From: Candidatus Choladousia intestinavium
GTDB lineage: Bacteria; Bacillota; Clostridia; Lachnospirales; Lachnospiraceae
DNA: 61,484 bases
Assembly (NCBI GenBank): GCA_018712785.1
Contig: DVGK01000031.1
Location: forward strand, 1 to 61,484
Direction of reading: 5' to 3'
Part shown: positions 1-61,484 of the stretch, piece after piece
Layout of the letters: every line of letters starts with the position of its first letter
How positions within the stretch are numbered: position 1 is the first letter of the stretch
The notes under the pieces: model-generated
What the model was told of the DNA's origin: nothing
Seen by the model: the letters and a program-made list of their open reading frames with translations, nothing else
The model's database searches: none
Program-made: the position numbers and the translations under genes

Positions 1-11
1 TATAAATTTGT

Positions 12-17
12 TATGAT
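12..17 (+). promoter_or_regulatory. Probable -10 element of first NlpC/P60 gene
   Basis: TATGAT stands about 55 bases upstream of the start codon. The stretch ATAAATTTGTTAT around it is repeated before the second paralogous gene (near 1638-1650), where a full sigma-A promoter can be read. The -35 box here would fall outside the left edge of the window. Confidence 0.5.
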
Positions 18-72
18 TCTAAAGAATGCAGAAACAGTTTTGTAATATTTTTGGAAGGAGGCGTTTGGGCGG

Positions 73-1458
73 ATGAGAAGAAGAGTGCCGAAGGCAGTTT
101 CCTTATGTATGATGGCAGGTTTGATGGCAGCCGGATTGCAGGGGATTCAGGCAGGGGCAACAGAAGCAGATGTGCAAACGGAACTTACGGAGGAGACAGC
201 AGCAGAGGGAACATCTGAGACAGATGCGTCTGCTGAAGCTAATATAGAGAGTGATACATCCATGGCCGGAGAGCTGGCTTTTGCTAGATGCGACGAGTAT
301 ATTAATGTTCGTTCAGCTCCCAATACGGACAGTGATGTGGTGGCGAAGATTTATAATTTTGATTCCGCGACAATCCTTTCTCAGTCAGGAGATTGGTATG
401 AGATTCAGTCGGGAAACGCTTACGGTTATGTAAAAGCAGAGTATTTTGCTACCGGAGAGGAGGCGTCTGCCATTGCTCAGGAGGTCGCTTACAATGTGGC
501 TACCGTGCAGGCGGAGGAACTGAATATACGTAAGGATCCTCATACAGATGGCGGCGTGATCGGCGTTGCGTATTCTCAGGACGAGCTGGAAGTCGTAGCT
601 TATGACGGCGACTGGATGAAGGTGGCTCTGGGAGACGATGTATATGGTTACATTAATGCTTATTATGTATCTTACGACACGTATTATCCCACAGCGGAGA
701 CACTGGAAGAGGAGGCCGCCAGAATGAACGCGGATTCTTCATCAGAAGAAACGGAAGCGGCTGAGACAATTCCGGAAGAGGAGTATACAGAAGAGGCTTA
801 TACAGAGACGGAGGCGGTTTACACAGAAACCGAAGCCGTATATACGGAGCCTGCTTACACAGAAACTGAAGCTGTTTATACAGAGCCTGTTTACACGGAG
901 ACGGAAGCTGTTTATACAGAACCTGCTTATACAGAGACGGAAGCCGCTTATACGGAGCCTGTTTATACAGAGACAGAAGCGGTCTATACGGAGACCGAGA
1001 CGACCTATACAGAGCCTGTTTATACGGAAACAGAAGCGGTCTATACAGAGACAGAGGCTGTTTACACGGAAACAGAGGCTGCCGCGTCTTCTTCAGGATC
1101 CAGCACAGGTCAGGTGATTGTCGATTATGCAATGCAGTATGTAGGCAACCCCTATCAGTGGGGCGGCACCAGCCTGACGAACGGCGCTGACTGTTCAGGA
1201 TTTACCCAGTCTGTATTCGCGAATTCAGGAATTGATCTGGCACGTGTGGCTGCAGACCAGGCGAATGGCGGTACTTCCGTAAGCGTGGATGACCTTCAGC
1301 CTGGTGATCTGGTATTCTACAGCTCATCCAGCGGAATTGATCATGTGGCGATCTATGCCGGCGACGGTACGATTGTTCATGCGGCTAATTCCAACAGCGG
1401 AATTACTACTTCCAGCGCTTACTACTCAGATATCGTAGATGCGAAGAGATACTGGTAA
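73..1458 (+). CDS. Secreted SH3b-SH3b-NlpC/P60 cell-wall endopeptidase
   Basis: Predicted peptidoglycan hydrolase of the NlpC/P60 (C40) family, which cleaves stem peptides outside the membrane. The 461-residue protein has a basic, hydrophobic signal peptide (about 1-29), two bacterial SH3 domains (about 68-127 and 140-200), a low-complexity linker (about 240-338) made of many short units such as TETEAVYTE, and a C-terminal catalytic domain. Cys374 (in ADCSGF), His424 (in DHVAIY) and His436 (in HAAN) fit the catalytic triad. A GGAAGGAGG ribosome site precedes the ATG by about 11 bases, a spacing shared with the paralogue downstream. The linker is probably an extended wall-spanning spacer; its Thr/Ser content could carry O-glycans, which is inference. 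Confidence 0.9.
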   Translation: MRRRVPKAVSLCMMAGLMAAGLQGIQAGATEADVQTELTEETAAEGTSETDASAEANIESDTSMAGELAFARCDEYINVRSAPNTDSDVVAKIYNFDSATILSQSGDWYEIQSGNAYGYVKAEYFATGEEASAIAQEVAYNVATVQAEELNIRKDPHTDGGVIGVAYSQDELEVVAYDGDWMKVALGDDVYGYINAYYVSYDTYYPTAETLEEEAARMNADSSSEETEAAETIPEEEYTEEAYTETEAVYTETEAVYTEPAYTETEAVYTEPVYTETEAVYTEPAYTETEAAYTEPVYTETEAVYTETETTYTEPVYTETEAVYTETEAVYTETEAAASSSGSSTGQVIVDYAMQYVGNPYQWGGTSLTNGADCSGFTQSVFANSGIDLARVAADQANGGTSVSVDDLQPGDLVFYSSSSGIDHVAIYAGDGTIVHAANSNSGITTSSAYYSDIVDAKRYW

Positions 1459-1513
1459 TTTCAATTGTTACAATTTATTAAGTAATCTGTTTTTATAATA
1501 TGTGTTGAGACAG

Positions 1514-1546
1514 AGGGCGTCTGAGAGAATTCGGATGCCCTTTTTC
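1514..1546 (+). terminator. Rho-independent terminator after first NlpC/P60 gene
   Basis: AGGGCGTC (1514-1521) pairs with GATGCCCT (1534-1541) with one G-T wobble and is followed by a T run. It separates the two paralogues, so each has its own transcript. Confidence 0.75.
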
Positions 1547-1623
1547 CTTGAATTTTCCAGGTGTTTTGGCGTTTTCGATATCCATCACAAATGTGAAAAA
1601 AGTGTTAATTCCTTCTGATTGAA

Positions 1624-1652
1624 TTGACTTGTTAACATAAATTTGTTATTAT
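1624..1652 (+). promoter_or_regulatory. Sigma-A promoter of second NlpC/P60 gene
   Basis: TTGACT (1624-1629), a 17-base spacer and TATTAT (1647-1652) make a near-consensus vegetative promoter about 55 bases upstream of the ATG. Confidence 0.75.
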
Positions 1653-1707
1653 TTAGAGCGAAATGGTAATACAATTGTAATAACTATGGAAGGAGGCGTT
1701 TGGACGG

Positions 1708-3294
1708 ATGAGAAGGAGAGTGCCTAGAGCTGTATCTCTTTGCATGATGGCCGGTATGATTGCCGCAGGAGCGCAGGGAATGCAGACATGGGCTGCTGAG
1801 GCAGAAGTACAAACGGAACTTGCAGAAGAGACGGCGGTAGAGACAGAGACGGAAGCAGTGGCCGGAGATGAGACAGAGGCAGCTGCGGAAACGGAGACAG
1901 AAGCGGCGGCAGAGTCAGAAACAGAGACGGAGTCAGAGACTGAGACTGAATCTGAGACAGACAGCGACACATCGATGGCGGGGGAATTAGCCTTTGCCCA
2001 GTGTGATGATTATATTAACGTTCGGACAGACCCGAGTACAGAAGGCGAGATCACTGCTAAGATGTATAATAATGACTCTGCTACGATTCTGGGACAAGTA
2101 GGGGACTGGTATGAGATTCAGTCCGGCAATGCCTATGGTTATGTGAAGGCGGAATACTTGGCTACCGGCGAGGAAGCAGACGCGATCGCTGAAGAAGTTG
2201 CCTATAACGTGGCGACGGTTCAGGCCAAGGAGCTGAATGTGCGGGACAACCCCGATACAGAGAGCGATGTAATCGATGTAGCTGTTACGGACGATCAGCT
2301 GGAGGTAGTAGCCTACGACGGCGATTGGATGAAGGTGGCTCTGGGAAATGACGTTTACGGATATATTAATGCGTACTATGTAAGATACGATACATATTAT
2401 CCTACCGCGGAAACCCTTGAGGAAGAAGCTGCAAGACTTGAGGCTGAGGCAGCCGCTGCTCAGGCAGAGACGTATTCAGAAACGTCAGAGGAAACCGTTT
2501 ACCAGGAGACGGAAGCTTCGTATACAGAGACCGAGGCTGCCTATACAGAACCTGTATATACGGAGACAGAAGCGCTTGCTGCTGCTGAGACGGAGGCAGC
2601 CTATACGGAGACGGAACCGGTGTATACAGAAACCGAAGCCGCTTATACAGAAACAGAACCTGCTTATACAGAAACAGAACCTGCTTATACAGAAACGGAA
2701 GCCGTTTATACGGAGACTGAGCCGGTCTACACGGAAACCGAAGCGCCAGCCTATACGGAGACGGAAGCTGTTTATACGGAGACTGAGCCAGCCTATACGG
2801 AAACCGAAGCGCCAGCCTATACGGAGACGGAACCAGTATATACAGAGACCGAGCCGGTCTACACAGAAACAGAACCCGTTTCTACGGAGACGGAAGCGCC
2901 TGCTTCTACGGAGACGGAAGCCTCTTCTTCGGATTCAACCCTTGGACAGCAGATCGTTGACTTTGCTATGCAGTATGTGGGGTATCCATATGTGTGGGGC
3001 GGAACAAGCCTGACAGAAGGCGCGGACTGCTCCGGCTTTACACAGTCTGTATTTGCTAACTTCGGAATCAGTCTTGCCCGTGTAGCAGCGGATCAGGCTG
3101 CAGGCGGAACTGCTGTCAGTGTGGACAGTATTCTGCCCGGCGACCTTTTGTTCTACAGTTCATCCGGGAGCATTGACCATGTAGCTATTTATGCCGGAAA
3201 CGGAACGATTGTACACGCCGCGAATTCAAGCAGCGGAATTACTACTTCCAGCGCTTACTATTCAACGATTGTAGCGGCCAGAAGATACTGGTAA
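1708..3294 (+). CDS. Secreted SH3b-SH3b-NlpC/P60 endopeptidase, tandem paralogue
   Basis: A duplicate of the preceding gene with the same architecture and a similar expected role in wall turnover. Features of the 528-residue protein: signal peptide (about 1-31), an extra acidic Thr/Glu/Ser-rich stretch (about 45-85), two SH3b domains, a longer linker of TETEP/TETEA units (about 255-405) and the C40 domain with Cys441, His491 and His503. The ribosome site and its long spacing match those of the first gene almost base for base, which supports recent tandem duplication. The repeat linkers differ in length, as expected for slippage-prone DNA. Each gene has its own promoter and terminator. Confidence 0.9.
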   Translation: MRRRVPRAVSLCMMAGMIAAGAQGMQTWAAEAEVQTELAEETAVETETEAVAGDETEAAAETETEAAAESETETESETETESETDSDTSMAGELAFAQCDDYINVRTDPSTEGEITAKMYNNDSATILGQVGDWYEIQSGNAYGYVKAEYLATGEEADAIAEEVAYNVATVQAKELNVRDNPDTESDVIDVAVTDDQLEVVAYDGDWMKVALGNDVYGYINAYYVRYDTYYPTAETLEEEAARLEAEAAAAQAETYSETSEETVYQETEASYTETEAAYTEPVYTETEALAAAETEAAYTETEPVYTETEAAYTETEPAYTETEPAYTETEAVYTETEPVYTETEAPAYTETEAVYTETEPAYTETEAPAYTETEPVYTETEPVYTETEPVSTETEAPASTETEASSSDSTLGQQIVDFAMQYVGYPYVWGGTSLTEGADCSGFTQSVFANFGISLARVAADQAAGGTAVSVDSILPGDLLFYSSSGSIDHVAIYAGNGTIVHAANSSSGITTSSAYYSTIVAARRYW

Positions 3295-3333
3295 ATTCGC
3301 TGAATCCGGAACTGATATCTCGAAATGTACAGG

Positions 3334-3367
3334 ACAGCTGCCATATAATGTGGCAGCTGTTTTTTCT
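3334..3367 (+). terminator. Strong intrinsic terminator
   Basis: A perfect 10-base stem, ACAGCTGCCA (3334-3343) with TGGCAGCTGT (3351-3360), is followed directly by a run of T. It ends the second NlpC/P60 transcript. Confidence 0.9.
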
Positions 3368-3399
3368 TTCAAAATTTTTTAAAGCCGACAAAAAGAGAA

Positions 3400-3428
3400 T
3401 TGCCCTCTGCCTTTATCGTTGCTATAAT
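3400..3428 (+). promoter_or_regulatory. Sigma-A promoter of cysteine desulfidase-like gene
   Basis: TTGCCC (3400-3405), 17 bases, then TATAAT (3423-3428). The start codon is about 60 bases further on. Confidence 0.7.
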
Positions 3429-3489
3429 TTTTATATATATGCGAGGATGAAGGTTTACATATAGATTTAACAATGGGGAGGAATGAGAA

Positions 3490-4770
3490 GTGGATCAAAG
3501 AATGTATGAAAACTATCTTATGATTTTGAAAGAAGAAATGATTCCTGCCATGGGATGCACCGAGCCTATTGCGTTAGCGTATGGAGCAGCAAAGGCAAGA
3601 GAAATCTTAGGTAGGGAACCGGAAAAGATTCTGGCAAAATGCAGCGGCAATATTATCAAGAACGTCCGCTGCGTCGTTATTCCTAACTCCGGTGGAATGA
3701 CGGGCATTGAAGCTGCCGTCGTGCTTGGAGCCATAGGAGGCGATTCATCCAAAGAGATGGAGGTTCTGGCGTCTGCAGATGAAAAGGCCAGAAAACAGGC
3801 AGGAGAGCTTCTGCAAAGGAAAATCTGCCGGGTGGAGCTTCTGGATTCTTCCATTCCTCTGCATTTTATTCTGGAAATGACCGCCGGAAGTGACCGTGTC
3901 TTTCTGGAGATCAGACAGGATCATCTGAACATTACCAGAATCGAGAAAAACGGGGAAGTTCTCCTGGACAGAGAGACGGAAAAAGAATCGTCTGTGCCGT
4001 CTGTACAGCAGGGTGACCGCACCCTTCTGAATCTGGAAGACATTCGGAATTTTTCAGATTCAGTGGCGCTGGATCAGGTAAAAGAGCTGGTTGAAAGGCA
4101 GATCAGTTTTAACATGGCCATTGCCAGGGAAGGTATGACAGGAAAATATGGCCTTGGCATAGGAAGGGTGATTAAGGAATCTTATTCGGACGAAATGCTG
4201 ACGAAGATGCGCAGTCTGACTGCCGCGGCCTCAGAGGCCAGAATGGGCGGCTGCGAAATGCCTGTGATTATCAATTCGGGCAGCGGAAATCAGGGGATCG
4301 CATGTTCGGTGCCGCTGATTATATATGCACGGGAAATGGAGCTTCCGGATGAGGCGCTGTACAGAGCGCTGGTCTTTTCAAATCTGCTGACGGTTTATCA
4401 GAAATATTATATTGGAAAACTTTCTGCCTTTTGCGGCGCTGTGTCGGCATCCTGCGCGGCAGGAGCGGCTATTACGTATATGGTGGGAGGCAGTCTGGAG
4501 ACTATTAAGATGACTATTGAAAATACACTTGCCAATATTCCGGGTATTATCTGCGACGGCGCGAAAATCTCCTGTGCAGCAAAAATCGCCGCCAGCCTGG
4601 ACGCCGCCTTTCTGGCGCACCATCTGGCAATGAACCATCAGGCGTATTCTCCCTATACAGGTATTCTTCAGGAAGAAACATCTGAGACAATCAGCTGTGT
4701 GGGAATGATCGGAAAAGAAGGAATGAGGGAAACAGATAAAGAAATTCTGAAGATCATGCTGGAACATTAA
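3490..4770 (+). CDS. L-cysteine desulfidase / UPF0597 family protein
   Basis: Belongs to the family (UPF0597, serine dehydratase alpha-like) that includes L-cysteine desulfidases, Fe-S enzymes that break cysteine into sulfide, ammonia and pyruvate in the cytoplasm. Of 426 residues, the conserved N-terminal MGCTEP motif with Cys23 is present, as are Cys-rich segments near the C terminus (CGAVSASCAAG and ICDGAKISC) that could hold the cluster. The start is a GTG, chosen because GGGGAGGA lies a normal distance upstream. It has its own promoter and stands alone. The family is established; the exact substrate (cysteine or serine) is not settled by sequence. Confidence 0.85.
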   Translation: MDQRMYENYLMILKEEMIPAMGCTEPIALAYGAAKAREILGREPEKILAKCSGNIIKNVRCVVIPNSGGMTGIEAAVVLGAIGGDSSKEMEVLASADEKARKQAGELLQRKICRVELLDSSIPLHFILEMTAGSDRVFLEIRQDHLNITRIEKNGEVLLDRETEKESSVPSVQQGDRTLLNLEDIRNFSDSVALDQVKELVERQISFNMAIAREGMTGKYGLGIGRVIKESYSDEMLTKMRSLTAAASEARMGGCEMPVIINSGSGNQGIACSVPLIIYAREMELPDEALYRALVFSNLLTVYQKYYIGKLSAFCGAVSASCAAGAAITYMVGGSLETIKMTIENTLANIPGIICDGAKISCAAKIAASLDAAFLAHHLAMNHQAYSPYTGILQEETSETISCVGMIGKEGMRETDKEILKIMLEH

Positions 4771-4785
4771 TCCAGTATAAAAAGA

Positions 4786-4814
4786 TTGACTGTGAAGGAA
4801 AAGGAGACTATAAT
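4786..4814 (+). promoter_or_regulatory. Sigma-A promoter of tyrosine recombinase gene
   Basis: TTGACT (4786-4791), exactly 17 bases, TATAAT (4809-4814). This is one of the best promoters in the window and gives a leader of about 145 bases before the recombinase ATG. Confidence 0.85.
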
Positions 4815-4965
4815 AAGAGAGACAGATCTATACGAGAAACACATGTTTTTCAAATAGATCTAACCGGAAAATACAGATTCCTTTGAAATACCGGGATCTG
4901 CAGGATTGCTGCGCAAAAGGGATTTTGACGCAGCCAAGGGGATTTATACATAAGGGGATTTTAGT
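4815..4965 (+). promoter_or_regulatory. Structured, repeat-bearing leader of recombinase gene
   Basis: Three kinds of structure are visible. (1) An inverted repeat, AGATCTAT (4824-4831) with ATAGATCT (4854-4861). (2) A hairpin, GCTGCG with CGCAGC plus inner CAAAA with TTTTG (4908-4934). (3) Three near-identical units of the form AAGGGGATTTT (4916-4926, 4936-4946, 4952-4962); the last serves as ribosome site for the ATG at 4966. Function is unknown; autoregulation by the recombinase or translational control are possibilities. Confidence 0.45.
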
Positions 4966-6021
4966 ATGAAAAAGACAGCGACTTACCAGGAACAGGTCAA
5001 CACAGAAAATGTGCTGCGGCTGCGGGAAATTTTAAAAACCCTGCCGCCTTTCGCAAAGGATTATTTCCGGGCCATTGAGCCCACCACATCCACCAGAACC
5101 CGGATTTCCTATGCCTATGATATCCGGATTTTTTTCAATTTTCTTTTGACGGAAAATCCTTCCTTTAAGGGCAAATCCGTGACAGATTTTACGGTGGACG
5201 TCCTGGACCGGCTGGAGGCTCTGGATATTGAAGAATATCAGGAGTATCTGAAGGTCTACCAGGGGGAAGAAAAGGTCCAGACCAACGGGGAACGGGGCCT
5301 GAAGCGGAAAATGTCGGCTCTTAGGAGCTTTTACGCCTATTACTATAAAAGGGAAATGATCAAAACGAATCCAACCCTTCTGGTGGATATGCCGAAGCTT
5401 CATGACAAGGAAATTATCCGTCTGGATACGGACGAGACGGCTCTGCTTCTGGATTATATTGAGAACTGCGGCAGTCAGCTTACCGGCCAGAAAAAGCTCT
5501 ACTATGAAAAGACCAAATACAGAGATCTTGCCATCGTCACCCTCCTGCTTGGCACAGGCATCCGTGTCTCAGAATGCGTGGGACTGGATGTAAACGATGT
5601 GGATTTTAAGAACAATGGAATCCGTGTGGTGCGCAAGGGCGGCTCGGAGATGATGGTTTACTTTGGCGAGGAGGTGGAAAAGGCTCTGAAGGATTATCTG
5701 GAGATCCGCAAAGGGATTACTCCGGTGGCCGGTCATGAGAACGCCCTCTTCTACTCTACCCAGCGCAGGCGCATGGGCGTCCAGGCCGTGGAAAATATGG
5801 TAAAGAAATACGCCAGGGAAATCACCTCCACGAAGAAAATCACGCCTCACAAGCTCAGAAGCACCTACGGGACCACTCTGTACCGGGAGACAGGGGATAT
5901 TTATCTGGTGGCAGACGTACTGGGCCATAAGGATGTAAATACCACCAGGAAGCATTACGCGGCGCTGGATGACGACCGGCGCAGGAAGGCTGCCAAGGCG
6001 GTGAAGCTGCGTGAGGCATAA
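4966..6021 (+). CDS. XerS-like tyrosine recombinase
   Basis: Site-specific recombinase of the phage-integrase family, 351 residues, close in length to streptococcal XerS, which resolves chromosome dimers alone. An N-terminal SAM-like core-binding domain (about 35-150) precedes the catalytic domain, where the full active site can be read: Arg200 (GTGIRVSE), Lys224, His295 and Arg298 (HKLR), His321 (GHKD) and nucleophile Tyr331. There is no phage or conjugative gene nearby, which argues for a housekeeping Xer role or a solo recombinase. The stop codon is 28 bases before a dif-like palindrome, echoing xerS-difSL and xerH-difH gene-site adjacency. XerC/XerD or an orphan integrase remain alternatives. 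Confidence 0.85.
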   Translation: MKKTATYQEQVNTENVLRLREILKTLPPFAKDYFRAIEPTTSTRTRISYAYDIRIFFNFLLTENPSFKGKSVTDFTVDVLDRLEALDIEEYQEYLKVYQGEEKVQTNGERGLKRKMSALRSFYAYYYKREMIKTNPTLLVDMPKLHDKEIIRLDTDETALLLDYIENCGSQLTGQKKLYYEKTKYRDLAIVTLLLGTGIRVSECVGLDVNDVDFKNNGIRVVRKGGSEMMVYFGEEVEKALKDYLEIRKGITPVAGHENALFYSTQRRRMGVQAVENMVKKYAREITSTKKITPHKLRSTYGTTLYRETGDIYLVADVLGHKDVNTTRKHYAALDDDRRRKAAKAVKLREA

Positions 6022-6047
6022 AGAGATCTGGCAAAGGGGCGAATGTC

Positions 6048-6088
6048 AAAAAAAGGTTTACATAATTAAATTATGTAAACCTTTTTAA
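6048..6088. other. Palindrome with dif-like arms (candidate Xer site; may also terminate)
   Basis: Two perfect 17-base arms (6050-6066 and 6070-6086) flank TAA. The arms contain GGTTTACATAA and TTATGTAAACC, whose right half nearly equals the XerD-side arm of Bacillus subtilis dif (TTATGTAAACT, from memory). Read as arms of 11, the centre is 5 bases, one less than a classical dif. A-rich and T-rich ends mean it could also act as a bidirectional terminator between the convergent recombinase and toxin genes. The low GC of the stem is unusual for a terminator. Confidence 0.6.
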
Positions 6089-6096
6089 ATCTTTCG

Positions 6097-6399
6097 TTAC
6101 GAATCGAAAATTCTCGTGATATCCTGATATCGATTAACTACACGATAAATCTCTACATACTCATCGCCTGACTTGTAGATAATCACATGATCCTTCCATA
6201 TTGCATATTTATAGTCAGTCCAAAAACGTACTCTTTTGGAAAGATCGGCTCCTATTCCCGGAAACATCTGAAGATTTTCAAATTTACCGTAGATCTCCTC
6301 TATAGTCTTTGCAGCATATTCCTCACTATCTTCAGCAATGTAATCCCGGATACTTTTCAGATCCTTTACAACCATCGGATTGATCCGCAGCTTTAACAT
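6097..6399 (-). CDS. RelE/ParE-family toxin
   Basis: A 100-residue protein with the RelE/ParE fold signature: N-terminal helical hairpin (KDLKSIRDYIAEDS), a middle FPGIGADL segment and C-terminal beta strands ending in YRVVNRYQDITRIF. Members either cut mRNA at the ribosome (RelE) or poison gyrase (ParE); sequence alone does not tell which. It starts one base after the stop of the antitoxin gene, as is usual when the antitoxin is made first. It faces the recombinase gene tail to tail, with the dif-like palindrome between them. Confidence 0.85.
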   Translation of the reverse strand: MLKLRINPMVVKDLKSIRDYIAEDSEEYAAKTIEEIYGKFENLQMFPGIGADLSKRVRFWTDYKYAIWKDHVIIYKSGDEYVEIYRVVNRYQDITRIFDS

Positions 6400-6400
6400 T

Positions 6401-6649
6401 TTATTCCCCCATAAGTGCTTTCACTTCATTTAGATCAAGCCACCCTTCACCGTCTTTTACTGCTTCTTCGGCTTCCCGCAGCTTTATCAGAAGCTTCTTT
6501 TCCGCAAGATCACGTTCATAATCCTCAATATCCATGACTACAAAACGCCCTCTGCCATTCTTGGTCAGATATACCGGTTCTCCTTTTCGGCAGTTCTTCA
6601 GGACTTCATTATAATTTCTCAAATCAGATACGGGTAAAATATTTGCCAT
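6401..6649 (-). CDS. Phd/YefM-family antitoxin
   Basis: An 82-residue antitoxin. The N terminus (MANILPVSDLRNYNEVL) is the DNA-binding Phd/YefM domain, and the segment YLTKNGRGRFVVMDIEDYE is the family hallmark. The acidic C-terminal tail (from about residue 55) should wrap the toxin. It is the first gene of the operon and follows a promoter with an inverted repeat, so it probably represses its own transcription, more strongly in complex with toxin. The ribosome site AAGGAGC lies upstream of the ATG. Confidence 0.88.
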   Translation of the reverse strand: MANILPVSDLRNYNEVLKNCRKGEPVYLTKNGRGRFVVMDIEDYERDLAEKKLLIKLREAEEAVKDGEGWLDLNEVKALMGE

Positions 6650-6673
6650 GTTCTTTCAGCTCCTTCCCTGATT

Positions 6674-6724
6674 GTATATTGTTTCTATATACTTACATTA
6701 TACACAAAAAGCTGTAAAATTCAA
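6674..6724 (-). promoter_or_regulatory. Toxin-antitoxin promoter and operator
   Basis: On the minus strand, TTGAAT (plus 6719-6724), 16 bases, and TATAAT (plus 6697-6702). Just downstream an inverted repeat GTATAT-N7-ATATAC (6674-6692) is well placed as the Phd/YefM operator. The -35 box lies inside the loop of the terminator hairpin of the preceding gene. Confidence 0.65.
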
Positions 6725-6743
6725 CGTAGATTTTTACAGCTTT
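6704..6743 (-). terminator. Terminator of the 194-residue protein gene
   Basis: A perfect 12-base stem, AAAGCTGTAAAA (6708-6719) with TTTTACAGCTTT (6732-6743). On the minus strand it is followed by a T run, then directly by the toxin-antitoxin -10 box. Confidence 0.65.
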
Positions 6744-6783
6744 GCAATAAAATACTTTTTAATATCTATATGGCGGCCTATTT

Positions 6784-7368
6784 TTACCCGGCCTCCCTTT
6801 CATTAGTCACCATCACTTCCATCTCGCTGACCAGGGGCCGATCGGAGGAAAGCACCAGCTCCACACCCATACCGGAATCCAGGGCCGCCCGCTCCTCGTC
6901 CATAGCCAGCACCTCCATCGGAAGCCCCACTACGGAATAGCTTATGCCAAAGCGGGTGTGCTGCGGAAAGACCGCAAAGACCTGATAGCCCAGCTCCCCG
7001 GTAAAGAGCGCGGAGAGAGGCACGGTATACTCGTATTCCACTTCTCTTCCGTCCTGCCGGATGATGCCGGCCTCGGCCATCCCTGTGGTTACTTGAGGGA
7101 AGCGCATTTTCTCCACCTCGGCGGAGGCAAAGGTACAGAAAACCAGGAGAAGGAAAAGGCCCAGGGAAAAACGACGGATCCAGCGTTTCCTTCTAAGCTC
7201 TCGTTTCTGGAGAAGGGCCTGGCGCTCCTGCTCGGTTCCTTTTTTCTTCGGCCTGTATTTCCTTCCGGTACTCCTCATCGGAACGTGAATTTTCCCGGTA
7301 TTCCTTTTAGATATCCTTTTAGATCGATGTTTGATCTGACCTTTGTTTCGCTGTCTGTATGTTCTCAT
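6784..7368 (-). CDS. Membrane-anchored protein of unknown function
   Basis: Not recognised with confidence. The 194-residue protein has a very basic N terminus (about 1-66, rich in Arg/Lys), one membrane segment (about 67-85) and an outside domain of about 110 residues. The outer part (VPLSALFTGELGYQVFAV, then GMGVEL and a closing beta strand) looks like the last beta domain of membrane-fusion (HlyD/MacA-type) adaptor proteins, but the coiled-coil and lipoyl parts are missing. A TGGAGG ribosome site precedes the ATG. It follows a sugar-permease relic and sits in the module between the two dif-like palindromes. Confidence 0.6.
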   Translation of the reverse strand: MRTYRQRNKGQIKHRSKRISKRNTGKIHVPMRSTGRKYRPKKKGTEQERQALLQKRELRRKRWIRRFSLGLFLLLVFCTFASAEVEKMRFPQVTTGMAEAGIIRQDGREVEYEYTVPLSALFTGELGYQVFAVFPQHTRFGISYSVVGLPMEVLAMDEERAALDSGMGVELVLSSDRPLVSEMEVMVTNEREAG

Positions 7369-7398
7369 GGGCGCCTCCAGAATCTCTTATCCTCTCTC

Positions 7399-7592
7399 CT
7401 ACTTCAGCTCAGAAGCGGAAATCCCGCTGATCAGCTCATCCCGGAAATAGGCGAACAGAAGCAGCACCGGCAGATCACCGCCGCGTAGCCTCCGATGAGC
7501 CCCAGGCGGTCCAGCATAATGTAATTGCTCACCAGCGTCACCTGGTAAGGCATCATCATCAGAAGGATCACCAGTATAAACAGAGTCTTGTT
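7399..7592 (-). pseudogene. Relic of carbohydrate ABC transporter permease (MalG/UgpE type)
   Basis: The minus strand reads NKTLFILVILLMMMPYQV, then LVSNYIMLDRLGLIGGYAAV, a stretch typical of the inner-membrane permease of sugar ABC importers. After GYAAVI (near 7472) the frame shifts by one and continues LPVLLLFAYFRDELISGI to a stop at 7399, which resembles the family's C terminus. About 100 residues that should lie between are missing, so the gene carries an internal deletion and has lost its N-terminal half. The truncated 5' end abuts the second palindrome. Confidence 0.7.
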
Positions 7593-7595
7593 TCA

Positions 7596-7638
7596 GGAAG
7601 TGGTTTACATAATATTATTATGTAAACCACTTCCTTTT
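7596..7638. other. Second palindrome sharing the dif-like core arms
   Basis: Perfect 18-base arms (7596-7613 and 7617-7634) around ATT, followed by TTTT on the plus strand. The inner 12 bases of each arm (GGTTTACATAAT and its complement) are identical to the palindrome at 6050-6086; the outer parts differ. The T run faces away from dtd, so it would not end dtd transcription well. It may be a recombination site or a terminator for plus-strand reading. Confidence 0.55.
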
Positions 7639-7648
7639 GCACTGTCTT

Positions 7649-8086
7649 TCAGCTCTCCAGCAGGATGGTAAACGGCCCGTCATTGCACAGGCGGACCTTC
7701 ATCTCCGCACCGAAGATCCCGGTCTCCACTATGGGTACCTGTTCCCGGCATCGTTGGATGATATACTCATACAGCTTTCGGGCGGTTTCTGGATCTCCCG
7801 CTTCTGTGAAGGAAGGCCGGTTGCCCTTGGTACAGTTGGCGTACAGCGTAAACTGGGAGATCAGGAGAAGCTCGCCCTTTACATCCTTCAGGGAGAGATT
7901 CGTCTTGCCCTCCGGATCCGCGAAGATCCGCAGGCCCAGCATTTTTTTCACCAGCTTATCCGCCTCCGCCCGGGTATCTTCCTTTCCCACTCCGATCAAT
8001 ACCAAAAATCCCTTTCCAATGGAACCAACCACTGCGTTTTCCACTTCTACAGAAGCGTCTGTAACTCTTTGAATAACGAATTTCAT
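7649..8086 (-). CDS. dtd: D-aminoacyl-tRNA deacylase
   Basis: Removes D-amino acids wrongly attached to tRNAs, a cytoplasmic proofreading step. The protein begins [15 protein letters not shown] and carries the two family signatures, SQFTLYA and [11 protein letters not shown], the latter near the C terminus, which form the active site. The length (145 residues) is normal. The ATG at 8086 is preferred over an in-frame GTG at 8098 because AGAAAGGTG lies just upstream of the ATG and overlaps the GTG. In many Clostridia dtd follows relA; here it is alone, next to the palindrome and permease relic. Confidence 0.93.
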
Positions 8087-8250
8087 ACTTTTTTTCACCT
8101 TTCTGTTTCTTCAGGCACAGGATATCAGGGTCACGAACCTGTCCCTTCGCCTCCGGCTCCGGTACGCTAAGGGTCCGGGCATATGGGCGGCGGTTCGGCT
8201 TGAACAGCAACGTCATGATACCACACACGAAAGAAAAGTTCCATCCGAGA

Positions 8251-8279
8251 TTGTAAAAAAGAAAGATTTCTGCTATGAT
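8251..8279 (+). promoter_or_regulatory. Sigma-A promoter of TtcA-like gene
   Basis: TTGTAA (8251-8256), 17 bases, TATGAT (8274-8279). The -10 box contains the ATG at 8275, so that codon cannot be the true start. A GC-rich hairpin, GCTGCC with GGCAGC (about 8306-8324), lies in the resulting leader. Confidence 0.65.
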
Positions 8280-8340
8280 TGATCAGAATCTTTACGAAAG
8301 GAAACGGCTGCCCTTATCCGGCAGCAGACCGATACAGAAT

Positions 8341-9117
8341 ATGAAATTACAGAAATTATTAAGCCTTACCCGCAAAGCCGTGGATGAATTTAAGATGATA
8401 CAGCCGAAAGACAGGATCGCCGTAGGGATTTCCGGCGGAAAGGACAGCATGGCTCTGCTGTATGCTCTCAGCGGCCTCAGACGCTTCTATCCCAGTCCTT
8501 TTGAAATCGAAGCTGTGACCGTCAGCCTGGGGTTTGAAAGCTTCGATCTGGAGCCTGTGAAGGCTCTGTGCCGGGAGCTGGGAGTTTCTTATACCGTGGT
8601 CTCCACCGATATCGGAAGGATTATTTTTCAGGACAGGAAGGAAGAAAATCCCTGCTCTCTCTGCGCCAAGATGCGCAAGGGGGCTTTTAATGAAAAGGCC
8701 AGGGAGCTGGGGTGCAATAAGATTGCCTACGCCCATCACAAGGACGATGTCATCGAGACCATGCTCATGTCGCTGATCCTGGAGGGAAGGTTCCACACCT
8801 TTTCTCCCGTAACCTACCTGGACCGGACGGAGCTGACCCTGATCCGCCCCCTGATCTACGTAGATGAGGCGGATGTAAAGGGCTTCATAAACAAATACCA
8901 GGTTCCCACAGTGAAAAATCCCTGCCCGGCGGACGGCTACACCCAGAGGGAGTACGCCAAGAATCTTTTGTCCCGGCTGAACCAGGAGCAGCCGGGAGCC
9001 AGGGAGAGAATGTTTACAGCTATCTTAAAGGGAAATTTTTCCGGCTGGGACAAAAGGACACCGAAAAAGAAAAGAGAAAAGTCACTGCCCTCTCCTACAC
9101 CTTCGGCAGACGCATAA
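8341..9117 (+). CDS. TtcA-family tRNA thiolase (PP-loop ATPase)
   Basis: Member of the TtcA/TilS PP-loop family; TtcA inserts sulfur at C32 of tRNA. The ATP motif SGGKDS is near residue 35, and a CSLC pair sits in the middle, as in the Fe-S-binding group of TtcA-like proteins. A third conserved Cys is in NPCPADG. An in-frame ATG at 8275 exists but lies inside the promoter, and homologues of this type start at MKLQKLL, hence this start. It is one of only three genes on the plus strand right of 6 kb, and its last 23 bases overlap the convergent pseudouridine synthase gene. The exact tRNA target is inferred. Confidence 0.85.
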   Translation: MKLQKLLSLTRKAVDEFKMIQPKDRIAVGISGGKDSMALLYALSGLRRFYPSPFEIEAVTVSLGFESFDLEPVKALCRELGVSYTVVSTDIGRIIFQDRKEENPCSLCAKMRKGAFNEKARELGCNKIAYAHHKDDVIETMLMSLILEGRFHTFSPVTYLDRTELTLIRPLIYVDEADVKGFINKYQVPTVKNPCPADGYTQREYAKNLLSRLNQEQPGARERMFTAILKGNFSGWDKRTPKKKREKSLPSPTPSADA

Positions 9118-10051
9118 GCAGTGACTGAAAATATTCCGGGAGAGGCGCGTTCACCTCGATATAGGTTCCGGCAGAAGGATGAATCAGCCCCAGGGTCATG
9201 GCGTGAAGCGTCTGCCCCTGCAGGCCCTTTACCGGGCATCTGGCCGGGCCGTATACCTCGTCTCCCAGAATGGGGTGGCCGATGCTTTTCATATGGACCC
9301 GGATCTGGTGGGTCCGGCCTGTTTCCAGCTGACATTCAATGTACGTATAGTCCCGGAACTGCTCCAGCACATGGTAGTGGGTGACAGCCGGCTTTCCGCC
9401 GGGAACGTCTGCCGCCATCTCCTTTCTGCGAATGGGATGCCGGCCGATGGAGGCCCTTACTGTGCCGTCCGCTTCCAGACGGCCATGGACGATGGCTCTG
9501 TATTTCCGGGTGATGGTGTGTTCCTTCAGCTGCTCTGCCACCTTAAGATGGGCCGCGTCGTTTTTGCAGGCCACCAGGGAACCGGTGGTGTTCTGGTCGA
9601 TCCGGTGGACAATCCCCGGACGGAGAACCCCCCCGATGCCGGACAGGCTGCCCTGACAGTGGTACAGCAGGGCGTTGACCAGGGTGCCGGAGGGATGTCC
9701 GGCCGCCGGGTGGACCACCATTCCCTTTGGTTTATTTACGAAGATCAGATCCTCGTCCTCATAGAGAATATCCAGGGGAATCGGTTCCGGCAGAATGTCT
9801 GCCGGCCGGGGCGGGGGCACGGCAAGGGTAATCTCCTCCCCCGGGCTGACCCGGAAGCTTGGCTTCACCGTCTTTCCGTTTACCTGCGCCCTCCCTTCTT
9901 TTACAAGCTTCTGAAGAAAGGAGCGTGTGCAGGAGGGACAGCTTTCTGCCAGAAAGGCATCCAGCCGCATCCCTTCCTGGGCAGGGCCCGGGGTAAGGGT
10001 ACAGACCTCCTCCGAAAGCAGCTCCCCTGCCGGCTTATCTCTCTCCATCAT
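9095..10051 (-). CDS. RluD-type 23S rRNA/tRNA pseudouridine synthase
   Basis: Converts uridine to pseudouridine in structured RNA. An N-terminal S4 RNA-binding domain (about 25-85) precedes the catalytic domain with the RluA-family motif, here HRIDQNTTG, in which the Asp is the catalytic residue. Most relatives read HRLDKDTSG, so the motif is slightly divergent but complete. TGRTHQIRVHM and GDEVYG are also present. The start overlaps the end of lspA by 17 bases and has a GGAGG site. It is the last gene of the sepF operon, the same order as lspA-ylyB in Bacillus. Confidence 0.9.
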   Translation of the reverse strand: MMERDKPAGELLSEEVCTLTPGPAQEGMRLDAFLAESCPSCTRSFLQKLVKEGRAQVNGKTVKPSFRVSPGEEITLAVPPPRPADILPEPIPLDILYEDEDLIFVNKPKGMVVHPAAGHPSGTLVNALLYHCQGSLSGIGGVLRPGIVHRIDQNTTGSLVACKNDAAHLKVAEQLKEHTITRKYRAIVHGRLEADGTVRASIGRHPIRRKEMAADVPGGKPAVTHYHVLEQFRDYTYIECQLETGRTHQIRVHMKSIGHPILGDEVYGPARCPVKGLQGQTLHAMTLGLIHPSAGTYIEVNAPLPEYFQSLLMRLPKV

Positions 10052-10583
10052 TCCTGCGGCCTCCTATCCTTTCTTCTTCTCCTTTTTTGCCCGGCAGCAG
10101 AAACGCGAAGCTGTCGTTTTTGTAATACGTAAGAAAGAGAAGGGCAAAAACAGCGACTCCAATACAGATATAACAGTCTGCCAGATTAAATACAGGGAAG
10201 TCGATCAGGGAAACGTACAGGAAGTCAATGACGTATCCGAACATCAGCCGGTCCAGCATATTTCCCGCGGCTCCGGCCCCGATGACCACGCATAAAATCT
10301 TCAGGGGCCTGTATCTTCGGTCCTCCGGCAGCCGGAGAAAGGTATACAGGCAGAGAAGAAGAATCAGGACAGCCGTAAGAATAAATACGCCCTGAATTTT
10401 ATCCAGCATACCGAAAGCAGCCCCGTCATTCTCCAGATAATAGAATTCAAAGACACCGGGAACCACCGGAATACCCGCGCTTCCCTTCAGATTTTCCACA
10501 GCCCAGTATTTTGAAGCCTGGTCGGCGCCCAGAAGAAAAAGAAGTCCAAGACAGCCTGACAGAATGGATTTGATTTTTTTCAT
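10035..10583 (-). CDS. lspA: Lipoprotein signal peptidase (signal peptidase II)
   Basis: Aspartyl protease of the membrane that removes signal peptides from diacylglyceryl-modified prolipoproteins. Four membrane segments can be traced. The two catalytic Asp motifs are GNMLDRL (followed by GYVIDF) and FNLADCYI. An ORF extends 16 codons further upstream, but GGAAGGGAAA precedes the ATG at 10583 and the protein then begins with the usual basic residues (MKKIKS). The C terminus is a Lys/Glu/Arg-rich cytoplasmic tail. It lies between aroB and the pseudouridine synthase gene. Confidence 0.93.
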   Translation of the reverse strand: MKKIKSILSGCLGLLFLLGADQASKYWAVENLKGSAGIPVVPGVFEFYYLENDGAAFGMLDKIQGVFILTAVLILLLCLYTFLRLPEDRRYRPLKILCVVIGAGAAGNMLDRLMFGYVIDFLYVSLIDFPVFNLADCYICIGVAVFALLFLTYYKNDSFAFLLPGKKGEEERIGGRRNDGER

Positions 10584-10634
10584 AAACAAATTTCCCTTCC
10601 TGAACAATTTCCGCGAACTTTCTATCGCCATAAT

Positions 10635-11741
10635 TTAAAAACAGTCCGCGTTTAACTGATTGACTGCCTTCAGCATCTCTTCGTCCGTTACCCCCTGATC
10701 TATATACGCCTTTCCGATTTTTTTCAGAAGGATGAAACGGACTCTGCCCCCGTTCATCTTCTTATCCTTTTTCGTGGCTTTTACAATCTCTTCCGAGGAG
10801 AGGCCGTCAAAGGAAATGGGCAGTCCGAAGCCCACGTTCATATCCCGGATTTCATAAAACTCTTCCTCACTTAAAAGTCCCCGTTCCCAGGAGATGTAAG
10901 CGGCGGCTACGCAGCCAAGAGCCACGCATTCTCCGTGCAGCAGCGTAAAATTCTTCAGCTTCTCGATGGCGTGGCCGATGGTATGGCCGAAATTCAGAAG
11001 GGCCCGCTCTCCTTTTTCCTCCGGGTCATGCTCCACCACTGTTTTTTTGATGATGCAGCTCTGATACACCAGATAGGCAAGGGCGTCCGTCTCCCGCTCC
11101 ATAATTTCATCCATATGTTCAATGGTCCATTCATAGTATGCGCTGTCCCGGATGAGCCCATGCTTTAAGACCTCTCCCATGCCGCTGGCGAACTGATTCT
11201 CCGGAAGAGTTTTCAGGGCGGAGAGATTGGCATACACCAGGCAGGGCTGGTGAAAGGCTCCCACCATGTTTTTATAGCCGTCAAAATCCACCCCCGTCTT
11301 TCCACCGATGCTGCTGTCGATCTGAGCCAGAAGGGTGGTCGGCACCTGAATGAAGGATATGCCCCTGAGATAGGTAGCCGCCGCGTATCCGGTGAGATCT
11401 CCCGTCACGCCGCCCCCCAGGGCCAGCAGGAAATCGTGGCGGTCAAAGCCTGCCTCAATCAGAACCTTATACAGGCTGCGCACCACGTCCAGGGTTTTGT
11501 TCTCCTCTCCCGCAGGAAACTGAAAGACTTCTGTTTTGCTGCAGGAATCCTCCGCGATCTTCCTGACCTCCTCAAGATACAGAGGAGCCACGTTGGAGTC
11601 CGTGACAATGCAGATCTTTCTGTCCCGGCAGTTCAGTCTCTCAAGCTCCTCCCCTAATTTGCCGAAGGAATCCTCCAGACAGATGTCATAGGAGAATTCC
11701 CCTTCTTTTTTTACTGTAATCCTTTTAATATCTTTGTTCAT
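10635..11741 (-). CDS. aroB: 3-dehydroquinate synthase
   Basis: Second step of the shikimate pathway: NAD- and metal-dependent cyclisation of DAHP to 3-dehydroquinate. The 368-residue protein has the NAD-binding GGGVTGDLTGYAA stretch, the PTTLLAQIDSSIGGKTGVD signature, and metal ligands in GEVLKHGLI, NFGHTIGHAIE and HGECVALG. No other aromatic gene is near, so aroB here is separated from its pathway and embedded between ylmH and lspA in the division operon. Length and motifs are complete. Confidence 0.95.
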   Translation of the reverse strand: MNKDIKRITVKKEGEFSYDICLEDSFGKLGEELERLNCRDRKICIVTDSNVAPLYLEEVRKIAEDSCSKTEVFQFPAGEENKTLDVVRSLYKVLIEAGFDRHDFLLALGGGVTGDLTGYAAATYLRGISFIQVPTTLLAQIDSSIGGKTGVDFDGYKNMVGAFHQPCLVYANLSALKTLPENQFASGMGEVLKHGLIRDSAYYEWTIEHMDEIMERETDALAYLVYQSCIIKKTVVEHDPEEKGERALLNFGHTIGHAIEKLKNFTLLHGECVALGCVAAAYISWERGLLSEEEFYEIRDMNVGFGLPISFDGLSSEEIVKATKKDKKMNGGRVRFILLKKIGKAYIDQGVTDEEMLKAVNQLNADCF

Positions 11742-11817
11742 CCTCTTCCTCCTGCTTATGAGCCTGAATCTTTGGTTCTGCCCGGCTGTAATTCACTCGG
11801 CGGACGCTTCTTCTGTT

Positions 11818-12588
11818 TTATATAAAACGTTCCGCCTGTACGATCCTGCGGCCCTTTTTCGTCTGGCCGCCTGCTCCCAGATAGCGGAAACGCCCCAGTC
11901 CCCGTACAGAGACCAGATCCCCCTCCTTTGGAATAAAGGCGTTTGAGGTAATCAGCCTTCCGTTCACGAAGACCTTTCCCTCCTGGATCAGCGAGAGCAG
12001 GCTGCTCCTGGAGGATTGAAAAGCTACAGACAGAAGGGCGTCAAGCCACAGGGAGGAGATGCTTCCCGTCACAGTCTCGGTCCTGGGCGTGTAGGTAAAA
12101 TCAGCCTCCCGACAGAGGGAACAGACCACAGAAGTTCTGCGGATTCTGGTAAGCTCCCGGCAGATCATTTCCCCTAAGGATTCATGGCAGAACAGATAAG
12201 CTTCCTCCTGAAGCACCGGGATATCGCCTGTCTTGCACCGGTCAATTCCCAGATTCATCAGGGCCCCCAGAATATCCCGGTGAGAAAGGGTCTCTGCGAA
12301 GCGGCTGTTCTTTGGCCGAATGTGCAGACAGGCAATGGGATATTCCGGTTTTGTCTCTTCATAAGAAAAAGCATCAGGAAGGAACGCGGCCATCTGACGC
12401 TCTGCTTGGTCATAACCGCCGAAGGTTCTCCAGGTAACCTGGGGAAAATTCCGCAGCGTGTCATGCAAGATATTCTGTTCATAGAGATTCAGGAAATCAG
12501 TGAACTGGGGACAGCCGGTCTGTTCCGCCCGCCTGGCCAGCTCACGGATTCTTTTTTGAAGTAATAACAGATCTTTTTCTTTTTCCAT
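11818..12588 (-). CDS. ylmH: YlmH-family S4 RNA-binding protein
   Basis: Homologue of YlmH of the sepF neighbourhood. In Bacillus YlmH binds 50S-peptidyl-tRNA complexes and can support ribosome quality control. The 256-residue protein has an N-terminal alpha/beta domain and a C-terminal S4 domain (about 180-240: ALLSVAFQSSRSSLLSLIQEGKVFVNG). It sits directly after sepF with a 12-base gap, as in many Firmicutes. Some relatives act near the division site, but only the RNA-binding fold is shown by sequence. Confidence 0.88.
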   Translation of the reverse strand: MEKEKDLLLLQKRIRELARRAEQTGCPQFTDFLNLYEQNILHDTLRNFPQVTWRTFGGYDQAERQMAAFLPDAFSYEETKPEYPIACLHIRPKNSRFAETLSHRDILGALMNLGIDRCKTGDIPVLQEEAYLFCHESLGEMICRELTRIRRTSVVCSLCREADFTYTPRTETVTGSISSLWLDALLSVAFQSSRSSLLSLIQEGKVFVNGRLITSNAFIPKEGDLVSVRGLGRFRYLGAGGQTKKGRRIVQAERFI

Positions 12589-12600
12589 GGAAGCTCCGCG

Positions 12601-13164
12601 TTAAAATCTTGTGCCGAAGGAGGGTACTTCAAAGGCTCCGTTCAGAATCTCCTGAAAATCCCCCGAAATGTCCACACTCTCCGGCGTGATGATAAATATG
12701 TAGTTGCTGATCTTCTGAAGGCTTCCGTGGATCGCGTAGCAGGAACCGGAGGAAAAGTCAATAATCCTCTGGGCAATGTCCAGATCCAGACCCTCCATAT
12801 TCAGCACTACGGTACACTCATCCAGAAGGGTTTCGGTGATCTCCCGGGCATCCTCCATGCTCTTGGGACGGATCACACAGACCTCCATCCCGCCGCTTTT
12901 CTTGGGACGCATCGGCGATATCTTGGAACTCTTCACGGTCTTCTGCTTGGGACGGGCCGAAGCAGTCTTCTCGGCTTTTGGCTCGGTTGTCTGGCGCGGA
13001 GGCTCCTCATAATCATCCTCTTCCTCACGACGGTTTAAGATCCGCTTCTTGGGACGCTCTTCCTCATAATCATCCTCATAGTCATCGTCCAGATAATCAT
13101 CGTCCTCAAAGCCTTCGTCATCGTTCAGTTTCATCGCGTTCAAAAACTTATCCAAAACACTCAT
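12601..13164 (-). CDS. sepF: Cell division protein SepF
   Basis: FtsZ-binding protein that anchors and aligns the Z ring at the membrane. The N-terminal amphipathic helix (MSVLDKFLNAMKL) is followed by a long acidic, disordered, Arg/Lys-spotted linker (about 15-95) and the globular SepF domain (about 95-185: PKSMEDAREITETLLDECTV, then LNMEGLDLDIAQRIIDF). The start is set at MSVL, five codons into a longer ORF, because GGGAGA lies at the right distance and the membrane helix should be terminal. It lies within the canonical ylmE-sepF-ylmH order. Confidence 0.95.
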   Translation of the reverse strand: MSVLDKFLNAMKLNDDEGFEDDDYLDDDYEDDYEEERPKKRILNRREEEDDYEEPPRQTTEPKAEKTASARPKQKTVKSSKISPMRPKKSGGMEVCVIRPKSMEDAREITETLLDECTVVLNMEGLDLDIAQRIIDFSSGSCYAIHGSLQKISNYIFIITPESVDISGDFQEILNGAFEVPSFGTRF

Positions 13165-13190
13165 ACTGTAATCTCCCATCTGATTCTGCG

Positions 13191-13892
13191 TTACACAGTA
13201 TAATCTCTTGCTCCAAAGATTCCGGTACCTACCCGAACCATGGTAGCGCCTTCTTCCACGGCGACCTCAAAATCGCCGGTCATACCCATGCTTAAATGAC
13301 GCATATTCACATTATCAATGTTTTTTGCCCCTATGTCAACAGATAATTTTTTCAAATTCCGGAAGTGAATCCGATTCTCCTCCGGATGCACCGTAAAAGG
13401 AGCGATGGTCATCAGACCTTCGATTCTTATATTCGGCAGCGTGCTGATCTCCCTGACAAAGGCCCAGACCTCCTCCGGCATAATTCCGAATTTGGACTCT
13501 TCCTTCGCCATATTTACTTCGATCAGCACAGGTATCACCAGGCCGTGCTTTCCGGCCTCCTCGCTGATCGCCTGGGCCAGCCGCGCCGAATCCACAGAGT
13601 GGATCATGCAGGCCTTATCAATGATGTATTTGATCTTATTTCTCTGCAGGTGGCCGATCATATGCCAGTGAATGTCTGAGGGCAGGCAGGGATATTTGTC
13701 CCGCATCTCCTGGGGCTTATTCTCTCCAAACTCCCGGACTCCCTCCTCATATGCTTCCTGAAGCATCTCTACAGGTTTGGTCTTGCTGACAGCGATCAGG
13801 GTTACCTCATTGGGATCTCTGCCGACTCTTTCACAGGCCATGGCGATCCGTGCTTCCACTTCTTTTAAATTCTCTTTAATCAATTCTGTCAC
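13191..13892 (-). CDS. Pyridoxal phosphate homeostasis protein (YggS/YlmE)
   Basis: PLP-binding protein of the COG0325 family (YggS/YlmE) that buffers free pyridoxal phosphate. The PLP lysine is in LIAVSKTKP (about residue 36), and LSMGMTGDFEVAVEEGATMVRVGTGIFG, broken here as LSMGMTGDFE and RVGTGIFG, is the phosphate-binding end. The ORF opens with a GTG abutting an AAGGAA site; a TTG three codons on is better spaced and may be the true start. It is the second gene of the sepF operon, as in Bacillus. Confidence 0.92.
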   Translation of the reverse strand: MTELIKENLKEVEARIAMACERVGRDPNEVTLIAVSKTKPVEMLQEAYEEGVREFGENKPQEMRDKYPCLPSDIHWHMIGHLQRNKIKYIIDKACMIHSVDSARLAQAISEEAGKHGLVIPVLIEVNMAKEESKFGIMPEEVWAFVREISTLPNIRIEGLMTIAPFTVHPEENRIHFRNLKKLSVDIGAKNIDNVNMRHLSMGMTGDFEVAVEEGATMVRVGTGIFGARDYTV

Positions 13893-13904
13893 TTCCTTAT
13901 TAGA

Positions 13905-15296
13905 TTAGTAGACAATCTCATCTACATCCACTTCCGACGCGTTCAAAACAATATAGTCATGAGCAGCCAGCCCGTAAGGATTGTTGCTCTCTACAATACA
14001 GTATTCTTCATTCTCGTCGATCACCGTGACCTCGCGGAACACGGCGTAGCCTTTATTGATATTATAGACGCCATGAAGCGTAACCAGGTTTTCATCCTGA
14101 ATCTGGTAGCTTCTCTCAGAGCCTTCCATGAGAATGTTGTCCCCGTCAGAGAGAAGGCTTTTATTTACCAGGTAAATCCCATCCTCATAGCTGTAGACAT
14201 TCGCCGTCATATATTCTGAAGAGGAAGAGCCGTCCGCGGAAAAATGCTCCACATGAAGGGTGATTTCCGATGTGGTTCCCTCATTGACGATCACGTATTC
14301 CTCCGGAATCTGATAAAATTCCTTTGACACAATAGCAGATGTAGGAATCTTCAGGCCGCTTCTGCGGTTTAGGATCAGCTCAATCTCCAGATAACGGTCC
14401 GCGGCATAGCGGACCAGGGAACTGTCCATGGTAATTTTTCCGAAGTATTCCCCGTTATTTTCCACCAGCTCAAAAGAAGAGCTGAAGGTCTGGTTATCCT
14501 TCAGAAACCGGAAGCGAATGGTGCTTGTGTCAGAAAGCTCTGTGGCCAGCGTCTGATCCAGAGGGAAATAGAGAAACCACTCTTCCTTTGTCACCAACTT
14601 GTAAATAGGGTCGCCGGTGCTTACCTGGCTGTTGGAGCGGAGATTCTGACTCTCATAGCTGTTCAGATCAAAGAGATCCGAATGAATCTCCTCTTCCGTA
14701 AGGCTCTCCAGTCCGTCCACAGAATATAAAACAAATCCGGATTCCGGCGCATTGCACTGGTTCAGAATGCTGGCCGAATCTCCGGAAAGACTCGCCGCGA
14801 TCTCAGACAGAGTTCCCTCCACGCTGGACTTCAGGTCATACGTCTTCTGAAAATTTTCGTCTGAAAAATTGATGGTGAAGCTGGAGATAATATCCTGAAG
14901 CCGCTGCTCATCCTCGCTGTCCAGTGAGAAATTATCATAGGATACGGCCTGTGCCGCGCCGCTATCGTCGATGGAGCAGACCGTGCTTCCGGCGGAAGCC
15001 TTGCTGCCTTCCCTGGCGTAATACTGCACGCTCCCGGACTGGGAGGCGTTTACCACGGTCTCCGTGCGCAGGGCCAGGGCATCGTAGCGATAGTTGCCGC
15101 TTAAAGTTCCTGTCACGACTTCGTAGGATGTTATATGGGTATCTGTCAGATACAGGATCACGCAAACTATCATATAGATAAATACCGTGCCAAACAGAAG
15201 GGTGCCCACATTAAAAAAGGAATACCTCCTGTATTTCGTTACTTTTTGATTCTTCGTTCGCTTCTTTATTACGGCTATGATTCTTCGCCTCCTCAA
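13905..15296 (-). CDS. HlyD-like membrane-anchored protein of the sepF operon
   Basis: Single-pass membrane protein of 463 residues or slightly less. A basic N terminus, a membrane helix (about 30-52) and a large outer part follow. A lipoyl/HlyD-type beta segment (VVNASQSGSVQYYAREGSKA) appears before and after a helical stretch (about 120-190), the layout of membrane-fusion proteins. No partner transporter is next to it, so its job is unknown; first place in the sepF operon suggests a link to division or the wall. The start is uncertain: the first in-frame codon is a TTG inside a GAGGAGG site. Confidence 0.75.
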   Translation of the reverse strand: MRRRRIIAVIKKRTKNQKVTKYRRYSFFNVGTLLFGTVFIYMIVCVILYLTDTHITSYEVVTGTLSGNYRYDALALRTETVVNASQSGSVQYYAREGSKASAGSTVCSIDDSGAAQAVSYDNFSLDSEDEQRLQDIISSFTINFSDENFQKTYDLKSSVEGTLSEIAASLSGDSASILNQCNAPESGFVLYSVDGLESLTEEEIHSDLFDLNSYESQNLRSNSQVSTGDPIYKLVTKEEWFLYFPLDQTLATELSDTSTIRFRFLKDNQTFSSSFELVENNGEYFGKITMDSSLVRYAADRYLEIELILNRRSGLKIPTSAIVSKEFYQIPEEYVIVNEGTTSEITLHVEHFSADGSSSSEYMTANVYSYEDGIYLVNKSLLSDGDNILMEGSERSYQIQDENLVTLHGVYNINKGYAVFREVTVIDENEEYCIVESNNPYGLAAHDYIVLNASEVDVDEIVY

Positions 15297-15309
15297 AATC
15301 TCATGGGTT

Positions 15310-15338
15310 ATTTTATCATGTTCACCACCTTGTTACAA
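15310..15338 (-). promoter_or_regulatory. Sigma-A promoter of the sepF operon
   Basis: Minus strand TTGTAA (plus 15333-15338), 17 bases, TAAAAT (plus 15310-15315), right before the HlyD-like gene. It should drive the run through to the pseudouridine synthase gene at 9095, as gaps are short or overlapping. Confidence 0.7.
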
Positions 15339-15422
15339 CTGTTCTTTGCATAAAATTCAAATTTCAGGTTAGACTAGTTAATGTTCTAATTCTATCATAC
15401 CGGCACCAAAGGAGGGAACGTT

Positions 15423-15632
15423 ATGAGCAAAGGACTCGACTATACAGCCCTTACTCTTGTGATTATCGGCGCTGTCAACTGGGGCCTGATTGGAATTTTC
15501 AAGCTGGACCTGGTGAATCTGCTGTTCGGGAATATGACCTGGATCTCAAGAGTTATCTATACCCTGGTGGGTCTGTCCGGTCTTTATCTACTGAGTCTTT
15601 ACGGCAGAGTCACAGCCATGGGAAGAGAGTAA
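15423..15632 (+). CDS. DUF378 small membrane protein
   Basis: A 69-residue protein with two membrane helices (about 8-28 and 40-62) and the DUF378 hallmark LVIIGAVNWGLIGIF. The family's function is unknown. A strong AAAGGAGG site precedes the ATG. It is a single gene on the plus strand between two minus-strand units and ends in its own terminator. Confidence 0.88.
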   Translation: MSKGLDYTALTLVIIGAVNWGLIGIFKLDLVNLLFGNMTWISRVIYTLVGLSGLYLLSLYGRVTAMGRE

Positions 15633-15645
15633 GGGACAAAGAATA

Positions 15646-15693
15646 AACGGGGGACTGCAATCTCTGTAAAATACTGCAGCCGCCCCGTTCTTT
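15646..15693 (+). terminator. Terminator after DUF378 gene
   Basis: ACGGGGG and CTGCA on the left pair with TGCAG and CCCCGT on the right, with small bulges, followed by a T-rich tail. It may also help end the convergent P-loop gene. Confidence 0.6.
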
Positions 15694-15712
15694 CACGCCT
15701 ATGTATTTTGAA

Positions 15713-16132
15713 CTATAATTCCGCTATAATCTGTTCTTTATATTTGTCGTCAATATGATCTCTCGTAACAGAGATGCTGATCACAAAGGTAATGCCGTAC
15801 TGTTCTCCAATCTCCTGAAGCTTGTCCAGCAGCGCCCCGGCCTGCTCTTCATCCGTCTTGGCAATCGTCAGAAAGCTGTCAAGATACATCTGCTCCAGAT
15901 CATGATCCTGTGAGATAACTCCATAGAGGAAACCTATAAACTCCTGGCTGGAAGCCAGATTAAAACTGGATACATCTATCAGCCGTACTTTATTGTTCAG
16001 CTCATACATATGTTTTGTGCTCTTGTCCAAATATACGATACTCCCATGAGCATTCTTTATCTCACTATTCACTTTGTCAAGAAGAATCTTTGTTTTGCCC
16101 TTTCCTTTTTCGCCTACGATTAACTGTATCAT
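15713..16132 (-). CDS. Small P-loop ATPase-like protein
   Basis: A 139-residue protein opening with a Walker A motif, GEKGKGKT (residues 7-14). IVYLD a little later could be part of the core sheet, and FVISISVTRDHI near the end resembles a sensor strand. No classical Walker B is evident. Related proteins in Clostridia are annotated as ATPases or PilT-like without known role. It has its own strong promoter and AGGAGGAGA ribosome site, so it is expressed alone. Function not recognised. Confidence 0.7.
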   Translation of the reverse strand: MIQLIVGEKGKGKTKILLDKVNSEIKNAHGSIVYLDKSTKHMYELNNKVRLIDVSSFNLASSQEFIGFLYGVISQDHDLEQMYLDSFLTIAKTDEEQAGALLDKLQEIGEQYGITFVISISVTRDHIDDKYKEQIIAEL

Positions 16133-16175
16133 GGTCCTCTCCTCCTTTAGTAGCGGATAAAATATTCATAAAACA

Positions 16176-16204
16176 ATTATAGACTATTTAGACACAAATT
16201 ACAA
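16176..16204 (-). promoter_or_regulatory. Sigma-A promoter of P-loop protein gene
   Basis: Minus strand TTGTAA (plus 16199-16204), 17 bases, TATAAT (plus 16176-16181): near consensus. It lies in the 75-base gap after the carboxypeptidase gene. Confidence 0.8.
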
Positions 16205-16207
16205 CAC

Positions 16208-17299
16208 TTAATTCTCGATTAACGACAATAACTGGTTCATTTCCTCATAGAGAGAATCTTTTGTATCTGCGTCAAGGATTATGGACAAATAGGGATTTCC
16301 ATACAGATCCTTTGACATCAGGGCAAGACAGTTTCCCGCGTCCTCCGTGGTACCTGTCTTTCCGCCGAATACCGTCACGCCCTCCGGCGGTTCCGACGCG
16401 CCGGTAAAATACCAGTCTGTAGATTCCCAGGTAACCGCTACGGCAGATCCGTCCCCGCGGGTATACTCCGCGTAGTAGTTCGTACGGCTGATGGCGTCCT
16501 CAAAGACATCGTATTCCATCGCTGCGTTGAACATCAGATAAATATCATAGACCGATGTATAATGCCCCTCCTCTGTCAGGCCGTGGGGGTTGGTAAAATG
16601 GGTATCCGTGGCGCCCAAAGCAGCGGCTTCTTCGTTCATCAGGGCCACAAACTGGTCTACGGATCCGGCCACATGCTCCGCGATCATCATAGCCGCGTCA
16701 TTGCCGGAGGGAATCATGAGCCCATAGATCAGCTGCCGCAGGGACAGAACGTCCCCCACCTGGATCCCGCATACCGAGGAACCGTATTCGATATCCTCCG
16801 CCGTCTCAGTCACAGTCACCTGATCGTCCAGATTCCCGTATTTCAGAGCCACCAGGGCAGTCATAATCTTCGTAATACTGGCCGGCGAACGCTGGGTAAA
16901 GATATCCTTGGCATACTCCACTTCCGTCTGGTTCAGGTTAAACAGTCCGGCGGAGGAAGCGGCCAGAGGAATCTGATCCGTATTCACGTCACCTGTCGTC
17001 ACGCAGAGATCCTCCGCGAAGGAGGCAGCCGTACCGGAGTGGAGATTCAGATTCTGAACCCCGTAAACGGTGTCGGACCGGTTGTAGGGAAGATTCAGGG
17101 TATAGTCATGGGAACGGATTACAAAATAGTAGACAAGGAAAATCAGAAGCGCCGTAAAGGCAGCCAGCAGTCCCAGGATGATTCCCAGCTTCCGCAGCTT
17201 CTTTTTCTCTTCCTGCTCTTTGGATTGAATCCGCAGCCATTCTCTTTCTGTATAGTAAGACTTTCCAGTCTGGTTATCTGTACATTTCACGCCACTCAA
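16208..17299 (-). CDS. D-alanyl-D-alanine carboxypeptidase (peptidase S11)
   Basis: Low-molecular-weight penicillin-binding protein that trims the last D-Ala of wall pentapeptides outside the cell. A cytoplasmic tail and one membrane helix (about 38-60) anchor the N terminus. The three active-site motifs are present: SITK (about residue 140), SGN (in PSGNDAAM) and KTG (in GGKTGTT). The C-terminal beta domain of DacA is absent, so this is a short form. The first start is a TTG overlapping the end of mgsA by 26 bases; a GTG three codons on is possible. It is the last gene of the shape/division run. Confidence 0.9.
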   Translation of the reverse strand: MSGVKCTDNQTGKSYYTEREWLRIQSKEQEEKKKLRKLGIILGLLAAFTALLIFLVYYFVIRSHDYTLNLPYNRSDTVYGVQNLNLHSGTAASFAEDLCVTTGDVNTDQIPLAASSAGLFNLNQTEVEYAKDIFTQRSPASITKIMTALVALKYGNLDDQVTVTETAEDIEYGSSVCGIQVGDVLSLRQLIYGLMIPSGNDAAMMIAEHVAGSVDQFVALMNEEAAALGATDTHFTNPHGLTEEGHYTSVYDIYLMFNAAMEYDVFEDAISRTNYYAEYTRGDGSAVAVTWESTDWYFTGASEPPEGVTVFGGKTGTTEDAGNCLALMSKDLYGNPYLSIILDADTKDSLYEEMNQLLSLIEN

Positions 17300-17669
17300 G
17301 GTCTCCTCTTTCCAGTGATTTCAGCAGCAGTTCCGCGGACGCGATATTCGTCGCCAGGGGCACGTTGTGGATGTCGCACAGGCGGATGGCTTTGTTGATA
17401 TCCGGTTCATTGGGGCGGGAGTTCAGGGGATCCCGGAAAAAAATAACCAGATCGATCTCATTCTGTTCTACCATGGCGCCCAGCTGCTCTTCTCCCCCGA
17501 TATGCCCCGCCAGAAACTTATGGACGTTCAGGCCGGTGGCCTCTTCAATCAATCGTCCCGTGGTGCCTGTGGCATAGAGAGTGTGCTTTGCCAGGATTCC
17601 CCGGTAAGCGATACATAGATTCTGCATTAATTTTTTCTTGGAGTCATGGGCAACAAATGCGATGTTCAT
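17274..17669 (-). CDS. mgsA: Methylglyoxal synthase
   Basis: Converts dihydroxyacetone phosphate to methylglyoxal, an overflow bypass of lower glycolysis. The protein (131 residues from this start) begins MNIAFVAHDSKK and has the family motifs ATGTTGRLIEE, GGEEQLG and FFRDPLNSRPNEPD, with the catalytic Asp in the last. An ORF runs 15 codons further upstream but AAGGAGG fixes this ATG. Placement after rodA in the min/mre cluster is also seen in other Clostridia, and the link between a metabolic enzyme and cell shape is unexplained. Confidence 0.95.
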   Translation of the reverse strand: MNIAFVAHDSKKKLMQNLCIAYRGILAKHTLYATGTTGRLIEEATGLNVHKFLAGHIGGEEQLGAMVEQNEIDLVIFFRDPLNSRPNEPDINKAIRLCDIHNVPLATNIASAELLLKSLERGDLEWREMYR

Positions 17670-17685
17670 AGATTCGGTTTCCTCC

Positions 17686-18795
17686 TTAATATTTTTTTGT
17701 CTGAAGCCCAACATTCAGCACAAAGCCGATGCCGATATAGAAGCTGACCAGCGAGGTCAGGCCATAGCTTACGAATGGAAGGGTAATACCGGTATTTGGA
17801 AGCAGTCCGGTGGTAACAGAGATATTCAGGAAGCTCTGAAAAAACACCAGGGCTGCCATCCCGGTACAGATCAGTGTTCCCGAAAGCTCTCTGGCCCTCC
17901 TTCCCACCATGAGGCATTCCAGAGCAATCAGAAATTCCAGCAGCACAATAATGCAGCATCCGATAAAGCCAAGCTCCTCCCCTACTACGGAAAAGATAAA
18001 GTCAGACTGCGGGAAGGAAATAAAATTTCCATTTTTTACAGAAGATACATCGTCGTTATTCAGCCCCTTACCATACAGCTGTCCGGAGCCGATGGCTACA
18101 ATGGAATTCTGCTGCTGGAAGGATTCGCTGGGATAATCCTCCGGGTACAGCCAGGCGTAGATACGGGTAAGCTGGTAGTTCTCCAGCAGACTCTGATCCG
18201 ACTGGGGCTGCATGAGAACGCTGACCCCGATTACAGCCACAGGAATGCATACCAGAAGAATCCCGGCTATAATCTTATAGCTCAGCCCAGCCATAAAATA
18301 CAGAACACAGAACACAACAGCCACGATAATCGTGGTAGAAAGATTCGGTTCCCGGATAATCAGGAAAAGCTGAATGCCGATCAGAAGGACAGCGAAAAGA
18401 ACCGTCCGCGGTTTATTCAGCTTATCAATTCTGTTCTCAAAGAACCGCGCGAAAAAAAGAATCAGCATGATTTTCGCGATATCCGAGGGCTGAAACTGAA
18501 ATCCGGCGATATTCAGCCAGCGGACAGCGCCGTTGGCCTCCACGCCCACCAGCAGCACCAGCAGCAGAAGCACTGCGGCCGCCAGGTAGATCAGCCAGTA
18601 AAAATTCAAAACCCATTTATAATCAAACAGAGAAACGATGACCATAACAACTATGCCCAGAATCATTCCGGCAATCTGCTGCCGCTGGTAAGACTGGTTC
18701 GCGCTGCCGATTACCAGAATTCCCAGGATGGATAGCGCCGCCACCCAGAGAACCAGCCGAAATCTGTAGTCACTTAATTTGTACTGTCTTAACAT
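17686..18795 (-). CDS. rodA: SEDS peptidoglycan polymerase RodA
   Basis: Membrane glycan-strand polymerase of the elongasome, partner of PBP2. The 369-residue protein has about ten membrane helices and the SEDS signatures FQPSDIAKI, QSDFIFSVVGEELGF (containing the conserved Asp) and the C-terminal LPFVSYGLTSL. RodA rather than FtsW is inferred from the neighbours mreBCD and mrdA. The start overlaps minE by 26 bases and uses an AAGGGG site inside minE. Confidence 0.93.
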   Translation of the reverse strand: MLRQYKLSDYRFRLVLWVAALSILGILVIGSANQSYQRQQIAGMILGIVVMVIVSLFDYKWVLNFYWLIYLAAAVLLLLVLLVGVEANGAVRWLNIAGFQFQPSDIAKIMLILFFARFFENRIDKLNKPRTVLFAVLLIGIQLFLIIREPNLSTTIIVAVVFCVLYFMAGLSYKIIAGILLVCIPVAVIGVSVLMQPQSDQSLLENYQLTRIYAWLYPEDYPSESFQQQNSIVAIGSGQLYGKGLNNDDVSSVKNGNFISFPQSDFIFSVVGEELGFIGCCIIVLLEFLIALECLMVGRRARELSGTLICTGMAALVFFQSFLNISVTTGLLPNTGITLPFVSYGLTSLVSFYIGIGFVLNVGLQTKKY

Positions 18796-19018
18796 CTTGA
18801 ACCCCTTGTCTTGTTTTATGGATCAGATCCATACGTATCTCAAATGCTTCGTCGTCTATGCACATATATTTGGACAGGACCTGCAGAAGCTCCTTTCGCA
18901 TCTGCTTAAGCTGCTCCGGAGAGCAGGAAAGCCGGTCTGTCGCGATCAGAGAGGCGGCCCGTGCCTTGGCAATTCTTCCGGATGTAGTAAAAAGGGAACG
19001 GCGGCGGTTGCCTTTCAT
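18770..19018 (-). CDS. minE: Cell division topological specificity factor MinE
   Basis: Short protein (about 82 residues) that stimulates MinD ATPase and confines MinC/MinD away from midcell. Its place right after minD and its size and layout (a basic amphipathic start, then ATDRLSCSPEQLKQMRKELL, then FEIRMDL) fit MinE, although divergent. The ATG at 19018 has an AGGTGA site; a GTG three codons earlier is less likely. Overlap with rodA suggests translational coupling. Confidence 0.85.
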   Translation of the reverse strand: MKGNRRRSLFTTSGRIAKARAASLIATDRLSCSPEQLKQMRKELLQVLSKYMCIDDEAFEIRMDLIHKTRQGVQDVKTVQIK

Positions 19019-19027
19019 ACCGGTCAC

Positions 19028-19819
19028 CTACTTTCTCTTCAAAAAAGCGGAAAGCTTCTGCACCCAGGAGGAGGAAGCCTGAAGATTCAGAAGTGGAACC
19101 GTTTCCCCGCAGATTCTTCTGCATATATTCATGTAAGCCTGTCCGGCCAGCGTATCGCTTCCTACCACAGGTTCCCCGTGATTGGCCGCCACCACAACGC
19201 TCTCTTCATCCGGAACAGCTCCCAGAAGATTGACCGCCAGAATATCCACCACATCCTCCACTGACATCATCTCTCCCCGGCGTACCATATCCATGCGGAC
19301 CCGGTTTACCAGCAGATCGATTTTCTTTATGCCGGCTCCCTCCAGGAGGCCGATTATCCGGTCCGCGTCCCGGATCGAGGACACCTCGGGGGTGGTGGTC
19401 ACGATGGCTCTTTTGGCCGGAGCCACCGCGTTGCGGAAGCCTTGTTCGATACCTGCCGGACAGTCCAGAATGATATAGTCAAAAACCGGCTGCAGACTGT
19501 CTGTCAGCTTAATCATCTGTTCCGGAGAGACAGCGCTTTTGTCTCTGGCCTGGGCGCTTGGGAGAAGATATAAATTTGAATAATGCTTATCCCGGATCAG
19601 CGCCTGCTTCAGCCGGCAGTTTCCCTCCACCACATCTACCAGGTTATAGATAATCCGGTTTTCCAGCCCCATAATCACGTCAAGATTTCTAAGTCCGATA
19701 TCCGTATCTACCAGAACGACCTTCTTATTCATCCTGGCCAGGCCGCACCCGATATTGGCGGCGGAGGTAGTCTTGCCCACTCCTCCTTTTCCGGATGTAA
19801 TGACGATTACTTCACTCAT
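19028..19819 (-). CDS. minD: Septum-site determining ATPase MinD
   Basis: Membrane-binding ParA-type ATPase that recruits MinC. Deviant Walker A SGKGGVGKTT at the N terminus, LVDTDIGLRNLDV (switch I/A' region), and DYIILDCPAG (Walker B) are complete. The C terminus ends in an amphipathic helix, SSWVQKLSAFLKRK, the membrane-targeting sequence. The ATG at 19819 is chosen because GTGGAGG, where a longer ORF begins, is the ribosome site. Length (263 residues) is normal. Confidence 0.97.
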   Translation of the reverse strand: MSEVIVITSGKGGVGKTTSAANIGCGLARMNKKVVLVDTDIGLRNLDVIMGLENRIIYNLVDVVEGNCRLKQALIRDKHYSNLYLLPSAQARDKSAVSPEQMIKLTDSLQPVFDYIILDCPAGIEQGFRNAVAPAKRAIVTTTPEVSSIRDADRIIGLLEGAGIKKIDLLVNRVRMDMVRRGEMMSVEDVVDILAVNLLGAVPDEESVVVAANHGEPVVGSDTLAGQAYMNICRRICGETVPLLNLQASSSWVQKLSAFLKRK

Positions 19820-19901
19820 AATACTGCTTTCCTCCACTTCTTCTCAATTCCCGGGGCAAAACTGCCCTTTCTCTCTTTGTACTTCAGAATCAAGATTACT
19901 T

Positions 19902-20579
19902 TCATGCGAGAAATTCACAGAGATTTTCGCTGGTAATCGGTTTAATCTGGAGATGATCCTCCTTGATATAAATAATCTTCGGATCAATGGGATACTCTCC
20001 TGTGTCTGTTTTCTTTACAATGGCGCTTCTTGCCATCTTATCGGCAATCCGCACCTGCATGGGCTTCATGGTAAGAGCCGCGGCGAAACATCCCGCGTTC
20101 CCGGAAGCCCCCGCGTAAATATTCCCCATGCAACATCCCAGGATTACAATGTTCCCTTTGGAAATCACCTGAGCGCCCGGGTTCACATCCCCCAGGATGA
20201 CCACGCTGGTCTCGGTCTCCAGGACCTGGCCGGACCGAAGGGTTCCCCGGTAAAACTGGCCCTCTTCCCGATCCTGCTTTTCCAAGGCCTGTATGACTGC
20301 TTTTTTGTAATATTCTTCCGATTCCTTTTTCTCATCTACGAGACAGAGAATCTGTATTTTGGAATTCTGTACAATTTCATCCAGCAGTATTCTTTCCTGT
20401 TCTTTTGTAAGAACCCTGCCCTGAAAGGTCAGAGCCAGCTTGGCATTTTTAAAGAATCCCGCGGACAGCCGGAATTTGTCCGCCACAGCCTGGCGCAGCT
20501 CCTCAAAAGGAAGCTCCGGATCCAGGATCAGCACAATTCCGTAGGGATTGCTTTTAATAATTACTGGATTGCCGCCCAT
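19902..20579 (-). CDS. minC: Septum-site determining protein MinC
   Basis: Inhibitor of FtsZ assembly away from midcell. The N-terminal MinC_N domain (about 1-95) is followed by the beta-helical C-terminal domain (about 110-205) with RSGQVLETETSVVILGDVNP, read here as RSGQVLE and VVILGDVNPGA, and GNIYAGASGN, which binds MinD. The order minC-minD-minE follows mrdA, as in Clostridium. Complete at 225 residues. Confidence 0.95.
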   Translation of the reverse strand: MGGNPVIIKSNPYGIVLILDPELPFEELRQAVADKFRLSAGFFKNAKLALTFQGRVLTKEQERILLDEIVQNSKIQILCLVDEKKESEEYYKKAVIQALEKQDREEGQFYRGTLRSGQVLETETSVVILGDVNPGAQVISKGNIVILGCCMGNIYAGASGNAGCFAAALTMKPMQVRIADKMARSAIVKKTDTGEYPIDPKIIYIKEDHLQIKPITSENLCEFLA

Positions 20580-20603
20580 TTTCCTGTACCTTCTTTCCAG
20601 CCG

Positions 20604-23489
20604 TCAGTCAGTACGCGTATTGTCGCTGGTAACGTCTGCCGCGTGGCCTGTGATCAGTTCGCTCTCATCCTGAATTCCATAATAATACGAAATGACGTCT
20701 CTTGCAACTGCCGCCGCGTGAGCGGAGGTATAGCCGTTGGCAATGCGAACGGCTATGGCGATCTGCTGTTCGCCGTCATCAGGAGTCGTATATCCGATAA
20801 ACACGCCGTGATTCGGCTTATCTGTCGTCTCCTGAGCGGTACCGGTTTTACCGGAAATCGTAACGCCTGTGAAGTCCCGGAGCTGGCTGTGGTTCTGGGC
20901 CACCGCCCGCATGCCGTCATGGATCGCCGTCCACAGCTCATCCGGAAGATTCATCTGGCTGTGAACCGAAGCCTCCTGTTCCTCCTGAACGCTTCCGGCA
21001 GAATCCGTGATCCGGTCGATCAGCGTAAGATCGTAGCAGGTTCCGCTGTTGGCAATGGTACTGACATACCTGGCAAGCTGGGAGACTGTATAAGCGTTGG
21101 TAGCCTGTCCCATGCTGGAGCGGACCGCGTCGTTGTCTGAAATATGCGGAGCGGACTCCGGAACCTCCAGGCCGGAGGTGGAATCAAATCCATACATGGA
21201 AGCATAGCGCCGCAGGATTTCCAACCCTGTGTCATCGTCATATTCTCCGTTTACCTGGCTGAGCGTATAGCCGATGGTATTGATATACACGTTGCAGGAA
21301 TCCCGGATGGCCGTTACCAGCGTCTCCGTTCCGTGAATGCCGGTACAGTCGATTTCCTGGGCCACCTGATCAAAGGTGCCGTTGCAGTAAACGCCGTCAT
21401 TGATGCCGATGGCTCCCTCCATTACGCCTGCCGTAGCCGCCACGATCTTAAAGGTGGAGCCGGGAGCGATGGACTCCTGGGTCGCCCTGCTGTAGAAGGG
21501 GCTGGAAAGGTCAATGCTCAGCTTATAAAAATAGTCTGTATCCATATCGTTGGCAAGACGATTGTTGTCATATCCGGGATACGTTACGCAGGCCAGGGTT
21601 TCGCCGTTGTTTGGGTCTGTGATTACGATAGCGCCGGAACAGGGATTCAGGGCCAGCTGAGCGGGGGTGATCTCCAGATTGTAGATCTTCTCCCGGATAA
21701 AGTCATATCCGCTTAAGGAGCCGCTCTGAAGTCTTTCGTACGCGTCCGTATCCATCTCAAGGACACCCTGGTCAAAGAGAAGGAGACACACCTGTGAACC
21801 GGTGATGGAGTCCTCCTCCAGCATATAACGGTATACCTGCTTGCAGAAGTCGTCATCGTCATAAAGGTAGTCGGCAATATAATCCGACAGTGCGGAAAAC
21901 ACCTCAGAGGAATCCAGATACTGGGCGTCCTCCGTCAGCCCCGTCACATCCAGCCAGTTCTGGGAGATGGCGTAGGTCAGGTATTCCTGCAGGCTGATCT
22001 CCCCTGCTTCCCAGGCCTGATAGGTGGCGTCCGTGGTATCGATGGCGTCCGCGTTGAGAAGCCCTGTCCCCTCGGTAAGCATATTATCCACAATATAGGT
22101 CACGTACATCTGATACTCCTCTGTGAGCTCGGAATAAACCGGAGGCTCGTCGCTGAGGAGCTGGCTTCGGATTGTACTGAAAATATTGGAGGCTTTTACA
22201 AGAAAAGCATTGTAAACCGCCTGCTCATTTTCTGAAGCGTCGTTGGATTTCAGATGACTTACATCCAGCACATTATTTTCAAACAGGGCGTAGTACACAT
22301 CATAAATCGGGATACGCACATCATCGGCGGAACCGGTGGCTTCCCACTCCCTGGTATCTACAATATTTACGTAGAGAATTCCCGCGATGTACTGTTCCAG
22401 AATCTGATAGGCCGCCGCCTGAAGATTCATGTCGATGGTCAGGTACAGGTCGTTGCCTGCCTGAGGTTCCGTCCTGGAAATCACCTCCTGGGTACGGCCC
22501 ATATTGTCTACATAGATTTCCTCATATCCCTTGTCCCCCTGAAGGGTGGTCTCCATGATCTGCTCCAGCCCGGATTTTCCTACGATGTCTGTAGCTGTGT
22601 AGGAGCTGTCCTCTTCCTGGAGCTCCTCCAGTTCGTCCGCTGAGATCAGTCCCGTGTAGCCGATCAGCGGCGCCATATATTCCGCATTCGCGTAGACGCG
22701 GAGATACTCCTCTGAGATATCGATTCCCGGAAAATTCGCCTGGTTTTCGAGAATCCGGGCCACGGTCTCATCGCTGACGTTTCTGGCGATGGTGACGGTC
22801 TGATAGCGCTGGAAGCTGTAGGTGGCGATTTCCGCCCGAAGGGAAACCAGCTGGTACACCTCCAGATCTGTGAAAGATTCCGGAAGGCCGTACTCCGCTT
22901 TCTCCTGGGCAGTAACGCTGGGATCCAGGATTCCGTAATAATCGGAGCCGCACAGCATATCCATAAGCTCATCCGCGGAAATATTCAGCTGCTCATCGGA
23001 AAGGCTGCTGATAGAGGCCTCGCCAAAGAGGTCCGCCAGGAAACGCTGCTGGGTAAAGCCGGAAACATTGTAGGAATAGGAACCGTCCTCATTCAGAGTG
23101 ACCTCAAAGTCATCTACGATGGAATCCCCCTGCTCTTCGATGATCTTGATGACATTGTAGAGAATCCCGTTTATGGTAAGGTTCTGCTCCTTGGTGGAGG
23201 AATACGTTCCGTTGTTCTCAAAGGTTACGCACTGTGAGAGCTCATTGTAGGCAATGGGCTCTCCGTTCCGGTCATAAATATTTCCCCGCGAGCTGGCAAG
23301 GGTTCTCTCTCTTATAATTGAGAGAGAATGATCGTTCTGATAGCTTTCTCCGTCTACGATCTGCAGCTGGAACAGCCGCTGTACCAGCAGAGCCGTAAGA
23401 AGGATAAAGACCACCAGAAGCGTAATAATACGCGGATTTATGGCTTTTGATATGGTTTTTCGCATTCGGTTAAACAAAATGATCTGCAC
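20604..23489 (-). CDS. mrdA: Penicillin-binding protein 2 with large insertion
   Basis: Class B transpeptidase that crosslinks glycan made by RodA during elongation. Membrane anchor about 20-42, dimerisation domain to about 345, transpeptidase domain after about 617. Active-site motifs: STFK with Ser678, SCN (in RDSCNVYIN) and KTG with Lys881. Typical PBP2 is about 600-700 residues; this one has 961 because an acidic helical block of about 240 residues (about 375-612) is inserted between LTIDMNLQ and SGAIVITDP. The tail after the domain is Asp/Thr-rich. The GTG start is poorly placed relative to the ribosome site, and the true start may be a few codons later. Confidence 0.93.
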   Translation of the reverse strand: MQIILFNRMRKTISKAINPRIITLLVVFILLTALLVQRLFQLQIVDGESYQNDHSLSIIRERTLASSRGNIYDRNGEPIAYNELSQCVTFENNGTYSSTKEQNLTINGILYNVIKIIEEQGDSIVDDFEVTLNEDGSYSYNVSGFTQQRFLADLFGEASISSLSDEQLNISADELMDMLCGSDYYGILDPSVTAQEKAEYGLPESFTDLEVYQLVSLRAEIATYSFQRYQTVTIARNVSDETVARILENQANFPGIDISEEYLRVYANAEYMAPLIGYTGLISADELEELQEEDSSYTATDIVGKSGLEQIMETTLQGDKGYEEIYVDNMGRTQEVISRTEPQAGNDLYLTIDMNLQAAAYQILEQYIAGILYVNIVDTREWEATGSADDVRIPIYDVYYALFENNVLDVSHLKSNDASENEQAVYNAFLVKASNIFSTIRSQLLSDEPPVYSELTEEYQMYVTYIVDNMLTEGTGLLNADAIDTTDATYQAWEAGEISLQEYLTYAISQNWLDVTGLTEDAQYLDSSEVFSALSDYIADYLYDDDDFCKQVYRYMLEEDSITGSQVCLLLFDQGVLEMDTDAYERLQSGSLSGYDFIREKIYNLEITPAQLALNPCSGAIVITDPNNGETLACVTYPGYDNNRLANDMDTDYFYKLSIDLSSPFYSRATQESIAPGSTFKIVAATAGVMEGAIGINDGVYCNGTFDQVAQEIDCTGIHGTETLVTAIRDSCNVYINTIGYTLSQVNGEYDDDTGLEILRRYASMYGFDSTSGLEVPESAPHISDNDAVRSSMGQATNAYTVSQLARYVSTIANSGTCYDLTLIDRITDSAGSVQEEQEASVHSQMNLPDELWTAIHDGMRAVAQNHSQLRDFTGVTISGKTGTAQETTDKPNHGVFIGYTTPDDGEQQIAIAVRIANGYTSAHAAAVARDVISYYYGIQDESELITGHAADVTSDNTRTD

Positions 23490-23988
23490 TCCCCTTATCT
23501 GAAAGACTGAGTTTCTGGTTAATGTGATACAGTATACGGTAGCAGAAAATTGTAATTAACAGTGTGTAAAGCACCTCCGGCAGGATAATCCTGCCCAGGT
23601 AGTAAAAGAAATCGATCCTTCCACGCAGCAGGAACATGAACCCGTACTGAAGGATCCCATACACCAGATCCGTAACGGAAATAAGAAAGATCGGTGTTTT
23701 GATATCGTCGTCATAAAAAATTCTGTAAAAATATCCGCTGAAATATCCTACCCACAGATACAGAATCGCGTTAAAGCCTATAATGCTCTCAAAGAAAAGG
23801 TCTGTGAGAAGACCGCAGAAAAAGCCTGTAAGCATTCCGTCTTTTTTTCCTCTCATAAGTCCGAAGGAAACGGTCAGTATAATCAGAAGATTCGGTTTAA
23901 TGGATGCCACTGCGATCATCTGGCAGACGGTAGACTGCAGGAGTATGAAAAGGAGTATCAGCAGGGACATTGTTATTTTCCGGCGCAT
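23470..23988 (-). CDS. mreD: Rod shape-determining protein MreD
   Basis: Integral membrane protein of the elongasome. The 172 residues form five or six membrane segments with short loops; sequence in this family is poorly conserved, and the call rests on topology plus position between mreC and mrdA. GGAGAG precedes the ATG. It overlaps mrdA by 20 bases. Confidence 0.9.
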   Translation of the reverse strand: MRRKITMSLLILLFILLQSTVCQMIAVASIKPNLLIILTVSFGLMRGKKDGMLTGFFCGLLTDLFFESIIGFNAILYLWVGYFSGYFYRIFYDDDIKTPIFLISVTDLVYGILQYGFMFLLRGRIDFFYYLGRIILPEVLYTLLITIFCYRILYHINQKLSLSDKGSADHFV

Positions 23989-23999
23989 AATGTTCTCTC

Positions 24000-24965
24000 C
24001 TATTGTGCCTGTTGTGTCTGTTGCGTCTCCGTCTCGGAAGAGGATTCAGACTGAGGGGTTCCGCTTTCCGTCTCGCCGCCGGTTACGGCCTGGGTACTGT
24101 CTCCCTCCTGGGAAGGCGCTGCGTATTCCTTTGTCTCCAGGATAACCAGCACCTCCTGAAGATGCCGGAAATCCACCACCGGAGTAATATATCCGGATTT
24201 CGTCAGGTTATTGGCGTCGTTGTTCAGCTCGTCGATATATCCGATGAGAATTCCAGGAAGAAACTTTTCACTGATATAGGAAGTAACCACGCTGTCCCCC
24301 ACGTGTACGTTGTTCTCGGAATCCGTCAGGCTCAGAAGATTTAAGGAGCCTTCGTCCATAAGTCGCAGATCTCCGGCCACAATGCACTGATCGGAGGTGG
24401 TGGAGACCATGGCGCTTACATTGCTGTTGTCGTCTATAATGGAGCGGACGGTAGCCCAGGAGGACCCCACATCGGTGACAATTCCTACCAGTCCTCCGCC
24501 TGAGATCACATTCATATCTACTTCAATTCCATCGGAAGAGCCTTTGTCAATGGTAAAAAGGTTGAACCAGTTGCCGGACTCCTTGGCTATGATCCTGGCC
24601 CCTACCTTCTCATACTCATCATACTGCTGATCCAGGTTATACAGCTCCCTTAGACGATCCAGCTCCTCCCGGTCCTGAATCAGCTGGCTGTTCTCCTCGG
24701 TAAGGGTATCTACCCTCTCCTGCAGCGAGGCGTTCTCTTCCCGCAGGGAGGCCGCGTCCTGGAAATTATCCGTCAGGCCGGAAAGCCAGGAGCCGAAGCC
24801 GCTGATTCCCTTCTGCACAGGCGTAATAAAGAAGCCGGTAATCTCCTTGACCGGTGAAACCAGGCTGCTCTCAAAGAAAGAGACAGCGATCAGAACAGCA
24901 CAGAGAATGCTCAGAGCAATCAGCAGATATTTATTTCTCAGATTTTCATTGGTTTTCTTTTTCAT
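24000..24965 (-). CDS. mreC: Rod shape-determining protein MreC
   Basis: Bitopic protein that links cytoplasmic MreB to PBP2 outside. Short basic N terminus, one membrane helix (about 12-32), a coiled coil (about 68-105: LREENASLQERVDTLTEENS), then the two-barrel beta domain (about 115-275). The last 45 residues are Ser/Thr/Glu/Gln-rich and probably disordered. Eleven bases separate it from mreD. Confidence 0.94.
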   Translation of the reverse strand: MKKKTNENLRNKYLLIALSILCAVLIAVSFFESSLVSPVKEITGFFITPVQKGISGFGSWLSGLTDNFQDAASLREENASLQERVDTLTEENSQLIQDREELDRLRELYNLDQQYDEYEKVGARIIAKESGNWFNLFTIDKGSSDGIEVDMNVISGGGLVGIVTDVGSSWATVRSIIDDNSNVSAMVSTTSDQCIVAGDLRLMDEGSLNLLSLTDSENNVHVGDSVVTSYISEKFLPGILIGYIDELNNDANNLTKSGYITPVVDFRHLQEVLVILETKEYAAPSQEGDSTQAVTGGETESGTPQSESSSETETQQTQQAQ

Positions 24966-24977
24966 AATATTCAGCCC

Positions 24978-25997
24978 TTATCTCATACCAGTTAAATCGT
25001 GCAGCGAATACGTAAACTGCCGCAGGTCCTTATGGTTCATAATCTCCACCAGGCCGCGGATCGTACTGTTTTTCGGATCATGTACGTGGTGGAAGGGGAT
25101 TCCGATTTCCTTCTGAATGTATTCAGGCAGATTCAGAATCATAGATACTCCGCCGCTTAAGTAGATTCCCTCCCGGGCGATATCCTTCATAAGCTGAGGA
25201 GGAATCCGGTTGAATACACTTTTTATGCTTTCCACAATGGAATCAATGGTGTCGATGATCGCCACGCTGACGGCCAGGGAAGGAATCAGGTCGGATTTCG
25301 GAAGCCCTGACAGAGTATGGATTCCGAAAACCTTCTGCTCCAGTCTGGGGCCGTTGATCATAAAGGCCAGATTGTTTTTCAGGCTCTCTGCCGTTTTTTT
25401 CCCGATATTCAGATTAAACTTTCTCCTGACCATGGTACAGATATCCTCGTCCAGCGCCCGTCCTCCCATTTTCAGAGTCTGACAAAGGATTACCTTTCCC
25501 GCGGAAATCACAGAGATTTCTGTGGTATCGGCTCCGATATTCACCACCATATGTCCCCTGGTGGAGAGTACGGGAAGGCCGGCGCTTACCGCGTCCGCGA
25601 TCCCTTTGTCAATCAGCCGGATCCTCCCGGCGCTGATCTTGCCGCTGAGCACATGAAAAAAGGCCCTCTTCTCCACCTGGGTGATATCACTGGGAACAGC
25701 TATATATAAGGCGCCGGCTTTCTGAAGAGGTCCCATAAACTGTTTCAGAAGATGCGACAGCACCAGAGACATTTCCGTGGAATTGGCGATTACCCCGTGA
25801 ACCATGGGCCAAATCACCTGAACATTCTGCGGAGATTTTTCATAGTATTCAAAAGCGGCATCTCCCACTGCCAAAACCTTGCTCTCATTGCGCAGGGCAA
25901 TAATATTTTTGCTGTAAAGAAAAGCCTTGTCACTTCGGTCTCTTATTTTAATCGTGTCTGTGCCAAGATCGATTCCGCAAACCTTTTGAAATAGCAT
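24978..25997 (-). CDS. mreB: Actin-like shape protein MreB
   Basis: Filament-forming ATPase that guides lateral wall synthesis. The actin-fold motifs are present: GIDLGTDTIKI (phosphate 1), MVVNIGADTTEISVIS (phosphate 2) and GIYLSGGVSMI (adenosine). The start MLFQKV is chosen because AAGGGG sits about ten bases upstream; a longer ORF would run into radC. Several relatives start GxDLGTxNT; the GTDTIKI form here is a small variation, so an Mbl/MreBH-type paralogue is possible, but the operon favours MreB. Confidence 0.94.
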   Translation of the reverse strand: MLFQKVCGIDLGTDTIKIRDRSDKAFLYSKNIIALRNESKVLAVGDAAFEYYEKSPQNVQVIWPMVHGVIANSTEMSLVLSHLLKQFMGPLQKAGALYIAVPSDITQVEKRAFFHVLSGKISAGRIRLIDKGIADAVSAGLPVLSTRGHMVVNIGADTTEISVISAGKVILCQTLKMGGRALDEDICTMVRRKFNLNIGKKTAESLKNNLAFMINGPRLEQKVFGIHTLSGLPKSDLIPSLAVSVAIIDTIDSIVESIKSVFNRIPPQLMKDIAREGIYLSGGVSMILNLPEYIQKEIGIPFHHVHDPKNSTIRGLVEIMNHKDLRQFTYSLHDLTGMR

Positions 25998-26019
25998 CCT
26001 TTTTTTACCCCTTATAGTT

Positions 26020-26757
26020 TCATATCTCACTCCACAGGCCAAGTTCCCTCAAACTTACTGCCTGACGGTCGCCGATTATGATATGATCCAGTAATTCGAT
26101 TCCGATCAGCTCTCCCGACTGCCGAACCCGCCTGGTAAGCTCCAGGTCTTCTCTGCTGGGATCCGGAACACCGCTTGGATGATTGTGAACCAGAATAATG
26201 CTGACCGCCTGGTGGCGGAGAGCCTGAATATAAATTTCTCTTGGAGAAATCAGCGCGGCCCGGACCGTCCCCTGGGAGATGATCATATCGCGGATCAGGC
26301 GGCTCTTGCTGTTTAGCATCAGCAGAAGGAGAACCTCCTGTTCCAGATGGCGGAGCTCCTCCATATAATAGGCCGCGATGGCAGCGGGATTTGTAAAAGA
26401 AAGGCTGGGAGAAGCCTGCGCCTTGGCGATCCTTACCGAAAGCTCCGCCAGGCATTTCAGTTGAACGGCTTTTACCTTGCCTAAACCTTTTATTCCCATT
26501 AAATCAGAAATCGACATATGATAAATGCCAAGAAGTCCCTTTTCACTTCCCTGAAGAGACAGAACCTTTCTTGACAGCTCCAATGCCGATTCCCCTCTGG
26601 AACCCGTACGTAGTATCACTGCCAGCAATTCAGCGTCAGAAAGGCAGGCCGCCCCTCCTGCAAGACATTTTTCATACGGTCTTTCCTCTTTTGGTATACA
26701 CTTCATCGTGTAACGTTTCTTATTTTCTTCTTCAACGATCCCATGTGTATCACTCAT
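26020..26757 (-). CDS. radC: RadC-family JAB-domain protein
   Basis: JAMM/MPN metalloprotein family once linked to DNA repair; its real role is unsettled. N-terminal helix-hairpin-helix part with LMGIKGLGKVKA, then the JAMM motif HNHPSG followed by PSREDLELT, with metal-binding His and Asp. Proteins of this type normally start close to IPKEERPYEK, so the ATG at 26706 is also possible; no start has a clear ribosome site. It is the first gene before mreB, the usual radC-mreBCD order of Firmicutes. The next upstream DNA is the structured element at 26869. Confidence 0.92.
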   Translation of the reverse strand: MSDTHGIVEEENKKRYTMKCIPKEERPYEKCLAGGAACLSDAELLAVILRTGSRGESALELSRKVLSLQGSEKGLLGIYHMSISDLMGIKGLGKVKAVQLKCLAELSVRIAKAQASPSLSFTNPAAIAAYYMEELRHLEQEVLLLLMLNSKSRLIRDMIISQGTVRAALISPREIYIQALRHQAVSIILVHNHPSGVPDPSREDLELTRRVRQSGELIGIELLDHIIIGDRQAVSLRELGLWSEI

Positions 26758-26868
26758 AAAACACCAGATACACCCTGCCACAATCTCCCTCATACCTGAA
26801 TCATTCCAATATTTTACCATAAAACCCCGGCAAAGTATACACCCAGTATCTTATTTTTTTGTGAAACA

Positions 26869-27031
26869 GTTCAGAGCGGCAGAGCTGTCAGGAAACAGAC
26901 CGTGCAAATTTATTTGCTAAGGGCTGTTTCCTGACAGCTCTGGCGGGCGGAACGCCCGACAAGCCCCAGACATGAGCCTGCTGGCAGGCGGCGGACGCGA
27001 AGCGGACGGTCTGGGGCCTGCTGCTCTGAAC
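26869..27031. repeat. Three-armed inverted-repeat element, function unknown
   Basis: A noncoding block between radC and an FAD enzyme gene. An outer stem (26869-26882 with 27018-27031, 13 of 14 plus one G-T) encloses three arms: a perfect 19-base stem (26880-26898 with 26924-26942) that itself holds a smaller hairpin, a 6-base stem CGGGCG/CGCCCG (26944-26958), and a 9-base stem GCCCCAGAC/GTCTGGGGC (26963-26971 with 27009-27017) around a further GC-rich hairpin. The outer stem and first arm share three bases. It is GC-richer than nearby spacers and has no T tail. It could be a nonautonomous mobile element or a structured RNA. Confidence 0.6.
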
Positions 27032-27066
27032 AGCCGTAAATCATTCGCCCCTGTTGTGCAGCCACA

Positions 27067-28680
27067 TCATTCATCCTTCCGCAGATCTCTGCAAACAGCC
27101 TCCGCTACCCGTATTCCGTCCACAGCCGCGGAGGTAATGCCTCCCGCGTACCCTGCGCCTTCCCCGCAGGGATAGATTCCCGCAAGGCTTCCCCGGCAGT
27201 TCTCATCCCGGCAGATCCGCACCGGAGAGGAGGTGCGGCTTTCCACCCCGGACAGAAGTGTATCCGGATCCGAAAAGCCGGGGATTCTTTTCTCAAAAGC
27301 CCGCATCCCTTCGATCAGATCCAGATTCAGCTCTTCCGGAAGAAGGGAACGGAGATTCGCGAAGGAGTAGGCGCCCTTTGTCTGTGGCATGATTTTGCCA
27401 GGTTCTGTGGTAATCCGGCCTTCACAGAAATCTTCAAAACGCTGAAGGGGGATTTTTCCCTTGCCGAGAGCGAAAGCTGTCTCTTCCAGCCGCTCCTGAA
27501 AGAGCATTCCGGCTAAAGGCCCTTCCCCGCCGTAATCCTGTGGGGATACGGTTACCACAATGGCGCTGTTGGCATTCTCTCCCGTCCGATCATGATAACT
27601 CATACCGTTGACGGCCAGACGGCCTTCCTGGGAGGAAGCGTTTACTACATATCCTCCCGGACACATGCAGAAGGAATAGACCCCTCTGCCGTCTGAACAC
27701 TTATGAGTCACTTTATACGGAGCCGCTCCTAACTCATAGGGACAGTCTTTTCCATACATAGCCTCATTGATCCATGACTGAGGATGCTCCGCGCGCAGAC
27801 CCACGGCAAAAGATTTCGGCTCCATTTTAAGCTTTCGTTTATAGAGCATGCGCAGAGTATCTCTGGCGCTGTGTCCTACGGCCAGAATCACATGGCCGGC
27901 CGTAAGGGAGGACTCCCCGTGATTGATTTCCAGAAGCCAGCTTCCGTTTTCAAGAGGAGCAAGCCCTGTCATACAGCTTTCAAAGAGGAAGATTCCTCCC
28001 AAAGCGAGGATTTCCTCCCTCAGATTCTTCACTACATTGATGAGAACATCTGTGCCTATGTGGGGCTTCTGTTCCCATAGAATTTCGCTGCCGGCGCCGG
28101 CTTGGGCGAAGGTCTCCAGTACATAGCGGATCCGTCCGTCCGGATCTTTAATCAGGGTGTTCAGCTTCCCGTCTGAAAAGGTCCCGGCCCCTCCTTCCCC
28201 AAACTGGACGTTGGAATTCAGGTTCAGCTTCCCTGTTTTCCAGAATTCCTCCACTGTCTTCTGACGCTTCTCCACAGACTGTCCCCGCTCCAGAACGATG
28301 GGGCGTTCTCCTGCTCTTGCCAGCATAAGGGCGCAGAACAAGCCGGCCGGGCCGCTTCCCACAATAACCGGCGAAGGAGAAGCTCCATCTTGCGCTTCCC
28401 TGGGACGAAAAGGGAACTGATACGTATTCTGCCGGAGCAGAGAAAGCTTTTCCCTGCCGCCTTTTTTCTGATTTTTCACATAACGTTCCGGATGCGCCGC
28501 GGAAACGTCCAGTGTATAAATGTAATAGATTTCCGGTTTCTTTCTGGCGTCAATGGAACGCCGGACCACCTGATACCGGAAGGGCTCATTCTTGATCCGG
28601 AGAATCTTTTTGATTTTCCAGGTCAGCTCATCCTGCGTATGATCCGGCTTCATTTTTAAGTCCTGAATTCTGATCTTCAT
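27067..28680 (-). CDS. FAD-dependent dehydrogenase (COG2509 family)
   Basis: Flavoprotein of unknown substrate, 537 residues from this start. The N-terminal domain (about 1-95, KIRIQDLKMKPD onwards) is typical of this family. The dinucleotide motif VGSGPAGLFCALMLARAG is near residue 105, GGAGTFSDGKL and GRVLP-like segments follow, and PCGEGAGYAGGITSAA closes the FAD site, read here in parts. A longer ORF of 591 residues would overlap the next gene by 215 bases; AGAAGGAAA before MKIRIQ fixes the start instead, leaving a 53-base overlap. It lies downstream of another FAD enzyme, likely co-expressed. Confidence 0.85.
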   Translation of the reverse strand: MKIRIQDLKMKPDHTQDELTWKIKKILRIKNEPFRYQVVRRSIDARKKPEIYYIYTLDVSAAHPERYVKNQKKGGREKLSLLRQNTYQFPFRPREAQDGASPSPVIVGSGPAGLFCALMLARAGERPIVLERGQSVEKRQKTVEEFWKTGKLNLNSNVQFGEGGAGTFSDGKLNTLIKDPDGRIRYVLETFAQAGAGSEILWEQKPHIGTDVLINVVKNLREEILALGGIFLFESCMTGLAPLENGSWLLEINHGESSLTAGHVILAVGHSARDTLRMLYKRKLKMEPKSFAVGLRAEHPQSWINEAMYGKDCPYELGAAPYKVTHKCSDGRGVYSFCMCPGGYVVNASSQEGRLAVNGMSYHDRTGENANSAIVVTVSPQDYGGEGPLAGMLFQERLEETAFALGKGKIPLQRFEDFCEGRITTEPGKIMPQTKGAYSFANLRSLLPEELNLDLIEGMRAFEKRIPGFSDPDTLLSGVESRTSSPVRICRDENCRGSLAGIYPCGEGAGYAGGITSAAVDGIRVAEAVCRDLRKDE

Positions 28681-29998
28681 GTTTTTTCCTTCTTTTCGGG
28701 CGGGAACCCATGCTCTTCTCAGACTTTCCGGCAACAGCGGAACCCGTATCCGTTTCTGTATTTTCTGCGGCGGCGCAGCCTGCGGCTTTTCCGCTGGCCC
28801 AGGCCCACTGAAGGTTAAAGCCTCCGCAGGGGCCGTCCACATCCAGAATTTCTCCCGCGAAGAAAAGTCCCGGATGAAGGCGGGATTCCAGTGTGCCTTT
28901 TTTTACCAGGGAGGTATCCACACCCCCGGCGCAGACCTGGCTCTGTTCAAAGGATTTCGTGCCTGCGGGATGCAGGACAAAATGCTTCGCCTCCCGGACA
29001 AATTCTTCCACAGCCTCCTTGGAGAGCTGCCTGCAGGACAGCTTTTTGGAAAGGCCCGCCCTTTCCATGACCGGAATCACCAGCTTTTCGTGGAGAACTC
29101 CGGAGAAGAATGAGGCCGCCTTCTGATCTCCCAGTTGACACGCCCTGGAAGCAAGAACCGATGTCAAATCCGCGTCCCCCTGTTCCGGAATCAGATCCAG
29201 CTGGAAATAGTAGTCTTTAAGAGAAATACCCGGCTGGGAGATAAACCGGGAAAGCTGAAAGACGGCGATCCCTGAAATGCCGTAGGCCGTCCACTGGACC
29301 TCTCCCTCTTCCTGTCCTAAAAGCTTTGGCTTTCCCAGTGGCATCTGACGCCAGAGAGAGACAGATGCCCGGCTGCGGACGCCGGAGACGGATGGGAGAA
29401 AGCCTTCCTTTACCGTTACAGGGCACAGAGCCGGATGGATTTTCTTTATCTTGTGTCCAAGTGCCTCTGCCAGAGAGTAGCCGCTTCCGTCAGAGCCGGT
29501 AGAAGGGGCGGCTTTTGAACCGCAGCAGAGGATCAGGGACTGCGCCTCATACTGCCAGGTATCTGTAATAGCTGTATAGATTCCACCGTTTATCTTTATC
29601 TCTCTGATTTTCTCTTTATATTTAATTTTTACGGAGAGCCGCTGAAGCTCTGCCAGGAGAGCCCCCAGGACACAGGAGGACTGACCGGTAGCCGGATAAT
29701 AATACCCTCTTCTTTCCGCAGTCAGAACGCCCAGTTCGGCGAAAAAGGCCAGAACCTCCTCCGGCGTAAAGCCATCCAGTGCCGGCTGCAGCCACTTAGG
29801 CGGCGCTCCATGGTAGAATTCGGGATTTCCAGCCTTCCGGTTTGTAAGGTTGCATCTGCCGTTTCCTGTGATCAGAAGCTTTTTGCCCGGCCGCTCCTCT
29901 CCCTCCAGCAGAGTCACCGAAGCTCCCGCCCTGGCCGCCCACAGAGCGGCCATCAGGCCGGAGGCCCCGGCCCCGGCCACTAAAACACTTTTTTTCAT
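28628..29998 (-). CDS. HI0933/BaiN-like FAD-dependent oxidoreductase
   Basis: Flavoprotein of the HI0933 group (COG2081), 456 residues. Nucleotide motif VAGAGASGLMAALWAARAG at the N terminus, KLLITGNGRCNLTN (family signature, about 50-63), and a C-terminal GFNLQWAWASGKAAG, which closes the FAD site. Named relatives include bile-acid enzyme BaiN, but most members have unknown substrates, so no reaction is claimed. The tail after about residue 420 is Lys/Ser-rich and overlaps the COG2509 gene. Its ATG overlaps the upstream lyase stop by 4 bases. Confidence 0.87.
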   Translation of the reverse strand: MKKSVLVAGAGASGLMAALWAARAGASVTLLEGEERPGKKLLITGNGRCNLTNRKAGNPEFYHGAPPKWLQPALDGFTPEEVLAFFAELGVLTAERRGYYYPATGQSSCVLGALLAELQRLSVKIKYKEKIREIKINGGIYTAITDTWQYEAQSLILCCGSKAAPSTGSDGSGYSLAEALGHKIKKIHPALCPVTVKEGFLPSVSGVRSRASVSLWRQMPLGKPKLLGQEEGEVQWTAYGISGIAVFQLSRFISQPGISLKDYYFQLDLIPEQGDADLTSVLASRACQLGDQKAASFFSGVLHEKLVIPVMERAGLSKKLSCRQLSKEAVEEFVREAKHFVLHPAGTKSFEQSQVCAGGVDTSLVKKGTLESRLHPGLFFAGEILDVDGPCGGFNLQWAWASGKAAGCAAAENTETDTGSAVAGKSEKSMGSRPKRRKKHEDQNSGLKNEAGSYAG

Positions 29999-31305
29999 AC
30001 GCTCTCCTGTATTTGATCTGAAGGGAAATGAATCGTTCCCGCTTCATACAGCTTCTGAAGGGACATGAGGATGCCGAATTTTCCATGAGGCCAGGTAAGA
30101 CCGCCCTGAAAGTATACGGCGTAGGGAGGCTTAATGGGACCGTCCGCGCTTAACTCAATTGAAGATCCCTGCACAAAGGCGCCGGCCGCCATAATCACAT
30201 CGCTGTCATAGCCGGGCATGGCCCACGGCTCCGGAGTTACATAAGAATCCACAGGAGCCGCCGCCTGGATCCCCTTGCAGAAAGCGATGACTCCCTCCGG
30301 AACACCGAAGGTTACAGCCTGAATGATATCGTGCCGCTCCTCCTTTGGTCCCGGAACCACCGAAAATCCAAGGCTTCCGTAGAGATTTGCCGCGAAGATG
30401 GCGCTCTTTAAGGCGGCTGCCGTGACAACAGGCGCCAGGAAAAAGCCCTGGTAAAAGGACTGCATTACTCCAAGGGAGGCGCCTACTTCTTTTCCCAGTC
30501 CCGGGCAGGTAAGACGGCGGGCCGCTTGCTCCACGTATTCCTCTTTTCCTACGATATAGCCGCCGCAGGGGGCCAGACCGCCTCCCGGGTTTTTGATCAG
30601 GGAGCCTACCATGAGATCCGCTCCGGCCTCAGAAGGCTCTCTGTCCTCCACAAATTCTCCGTAACAGTTGTCTACCATACAGATCACATCCGGACGGATA
30701 GACTTCACAAAGGAGATGGCTTCCTCTATCTGGTCAACAGACAGAGTCGGACGGGTCTGATATCCCTTGGAACGCTGTATTTCCACCATTTTTGTCTCGG
30801 GCCGCAGAAGTCTTCGGATGGCCTCAAAATCAAAGCTTCCGTCCTCCTTCAGATCCGCCTGGGCGTAGGTGACTCCATATTCAGCCAGAGATCCCATAGA
30901 AGGCCGGATTCCGATGACCTCCTCCAGTGTATCATAGGGCTTTCCGGAGATAGACAGAAGCTCATCTCCGGGCCGGAGATTTCCGAACAGGGTCACTGCC
31001 AGGGCGTGGGTTCCGCAGGTGATCTGGGGCCTTACAAGTCCGGCCTCCGCCTGAAAGGTTCTGGCATACACTTTCTCCAGAGTGTCCCTCCCCAGGTCAT
31101 TGTACCCGTATCCGCTGGAGGTCTGGAAGCACTCCGCGCTTACCCGGCATTCCTGCATGGCCCGGATCACCTTCAGCTGGTTATATTCTGCTCTTTCATC
31201 GATTTTTTCAAATCGCTCCTTCAGGCCCTCCAGGATTTTTTCACCGTAGGAAAGAACCTCCGGGGCGATTCCCAATGCCGTATACATCTCTTCTGTTTTA
31301 TTCAC
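29995..31305 (-). CDS. PLP-dependent lyase, methionine gamma-lyase/aluminium-resistance family
   Basis: Fold-type I PLP enzyme of the COG4100 family, 436 residues. SSGYGYNDLGRDTLEKVYA, seen as GYGYNDLGRDTLE near residue 65, CGTHALAV, and MVDNCYGEF (PLP aspartate) precede the Lys-containing segment SLIKNPGGGLAP. Members are annotated as methionine gamma-lyase-like or as aluminium resistance proteins; neither activity is assured. The GTG start overlaps miaA by 8 bases. Position after miaA is common in Clostridia. Confidence 0.85.
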   Translation of the reverse strand: MNKTEEMYTALGIAPEVLSYGEKILEGLKERFEKIDERAEYNQLKVIRAMQECRVSAECFQTSSGYGYNDLGRDTLEKVYARTFQAEAGLVRPQITCGTHALAVTLFGNLRPGDELLSISGKPYDTLEEVIGIRPSMGSLAEYGVTYAQADLKEDGSFDFEAIRRLLRPETKMVEIQRSKGYQTRPTLSVDQIEEAISFVKSIRPDVICMVDNCYGEFVEDREPSEAGADLMVGSLIKNPGGGLAPCGGYIVGKEEYVEQAARRLTCPGLGKEVGASLGVMQSFYQGFFLAPVVTAAALKSAIFAANLYGSLGFSVVPGPKEERHDIIQAVTFGVPEGVIAFCKGIQAAAPVDSYVTPEPWAMPGYDSDVIMAAGAFVQGSSIELSADGPIKPPYAVYFQGGLTWPHGKFGILMSLQKLYEAGTIHFPSDQIQESV

Positions 31306-32263
31306 TTTCTGTCAGTATTCCTTTCTCTTGAAGCGTATTTTTCATGGAGGACAGAATCCGTTCCTCCCGGTAATCAAAGTCCTGCTTATTCAGCCAGATC
31401 ACGTCCCGCTCTCTCTTAAACCAGGTAAGCTGTCTCTTGGCGAAATGCCTTGTGTCCCGCTTAAGAATGCGGACTGCTTCCTGAAGCGTCGTCTTTCCGT
31501 CCAGGTAGTCCAGAATCTCTTTGTAGCCCAGCCCCTGCATGGAGACCATGGAGCGGGTGCATCCCCTGGCCTTCAGCCCTTCCACCTCCTGAAGCAGCCC
31601 CTGATCCATCATTTCATCTACCCGGCGGTCTATATTCTCATAAATGCGGCTTCGCGCGTCGTTCAGAACAAAGTAAGCGAAACAATAGGGAGAGGCTTTC
31701 TGCCGCTCCTGCTCATTATGCTTTGAAATAGGCTTGCCGGTATCACGGTAAAATTCCAGAGCCCGGATGACTCTTTTTACATTGTTCTCATGAATCTGCG
31801 CGGCAGAATCCGGGTCTGCCTCCTGAAGCATTCTGTGAAGAACCTCCGGCCCTTCTTTTTCTGCCAGAGCTTCCAGCTCTCTGCGGTAGGAAGCATCCTC
31901 CTGTGTGTCAGTAAAATCAATATCATAGAGCACTGCCTGAATGTAAAATCCCGTTCCTCCGGCGAGTATGGGGATCCTTCCGTGAGACCATACGGTTTCC
32001 ATAGCCTCTCTGGCCATTTTCTGGAATTTCACCACATGAAATTCTTCCCAGGGTTCCAGCACGTCAATCAGATAGTGGGGGATTCCCTGCATTTCTTCCC
32101 TGGTGATTTTGGCGGAACCGATGTCCATTCCCCGGTATACCTGCATGGAGTCGGCAGAGATGATCTCTCCTCCGATTTCTTTTGCCAGACGGATGGAAAG
32201 CCTCGTTTTTCCCACTGCCGTAGGGCCTGTGAGAATGACAAGGGGTTTCGAAGCTGCAGCCAT
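31298..32263 (-). CDS. miaA: tRNA dimethylallyltransferase
   Basis: Adds a dimethylallyl group to N6 of A37 in tRNAs reading UNN codons; the product is then thiomethylated by MiaB, encoded at 37098. P-loop GPTAVGKT at the N terminus, DSMQVYRGMDIG and the segment LAGGTGFYIQAVLY are family motifs. The ATG at 32263 has an AAGGAGAG site; an ORF seven codons longer would overlap mutL. Length (321 residues) is normal. Confidence 0.96.
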   Translation of the reverse strand: MAAASKPLVILTGPTAVGKTRLSIRLAKEIGGEIISADSMQVYRGMDIGSAKITREEMQGIPHYLIDVLEPWEEFHVVKFQKMAREAMETVWSHGRIPILAGGTGFYIQAVLYDIDFTDTQEDASYRRELEALAEKEGPEVLHRMLQEADPDSAAQIHENNVKRVIRALEFYRDTGKPISKHNEQERQKASPYCFAYFVLNDARSRIYENIDRRVDEMMDQGLLQEVEGLKARGCTRSMVSMQGLGYKEILDYLDGKTTLQEAVRILKRDTRHFAKRQLTWFKRERDVIWLNKQDFDYREERILSSMKNTLQEKGILTESE

Positions 32264-32276
32264 ACTTTTTCTCTCC

Positions 32277-34274
32277 TTATACAATCCTTTTGAATTTTTT
32301 TTCCATTTCGTATTTTGTCATAGAGACGATGGTTGGCCTTCCGTGGGGGCAGTTATAGGGATTGTCCAGCTTCAAAAGCTCTCCGATCAGGGCGTCCGCC
32401 TCCCGAGCGGACATGGTATGATTCCCCTTTACCGCTGCTTTGCAGGACATCATAGCAATCTTCTCATGAATCACCTGAATGGATTCCCGGTCCGAGAGAT
32501 CGGAAAGATTGTCCAGGATTTCAAGAAACAGCTCCCGGTCAGCGATGCCGTAAAGGTTTCCCGGAACGGCCCGGATGGAGTATTCACGGCCTCCGAAAGG
32601 CTCGATCTCAAAGCCCACCTCCTCAAACCGTTCCCTGTATTTCTTCAGCAGCTCCTCCTCCTGCATATTTAAGGTAACCACCAAAGGAGGCGAAATCATC
32701 TGGGAGGTCTGCTGCTTTTGCTCAAGCTGTTTCATAAAGCGCTCATACAGCACCTTTTCATGGGCCGCATGCTGGTCGATAATGTAGAGCTTATCCTGGA
32801 ATTCCACCAGCCAGTAGGTACCGAATACCTGTCCGATCAGTTTATGCATGGGAACGCTCTTCTCATCCAGCAGCTTTTCTGTAAAAAACGTCTCCTGTTT
32901 TGGCTGCGGCTCCTTTGCAGCCGGCTTTTCCGCCTCCGGCTCTGCTTTCCCGGAATTCCGCAGCGTTACTTCCGGCTCCTTTTGGACGAGGGATTCCTCT
33001 GCCTGTGGAGAAGGAACTTTCGCGATGTTTCCGGTAACCGGCTTCATCTGTCCCGGAGCCTTTGACACAGCCGAGGTATTTTCCCGCGCTTCCCGGAAGG
33101 AATTCTCCATATCGGGACGCTTTAAGGCCCCCTGGGGATATTTCACCTGATAAGGGCTCTGGGATTCCGTGATCAGCTGACGCCGCACCTGCTCGAAAGG
33201 CTCCGGGTATTTTTTTGTCTCTTCCTTTTTTTCAATGTCCCGGGAATTCCGGCTGTTTTTTTCAAGAGAGATCTCCGGAATCAGTTCCCTGGCCACCAGC
33301 CCCTCTTTTACAGCCTGATAGACCTGCTCATAGATCCCGGCCTGGTCGGCAAAGCGCACTTCCATTTTGGTGGGATGGACGTTGACGTCCAGCTCCTCGG
33401 CGTCCAGTGTCAGAACCAGCGCGGTAAAAGGATACCGGTGGCTCATCATAAAAGGCTTATACGCCTCTTCAATGGCCTTTGAGAGAATGGCGCTGCGCAC
33501 ATATCTGCCGTTTACAAAATAATTCTCGTAATTCCGATTTCCCCTGGAGATTACGGGCTTTCCGATAAAGCCCCCGATGTGGAGGCCCCTGCCCTCCACG
33601 TCAATCTTTACCAGATTGGCCGCGATCTCCCTTCCGTAAATTCCGTAAATCATATCCTTCAGATTATTGTTCCCTGAGGTGTGGAGCTTTGTCTGTCCAT
33701 TGGACATAAACTTAAAGGACACCTCCGGATGGGAAAGAGCCAGCCGTTCCATAAGATCGCTGACATATCCCGCTTCGGTAACCGGCGTTTTCAGAAATTT
33801 CTTTCTGGCAGGCGTGTTGTAGAAAAGATTCCGCACCAGAAAGGTGGTGCCTTCCGGGGCGCCGATTTCTTCCAGGCTCTTTTCTGCTCCGCCTTCAATG
33901 CAGTAACGGACGCCTGTAAGGCTTCCCGCTGTTTTCGTAATCAGCTCCACCTGGGAGACCGCGGCGATGCTGGAAAGAGCTTCTCCCCGGAATCCCAGGG
34001 TTCCGGCGGTGAGAAGATCCTCCACAGAACGGATTTTGCTGGTGGCATGGCGAAGGAAAGCGGCTCTGACCTGTTCCGGCACAATTCCGCTTCCATTGTC
34101 CGTAATACGGATCAGGGAAATCCCGCCTTCCCGTATCTCTACTGTAACGGCATTGGCTCCGGCGTCAATGGCGTTTTCCACCAGCTCCTTTACCACGGAA
34201 GAGGGCCGTTCCACCACCTCTCCCGCAGCGATTTTGTCAATAGTCTCCTGGCTGAGCAAACGGATTTCGTTCAT
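32277..34274 (-). CDS. mutL: DNA mismatch repair protein MutL
   Basis: Coordinates mismatch repair after MutS. N-terminal GHKL ATPase: ELVENAIDAGA (catalytic Glu), DNGSGI, and FRGEALSSIA. A Pro/Glu/Lys-rich linker (about 340-465) leads to the C-terminal domain with the endonuclease motif DQHAAHEKVLYE, so this MutL nicks DNA itself, as in organisms without MutH. Of two close ATG codons the second is chosen; the first touches the GGAGG site. The site overlaps the end of mutS, so the two are coupled. Confidence 0.96.
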   Translation of the reverse strand: MNEIRLLSQETIDKIAAGEVVERPSSVVKELVENAIDAGANAVTVEIREGGISLIRITDNGSGIVPEQVRAAFLRHATSKIRSVEDLLTAGTLGFRGEALSSIAAVSQVELITKTAGSLTGVRYCIEGGAEKSLEEIGAPEGTTFLVRNLFYNTPARKKFLKTPVTEAGYVSDLMERLALSHPEVSFKFMSNGQTKLHTSGNNNLKDMIYGIYGREIAANLVKIDVEGRGLHIGGFIGKPVISRGNRNYENYFVNGRYVRSAILSKAIEEAYKPFMMSHRYPFTALVLTLDAEELDVNVHPTKMEVRFADQAGIYEQVYQAVKEGLVARELIPEISLEKNSRNSRDIEKKEETKKYPEPFEQVRRQLITESQSPYQVKYPQGALKRPDMENSFREARENTSAVSKAPGQMKPVTGNIAKVPSPQAEESLVQKEPEVTLRNSGKAEPEAEKPAAKEPQPKQETFFTEKLLDEKSVPMHKLIGQVFGTYWLVEFQDKLYIIDQHAAHEKVLYERFMKQLEQKQQTSQMISPPLVVTLNMQEEELLKKYRERFEEVGFEIEPFGGREYSIRAVPGNLYGIADRELFLEILDNLSDLSDRESIQVIHEKIAMMSCKAAVKGNHTMSAREADALIGELLKLDNPYNCPHGRPTIVSMTKYEMEKKFKRIV

Positions 34275-34285
34275 AGTCATTCCTC

Positions 34286-36931
34286 CTACCAGCGGTTCTT
34301 CAGCTTATTCTGAAGGCGGTTCAGGGTATTCAGGGCATCCAGAGGCGTCAGATTGGAAATATCAATTTCCTGTAGCTCTTTGATCACATCCGCGTCGCTT
34401 ACGGTGTCAAAAAGAGAGATCTGATCCAGATCCACCTGATCGTATCGTTTCGGTTTCTGCCGTTTGTTTTTCCCGGATTCCGGGGAAATCTCCTGGACCC
34501 TCACCGTGATATCCGCGTTGGTCAGCTCCTCCGCCAGCTCCTTGGCCCGCGAAATTACAGAATCCGGCACTCCTGCCAGCTTGGCCACCTGAATGCCGTA
34601 GCTTTTGTCCGCGCCGCCCTTTATAATCTTTCTGAGGAAAACAATATCGTCCCCCTTTTCCTTTACAGCAATGCAGTAATTGTTCACGCCGGGAAGTTTT
34701 CCCTCCAGCTCAGTCAGCTCATGGTAATGGGTGGCAAACAGCGTTTTTGCTCCCAGAAGCTTTTGATTGCTGATATGCTCCACCACCGCCCAGGCAATGC
34801 TCAGGCCGTCGAAGGTGCTGGTGCCTCTTCCGATTTCGTCCAGAATCAGAAGGCTGTTTTTGGTGGCGTTCCGCAGGATATTGGCCACCTCGGTCATTTC
34901 CACCATAAAGGTACTCTGGCCGCTGGCCAGGTCGTCGGAGGCTCCCACTCTGGTAAAGATCCGGTCCACCAGGCCGATTTTGGCGCTCTGGGCCGGGACG
35001 AAGCTTCCGATCTGCGCCATAAGAACAATCAGGGCTGTCTGACGCATATACGTGGATTTTCCCGCCATATTCGGGCCGGTAATAATGGAAATTCTGCTTT
35101 TCCCGTTATCCAGGTATGTATCGTTGGCAATAAACTGTTCGTTCCGAATCATCTTCTCCACCACCGGGTGGCGGCCGTTTTTAATATCAATTACGCCGCG
35201 CTCGTTGATGGAAGGCTTTGTATAGTTATTCCGCTCCGCCACCAGGGCCAGGGAGGCGAAAACATCGATTCCCGCCACGGCTCTGGCCGTCTTCTGAATC
35301 CGCAGCATTTCACCGGCGATCTGATTGCGGACCTCCACATACAGACTGTATTCCAGGGCTGAGAGCTTGTCCTCCGCCCCGAGGATGAGATCCTCCAGCT
35401 CCTTTAGCTCCGGGGTGATGTAGCGTTCCGCATTTGCCAGAGTCTGTTTTCTGTGATAGTATTCCGGCACCATATTCTTATAGGAATTCGTAACCTCCAG
35501 ATAATATCCGAAAACCTTGTTGAACTTTATCTTGAGATTCTTAATTCCCGTTTTTTCTCTCTCGCTGGCCTCCAGCTGCGCCAGCCATGTCTTTCCTTCA
35601 CTTTTGGCGTTCCTCAGCCGGTCCACTTCCTGGTTATATCCCTCTTTAATAATGCCTCCCTCCTGAATGGCAATGGGAGGATCGTCCTGGATGGAGGATT
35701 CGATCAGTTCGCAGAGATCCTCCAGCACATCCAGATCCTGCGTAAGCTCTCTTAGCAGCTCTGAGGAAAGACCTTCCATCAGATAGCGGATGTGGGGCAG
35801 CATGGAAAGAGAGGTTTTAAAAGCAATTAAATCCCTGGGGTTCGCGCTCTGATAGCTGATCCGGCTCATAAGCCGCTCCAGATCGTAAACTGGATTCAGA
35901 TATTCGCGGAGCTCCTCCCGGGTAATGGCATTATTCTTCAGCTCATCCACAGCGTCCAGCCGCCGGAGGATTTCATTCTTTTCAATCAGGGGCTGTTCGA
36001 TGTAGTGGCGCAGAAGCCTGGCCCCCATGGCCGTTTTCGTCTTGTCCAGCACCCACAGAAGGGATCCCTTTTTATTTTTTTCCCGCAGGGTTTCGCACAG
36101 CTCCAGATTTCTCCGGGTAGAGCTATCCAGTACCATATATTTTCCGATGGAATAAGGGGTAAGGGAGGTTAGATTTCCGATTCCTGTTTTCTGTGTCTCC
36201 TTAAGATACTGAAGGAGAGCGCCGGCCGCGATGGTGCCGCAGTCATAATCCTGAAGGCCCAGACCCTCCAGAGCGGAAACATGAAAATGCTCCAGAAGAG
36301 CCCGATGGCAGAGCTCGTCGTCAAAATACCAGTTTTCCAGAGAAAACACGGTAATCCCAAGCCGCCCCTTCAAATCCTCCATCTCCACACCGCTTACCAG
36401 AAGAGACTGGTTGCATATGATCTCAGAAGGAGCGTACTTTGTAATCTCATCCATAAGCTTCTGCTCGCTCTCAAGCTCGGTTACCAGGTACTCCCCCGTG
36501 GTAATATCCGCCACAGATACGCCGAACCGGTCTGACATGCAGGCGATACACATGAGATAATTATTTTTCGTCTCATCCAGAGCCTGGGTATCCAGGTTCG
36601 TCCCGGGGGTGACGATACGCACCACCTCCCGCTTTACCAGCCCCTTTGCCTGCTTCGGATCCTCTACCTGCTCACAGATGGCTACCTTATAGCCCCTGGA
36701 AACCAGTTTGTTTAAGTAAGAGTCTACCGCGTGGTAGGGAACGCCGCACATAGGAGCCCGCTCATCAAGGCCGCAGTCCTTTCCGGTCAGGGTAATCTCC
36801 AGTTCCTTGGAGGCTGTAAGGGCGTCCTCGAAAAACATCTCATAAAAATCACCCAGCCGGTAAAACAGGATACAGTCCTTATACTCTTCTTTCGTTTTTA
36901 CATACTGCTGCATCATTGGCGTCAATGGCAT
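34286..36931 (-). CDS. mutS: DNA mismatch recognition ATPase MutS
   Basis: Binds mispairs and small loops. The mismatch-probing Phe-x-Glu is in GDFYEMFFEDA near residue 30, the Walker A is GPNMAGKST, and LLILDEIGRGTSTFDG is the Walker B/ABC signature. A short C-terminal tail (VDLDQISLFDT onward) carries the usual processivity-clamp-like motif QISLF. Complete at 881 residues. AGAGGTAG precedes the ATG. Its leader contains a hairpin but no convincing promoter. Confidence 0.97.
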   Translation of the reverse strand: MPLTPMMQQYVKTKEEYKDCILFYRLGDFYEMFFEDALTASKELEITLTGKDCGLDERAPMCGVPYHAVDSYLNKLVSRGYKVAICEQVEDPKQAKGLVKREVVRIVTPGTNLDTQALDETKNNYLMCIACMSDRFGVSVADITTGEYLVTELESEQKLMDEITKYAPSEIICNQSLLVSGVEMEDLKGRLGITVFSLENWYFDDELCHRALLEHFHVSALEGLGLQDYDCGTIAAGALLQYLKETQKTGIGNLTSLTPYSIGKYMVLDSSTRRNLELCETLREKNKKGSLLWVLDKTKTAMGARLLRHYIEQPLIEKNEILRRLDAVDELKNNAITREELREYLNPVYDLERLMSRISYQSANPRDLIAFKTSLSMLPHIRYLMEGLSSELLRELTQDLDVLEDLCELIESSIQDDPPIAIQEGGIIKEGYNQEVDRLRNAKSEGKTWLAQLEASEREKTGIKNLKIKFNKVFGYYLEVTNSYKNMVPEYYHRKQTLANAERYITPELKELEDLILGAEDKLSALEYSLYVEVRNQIAGEMLRIQKTARAVAGIDVFASLALVAERNNYTKPSINERGVIDIKNGRHPVVEKMIRNEQFIANDTYLDNGKSRISIITGPNMAGKSTYMRQTALIVLMAQIGSFVPAQSAKIGLVDRIFTRVGASDDLASGQSTFMVEMTEVANILRNATKNSLLILDEIGRGTSTFDGLSIAWAVVEHISNQKLLGAKTLFATHYHELTELEGKLPGVNNYCIAVKEKGDDIVFLRKIIKGGADKSYGIQVAKLAGVPDSVISRAKELAEELTNADITVRVQEISPESGKNKRQKPKRYDQVDLDQISLFDTVSDADVIKELQEIDISNLTPLDALNTLNRLQNKLKNRW

Positions 36932-36988
36932 AATCTACCTCTCAAATCTATCGTTCATTTCCGTTTCAAATCCCGTCTGACACACTGA

Positions 36989-37023
36989 ACAATCGAAAGC
37001 GCACTCCGGGAGCCTTCGATTGT
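36989..37023 (-). promoter_or_regulatory. Hairpin in the mutS leader
   Basis: ACAATCGAA (36989-36997) pairs perfectly with TTCGATTGT (37015-37023); the loop holds a small CTC/GAG stem. On the minus strand it lies between the miaB terminator and mutS and has no T tail. Role unknown: RNA stabiliser, protein site or part of a double terminator. Confidence 0.4.
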
Positions 37024-37031
37024 CATGAATC

Positions 37032-37057
37032 AAAAACCCCGCAGCAAGCTGACGGGG
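37032..37057 (-). terminator. Terminator after miaB
   Basis: On the minus strand CCCCG, CAGC, GCTG and CGGGG form a tight hairpin followed by TTTTT. It splits miaB from mutS transcription. It begins about 40 bases past the miaB stop. Confidence 0.8.
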
Positions 37058-37097
37058 CATCCAACATTAGACATATTAACATGTTCAGAAAAAAGTT

Positions 37098-38576
37098 TCA
37101 AGATTCATAAATTTTTTCCTGGCTTCTCTCACCCAGATAATAGAAGCCCCTGCATTCCCGCAGATAGACCGGAACAATCTTACCGATGAGATCCGCAGTA
37201 CCGGGAAAATGAACCACAATGTTCTGCTCCAGCCGCCCGGTCAGAAGGGAGGAATCCTGTTCGTTTACGGATTCAGCCAGTACGGGGAGAATCTGTCCCT
37301 GGAAGCGGCCCGTTCTCTTCCGCCCGATCTCCTGTACCAGGTTCAGAAGTCTGGAGAAGCGATCCTTTACCACATCATCCGGCACCTGGTTTTCCATGGC
37401 GGCCGCGGGCGTGCCCGTTCTCTTGGAATAGATAAAAGTAAAAGCCGTGTCGTACTCTGCCTGCCGGACTACATCCATCGTCTCCTGAAAATCCTCTTCC
37501 GTTTCCCCCGGGAAGCCTACAATAATATCCGTAGTAAGCGAGAGATCCGGAATGGCTTCTCTAAGCCGCTTTACCAGTTCAAGATACTGTTCCTTCGTAT
37601 ATCTGCGGTTCATCTCTTTCAGAATCCGGCTGCTCCCCGACTGCAGGGGGAGGTGCAGATGACGGCAGATTTTCCTGGAATCTTTCATAGTTTGTATCAG
37701 TTCATCTGAAAGATCCTTTGGGTGCGATGTCATAAAACGGATTCTGGAAAGCTCCGGTATCTCCTCTTCCACCCTGCGAAGAAGCTGCGCAAAAGAGACC
37801 GGTTCTTCCAGAGTCTTCCCGTAGGAATTTACATTCTGGCCAAGGAGCATGATCTCCAGAACGCCGTCTCCGGCCAGCCGCCGGATCTCTTCCAGGATAT
37901 CCTCCGGCCTGCGGCTTCTCTCCCTCCCTCTCACATAGGGGACAATACAGTAGCTGCAGAAATTATTGCAGCCGAACATAATATTGACGCCGGATTTAAA
38001 GGAATACGTTCGCTTAGAAGGAAGCTCCTCCACGATCCTGTCCGTATCCTTCCAGATATCCAGAATCATCCGGTCAGAAGTAAGGGCCAGATACAGAAGC
38101 TCGGCGAATTTATAGATATTATGGGTACCGAAAATCAGATCCACGAACCGATAGCTCTTCTGAAGCTTTTCCACCACCTTCGGCTCCTGCATCATACACC
38201 CGCACAGGGCAATGATCATTTCAGGACGATTTTTTTTCACGCTGTTTAGATATCCCAGCCGTCCGTATACCTTCAGATTGGCATTCTCCCGCACAGTACA
38301 TGTATTGTAGAGGACGAAATCCGCCTCCTCGCTTTCGGCCGGCTCATACCCCACCATCTCCAGAATGCCCCGGAGCTTTTCAGAATCCCTGGCATTCATC
38401 TGGCAGCCAAAGGTAACGACCTTGTAGCTTAAGGGCCGGCCCAGTCTTTCGCTTTTTTCTTTCACAGTCTTTTTCAGCTGTTCTATGAAATAATACTGTC
38501 TTTTAGGCTCTGCAGACGGTATGGTATCCGCTATATCTATATGGTGTTCCGTTCTATCGTTATCCTTTTGGTTCAT
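37098..38576 (-). CDS. miaB: tRNA-2-methylthio-N6-dimethylallyladenosine synthase
   Basis: Radical-SAM methylthiotransferase acting on the product of MiaA at A37. The N-terminal UPF0004 domain has its three cluster Cys (FGCQMNARDSE, NTCTVRE, LCGCMM). The radical-SAM motif is CNNFCSYC, and a C-terminal TRAM domain (about 425-488) closes the protein. A 40-residue polar extension precedes the first domain. The ATG overlaps the stop of an upstream GH43 gene (shared ATGA), an odd pairing with a glycosidase. Confidence 0.96.
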   Translation of the reverse strand: MNQKDNDRTEHHIDIADTIPSAEPKRQYYFIEQLKKTVKEKSERLGRPLSYKVVTFGCQMNARDSEKLRGILEMVGYEPAESEEADFVLYNTCTVRENANLKVYGRLGYLNSVKKNRPEMIIALCGCMMQEPKVVEKLQKSYRFVDLIFGTHNIYKFAELLYLALTSDRMILDIWKDTDRIVEELPSKRTYSFKSGVNIMFGCNNFCSYCIVPYVRGRERSRRPEDILEEIRRLAGDGVLEIMLLGQNVNSYGKTLEEPVSFAQLLRRVEEEIPELSRIRFMTSHPKDLSDELIQTMKDSRKICRHLHLPLQSGSSRILKEMNRRYTKEQYLELVKRLREAIPDLSLTTDIIVGFPGETEEDFQETMDVVRQAEYDTAFTFIYSKRTGTPAAAMENQVPDDVVKDRFSRLLNLVQEIGRKRTGRFQGQILPVLAESVNEQDSSLLTGRLEQNIVVHFPGTADLIGKIVPVYLRECRGFYYLGERSQEKIYES

Positions 38577-40096
38577 TCTGCAATTCTCTCTTTCCCTGTA
38601 TCTTTTACAGCAGCTTTAAAATTTCTGAAATCTGAAATTCCTCCGCTGCGTACTGTTCCGTAACTGAAAAGTCCGACTCTGCATCCGACAAAAATGTCCA
38701 GCGTAAACTTCAGCTTAATGGCCTGACCAAAAGAACTCCAGTTTTTTCCGTCGTAGCTGTAGAAAAAGGCTGCTTCTTCCCTCTGCTCCGAAAAGGAAAA
38801 TTCTATTTTCAGGCAGACCTTTTTTGCATTCGCTTCTGTTTTCTCCTGTTTCTTCTCTCCATCCATACTGCCGGATACTGTCTGAAGATACCAGATACCT
38901 TTCTCCCGTGCCAGGCCGATCTGACCATAGTAACTCTGAAAAGCACAGATTCCGGCAAAATCGCCGTCCTGCAGGCCGGATCCGTCTAATTCAACTGAGA
39001 AAACCGAAAAAGGCTCCGCCGTCCTCTGGGTCAGTGTATTTCTGGCATCCAGAAGTCCCGTCGCTGTCTGATGATTCTTCATGCGCAGATAGCCCGGACG
39101 TTCTGTGAACGACCATGCATCCGGACTGGGACTGTGATTCCACTGCCACTGCAATTCCAGTCTGTTTTCAGAATGGTCAAAGCTGTCCGAAACAATCAGC
39201 GGCTTTGCCGGCTTCTCTTCCAGCGGCAGGTCCCATTCCAGCGGTACTTTTCCGTTTTCTCCCAGTACAGGCCAGTCGTCCTCCCATTTAACCTGCATCA
39301 GATAGGGAATTCTCCCTACCGCTCCACGATCCTGAAACATCACTGCATACCAGTCGCCGGAAGGAGTATCTGTCAGCACTCCCTGGGCAATCCCGCAGCC
39401 GCGGCGTCCGCCGTCGTCATTCAGAAGGATTCGGCGTTCAAAAGGTCCGCCCAGGCTGCGGCTCCGGTAGCAGACCTCGCGCCTTCTGCCCCCATCATTT
39501 CCTTCTTCCGGCCAGTCAATAAACAGCAGATAAAGGAAGCCATTCCGCACATAAGCTCTGCATCCTTCGCACCGAAGAGACATTCCCTTCTTTGGGGTTG
39601 TAAGAAGCAGACGGTCTGTTTCCGGAATCACACCCATCAGATCCTTCTGCAGTTCAATAATCCGAATCTCTCCGTTTCCATAGACAAGATAGGCCCGGTC
39701 TTCCCAGAACAGAAAGGACATATCATGGTAGATCCCTTCCACAGATCGCATCTCCCATCCGCTTTGCTCTATATTTTTGGTACGGCAGAAAAAGGTCCGG
39801 TTCAGATCGTTGCATGCAAAGCAGGCATGATAATAACCGTCCCTCCTTGCCAGGCTGGTTGCCCACTGCCCTTTTCCGTATGCATTTTTCCCGTTTTCCA
39901 GACGGTAGGCCTCATTCTCAGCCAGATATTCAAAAATGTAAGAGACGGTTTCCCAGTGGCACAGATCATAAGAGCGTAAAATCGGACCACCCGGCATAAA
40001 AAACATGGTCGTTGAAACCATATACCAGACATTGCCGTCCCGCAGCAAATCCGGATCCGGCATATCCACGGAGAGCAGTGGATTCTTAACTTTCAT
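38573..40096 (-). CDS. Glycoside hydrolase family 43 protein, cytoplasmic
   Basis: Probable beta-xylosidase/alpha-L-arabinofuranosidase-type enzyme of GH43. The five-bladed propeller (about 1-300) shows expected acids: Asp in MPDPDLLRDG (base), Asp in HDMSFLF (pKa modulator) and Glu in RCEGCRAY (acid). A C-terminal beta-sandwich (about 315-490, DUF1349-like: SYDGKNWSSFGQ) follows. There is no signal peptide, so it would act on imported oligosaccharides. No sugar transporter or regulator is close. AAAGGAGGAAG precedes the ATG. Its stop overlaps the miaB start. Substrate cannot be read from sequence. Confidence 0.85.
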   Translation of the reverse strand: MKVKNPLLSVDMPDPDLLRDGNVWYMVSTTMFFMPGGPILRSYDLCHWETVSYIFEYLAENEAYRLENGKNAYGKGQWATSLARRDGYYHACFACNDLNRTFFCRTKNIEQSGWEMRSVEGIYHDMSFLFWEDRAYLVYGNGEIRIIELQKDLMGVIPETDRLLLTTPKKGMSLRCEGCRAYVRNGFLYLLFIDWPEEGNDGGRRREVCYRSRSLGGPFERRILLNDDGGRRGCGIAQGVLTDTPSGDWYAVMFQDRGAVGRIPYLMQVKWEDDWPVLGENGKVPLEWDLPLEEKPAKPLIVSDSFDHSENRLELQWQWNHSPSPDAWSFTERPGYLRMKNHQTATGLLDARNTLTQRTAEPFSVFSVELDGSGLQDGDFAGICAFQSYYGQIGLAREKGIWYLQTVSGSMDGEKKQEKTEANAKKVCLKIEFSFSEQREEAAFFYSYDGKNWSSFGQAIKLKFTLDIFVGCRVGLFSYGTVRSGGISDFRNFKAAVKDTGKERIAE

Positions 40097-40159
40097 CTTC
40101 TTCCTCCTTTGGACAAAAAATTAGCATGTCAGAGACAATTCCTGCAGGATACCATACCG

Positions 40160-40207
40160 CTTTTTAAAATACCCCGCAGGCATCGGTTTTCGCCTCTGCC
40201 CATGGGG
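40160..40207 (-). terminator. Probable terminator of the proline operon
   Basis: CCCC with GGGG and an inner imperfect GC stem (40172-40207), followed on the minus strand by TATTTT. It lies just past the stop of the cyclo-ligase::ProA gene. The stem is bulged, so moderate confidence. Confidence 0.5.
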
Positions 40208-40215
40208 ATTTATCG

Positions 40216-42012
40216 TTATGGACGGATCTGTCCGTCCCCCAGAATAATAAATTTTGTAGTAGTAAGGGCTGTGAGACCCATGGGACCCCTGGCATGAAGC
40301 TTCTGCGTACTGATGCCGATTTCCGCCCCGAATCCAAACTCAAATCCATCCGTAAATCTGGTGGAGGCATTTACATATACGGCGGCCGCGTCGATTTCAT
40401 CCAGGAAACGCATGGCATGCTCATAGTTCTTCGTAATAATGGCCTCAGAATGTCCAGTATTATATTTGTTGATATGGGCAATGGCCTCATCCAGAGAATC
40501 TACCGTCTTAACCGAGAGAATATAGTCAAGATATTCCTTTCCCCAGTCTTCCTCTGAAGCCTTTACGCCCTCGGGAACCCAGGAAAGAGCCCGTTCGTCA
40601 CACCGAAGCTCCACATGATGGGATTCAAGGCGGCTCTTTAATAATTCCAGCAGCTCTTTCTCTACTGCCGCATGGACAACTAAAGATTCGCAGGCATTGC
40701 AGACGCCGATGCGCTGGGTCTTCGCGTTGTGAATAATATCCACAGCCATCTGCAGGTCGGCGCTGTCATCCACATAAATATGACAGTTGCCGGTTCCCGT
40801 CTCAATCACCGGTATGGTGCTGTTTTCCACGACTGCGCGGATCAGTCCGGCTCCGCCCCTGGGAATCAGAACATCCACATAGGACTTCAGTTTCATGAAG
40901 CGGGTCGTTGTCTCACGGTCCGTAGATTCAATCAAAATCACTCCGTCCCTTGTAACGCCGCATTCCTCCAAAGCCTGCCGCAGCACGGCTACAATCGCCC
41001 GGTTAGAGTGTATGGCGTCGCTGCCGCCTTTTAATATGACAGCATTTCCAGTCTTAAAGCAGAGACCGAAAGCATCTGCCGTCACATTGGGTCTGGATTC
41101 ATAGATAATTCCAATCACACCCAGGGGCACTCTCTTCTGGCCGATCATCAGTCCGTTGGGACGCTTCTTCATTCCCAGAACCTCTCCCACCGGATCGTCC
41201 AGCCCGGCAATCTGTCTGAGCCCTTCCGCCATACCGGCGATTCTTGCCTCATTCAGCATCAGCCGATCCACCAGACCTTCCTTCATCTGCCGTTCTCTGG
41301 CTGTCTGGATGTCTCTGCCATTGGCTTTTAGAATCTGCTCCGTATTTTCAATAAGAAGTTCAGCTGCTTTTTCCAGAACCTGATTCTTTTTTCCAGTAGC
41401 CATGGTGCGAAGAAGGGGCTCCGCCCGTCTCGCCCGTTTTCCTATATCCTCCAGAAGCTCCTCCGGGGCGGCGTAAAGGGCTTCCTCTGTAGCCAGGAAC
41501 TTTACAGGAATATCCGCTGGAGAAACCGGCACCTCATCCACGACCTGAAACTCAAACGCGGCGGCAACCGTGGTATGACCGGGATGCGCTGACAGGTAAC
41601 GGTCATAAAATCCCTTTCCATAGCCGCAGCGGTTTCGGTTCCGGTCAAACCCTACTCCCGGCACAATGAGAAGAGCTTTTTCATCCTGTGCCTGCTCTGC
41701 CGTCACCGGCTCCGGCACCTGGAAATAGCCCGGCGCTACATCCTCAAAGGAGTGAATCCAGAAAAACGCCATATGATCCCCGTCTACCTTCGGCGCAGCT
41801 ACCTTTTTCCCCAGGCGGAAACATTCTTCGATCAATGGCCTGGTAGAGACCTCTCCCTTGCAGTCCATATAAACGTATACAGCGTCTGCTCTAGCAAAGA
41901 CATCCATATCCGCGATGCGCTGACAGATCCTGATACTTTTTTCCATCCGCAGTTTCTCCGGCTGTTCCCGGCGTCTTTCGGCCACAAGTTTTCTAATGTC
42001 CTTTTTTTCCAT
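40216..42012 (-). CDS. proA: Fusion: 5-formyltetrahydrofolate cyclo-ligase + glutamate-5-semialdehyde dehydrogenase
   Basis: One 598-residue frame with two complete enzymes. Residues 1 to about 185 are a 5-formyl-THF cyclo-ligase, which turns 5-formyl-THF into 5,10-methenyl-THF with ATP; the motif [20 protein letters not shown] is intact. From about 190 to the end is ProA, which reduces glutamyl-5-phosphate in proline synthesis; catalytic Cys is in [11 protein letters not shown], and NADPH-site segments such as [11 protein letters not shown] and ETGTGNCH are present. No stop or frameshift separates them and the linker is very short. The start has a GGGGGAAAAG site. proB lies two genes upstream, so ProA function in the pathway is well supported. 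Confidence 0.92.
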
Positions 42013-42211
42013 ACTTTTCCCCCAGATTCTGAATAGTTCCGTCCTTTTCAATCACATCAATCTGATCCAGCTGGCTGCGCAGATTTCTGCGCACCGCCTC
42101 GATATATTCTTTCCGGAGAAGGTTCTGCTCTTCCCGCTCACTGGCAGTCAGTCCCTCTGCCTTTGATTTTCTTGCCAGTTCATTGATTCTCGCCAGCTTC
42201 TCCTGATTCAT
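41993..42211 (-). CDS. DUF896/YnzC family protein
   Basis: Small, highly charged helical protein of 72 residues; [17 protein letters not shown] and [11 protein letters not shown] are the family hallmark. Function is unknown; the Bacillus homologue YnzC is SOS-linked, which may not carry over. It overlaps proB by 4 bases and the fusion gene by 20 bases, so all three genes are translationally coupled. Confidence 0.9.
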
Positions 42212-43065
42212 AGCTTCTCATCCTCCAAGACATCGATCAAATAAAAATTCTCGTCATGCTTTCCGCAGAACATGGTGCCGCAGGGTTTTCCCTGTATAAT
42301 CCGATGCAGAATGTGGAAATCCTCCCCATTGGCGATAATCATGTCAGCACCGGAGGCGGTGGCGATTCTGGCAGCCAGAAGCTTGGTCGCCATACCTCCC
42401 GTACCCACATCGGTGCTGCTGCCTTTTCCCATTTCCATCAGCCGGTCATCCACCTCTTCCACCACTTCAATAAATTCCGCCTGCGGATTTTTTCGCGGAT
42501 CATCTGTGTAAAGGCCATTGATATCCGAAAGAAGGATCAGCAGATCCGCATGCACTAAAGCGGCCACGATAGCGGAAAGCGTATCGTTATCGCCGAACTT
42601 AATTTCGTAGGTAGAGATCGTATCGTTCTCGTTTACAATGGGAATCGCTCCCATTTTCAAAAGCTCTTCAAAGGTATTGGTGGCGTTCTTACGGCTCAGA
42701 TTATCCAGCATGGTGTCCTTTGTCATAAGAATCTGCGCCGCCTGATGCCCGTACTCGCTGAACAGCTTCTGATAAATCATCAGAAGCTGCGCCTGCCCGA
42801 TGGCCGCGCAGGCCTGCTTCTCCGATACCTTTTGAGGCCGGTGATGAAATCCCGCTGCCTGGCGCCCTACGGCGATAGCGCCGGAGGAAACCAGAATCAC
42901 ATCTTTCCCCATATTCTTCAAATCACAGATCTCCCTGACCAGGATTTCCAGCTTTGTAAAGTTCAGCGCGCCGGTTTCCGCATGAGTAATGGAGGAAGAA
43001 CCAATCTTTATTACAATCCTTTTTTTATCTTTCAATCCTGCCCGATGTTGTGTCTTTGCATTCAT
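42208..43065 (-). CDS. proB: Glutamate 5-kinase, PUA-less form
   Basis: First step of proline synthesis: ATP-dependent phosphorylation of glutamate. The amino-acid-kinase fold is complete (VIKIGSSSIT, SSGAIAVGRQ, NENDTISTYEIKFGDND, VGTGGMATKLLAA). At 285 residues it lacks the C-terminal PUA domain of Escherichia coli ProB (367 residues), as in several Clostridia, which may change feedback control. It heads the proB-ynzC-proA operon with a GGGAG site. Confidence 0.94.
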   Translation of the reverse strand: MNAKTQHRAGLKDKKRIVIKIGSSSITHAETGALNFTKLEILVREICDLKNMGKDVILVSSGAIAVGRQAAGFHHRPQKVSEKQACAAIGQAQLLMIYQKLFSEYGHQAAQILMTKDTMLDNLSRKNATNTFEELLKMGAIPIVNENDTISTYEIKFGDNDTLSAIVAALVHADLLILLSDINGLYTDDPRKNPQAEFIEVVEEVDDRLMEMGKGSSTDVGTGGMATKLLAARIATASGADMIIANGEDFHILHRIIQGKPCGTMFCGKHDENFYLIDVLEDEKL

Positions 43066-43083
43066 AACAGCTCCCGTTGCCCT

Positions 43084-44748
43084 TTATCTTAATAATCCCA
43101 GCTTTCGCAGTCCACGTATAATCAGATGACCCTTCGGGAAATGCGCCAGCTCCTCAATGGTGATACCTCTGAAAGAAACCATGCCTACTCCGTAAACCGC
43201 CACTCCGGCAATAATCGCCACGAAAGTGGATACCGTATTTCCGGCAAATACATGGAAAGCAGAATATACAATATAGGCGGCCGCGCCCATAATAATGGAA
43301 ACGATAGCCGGTATGACAAAGGTTTTGTACAGTTCCTGCTTATAGTTCAGGTATCTCTTGATGGCCAGAGCGTTCAGAATGCAGACAATCAGCGCGAAAA
43401 AGATATTTGAGTAAATAACGGCATAGATGTTCAGATTCGCCCCTCTTAAAAGGAAATAAAGAAGAGCAAAGTGTAGAACCAGCGCGATGCTGCAGTTAAT
43501 CAGGGGCTGCTTCAGTTTCCCAAGACCCTGAAGGATCCCTGTTGTCAGTGTAGAGAGTGAGTAAAAGATAATCAGCAGAGCTCCGGACTGCATAAGCCCC
43601 TCTGCGAGAGGAAGCCCTGTCTCCATGTCAAAGAGCATTTCCATGATGGGACCTCCCAGAGCCGCCATTCCCACAGCACAGGGGATCGTCAGCATCATGG
43701 TAAAACGGATCGACATTCGGATCTTATTTTCCGCCTCTTTCTTGTCCCTTTTGGCCATAGCCGCCGTGAGGCTTGGCACCACGGAGGGCGCCAGACAGGA
43801 AGCCAGAGACAGGGGTACATTCATAAGCACCCGGAATTTGCCCGAGTAAATTCCCCAGATCGTTCCGTACTGAGCTTCAGTATAACCCTGGCTGCTGAGA
43901 ACCCGGTTGAAAATCCCCATGTCCGCGATATTGCTGATATTATAAATAAGCGTGCTGAGGATAATGGGAAGGATGGTGAGAATCAGGGTCCGGTAGATGT
44001 GGGCTTCCGATTCTCTTCTTTCCGTATGGTCTCTGCGAATCTGCCTTGAGAGAGTCCGCTTCTGCAACGTATAAATAATCATCACAAAAATCAATGCCAC
44101 AGTGACGCTGACCACTGTTCCGAAGGTAGCTCCAGCCGCTCCCCAGGCCGGTCCCAGAAGCTCGTTTCCGTTCTCCTGGGCAAGACTCATGCCGTAACTG
44201 TAAAGAATTCCGGCGCAGACAATGGAGACCACCGCGTTGACAATCTGTTCAATGACCTGGGAGACCGCTGTTGGGACCATGGTAGAAAATCCCTGAAAGA
44301 ATCCACGGAAAGCTCCTGTGAGCGCGAACACAAAAATTGCCGGTGCCAGGACCCGCAGAGCATAGACAGCCATCTCAAAGGACAGCACATATTTTGTAAT
44401 AATTCCAGCAAAGGCGTAGGTAAAAATTGAGAGGACTCCGCCCGTAACCAGAGCAAACCGGACTGCACACAGGAAAACCCTGTGCGCATTCCGGTATTCA
44501 CCGCGGTGGATCCGCTCAGAAACCAGTTTCGATACGGCTAACGGAAGGCTGAAAGAAGAAATAAACAAAACAATGTTATAAACCTCGTTGGCCGTAGAGT
44601 AATAGCTGTTTCCGATATCCCCTAAAATATTGGCCATAGGGATACGATAAATCATGCCGATAATCTTCGCGATAATAGAAGCGGCTGCCAGAATCGTACC
44701 CTGGACCAGAAAATTTCTGCCCTTACTGCTCTTCTTGTTATCTTTCAC
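43084..44748 (-). CDS. SpoVB/Wzx-type flippase
   Basis: Multidrug/oligosaccharidyl-lipid/polysaccharide exporter superfamily protein of 554 residues with about 14 membrane helices. The opening FLVQGTILAAASIIAKIIGMIYR, read in parts as VQGTILAAASI and IGMIYRIPMA, is typical of the SpoVB/YtgP group, which flips lipid-linked wall precursors in vegetative or sporulating cells. GTG start with AGAGG upstream. It ends 18 bases before proB, so it may be co-transcribed. Which lipid it moves is not shown. Confidence 0.88.
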   Translation of the reverse strand: MKDNKKSSKGRNFLVQGTILAAASIIAKIIGMIYRIPMANILGDIGNSYYSTANEVYNIVLFISSFSLPLAVSKLVSERIHRGEYRNAHRVFLCAVRFALVTGGVLSIFTYAFAGIITKYVLSFEMAVYALRVLAPAIFVFALTGAFRGFFQGFSTMVPTAVSQVIEQIVNAVVSIVCAGILYSYGMSLAQENGNELLGPAWGAAGATFGTVVSVTVALIFVMIIYTLQKRTLSRQIRRDHTERRESEAHIYRTLILTILPIILSTLIYNISNIADMGIFNRVLSSQGYTEAQYGTIWGIYSGKFRVLMNVPLSLASCLAPSVVPSLTAAMAKRDKKEAENKIRMSIRFTMMLTIPCAVGMAALGGPIMEMLFDMETGLPLAEGLMQSGALLIIFYSLSTLTTGILQGLGKLKQPLINCSIALVLHFALLYFLLRGANLNIYAVIYSNIFFALIVCILNALAIKRYLNYKQELYKTFVIPAIVSIIMGAAAYIVYSAFHVFAGNTVSTFVAIIAGVAVYGVGMVSFRGITIEELAHFPKGHLIIRGLRKLGLLR

Positions 44749-44773
44749 ACTGAACCTCTTTTGTTAATCTTTT

Positions 44774-45880
44774 TTAATTTGCCCCACCGCCTGTAAAGGA
44801 TGCGGCATCCGGATAGAGAGCCACCTGGTCGCTGTTGGAATCCAATACAATGCAGACCCAGGTTTTTCCCTGATTCAAGGTGATTTCATTTCCGGACGCG
44901 TCATAATAATGCGTCACGCCGAAGTTCTCGTTCGCATAAGGCTCTTCTGTATTAATACTGTCTTTGCTCCACGTTACATCAATGGCTTTTCCTCTTGTGA
45001 TGTATTTCCCGGAACCGCCGGAGAGAACGTCAATGTTCAGATAGCCGTTCTCATCAAAATTCTCCCAGGAGCAGTACTGGAGAATAATATTGTCATAGGT
45101 CAGAGCATTCCCCGTAAGATAGTCTGTCTGTACATCTCCATACTGATACCTGGTATACTTGCCGGTCTCGCTGTCATAGACAAAGTAAGCGTTGTTATAG
45201 GAATATCCTGGCTCCACCACCGCTGCGTCCGTCCCATTGTCAAGCGTCACAGGGGCGTCGTCCGCCGCGAACTTATAATGCCCATTTGTCCCCAGGTATT
45301 CATCGGAGTACTCCGTGGGATATCCCAGCTCCTCAATACCTGCCTGAATCATATCATAGTTGGTAAATACATTGTGGGGAGATTCAAAATCATCTGAACG
45401 GTAATAGACCGTCTCACCCACAGCGTCCAGACCGCTGATATTCAGCGTATCCGCCAGATTCAGAAGATCCAGGGCATATACTGCCTGACCGTAGTGCAGA
45501 TAGTAGGTATTAAACTCCCTTGCGAAGTAAACGAAATAATTTCTGCAGCTCCTGACAGAACCGATTCTCTCCACGTCCTGGTAATCCTCCAGAATTCCCA
45601 TAAGACGGGTAATTCCGCCTTCTACCGGAGCTTCATATACCACCTCGGCATTTGAAATGCCAGACTGTGGCAGCGCTGCCTGAATGTTGTTGAACATAAC
45701 GGAGATGGCTTTTTTCCGTCCGATGGTTTCCGGTACAAGCTTTCCCGTAAGAAAGCTGCGGACCATCCCGTTATCAGAGGCTTCCTCCGCGTTTGCCATG
45801 GTGCTGCCAGCGCTTCCAAGTATCATAGAAGCAGCGAACACTCCTGTCAGTACTCTTTTCCAAATTCTGTTTTTCCGCAT
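44774..45880 (-). CDS. Secreted DUF3048 (YerB-like) protein
   Basis: Exported protein of 368 residues with a signal peptide (about 1-31, ending ANAEE). It lacks a lipobox Cys. Two DUF3048 parts are seen: PQSGISNAEVVYEAPVEGGITR, read in parts as SNAEVVYEAPVEGG, with the segment ERIGSVRSCRNYFV, and a C-terminal beta-rich part with TWVCIVLDSN. The family is unknown in function and common in Firmicutes; LD-transpeptidase-independent wall roles have been supposed, not shown. GGGGGAA precedes the ATG. Confidence 0.85.
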   Translation of the reverse strand: MRKNRIWKRVLTGVFAASMILGSAGSTMANAEEASDNGMVRSFLTGKLVPETIGRKKAISVMFNNIQAALPQSGISNAEVVYEAPVEGGITRLMGILEDYQDVERIGSVRSCRNYFVYFAREFNTYYLHYGQAVYALDLLNLADTLNISGLDAVGETVYYRSDDFESPHNVFTNYDMIQAGIEELGYPTEYSDEYLGTNGHYKFAADDAPVTLDNGTDAAVVEPGYSYNNAYFVYDSETGKYTRYQYGDVQTDYLTGNALTYDNIILQYCSWENFDENGYLNIDVLSGGSGKYITRGKAIDVTWSKDSINTEEPYANENFGVTHYYDASGNEITLNQGKTWVCIVLDSNSDQVALYPDAASFTGGGAN

Positions 45881-45892
45881 TTTAATTCCCCC

Positions 45893-46390
45893 TTATCTTG
45901 ATATTTTCATCTGCGCCAGGATCTCCTCCTGAAGCGTTTCCATTTCCCCTGCTTCCTCTGAAGTCGCATGATCGTAGCCGATGAGATGAAGAAGGCTGTG
46001 GGCGATCAGAAAAGCATACTCCCTCTTTACAGAATGACCGTAGGATTCCGCCTGCTGCGAAATCTTGTCTGCTGAAAGGACAATATCTCCCAGAAGCAGC
46101 TCTCCCGTATCCGGGTCAAAGGCATCCGCCCCCTCTTCCTCCAGAAACTCAAAGGAACCCGGAACAGGGTAATCCAAAGCCGGAAAGGAAAGCACATCCG
46201 TAGGCCGGTCAATTCTCCGATGCAGAAGATTCAGCCGGTGAATCTCATCATCATCTGTCATAAGAAGACTGACCTGAGCCTCGTAGGGACACTTTACATA
46301 ATCCATGGCAGCCTCCAGAATCTCCTGGGCAAGGCTTTCCAGAGGAAGTCCGAAATCTCTTCCGCTTTCATTTTCAAAGATTACCGTCAT
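45893..46390 (-). CDS. ybeY: Endoribonuclease YbeY
   Basis: Zinc-dependent RNase for 16S rRNA 3' processing and ribosome quality control. The metal motif HSLLHLIGYDH has all three His at about 130-140. At 165 residues it is full length. It overlaps the phoH stop by 4 bases, the usual phoH-ybeY arrangement. In many Firmicutes a HD-domain protein (YqfF) lies between; it is missing here. Confidence 0.95.
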   Translation of the reverse strand: MTVIFENESGRDFGLPLESLAQEILEAAMDYVKCPYEAQVSLLMTDDDEIHRLNLLHRRIDRPTDVLSFPALDYPVPGSFEFLEEEGADAFDPDTGELLLGDIVLSADKISQQAESYGHSVKREYAFLIAHSLLHLIGYDHATSEEAGEMETLQEEILAQMKISR

Positions 46391-47412
46391 TTCTCTCCCC
46401 CCATATTCCCTGCTTTCCGGCGGGAACCGCCGGAAAGACGCATCTCCTTATGCTTTTCTTTCTTTTCATATTCTTCATATGCCTTGACGATCTTCTGAAC
46501 CAGCGGATGCCTTACCACATCCTGGCTGGTCATATTGCAGAACCGAATCTCGTCCACCTTACTCAAAACCCGCATAGCCACATCCAGTCCGGAGACTGTA
46601 CCGGCCGGGAGATCCTTCTGGGTCTGATCCCCTGTGATCACCACCTTGGAGCCAAATCCGATTCTTGTAAGAAACATCTTCATCTGGGCCGGCGAGGTGT
46701 TCTGGGCCTCGTCCAGAATAATAAAGGCATTGTCCAGGGTACGCCCCCTCATATAGGCCAGGGGCGCCACCTCGATTAACCCCTTTTCCATATTTTTCGC
46801 GAAGCTCTCCGGTCCCATAATCTGGTACAGGGCGTCATAGAGAGGTCTCAGATAAGGATCTACCTTGCTCTGAAGATCTCCCGGCAGGAACCCCAGCTTC
46901 TCGCCTGCCTCAATGGCGGGCCTTGTCAGGATAATCCGCCCTACCTCGTCGTTCTTAAAGGCGGTGATAGCCATCGCCATAGCCAGATACGTTTTTCCTG
47001 TGCCGGCGGGCCCTGTGCCGAAAACAATCATATGGCTGCGTATGGCGTCTACATACGCTTTCTGTCCAAGAGTCTTGGGCTTGATGGGTTTCCCGTTTAT
47101 GGTATGGCAGATACAGTCGCCGTCAATTTCCAGAAGAGAATCTTCTTTCTCATCCATGGAAAGAGCGATGGCATAATCTACATTCTGATCTGTAATCGTA
47201 TTTCCCCTCATAGAAAGGATGCAGAGGTTTTCAAAGATCTTTTTCGCCTTCTCTGCCCCGGAAGGGCTTCCAAGAATCTTTACGACCCCTTCCCGGCTTA
47301 AGACTGTAACGTGAAGAGACCGTTCTATTTTCTTAACATGCTGATCAAACTGTCCGAAAACATTTCTTTCATGCTCCGCGGGGACAGAGATCGACACTTC
47401 AACCATGCTCAT
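46387..47412 (-). CDS. phoH: PhoH-family ATPase
   Basis: PhoH/YbeZ-like NTPase, often paired with YbeY. A KH-like N-terminal part (about 1-90) precedes the ATPase with Walker A GTGPAGTGKT and Walker B FIILDEAQN. The segment ITGDQTQKDLP is also typical. 341 residues, complete. It overlaps yqfD by 14 bases and lies in the same operon. Confidence 0.95.
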   Translation of the reverse strand: MSMVEVSISVPAEHERNVFGQFDQHVKKIERSLHVTVLSREGVVKILGSPSGAEKAKKIFENLCILSMRGNTITDQNVDYAIALSMDEKEDSLLEIDGDCICHTINGKPIKPKTLGQKAYVDAIRSHMIVFGTGPAGTGKTYLAMAMAITAFKNDEVGRIILTRPAIEAGEKLGFLPGDLQSKVDPYLRPLYDALYQIMGPESFAKNMEKGLIEVAPLAYMRGRTLDNAFIILDEAQNTSPAQMKMFLTRIGFGSKVVITGDQTQKDLPAGTVSGLDVAMRVLSKVDEIRFCNMTSQDVVRHPLVQKIVKAYEEYEKKEKHKEMRLSGGSRRKAGNMGGEK

Positions 47413-48625
47413 TTAATAACTCTTCCTCCTGTGTTTCCTGAATTGCCCTGGGAACGGAGGCGTTTTTTCCAATCCAAACGGTTCCTGAAACAATGCAGAA
47501 ATTTTCATTCCAGTTTATTTTAACATCATTTTCAAATATTTGAACCCCCTTTTCCTCTAAATTTTTCATAAATTCATGGAAATGGACCGAGGCAATCTCT
47601 TCTGCCTGGGTTTTTGTGTAGATATTATCAGAATAATAATATTCTTTTTCTGTTATTTTCTTGATATATACAGGGAGATAAAAATTTTCAAAAAGCTTAA
47701 GCTGACGTGTTTCTGTAAGAAAATCCGAGTTTTCATAGGAAGAGCCGGGCCCTGGAAGAGAAAAAGAGAGCGCCCCCAGGGTCAGAAGATGCTGTATTCT
47801 CTCCTTCCCCGTGTAATTCTTCTGCTGATATGCCAGGCTGAAACTGTCTTCATAAGCAACGGAGGTTCGGATCACAAGATCCGCGTCCGGAGCTACATAT
47901 TGATAGGAACGAATCTCCCCGCTGTCCTCATAGATGGGAATCGCGCCGCTCACAAGGAGATCCCCCTTTTTCACTGTATCACCGGCTTTCACCGCAGGCA
48001 CCCCGGACCGGACGTATATGGATTCCACCGTCCCATCCTCTGAGGCTATCAAATCGGCAGGCTCGCTGCTCTCCTCCTCCACCCCCGGCAGAATTCCCTC
48101 TTTTACGTGAATCAAAAGACGTGTTCCCTTAAGCTCCGCTGTGACCCAACTGAATTCTGTGAAGTAATCGCGGATGCCAGAGGAGAGCTCCTGGCAGTCC
48201 ACGTCTGACTTTTTCATGCCGTGAACAATGCCCGCTTCTGTAAGATATTCAAAAATAATGTCATCGGTCTGCGAAAGATTTCCGTCTATGGAGATTTCCC
48301 ATATTCTGGAGGAAAGCCAAATCATAAACAGAACCGCCGCCGCGATCCCCAGCACATAGAATTTCCTTTTCCTGTATTTATGCACAAAAAAAGGAAGGCC
48401 ATGCCGTTCTGTGATCCGTACAGAAGCATGGCTCTTCCGAACGATTCCCCGAAGTCTTCTAAAATCCTTTTTGGTCAGATACGCCTCGTATCCCTCACCG
48501 GAAGGAACCAGATCCCAGAGAATAATTTTATGAAAAGCACAGAGATTCAAAAAACGGTCATAGGAAGTACCCCAAAACCGGATACGCACATAGCCCCTTA
48601 TAAAATTCAGAAATTTCACTTCCAT
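47399..48625 (-). CDS. yqfD: Sporulation protein YqfD
   Basis: Membrane protein of the YqfD family, produced in the mother cell during sporulation in Bacillus. 408 residues: cytoplasmic N-terminal domain (FLNFIRGYVRIR start), one membrane helix (about 85-105) and an outer domain with a POTRA-like part. The tail ends in a Glu-rich stretch. It lies between yqfC and phoH, the order found in spore-formers. A GGGAGAG site precedes the ATG. Confidence 0.93.
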   Translation of the reverse strand: MEVKFLNFIRGYVRIRFWGTSYDRFLNLCAFHKIILWDLVPSGEGYEAYLTKKDFRRLRGIVRKSHASVRITERHGLPFFVHKYRKRKFYVLGIAAAVLFMIWLSSRIWEISIDGNLSQTDDIIFEYLTEAGIVHGMKKSDVDCQELSSGIRDYFTEFSWVTAELKGTRLLIHVKEGILPGVEEESSEPADLIASEDGTVESIYVRSGVPAVKAGDTVKKGDLLVSGAIPIYEDSGEIRSYQYVAPDADLVIRTSVAYEDSFSLAYQQKNYTGKERIQHLLTLGALSFSLPGPGSSYENSDFLTETRQLKLFENFYLPVYIKKITEKEYYYSDNIYTKTQAEEIASVHFHEFMKNLEEKGVQIFENDVKINWNENFCIVSGTVWIGKNASVPRAIQETQEEELLNEHG

Positions 48626-48643
48626 ACGCTCACTCTCCCGGGA

Positions 48644-48928
48644 TTACAGAATTTCTACTTTACAGATGCAGCCGGAAATCTCAATTTCATCCTTTGTATA
48701 AAAGACAATTTTCAGATTCTTTCCGCTTATGCTCAGAAAGCCTTTTTTCGTAATCAGTTTTATTTCGCCGGGAGTATAGCAGGAAATTCCCTTGAAATTT
48801 TCCACAGTAAGGCAGTTCCTCCCTCTGACACTGACAAGAACCTCTCCCTTGGACAGGTCTTCCGGAAGCTGCAGTGATTTTGTCAGACGAGTGAAAAATC
48901 CTTCCTGGCCTTTCATTGCAGCCTCCAA
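48644..48928 (-). CDS. yqfC: Sporulation protein YqfC
   Basis: Short beta-rich protein of 94 residues; its features (LTKSLQLPEDLSKGEV, ITKKGFLSISGKNLKI) match the YqfC/YabP-like family. It is the first gene of yqfC-yqfD-phoH-ybeY. TTTTGGAGG precedes the ATG, and a sigma-E-like promoter can be read upstream. Confidence 0.9.
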   Translation of the reverse strand: MEAAMKGQEGFFTRLTKSLQLPEDLSKGEVLVSVRGRNCLTVENFKGISCYTPGEIKLITKKGFLSISGKNLKIVFYTKDEIEISGCICKVEIL

Positions 48929-48942
48929 AACCGTTATTAGTC

Positions 48943-48971
48943 AGTATATGAAAGAGAAAATCAAAACATTA
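48943..48971 (-). promoter_or_regulatory. Putative sigma-E promoter of yqfC
   Basis: Minus strand TAATGTTT (plus 48964-48971), 13 bases, CATATACT (plus 48943-48950). This resembles the sigma-E pattern (ATATT-type -35, CATAC-type -10) from Bacillus, with mismatches. No sigma-A promoter is seen in the gap. yqfC is a known sigma-E target in Bacillus. Confidence 0.4.
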
Positions 48972-49469
48972 CCGGATGCTTCCCTGAATTCTGGGAACCT
49001 CATCCACATGAAGATACCTGCTGACACATTTGATGATAAAATCGTGATCCGAAAAATGATCCAGTCCGGATACCATAACGGCTCCGATTACGCCTACCTC
49101 TTCAATCCGTATGGGAAATCCGCCTCCGCAGGCAGCGTACTCTCTGGGATCCAGAAACCAGTTTTCCAGAGTCTCTTCCGACTTCTTTAAAAGCATACAG
49201 GTATACAGGGTGCTGTGCTCCAGCGTGCGGACGGTCTGGAACTTCCGCTGAATCCAGCTTTCGTTCTGAAGGTTCGCGCCGTCGGACGCGTACTGAAAAA
49301 CAGTAAATCCATTGTTCAGGCGGATGCTGATCAGAACCGGAAGACCTCTTCGCCTTGCCTCCAGGGTCATTGCGGATCCCAGCTCCCAGGCGTCCTCATT
49401 GGTGAAATGGGTAAACTGGAGAATCTCCTCCTGCATTTCAAGAACAGCCAGCAGTTCGTCAATCGTCAT
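48969..49469 (-). CDS. UPF0303/HbpS-like protein
   Basis: 166-residue protein of the UPF0303 family (also called heme-degrading domain or GlcG/HbpS-like). Helical N terminus, then beta-alpha core with LISIRLNNGFTVFQYASDG, read here as LNNGFTVFQYA, and AACGGGFPIRI near residue 120, GVIGAVMVSGL (family hallmark). The biochemical role is not known. AAAGGAAGG precedes the ATG. First gene of neither operon on clear grounds; the aldo/keto reductase gene follows upstream at 18 bases. Confidence 0.82.
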   Translation of the reverse strand: MTIDELLAVLEMQEEILQFTHFTNEDAWELGSAMTLEARRRGLPVLISIRLNNGFTVFQYASDGANLQNESWIQRKFQTVRTLEHSTLYTCMLLKKSEETLENWFLDPREYAACGGGFPIRIEEVGVIGAVMVSGLDHFSDHDFIIKCVSRYLHVDEVPRIQGSIR

Positions 49470-49486
49470 AGGTAGTCCCTTCCTTT

Positions 49487-50497
49487 CTATTTCAAAAATG
49501 TTTTGTAATCCTCATAATTTTTCTCCAGAAGCTTCGGAGTGTTCAGGCCATAGGGACATTTTTTCATGCAGGCACCGCAGTGACGGCAGTTTTCGATTTT
49601 TTTCATCTTTTCCTGCCACTGGGGAGAAAGCCATCCTGCCTGGGGAGATCGGCGCAGCATAAGACTCATCCTTGCGCAGTTATTGATCTCAATCCCCTCC
49701 GGACAGGGCATACAGTAGCCGCAGCCCCGGCAGAATTCCCCTGAAAGTTCTTTCCGGTCCTTCTCGATTTTATTTTTCAGCTCTTCCGTCATGGCAGGCG
49801 GGGTGTCCTGATAGGACAGAAATTCATCCAGCTCTTTTTCCCTCTGGATGCCCCATATAGGTTCCACATGATCAAACTGCTCCATGTAGGCGTAAGCGCA
49901 GGCAGAATCTGTGATCAGTCCTCCGGATAGGGCCTTCATGGCGATGAATCCCATCTGATGCTCCTGACAGACCTTTACCAGAGCCAGATCCTGCTCTGAC
50001 GCAAGATAGGAGAAAGGAAACTGCAGCGTCTCATACAGCCCCGACTCTACCGCTTCATGGGCTACAGCCAGCCGGTGGTTTGTAATCCCGATATGACGGA
50101 TTTTTCCCTGTGCCTTTGCTTCAAGAGCAGCCTCATAGAGACCGGTGCCGTCTCCGGGCTTCGGGCAGAAGGAAGGGTTATGAAACTGGTACAGATCAAT
50201 ATAATCCGTCTGCAGCATTTTCAGGCTCTGTTCCAGATCTTTACAGAGATCCTCTCCTGTCTGTGCCCCTGTTTTTGTACTGATTATAATCTTATCCCGA
50301 ATATAAGAGAAGGCGGCTCCCAGCTTCTCCTCGCTGTCCGAATACGCCCTGGCTGTATCGAAATAATTGACGCCGTGATAAAAAGCTTTCTGCAGGAGGT
50401 AAACGGCTTCGCTTTTTGTAATCCTCTGGATCGGCAGCGCTCCAAAACCGTTTTTATTTACCGTAAGTCCTGTTTTTCCTAATACAACTTTTTTCAT
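49487..50497 (-). CDS. Aldo/keto reductase with C-terminal 4Fe-4S ferredoxin domain
   Basis: 336-residue fusion-type enzyme. The AKR barrel (about 1-240) has Asp, Tyr and Lys equivalents (NYFDTARAYSDSE near residue 45; ISTKTGAQ) and His in YQFHNPS. The C-terminal part has CRGCGYCMPCPEGIEINNC, with more Cys, then CRHCGACMKKCPYG, which matches 4Fe-4S cluster sites. Such proteins may pass electrons between ferredoxin and a carbonyl substrate. The substrate is unknown. GGAGGAA precedes the ATG. Confidence 0.88.
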   Translation of the reverse strand: MKKVVLGKTGLTVNKNGFGALPIQRITKSEAVYLLQKAFYHGVNYFDTARAYSDSEEKLGAAFSYIRDKIIISTKTGAQTGEDLCKDLEQSLKMLQTDYIDLYQFHNPSFCPKPGDGTGLYEAALEAKAQGKIRHIGITNHRLAVAHEAVESGLYETLQFPFSYLASEQDLALVKVCQEHQMGFIAMKALSGGLITDSACAYAYMEQFDHVEPIWGIQREKELDEFLSYQDTPPAMTEELKNKIEKDRKELSGEFCRGCGYCMPCPEGIEINNCARMSLMLRRSPQAGWLSPQWQEKMKKIENCRHCGACMKKCPYGLNTPKLLEKNYEDYKTFLK

Positions 50498-50525
50498 CTG
50501 TGAATTCCTCCTTTATCGATTCCCG

Positions 50526-51287
50526 CTATTCGGGCTTTTTAGCAGAAGTTGAAAACATGGACATCTGACTGAGATATTTTTCAAGATCCTCGAAGCTTCC
50601 CTGAGGATAAGCTGAAAGATCCGCGTTTTCCCGGTTAATGAGACAGTCTGTCACCAGAAATACCTTCATTCCGATTTTTCCTGCCGCTGTATCTTCCCTG
50701 GCGTCATTTCCGATCATAAGACATTTTGACGGATTCAGATTCCTCTTTTCACAAATTTCCTGAAAATATAGGGGATTCGGCTTGCTGAAGTAAGAATTTT
50801 CATACGTTGTGTAAAATTCAAAGTCAGAGGGCTCAAATCCCGCCCACCGGATGCGGCTCTCCGTGGCAATAGAGGGAAAAATCGGATTTGTGGCAAGAAT
50901 CACCCTTGCGCCGGAGGCCTTCAGTTCCTGTACAATCCGAACGGCCTTTTCGTTTTTACCGCAGACCGATTGGGATTTCTGAAACTCATTTTTATAGAAA
51001 TCCTCAAAAAGCCCGATATCCTGCAGAGCTTTTTCCCCATAGATTCCCGAAAAAGCTTCCCAGAATACCTTTTCATTCGTCTGGCGCCCATCGTTCTTCA
51101 TCATGGCTCCGGTACATTTCCAGATGGATTCAACAAGCTTTCCCGGTTCATAACCTCTGGGAGCCGCTTTCGCTGCCAGCCTTGAAAAATAGTCTTTTAC
51201 GAAAATATCCTGATCCATGGGAAGCAGAGTGCCGTCCAGGTCAAAAAGCACAGCCTGGAATGTTTCAGTATGTGAAATCTCAGTCAT
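50526..51287 (-). CDS. HAD-family hydrolase
   Basis: HAD superfamily phosphatase, 253 residues from this start. Motif I DLDGTLLPMD has the nucleophilic Asp. Motif II is ATNP; motif III Lys is in FSKPNP; motif IV GNDAREDTAAG. A helical cap lies between motifs I and II. The ATG at 51287 has AAGGAG; an ORF six codons longer is less likely. Substrate unknown. Confidence 0.88.
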   Translation of the reverse strand: MTEISHTETFQAVLFDLDGTLLPMDQDIFVKDYFSRLAAKAAPRGYEPGKLVESIWKCTGAMMKNDGRQTNEKVFWEAFSGIYGEKALQDIGLFEDFYKNEFQKSQSVCGKNEKAVRIVQELKASGARVILATNPIFPSIATESRIRWAGFEPSDFEFYTTYENSYFSKPNPLYFQEICEKRNLNPSKCLMIGNDAREDTAAGKIGMKVFLVTDCLINRENADLSAYPQGSFEDLEKYLSQMSMFSTSAKKPE

Positions 51288-51322
51288 ATAAAACTCCTTC
51301 ATCATGTAATATTGTCAAAGGT

Positions 51323-52045
51323 TCAAAAGCTTTTCAGATATTCCTTTACAGAACGGTTCATCTCCCTGGCAAAATCGGAATCGTACTTTCTTTTGTGAAA
51401 GGCCTGCACCCAGGAGGCAAAATCTTTTCCGGCCAGATTCTGTTCCATAAACCTCTTTAACTCTCTTTCATTTAATTTACGGTAGCCGTCAGAATGGACG
51501 ACCGTGTCCATAAAAGCCCGCTCCGGCTTGGTTCTCTCCTGCTGCTGTCTGGTAGGGTATCCAAACACCACCATGGCGGCGGGGAAAACCAGTTCCGGAA
51601 GATGCAGAAGCTCCCGGTGCGTCTCACAGTTTTCCATAATATCTCCGATATAACAGGAGCCGATGCCAAGGCTCTGAGCCGCGCAGACCGCGTTCTGAGC
51701 CGCGATCAGGGCATCCGATACGGCAAGCATCAGATCTCCCGGTCCCGGCTTTCTGGGCGAGCATCCTGCCAGCCGGTAAATATCCAGCCATCTCTGACAG
51801 TCCGCGCAGAAAACAAGAACCATTTTGGCCCTGGCGATAAAAGGCTGATGATCACAGGTCTCGGAAAGCTTCTCCTTCAGCGCCGGATCTGTAATGTCCA
51901 GAATCGTATAGAGCTGCTGATTTCCCGCTGTAGGCGCCATAACCGCTGCCTTTAGAATCATGTCCTTCTCTTCCCGGGGGATTTCTCTCTCTTCAAAAAC
52001 ACGCACGGATTTTCTTTCGTAAAGGCTTTGAAGTATTTCATTCAT
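51323..52045 (-). CDS. Nitroreductase-family FMN oxidoreductase
   Basis: 240-residue FMN-dependent oxidoreductase. It opens SLYERKSVRVFEER (FMN phosphate-binding Arg-Ser-Val-Arg), then AAVMAPTAGNQQLYTI, and ends with GSCYIGDIMEN and MVVFGYPT, usual for the family. It may reduce nitro or quinone compounds with NAD(P)H. A C-terminal extension of about 45 residues follows the core. AAGGAGCGG precedes the ATG. It sits between two HAD genes. Confidence 0.87.
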   Translation of the reverse strand: MNEILQSLYERKSVRVFEEREIPREEKDMILKAAVMAPTAGNQQLYTILDITDPALKEKLSETCDHQPFIARAKMVLVFCADCQRWLDIYRLAGCSPRKPGPGDLMLAVSDALIAAQNAVCAAQSLGIGSCYIGDIMENCETHRELLHLPELVFPAAMVVFGYPTRQQQERTKPERAFMDTVVHSDGYRKLNERELKRFMEQNLAGKDFASWVQAFHKRKYDSDFAREMNRSVKEYLKSF

Positions 52046-52088
52046 TGTTTTGCCGCTCCTTGTCTGTATGCGTGATTCATGTGTCTTT

Positions 52089-52751
52089 TCAGTGATTCAG
52101 AATCATTTCTGATACGTCTCTGGTACTTTCCGCAATATAATCTGCTCCTGCCTCCTGAAGCTCCTGCAGATCTCCATAGCCATAAAGAACCCCCATGGAA
52201 TCCAGTCCGTTTCTTCTGGCTCCCTCTATGTCGTTTTCCCGGTCTCCCACCATCAGGACCTGGCCGGATTCTTTTTCAGAAAGTCCAAGCTCCTCCAGGG
52301 CATAGCGGATCACCTCCCATTTCTGCAGGCGGCTTCCGTCCAGAGCGCCCCCGAAAATTTCCGAAAAATATTTCTCAAATCCGAAATAGGCGGCAATCTT
52401 TTTTGCGTGAGGTTCCGGCTTCGAGGTAGCGATCACCAGAATCTTCCCACTATCCTGGAGGGCCTTTAAGGATTCCTCCATGCCGGGATAGATTCTGTTA
52501 TTGTAAATTCCTTTTTCCAGGAAATAATCCCGATAATAAACCACGCCTTCCGCGGCTTTTTCAGCAGACAGTCCATAATATTTTATGAAGGATTCTGCCA
52601 GAGGTGGACCGACAAATTTGTTCAGCCGCGCGGGATCTCCCACAGGAACTCCCAGCTTATCCAGGGCGTAGGCCACAGAGGAGGTAATACTGGGACCGGA
52701 TTCCGTAATGGTGCCGTCCAGGTCAAAAAATATATATTTGTAATCTTTCAT
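52089..52751 (-). CDS. HAD-family phosphatase, Gph-like
   Basis: 220-residue HAD hydrolase close to phosphoglycolate phosphatase/PpaX. Motif I DLDGTITESG, motif II ATSKP, motif III in LVIATSKPEPHAKK and KWEVIRYALEE, motif IV GDRENDIEGARRNG. Such Gph-like proteins act on small phosphates; substrate unknown. A helical cap domain is present. RBS AAGAGAG. Confidence 0.9.
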   Translation of the reverse strand: MKDYKYIFFDLDGTITESGPSITSSVAYALDKLGVPVGDPARLNKFVGPPLAESFIKYYGLSAEKAAEGVVYYRDYFLEKGIYNNRIYPGMEESLKALQDSGKILVIATSKPEPHAKKIAAYFGFEKYFSEIFGGALDGSRLQKWEVIRYALEELGLSEKESGQVLMVGDRENDIEGARRNGLDSMGVLYGYGDLQELQEAGADYIAESTRDVSEMILNH

Positions 52752-52771
52752 TTTTTCTCTCTTTTCCGAAA

Positions 52772-53824
52772 TTATTTTAGAAGGTAAGAAATCTCATACT
52801 GATTTCCCGTTATCCTGACGCTCCCAAGGGCTCCGCAGACCATGGGTACCATGGGAGGCAGATGTCCCAGATCCACATCCATGACAATGGGAACCTGATA
52901 GACGGACAGAAGATCCGTTACTGCCCTGTACTGATCCAGACCCATCATCTCCTGACCGAAGCACAGGGGCCTTCCGACCAGAAAACCCTTCACATACTTA
53001 AACCAGCCGGCGTGCTGCATCTGCCATATCGCCCGGCGGATGGCAAAGACATTCAGATCGCAGGATTCCATGAACCAGATAAATCCATCCTCCCGATAGC
53101 GCTCCAGAAAGGCAGGTACCCGGTCAAAGGAGGTACCCAGGAGATTTACCAGGATATCCATACAGCCGCCGATGAGACGGCCGGAAAATTCAAAGGACGC
53201 TTCTTCTGTCGAAAGAGGGTTTTCTTTTCCCTCCGTGTAGCAGCGGATTTTTGATGCTTCTGTGGCATGATACGGCTCCAGCGGATTTTCTTCACTTTTC
53301 AGGGATTCCTTTTCCCAGAGGGGATATCCCCGGAAGGAAAGCTTTCTTCCTTTCAGAAGATCATAGGCATCCTGAATCGAAGCATGCCATGGCTCCATCC
53401 CGAAGGCCGCCGCGCAGGGAGCGTAAATCGACGCTGTATCCCAGAGAGTGGGCAGAAGGAAGGTAAAATTCGTATTGTCCGAATATCCCATATACCACTT
53501 GGGGGCGGCCGTTCCGATTCTTTCCAGATCCAGATGCTCCAGGATCTCGCACATCAGCTCTCCGCCCCCGCAGGATATAAGAACGTTATTCGCTTCGCTG
53601 CAGTAATAATCCGTCAGTTCCTGCCCGCATTTTTCGGGAGTATTGCTGATCCCGATCCCTTCTCCGGCATAACAGTTGGGGCCGATGTCCAGACTGTGCC
53701 CCAGTCGTTTGAATTTCTCCTGGGCATTCCCAAAAGCCGTATAGTAAGGTTCAATGTTGCAGCCAAAGGAAGGGGCTGCGAAGCCGATGACTCCATTTTC
53801 AGATAAAAATTTCGGATATCTCAT
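52772..53824 (-). CDS. S66-family (LD-carboxypeptidase/MccF-like) peptidase
   Basis: Family S66 serine carboxypeptidase-like protein, 350 residues. The N-terminal nucleophile region reads LISCGGGELMCEIL at about residue 85, where many relatives have a Ser after GGxx; here no Ser is seen at that place, so activity is uncertain. WFMESCDLN and DLGHLPPM could supply the Glu and His. ATG with AGAGGAGAGG upstream fixes the start; a longer ORF starts 10 codons earlier. Could cleave LD-peptides or acyl-nucleotide antibiotics, by family. Confidence 0.85.
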   Translation of the reverse strand: MRYPKFLSENGVIGFAAPSFGCNIEPYYTAFGNAQEKFKRLGHSLDIGPNCYAGEGIGISNTPEKCGQELTDYYCSEANNVLISCGGGELMCEILEHLDLERIGTAAPKWYMGYSDNTNFTFLLPTLWDTASIYAPCAAAFGMEPWHASIQDAYDLLKGRKLSFRGYPLWEKESLKSEENPLEPYHATEASKIRCYTEGKENPLSTEEASFEFSGRLIGGCMDILVNLLGTSFDRVPAFLERYREDGFIWFMESCDLNVFAIRRAIWQMQHAGWFKYVKGFLVGRPLCFGQEMMGLDQYRAVTDLLSVYQVPIVMDVDLGHLPPMVPMVCGALGSVRITGNQYEISYLLK

Positions 53825-53866
53825 AAACCTCTCCTCTCTGTGTTCTTCATTCAAACTTCTTTAGGT

Positions 53867-54385
53867 TCAAAAATCATCTGCAATCCTCCTGTAGTACCGG
53901 TCTAACTGCCGCTGATTCCGTATCCGGACCGTTTTTGCACCAAACCGGCTGCAGACAAAGCGAAATTTTTTCATTTTCTCCCTCTTCCTTCCATTATATA
54001 AGATCCACAGGAAAAACTCAAAGTCTATTTTTTCACGGCAGCCCTCTGCCATGGAGCTGCGGGTTTTCCCGCGGTGGCTGAGGTATCGCTTCAGGATTCT
54101 GAAAAGGCAGGAGAAACGGTTAAAGCATAGAAAAACAATCTGATCCGCTTCTTTCATTCTTCTTTTAAACAAGAGAGCGTCGTAGTTTCCTTCGATGACC
54201 CAGTCAGCATGGGTGTCCATAAACTTTTTTACCATTCGCCGGCTTTCTTCATCCGGCCGCTCCTGCCATCCCGGAAGCCAGTGGATCTGATCTAAATGAA
54301 GAACAGGAACCCCGGTTTCTTCCGCGATTCGGCGCGCAAGCGTGGATTTGCCGCTTCCGCTGTGTCCGATCACTGCTATCTTCAT
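53867..54385 (-). CDS. P-loop kinase-like protein (DNA topology modulation/FlaR family)
   Basis: 172-residue P-loop protein with Walker A GHSGSGKST, an HLDQIHWLPGW segment and a WVIEGNYD strand, typical of proteins annotated as FlaR or adenylate-kinase-like. Its target is not known. GGGGGG precedes the ATG. Its start overlaps the MATE pump stop by 4 bases, so the two are coupled. Confidence 0.85.
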   Translation of the reverse strand: MKIAVIGHSGSGKSTLARRIAEETGVPVLHLDQIHWLPGWQERPDEESRRMVKKFMDTHADWVIEGNYDALLFKRRMKEADQIVFLCFNRFSCLFRILKRYLSHRGKTRSSMAEGCREKIDFEFFLWILYNGRKREKMKKFRFVCSRFGAKTVRIRNQRQLDRYYRRIADDF

Positions 54386-55746
54386 GATAATCCCCCCTGT
54401 CCGTTTTCAATCAGCTTATGCTTCAGCCATCTGCGGCTTCTGAATCTCCAGAGATATAAAACAGAACGCACCGTCCAGTCTGTAAACATTCCAATCCAGA
54501 CAGAAATCGGGCCGAGGCCAAAGGTATGAGTGAGATAAATGCACAGAGTCACCCGAAAAGCCCACATGGAGATACAGGAAAGCAGCATGGAATACCGCAC
54601 ATCTCCTGCGGCCCGCATCCCATACGCCGGAATAAAAGCGCCCGTCCAGACAATCGGTTTGACGATTGTGATAATTCCCACCAGCTGGAGACACATTCTG
54701 GCGCTTTCCGTTTCCATACCTCCCAGAAGAGTAACCGGGCGAGTCATTGCATATACAATCAAACAGCCTGCCAGGACCACAACCTCTGAGAAAGCTGAAA
54801 GTTTTTTAATATAATAGGCCGCTTCCTCATCTTCTCCCGCTCCTACACATTGTCCGACAATGGTCATAAGTCCGATGCCAATTCCCATTGCGCAGATTCC
54901 GCTCAGATTTTCTAATATATTGGTCATCGCCTGGGCAGCGATGGCTACGGTTCCCATAGTAGATACTGTGGATTGGATGGCCAGTTTGCCGAACTGAAAC
55001 ATAGCATTCTCAATTCCGGAAGGAATCCCGATCCAGAGAATTTTTCGTATGTACTGAAGCTGGGGACGAATCCTGCTGTAATTTCTAATACGAATCACCC
55101 AGCAGGGACGGCGCAGCCAGGCCATAACCATAAGCCCGCAGAAAATACGTGAGATAAGAGTTGCCAGAGCGGCGCCCGCCACTCCCATATGCAGCCCCCA
55201 GATCAGAAATGCGTTGCCGCCAATGTTCATCAGATTTGAGATCACGGAGATAACCATAGGCGTCCTGGTATTTTCCTGCGCCCGGAAGATAGAAGCTCCC
55301 ACATCATACAGGGCGATAAAAGGAAAAGAAAGGGCTGTATAAAAAAAGTAGGTTCTTGAGTTTTCCATTACAAGAGGATCCACAGAGCCAAAAATCAGCC
55401 TCAAAAGAGGCTGCTGGAAAGCAAGGCAGAAAACCGCCAGCAGAACGGATAAAAAAGTAATGGAAAGGGCTGCCTGCTCTGCAGCCTTTCTGGCTCTTTC
55501 CATATCCTTCTTTCCGATATACTGAGAACACAGAATCGCTCCTCCCGCTGACAGGGCAGAAAGCGCCTGTATAACCAGTACATTAATCGAGTCCACCAAT
55601 GAAACCGCGGAAATCGCTTCCGAACCAACATTACTGACCATTACAGTATCAGCCATTCCCATTAAAGAAGTTAAAAGCTGCTCTACCATCAGGGGCAGAA
55701 GCAGCTTCCAGATCTCTTTATTGCTGAACCTGTGCGTTTCTCTCAT
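54382..55746 (-). CDS. MATE-family efflux transporter
   Basis: Na+ or H+-coupled multidrug efflux pump, 454 residues from this start, about 12 membrane helices in two halves. MADTVMVSNVGSEAISAVSLVDSI, seen in parts as MADTVMVSNVG, is the family's first-helix pattern. The ATG at 55746 (MRETHRF) is preferred over an upstream GTG. It has its own promoter divergent from the DUF3783 gene. Substrate unknown. Confidence 0.92.
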   Translation of the reverse strand: MRETHRFSNKEIWKLLLPLMVEQLLTSLMGMADTVMVSNVGSEAISAVSLVDSINVLVIQALSALSAGGAILCSQYIGKKDMERARKAAEQAALSITFLSVLLAVFCLAFQQPLLRLIFGSVDPLVMENSRTYFFYTALSFPFIALYDVGASIFRAQENTRTPMVISVISNLMNIGGNAFLIWGLHMGVAGAALATLISRIFCGLMVMAWLRRPCWVIRIRNYSRIRPQLQYIRKILWIGIPSGIENAMFQFGKLAIQSTVSTMGTVAIAAQAMTNILENLSGICAMGIGIGLMTIVGQCVGAGEDEEAAYYIKKLSAFSEVVVLAGCLIVYAMTRPVTLLGGMETESARMCLQLVGIITIVKPIVWTGAFIPAYGMRAAGDVRYSMLLSCISMWAFRVTLCIYLTHTFGLGPISVWIGMFTDWTVRSVLYLWRFRSRRWLKHKLIENGQGGLS

Positions 55747-55810
55747 ATCTGTCCACACTCTTTTCGTATTTTATGCCGGAATTCATCACAGGAAATCCAA
55801 ATCAAATAAA

Positions 55811-55839
55811 ATACTATCACAGGAATTTTCCAAATACAA
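55811..55839 (-). promoter_or_regulatory. Sigma-A promoter of MATE gene
   Basis: Minus strand TTGTAT (plus 55834-55839), 17 bases, TAGTAT (plus 55811-55816). It lies back to back with the plus-strand promoter starting at 55846. Confidence 0.6.
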
Positions 55840-55845
55840 GAGCTA

Positions 55846-55874
55846 TTGCAAATCCTTTTTTCTTCTCATATAAT
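55846..55874 (+). promoter_or_regulatory. Sigma-A promoter of DUF3783 gene
   Basis: TTGCAA (55846-55851), 17 bases, TATAAT (55869-55874). It shows that an ORF start at 55846 inside the promoter is not the real one. Confidence 0.75.
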
Positions 55875-55908
55875 GAATATTAGAACAACAGAAAGCGAGA
55901 ATACTATT

Positions 55909-56289
55909 ATGAAAGAGACAGTTTTATACTATACTCCCCAATCCTTCTCTCACACTGCCAGACTCAAAGGAGCTCTGGTAACCCTGGGGATTCGTATCAA
56001 AAATATTTCTCCCGGTCAGGTTACCCAAAAGGTGGGCTATCTGGCCGGGATGGATGGGTACCAGGAACAGCCTGCCACAGAACCCCTCCCCATTCTGGAC
56101 CAGGAAATGCTGGTCATGCATCAGTTCAGCAGCAGGCGTATAGACGCCCTTCTCCAGGCCCTGCGCAAAGCAGGGGTTCCCAGAATTGCCCTGAAAGCCA
56201 TTGTCACAGAAAGCAACTGCGACTGGACCTTTTACGAACTGTATGAAGAACTGAAAAAAGAACATGAGGCCATGTCAGGACAATCCTGA
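55909..56289 (+). CDS. DUF3783 domain protein
   Basis: 126-residue protein of unknown function. It starts MKETVLYYTPQ, and the C-terminal half (ALLQALRKAGVPRIALKAIVT, in parts LRKAGVPRIALKAIVT) then WTFYELYEELKKEHE is the DUF3783 signature. A possible methyltransferase-linked or redox role is not shown. The start follows the promoter at 55846; a weak AAGCGAG is upstream. Third plus-strand gene on the right of 6 kb. Confidence 0.8.
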   Translation: MKETVLYYTPQSFSHTARLKGALVTLGIRIKNISPGQVTQKVGYLAGMDGYQEQPATEPLPILDQEMLVMHQFSSRRIDALLQALRKAGVPRIALKAIVTESNCDWTFYELYEELKKEHEAMSGQS

Positions 56290-56306
56290 TCTTAAAAACA
56301 GCTTTT

Positions 56307-56912
56307 TCAGCAGGATACTGCGAGAAATTCCCGGAGCTTTTTAAGAATATCGGAAAGAATTCCAAATGTCTCATCCATGCTCTCCATCTCCAGCCGGTGC
56401 CCTGCCCCTTCATAAAGTGTGAAGGGGATTTCTTCTTTCTGACAGAACAGTTCCAATCTTTCTGCGGATAAATTTTTATCCTTTGTGCCAAGAACGGCCG
56501 CTCCTCTGGCTCCCATTCCCTTCATATATGGAAAGGTCTCCGGAAGCGGAGTCATCAAAAACTGGCGCGGCTTTAGTTCCAGCTCCTTCTCAGCGATTCC
56601 TGCCAGCACAGTTCCGATACTTTTTGAAATAAAGACTATATCTGTATATGGATTTTTCAGAGCGTCTTTCAGCAGACGAACCGCTTCTCTCTGTGTTTCC
56701 ATGACAAAATTTTCCAGTTTAAGATCCTGGTCAAGCACGGAATCCTGCCGATAGGAATAATAAAGAGGGAGGATTTCATATCCCTCTTTTACGCACAGCT
56801 TCTGCGCATAGTACAGCAGAGGGCATTCGGGAGAATACCGGATGCCCGGAAAAATCACCGCCAGCTTCTTACTCTTCCCCGGCAGATTCAATGCTTGCGA
56901 AAAACAGCTCAT
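56307..56912 (-). CDS. Alpha/beta-hydrolase-like protein
   Basis: 201-residue protein with a serine hydrolase layout: AVIFPGIRYS near the N terminus (oxyanion loop), FISKSIGTVLAG (nucleophile Ser in KSIGT, not a strict GxSxG), and EGAGHRLE near the end (His). An Asp in LGTKDKNL could complete the triad. Not named further. GGGGGAGG in the upstream gene leads the ATG at 56912, so it overlaps that gene by 44 bases. Confidence 0.75.
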   Translation of the reverse strand: MSCFSQALNLPGKSKKLAVIFPGIRYSPECPLLYYAQKLCVKEGYEILPLYYSYRQDSVLDQDLKLENFVMETQREAVRLLKDALKNPYTDIVFISKSIGTVLAGIAEKELELKPRQFLMTPLPETFPYMKGMGARGAAVLGTKDKNLSAERLELFCQKEEIPFTLYEGAGHRLEMESMDETFGILSDILKKLREFLAVSC

Positions 56913-57165
56913 AAAAATCATCCTCCCCCTCCAGCATAGGAGAATTCTCTCCTCCGCCGTTTGTACTTCTTCGCATAGAGGCGTAAAATTCCTCGCCGGC
57001 GTTTACCAGCTCCATCTCGTACAGCTCATACCCTAGTTCCCGGCAAACGCGGCAGAATTCAGAAAGCGGCTGTTCTGCCTGTCTTGTATCCAGCAGACGT
57101 TTTCTAAGGAACGCATCCTTTTTGGCTTTTCTTTGCAGTTCATCCAGTATGTCATAAACACCCAT
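56869..57165 (-). CDS. Nif11-like small protein
   Basis: 98-residue protein. DILDELQRKAKKDAFLRKRL, then a break and SEFCRVCRELGYELYEMEL have the pattern of Nif11 domains found in some RiPP leader peptides and free-standing proteins. A Ser/Gly-rich stretch and an acidic C terminus follow, which is not a clear cyclised core. GAAAGGAG leads the ATG. It overlaps the hydrolase gene and is likely co-expressed. Could be a stand-alone protein of unknown role; no RiPP modifying enzyme is next to it. Confidence 0.65.
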   Translation of the reverse strand: MGVYDILDELQRKAKKDAFLRKRLLDTRQAEQPLSEFCRVCRELGYELYEMELVNAGEEFYASMRRSTNGGGENSPMLEGEDDFYELFFASIESAGEE

Positions 57166-57277
57166 GCGCAGTCTCCTTTCATCACTTTTTATACACAAAG
57201 ACGTATAAATATAAATCAATATCAGTTTACCACGAATTTCTTTTTATGACAATGAAACATATATTTTACTAACTGAC

Positions 57278-60200
57278 TTACTCAGATCTCAGCGCCGCCA
57301 CCGGGTCGCTCTTGGCAGCCTTTCTGGAAGGAATCAGTCCTCCGATTAATGTAAGAATTACGCTCAATGCCACCAGAACAGCGCCCGCTGTGACAGGAAG
57401 AACTGCATTGATATCGCTTCGCCCCGCGATAGAGTGAATCAGAGCATTCCCCGGAATCAGCAGCACCAGAGTGATACCGATTCCCAAAAGACCGGCGCAA
57501 AGGCCGATAATAAAGGTCTCAGCGTTAAATACCTGGGAAATATTTCTCTTGGAGGCTCCGATCGCCCGAAGAATACCGATTTCTTTTTTTCGCTCCAGAA
57601 CACTGATGTACGTGATGACTCCGATCATGATGGACGAAACCACCAGAGAGATCGCCACAAAGGCCACCAGAACGTAGCTGATGACGTTAATAATATCCGT
57701 CACAGAGGACATGAGCGTTCCAACCAGATCTGCATAGGTAATCATTTTCTCTTCCTGCCCGTTCTCTTCCATCCTTCGGTTATAATTATCCAGAATATTC
57801 AGGATTTCTGCCTTGCTTTCAAAATCAAGGGGATAGATACTTATGGAGCTGGGCTGATTCAGGTCTGCATATCCCAGAGTGCGCAGGTTGTTTTCATAGC
57901 CGGCATTTTCATCAGACATCAGAGACATCAGCAGCTCTGTTAGCTCATCCTCGTTCATATTCATCTGAATGGCCTCCATAAAAACATCCCCGTCTATGGT
58001 AATGGCGTTTTCCATATTGGCCCCCACCTGATTCAGGGCCTGTGACACAGCATTCGCCATATTGGTCCCGATCTGTCCGGCCACCTCCTGCATGGCGTTC
58101 TCTATCCGGCTTCCGATCTGACCCATAACGGATTCCATTTGTTCGCTGATCTGCTTTTCAACCTCTTCCTGAACCATACCTCCGATCTCCTGGAAAAGAG
58201 CGGAAAATTCCTCCTGGGCTCCTTCCAGATCTATACTTTGGGAAATCCCCTGATACAGGCGGGTCTGACCGTCCTCTGATCTGAGATATTCCAGAAACGC
58301 GTCGCCGATCTGGGACGCATCCGGCACCGCGTTGGCCTGAAGATATTCCTGGTAGCCGGTCATAAGCTCTGTGAGAACCTGCTCCTGAATCTGCTCCGGC
58401 GAAAGGTTCACAGACAGGCTTTCCCTTAAAATATCCTCCGCCTGCTGCGTCAGGCTCTGCTGCACTTCAGCGGTCTGAAGGTAAGCCAGAATGGAGGCGG
58501 CTGTACTGTCTGTAATTTCATTCGCCTCTGCATATTCCTGGTAGCCGGAAAACAGACTTCCTGCTATTCCCAGCAGCTGGCCGTAAGAAAGATTTATATC
58601 TATGCTGGATCGTATCAGCTCTTCGATACTGGAGGACAAACGCTGTTTGGCGTCCTCGGTCATAAGGTAATCAAAAAATCCCGTGGCAAGACCGGTTACA
58701 TTGATGCCTGAGCCGCTTAAGCTTTCCTGGAAGCCCTGAATCAAGTTCTGAAACATGGTTCTGGCCTCTTCATCTGAGAAGGACAAGTCGACCCGCTGTC
58801 CGATCTCCTGTATTTCCGGAAGGTACTCCTGAGCCAGCTCCGGAAGCAGCTCTTCCAAATCAATCAGATCGGAAAGATTCAGATCCTCCATATCCTCCGT
58901 ATCCAGGCTGAATGCCTCCGAAAGAGCCGAGGTATCAAGATTCATATTGGATAAACCGGACAAATCCACATTAAACATACTTTCATCTACCTGGAAGGCC
59001 TCTGCCAGTGCCTCCTCGTCTACGGTAAACAGAGTCGACATATCAAACCGGTTCTCAGAATTCTCTTCGCCGAAGGCTTCTCCTGTGAATACGTTTGTAT
59101 TTCTGTCCGCCAGCTGTTCCTGAACGATTTCTGATGAGGCCGCCTTCTCTATGACATATTTTGTAAGATCTGTGGTGTAGCCGATTCCCGTGTTCAGCAT
59201 GGCGATATCGGTTCCCTCCGCGGGCCGGACAATGCCCACGATGGTAAGCTTCTCTCCGTTCTCTGCCAGCTCTGTCATATGGGCGCTATCGTCCGTTTTG
59301 TCAACCCACACCTGATATTCACTGTCATACTCATAGCAGTCAGAGCTTTGAATCAGACTGAACTCTGTCCCCAGAATTTCATCATAGGAATAAGAACGGA
59401 TATTTTCCGGCGTATCCACATCCTCCTCGTCAATAAACTGCTGAATCATCTGATCCAGCTCAGAGGAATCCCGCAGTCCCAGAGTATACAGCATATAATC
59501 GCTGATATTTCCGTCAGAGGTAAGCACGAGAACACATTCGTTGTATTCCTCCGGCCAGTGCCCTGCCACCACATCGTACTGATCCTGATACAGATCCGGT
59601 TCTTCCGGCATCTCAAAAAACACATCTGTACTCATTGTAGAAGACATAAGGCTGTTGGAGCTCTGGTCAGAACCAAGTCCCAGAGCAGAGAAGGAACGAT
59701 CCGGATTTACCTGCCGAACGCCGTCTTCTTCCACCCGATAGATCTGGGGAGAGATGCCGTATGTATATTCTACAGATTTGGCGTATCCTTCGATCCCGCT
59801 CTCCCCGCTGTCCAGATATTCCTTCAAAGACTTCAGGTCATTGGAATCCATTGTGGCAAACATGGTTGTCACCATTTCAGTGACACCTATTTCTCCGTCC
59901 GCAGTCTCTTCTCCGCCGCCGGCTGCCCCCGCCATCATAGAGGCGAGATCCATCCCCGTGCTGCTGATCTCCAGAGGATATTCCGACAAAGTGTCCTCTT
60001 CCACAGACTGTATATATTCATTGACGCCTGTAGAAAGAGAAAGAATCAGCGCAATGCCTATGATACCGATAGAACCTGCAAAGGAAGTCAGCAGCGTACG
60101 CCCCTTTTTCGTCCGCAGATTATTAAAGCTCAATGACAGAGCGGTCAGAAAGGACATGGAAGAGTGCCCCATATTTTTATGCTGAGGCGGATTCAGCTTA

Positions 60201-60889
60201 TCCTCCTCCACCTCAAAGGGCATAGAGTCCGCCCGGATTTTGCCGTCCCGGAGATTTACGATTCTGGTAGCGTACTGTTCCGCCAGCTCAGGGTTGTGGG
60301 TAACCATTACTACAAGGCGTTTTCTGGCAACCTCCTTTAAAAGCTCCATAACCTGAATGCTGGTATCGCTGTCCAAGGCGCCGGTAGGCTCATCCGCCAG
60401 AAGGATCTCCGGATCATTTACCAGAGCTCTGGCAATAGCCACTCTCTGCATCTGGCCTCCGGACATCTGATTGGGCTTCTTATGAAGCTGCTCTCCAAGT
60501 CCCACTTCTTTCAGGGCCTTTATGGCTCTCCTTCTTCTTTCACCCTTCGAAATTCCGGAGATCGTAAGGGAGAGCTCCACATTAGCCAGAACAGTCTGAT
60601 GAGGAATCAGATTATAGCTCTGGAATACAAAGCCTATAGTATGATTCCGGTAGGAATCCCAATCCCGATCCTTATATTTTTTGGTGGAAATTCCGTTTAT
60701 AACCAGATCTCCGCTGTCATACCGGTCAAGACCGCCGATGATATTCAAAAGGGTCGTCTTCCCGGAACCGCTGGGTCCCAAAATCGCCACAAACTCATTC
60801 TCCCTGAGATTCAGGCTTACCCCGTCCAGAGCCTTTTGAACCAGTCCGCCTGTTTTATACTGTTTACAGATATTTTTGATCTGAAGCAT
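57278..60889 (-). CDS. Giant MacB-type ABC transporter, ATPase fused to FtsX-like permease
   Basis: 1203-residue exporter/mechanotransmitter. ATPase domain 1 to about 230: Walker A GPSGSGKTT, signature MSGGQMQR, Walker B ILLADEP, His in VTHNPE. First membrane helix about 265-287, an outside domain of about 760 residues, then three helices (about 1075-1195) in an FtsX/MacB permease fold. In the outer domain two to three degenerate units of about 64 residues (about 690-900) share FSGYQEYAEAN/MTGYQEYLQAN. It may act on cell-surface or peptide substrates, by family. A hairpin CCAGC/GCTGG is in the leader and the AAAGGAG site lies about 13 bases off the ATG. Confidence 0.9.
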   Translation of the reverse strand: MLQIKNICKQYKTGGLVQKALDGVSLNLRENEFVAILGPSGSGKTTLLNIIGGLDRYDSGDLVINGISTKKYKDRDWDSYRNHTIGFVFQSYNLIPHQTVLANVELSLTISGISKGERRRRAIKALKEVGLGEQLHKKPNQMSGGQMQRVAIARALVNDPEILLADEPTGALDSDTSIQVMELLKEVARKRLVVMVTHNPELAEQYATRIVNLRDGKIRADSMPFEVEEDKLNPPQHKNMGHSSMSFLTALSLSFNNLRTKKGRTLLTSFAGSIGIIGIALILSLSTGVNEYIQSVEEDTLSEYPLEISSTGMDLASMMAGAAGGGEETADGEIGVTEMVTTMFATMDSNDLKSLKEYLDSGESGIEGYAKSVEYTYGISPQIYRVEEDGVRQVNPDRSFSALGLGSDQSSNSLMSSTMSTDVFFEMPEEPDLYQDQYDVVAGHWPEEYNECVLVLTSDGNISDYMLYTLGLRDSSELDQMIQQFIDEEDVDTPENIRSYSYDEILGTEFSLIQSSDCYEYDSEYQVWVDKTDDSAHMTELAENGEKLTIVGIVRPAEGTDIAMLNTGIGYTTDLTKYVIEKAASSEIVQEQLADRNTNVFTGEAFGEENSENRFDMSTLFTVDEEALAEAFQVDESMFNVDLSGLSNMNLDTSALSEAFSLDTEDMEDLNLSDLIDLEELLPELAQEYLPEIQEIGQRVDLSFSDEEARTMFQNLIQGFQESLSGSGINVTGLATGFFDYLMTEDAKQRLSSSIEELIRSSIDINLSYGQLLGIAGSLFSGYQEYAEANEITDSTAASILAYLQTAEVQQSLTQQAEDILRESLSVNLSPEQIQEQVLTELMTGYQEYLQANAVPDASQIGDAFLEYLRSEDGQTRLYQGISQSIDLEGAQEEFSALFQEIGGMVQEEVEKQISEQMESVMGQIGSRIENAMQEVAGQIGTNMANAVSQALNQVGANMENAITIDGDVFMEAIQMNMNEDELTELLMSLMSDENAGYENNLRTLGYADLNQPSSISIYPLDFESKAEILNILDNYNRRMEENGQEEKMITYADLVGTLMSSVTDIINVISYVLVAFVAISLVVSSIMIGVITYISVLERKKEIGILRAIGASKRNISQVFNAETFIIGLCAGLLGIGITLVLLIPGNALIHSIAGRSDINAVLPVTAGAVLVALSVILTLIGGLIPSRKAAKSDPVAALRSE

Positions 60890-60987
60890 AAAGCTGCTGT
60901 CACTCCTTTATATCCGCCAGCAGTGAGTCAATCGGACACGCTGGCATATCCATTTGGTTCTCATCCCGTTTGCGAAATGTGCCTTAC

Positions 60988-61016
60988 ATTATATCTCAGA
61001 TTTTCTTTTCTGTACA
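60988..61016 (-). promoter_or_regulatory. Probable promoter of the ABC transporter gene
   Basis: Minus strand TGTACA (plus 61011-61016), 17 bases, TATAAT (plus 60988-60993). Good -10, weaker -35. It lies between the transporter and the transposase end. Confidence 0.55.
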
Positions 61017-61081
61017 GTGAAAGAATCTTCCGTAAAGAGAATCTTTCCTGTTGGAGCGGAAACTACTATAACCGTCACTAA

Positions 61082-61484
61082 TTAACTCGACTTTTCAAGA
61101 GACAATGTTTCAACCTGTGCTTCTTCATTCGGATCGATTTCATCAAGTCGATATTTCCAGTGATAAACAACAGGGGTATCATTGATCTCTTCAAAATATT
61201 TATAGATTCGCTCCACTAGTTCGCTTTTCGTTTTTACACGAATCCCTTTTAACGACTGACGGGTGAGTTTGCTGAAAAATCCTTCCACAAGATTTAGCCA
61301 GGAACCATGTTTCGGAGTGAATACAAACTCAAATCTTCCGGGAACACCAGCCAGATATTTTCTCGTTTCCTTGGAGGTATGGACCTGGAGATTATCTAAT
61401 ACTAATCGGATTTTATCCTCTTTAGGATACTTGGAATCCAGCAGCTGAAGGAACTCTATATACTCTTTGCTGCTATGCCGGTCC
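61082..61484 (-). mobile_element. IS630-family transposase, C-terminal part (cut by window edge)
   Basis: Reading from the right edge, one open frame continues to TAA at 61082. It gives LVLDNLQVHTS, KHGSWLNLVEGFFSKLTR and YHWKYRLDEI, the second Asp and the Glu of the DDE catalytic domain of IS630-type transposases. About 133 residues are inside the window; the rest lies off the right edge. No clear terminal inverted repeat was found in 60995-61081. There is no stop in the frame, so it may be intact. Confidence 0.85.

Follow-up and report, generated by a model that had tools for sequence, protein, structure and literature searches.

The recombinase gene and its surroundings

Near the start of the window, by which the whole analysed stretch of 61,484 nucleotides of Candidatus Choladousia intestinavium is meant, a gene for a XerS-like tyrosine recombinase is preceded by an imperfect dyad and followed by two copies of a palindrome (Table 1). 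The active-site residues R, K, H-x-x-R, H, and Y are visible by eye in its translation and the Pfam profile Phage_integrase, which represents the tyrosine-recombinase domain, matches it with 123.7 bits, in agreement with the full active site ascribed to it in a preliminary description made from the letters of this DNA. The best NCBIfam model is XerS (NF003462), with 213.5 bits under a curated cut-off of 267, a score that leaves the protein outside formal membership of that family. The same description took the enzyme for a solo recombinase, which does not hold, since a XerD that passes its curated cut-off is encoded in the genome as well.

XerS-like genes are nearly universal in the 60 genomes compared (the window's own, 35 of the same genus, and 24 from other families), with a clear orthologue in 54 of them according to our reading of the matches. 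Recombinase matches of at least 80% identity are present in 30 of the 35 congeneric genomes, and matches at 47–59% identity in 23 of the 24 genomes of other families. The named loci (L numbers) considered below are the best 80 of 550 relatives found by a scan with the recombinase.

Several other features surround the gene. A Phd/ParE-type toxin-antitoxin pair is encoded on the minus strand at 6097–6649, between the palindromes, and is missing from this position in L033, the closest relative. Beside palindrome copy 2, a decayed fragment on the minus strand (about 7380–7600) resembles by eye a sugar ABC-transporter permease; a Pfam scan with a 28-aa piece of this suspected broken permease gave no match. 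To the left, two adjacent secreted-looking proteins encoded on the plus strand (73–1458 and 1708–3294) combine SH3 and NlpC/P60 domains, joined by long Glu/Thr/Tyr-rich repeats.

Table 1. Features of the recombinase locus, with positions in the window.
Feature	Position	Strand	Basis
Candidate dif for the XerS-like recombinase, ATCTATACGAGAAACACATGTTTTTCAAATAGAT, with a short centre between imperfect arms	4826..4859	+	34-bp imperfect dyad
XerS-like tyrosine recombinase, 351 aa	4966..6021	+	ORF and profile matches
Terminus palindrome copy 1, proposed XerD-binding site; 27-bp core 6055-6081, 5-bp centre	6050..6086	.	inverted repeat
Second copy of the terminus palindrome, core 7602-7628; the stem continues outside it in a flank unlike that of copy 1	7595..7635	.	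repeat of core

A dif candidate upstream of the recombinase

The 34-bp dyad, which went unnoticed in the preliminary description, occurs at a single place in the window and in none of 100 shuffles. Its counterparts in the relatives were sought with the pattern CTATACGACAAAC-N4-GTTTTTCAAATAG, allowing up to 5 mismatches, and a dyad-type element was found near xerS, at one place each, in 75 of the 80 loci (best 80 of 550 relatives), the reversed pattern appearing in 0 of the same 80. The five loci of this set that miss it are L044, L046, L059, L098, and L105, among which L044 and L046 start just 22 and 81 bases before the recombinase gene. L059 carries palindromes near xerS, yet no dif-like element at up to 5 mismatches. 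At up to 3 mismatches, the dyad is present in the window's genome and in 29 of the 35 congeneric genomes, with a second site in G007 only. Coordinate comparison places 29 of the 31 genus matches next to xerS, the other two being the match in G030, where no xerS is assembled, and the second site of G007. This dif-like second site (L293:9991, G007:C76:12391) has a perfect left arm and a different centre and lies on a contig other than that of xerS.

Beyond the genus, a related form, YTATTCGCAAAACNNNNSTTTTRCGAATAR, is found at up to 3 mismatches in 91 of the 146 genomes of the order, against one for the reversed control; the window's own dyad is too diverged to match this order-wide pattern. A search of viral contigs for mobile elements that might carry the dif, made with one exact pattern of the genus form, returned 0 stretches. 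Extra copies of the right dif arm lie between dif and xerS in L037, L047, and L051, where they may serve XerS as binding sites on its own promoter.

As in single-recombinase Xer/dif systems, the dyad lies at the GC-skew switch, essentially once per genome, with the recombinase gene beside it (G172, of family f17, being the exception), and no XerC over its cut-off accompanies XerD in the 60 genomes. The earlier view that a Xer recombinase gene of single-enzyme size adjoins its dif is thus upheld, with the upstream dyad in the role of dif. Both its place and its conservation point to the dyad as the sequence at which XerS would recombine and make it probably a better dif candidate than the palindrome.

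The chromosome terminus

A switch of gene direction from plus to minus had been described at this locus, and a count of open reading frames of at least 100 aa, chosen greedily, bears it out: 4 of 4 genes to the left of 6021 are on the plus strand and 3 of 48 to the right, one of these three (7637–8170) overlapping a dtd gene on the opposite strand. The GC skew of the window changes sign at the same place, from +0.171 on the left to −0.059 on the right.

Whole-genome skew was taken from relatives because the window's own genome consists of 160 contigs, the window being contig C125 from its base 1. Among the best 80 of 550 relatives, 54 loci extend 6 kb or more to each side, and the skew turns from plus to minus at xerS in 51 of them and in the reverse direction in 0; the three without a switch are L063, L098, and L105. 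L098 and L105 lack both the skew switch and any recognisable dif in the locus, and their xerS may have moved away from the terminus. As a rough control, samples were taken across four genomes, some of the samples lying near the terminus, and the two halves of each were compared; a plus-to-minus change was seen in 2 of 40 and 0 of 40 cases. Sampling along one long contig placed the switch at dif or xerS in 6 of 6 genomes, comprising two with most of the genome on one contig, G067 (Blautia sp. Marseille-P3087) and G074 (B. massiliensis GD8), where the switch is at xerS, and the single-contig genomes G182, G172, G085, and G097, where it is at xerS or dif.

The same orientation is seen around the order-wide dif form, with a change from plus to minus within 7 kb in 21 of 35 regions, no change in 14, and the reverse in 0 (these 35 are the regions with more than 2 kb on both sides among 40 fetched). 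Of the 18 regions fetched around the palindrome motif, 6 show the change from plus to minus at the motif, the left skew being near zero in two, and 0 show the reverse. The window skew, the gene-direction switch, and the relatives, whose named members are mostly Lachnospiraceae, agree with the replication terminus proposed earlier for this place: the window holds the chromosome terminus.

The terminus palindromes

Copy 1 of the palindrome, whose core has the arms GGTTTACATAA / TTATGTAAACC, is an exact inverted repeat of 18-nt arms (6050–6067 and 6069–6086) that starts 28 bases past the recombinase stop, as had been reported, while copy 2 had escaped notice. At up to 3 mismatches, the 27-bp core has two copies in the genome, both in the window, and no occurrence in 100 shuffles of the window. 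The closest relative, L033, whose recombinase is 96% identical, shares 31 bp at the palindrome with 96.8% identity, and no blastn match lies directly around them.

The palindrome is found at up to 2 mismatches in 25 of the 60 genomes, namely the window's own, 22 of the 35 congeners, and 2 of the 24 from other families, whereas the reversed control appears in 0 genomes of the genus and in two others. Of the 35 palindrome sites in the genus, 34 belong to genomes whose xerS is assembled; 33 of the 34 lie within 16 kb of that gene, and the remaining one, in G025, is on a different contig. The palindrome had been expected to be kept beside the recombinase in related genomes, but it is present in 22 of the 31 genus genomes with an assembled xerS (the assemblies being fragmented and several of them incomplete), against 75 of 80 loci for the dyad (best 80 of 550). 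Copies number up to 4 per locus, spaced by 50 bp (L036, L054) or by kilobases, on either side of dif.

The spacing of the half-sites is nearly constant in the genus: among 43 half-site pairs from the 36 loci that were assigned by us to the genus among the best 80 of 550 relatives, 40 have a centre of 5 bp, and one shuffle of those loci gave none. The 44 other named loci (of the best 80 of 550) showed a centre of 5 bp seven times, of 6 bp nine times, and of 11 bp once, and the 18 motif regions one of 5 bp 18 times, 6 bp twice, 11 bp three times, and 13 bp once. The loci of B. luti and B. massiliensis carry a palindrome with a 6-bp centre, and TTACCATAAT is common as one of the arms beyond the genus. 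Two contigs of a viral collection also contain the palindrome (L291:3987-4009 and L292:7898-7920), and a search of both for XerS-like proteins gave no match at E 1e-5 or better.

In the dif of Bacillus subtilis, ACTTCCTAGAATATATATTATGTAAACT (PMC3025954), the XerD side is equal to the arm TTATGTAAAC(T/C), where the preliminary description had spoken of near identity.

XerD without XerC, and its co-occurrence with the palindrome

The XerD of the window's genome, encoded at G000:C89:29497-30357, scores 340.5 bits over a cut-off of 329.6 (339.3 for the protein read from L294), and XerD exceeds this cut-off in 20 of the 24 named genomes searched. The XerC model exceeds its own cut-off (335.15) in 0 of the 60 genomes; its best match in the window's genome is the XerD gene, and genes other than XerD score 243.2 bits or less against it in the 60 genomes, among the matches listed. 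The absence of XerC is based on these scores, because the XerC cut-off is strict, being reached in 2 of 14 control genomes, against 4 of 14 for XerD.

Across the order, the palindrome motif occurs at up to 1 mismatch in 17 of 146 genomes, against 2 for the reversed control. A XerD match of E 1e-78 or better is present in 55 of the 146, and these include every one of the 17 motif genomes (Fisher p 1e-8). Two other thresholds give p values of 1.5e-7 and 5e-8, the strictest leaving 1 motif genome outside, and all of these values overstate independence, since related genomes share descent. Counted by family, the motif is present in 5 of 11 families with XerD and in 0 of 14 without (p 0.009), the families having been typed by hand and f25, with a split XerD match, counted as negative. 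XerS-like genes, present in almost all genomes, therefore cannot explain this distribution.

At the same stringency, the motif is missing from 38 of the 55 XerD-bearing genomes. A relaxed search near dif (up to 3 mismatches) recovered it in 8 of 20 XerD-bearing genomes without the strict motif, comprising 19 of these 38 and G129, whose XerD is split, and in 0 of 20 XerD-less genomes. The reversed motif appeared in 2 and 2, and its scores also differed between the groups, with p 0.003 against 0.0004 for the real motif and a paired test giving p 0.067. The link between motif and XerD drawn from this relaxed search is weak and suggestive only.

The catalytic residues of XerD are largely kept, in the copy of the window's genome too. 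Among 30 XerD loci, 25 were read as XerD by script; all 25 keep H-x-L-R-H and the tyrosine, and the first arginine motif is intact in 24. This hints at continuing selection for recombination and speaks for an unlikely rival reading in which XerD recombines alone.

Placement of the palindrome when xerS lies elsewhere

Family f17 separates the elements that adjoin each other in the window. In G172, xerS lies at 454 kb and the skew switch at 1583–1588 kb, where 539 bp separate the order-wide dif (1,587,353) from the motif (1,587,892), both of them 1.13 Mb from xerS. Including this genome, 6 of the 11 f17 motif regions that were fetched have the palindrome at a distance of 82–837 bp from dif, the other distances being 375 bp in G164, 366 in G204, 800 in G105, 82 in G115, and 837 in G188. 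Motif and dif are 5.3 kb apart in G196, where a search for xerS gave no match at E 1e-40 or better, and dif is on a contig other than that of the motif in the two G126 regions, G136, and G051. Apart from G172 and G196, eight f17 motif genomes have xerS on a different contig than the motif. Thus, where it can be placed, the palindrome goes with the terminus and dif and not with the xerS gene.

Of all 17 motif genomes, 11 carry the motif within about 16 kb of dif or xerS on a shared contig, and 6 carry it on another contig than both (G051, G054, G095, G126, G136, and G198). As in the XerD-binding sites (XDS) of B. subtilis, XerD half-sites are thus found at the terminus of genomes that encode XerD, with 6 of the 17 motif genomes not placeable there.

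Relation to known Xer systems

XerS and modules of the difSL type are already known. The XerS-difSL system of streptococci and lactococci likewise consists of one recombinase of about 350 aa with a site beside its gene and unequal, imperfect arms (PMC5357621), and the dyad of the window resembles by eye difSL as that article describes it. The system considered here differs in the XerS score below the cut-off, in the sequence of the site, in that XerD is also kept, and, in G172, in the 1.13 Mb that separate dif from xerS. XerS alongside other Xer genes has been noted in Lactobacillus helveticus (PMC3025954). Similarly, the XerH-difH consensus of Campylobacter and Helicobacter, TGAAAAC---A-TTTTCAAA (PMC2731167), is by eye like AGAAACACATGTTTTTCAAA of the window, whereas XerH itself is distant from the window recombinase (40.4 bits to 5jjv).

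With the XerC/XerD-dif system of B. subtilis, the locus shares the XerD arm, present in the palindrome, and a XerD orthologue, but no XerC over the cut-off occurs in the 60 genomes, both palindrome arms are of the XerD type, and the palindrome of this genus has 27 bp instead of 28. The palindrome thus departs from a classical XerCD dif, defined by 28 bp, distinct XerC and XerD arms, a 6-bp centre, and both recombinases. At the terminus of B. subtilis, XerD is reported to unload SMC (PMC10945525 and PMC12322038, citing Karaboja 2021). The XDS, at which XerD is bound in that region (PMC10945525, PMC12322038), offer a parallel, with XerD as the presumed ligand here; however, the sites described here have a symmetric sequence and lie for the most part no more than a few kb from dif, and the likeness is one of place.

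XerS with its dif across much of the order, together with a XerC-less XerD that has its own terminus palindromes, is probably a new variant, and the open-access literature searched yielded no description of this system.

Proposed functions and alternative explanations

The arrangement is reasonably likely to reflect two activities, in which XerS resolves dimers at dif 4826–4859 and XerD binds the neighbouring palindromes, perhaps unloading SMC. The neighbouring XerS-like recombinase would act alone on chromosome dimers, while each palindrome (6055–6081 and 7602–7628) would consist of two inverted XerD half-sites, bound by the XerD of the genome without a XerC partner; sequence, place, and co-occurrence with XerD all suggest such binding. 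By shedding the SMC condensin, XerD could then leave the sister termini free for XerS and for the DNA pump of the division septum. Unloading of SMC at the palindromes by XerD, by analogy with what is reported for B. subtilis, is possible, though somewhat short of an even chance. Slightly more tentative is the view that two terminus jobs of the B. subtilis XerD have been split here, with the XerS-like enzyme handling dimers at its own dif and a XerC-less XerD shedding SMC.

The preliminary description had taken the palindrome for the dif of the XerS-like recombinase, and its size and its position beside xerS, both in the window and in various relatives, would suit that role. Its distribution makes this highly improbable, since the palindrome is less widespread (22 of 31 genus genomes with xerS) than the dyad (75 of 80 loci among the best 80 of 550, and 91 of 146 genomes for the related form), reaches 4 copies per locus, and follows XerD across the order; in G172 it stays at the terminus next to the dyad, far from xerS, and its half-sites point outward, whereas those of the dyad, judged by eye, point inward. 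The palindrome was set aside as dif on these grounds, the dyad being near-universal and at one place per locus. A different role in recombination, as a second site for XerD acting alone with a homodimer on each site, in two dimer-resolution systems or in XerD-driven deletion or integration, is unlikely but has more to recommend it: the arms are XerD half-sites, the sites are at the terminus, the catalytic residues are kept in the 25 XerD copies read (one without the first arginine motif), the loci of B. luti and B. massiliensis have the 6-bp centre of a classical dif, and the Phd/ParE module between the window copies is missing in L033. Against it, the centre of 5 bp in 40 of 43 genus pairs (best 80 of 550) falls short of the 6–8 bp normal for dif centres, with 11 bp in difSL, as given in PMC5357621, and symmetric sites in up to 4 copies, some only 50 bp apart, would be expected to invite deletions between them.

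Symmetry and clustering at the terminus do not by themselves name the binder, which could be another terminus protein, such as a MatP-like organiser or a fork-trap protein. That XerD is not the ligand nevertheless seems quite unlikely, given that the half-site equals the XerD arm of the B. subtilis dif and that the motif, at up to 1 mismatch, occurs only in XerD-bearing genomes (17 of 17). It is very unlikely that the palindromes are transcription terminators whose common core is incidental. Both window copies do sit at gene ends and fold as strong hairpins (−17.6 and −27.1 kcal/mol, z −6.9 and −9.8), and pairing outside the core is more frequent close to it (34–43 of 66 distinct copies at positions 12–17 from the centre) than further out (14–30 of 66 at positions 26–33). 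However, among 48 distinct copies only 15 carry TTTT at the stem end, on either strand, in 20 the stem does not reach past the core, and a terminator would not need a fixed core with a fixed centre that is found near the terminus only. A scan of 3400–9000 of the window for known RNA families gave no match at gathering thresholds.

Implications for chromosome biology in the order

For orienting and closing genomes in a large group of gut bacteria, the locus provides a concrete dif and a terminus coordinate that can be used at once. Moreover, a XerC-less XerD with sites apart from the dif of dimer resolution represents a natural separation of function and, since the XerD sites and dif are separated, a conserved role of XerD in SMC unloading beyond Bacillus becomes directly testable. 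If the proposal is true, XerD would be a recombinase that has been retained for chromosome architecture in an order of gut bacteria.
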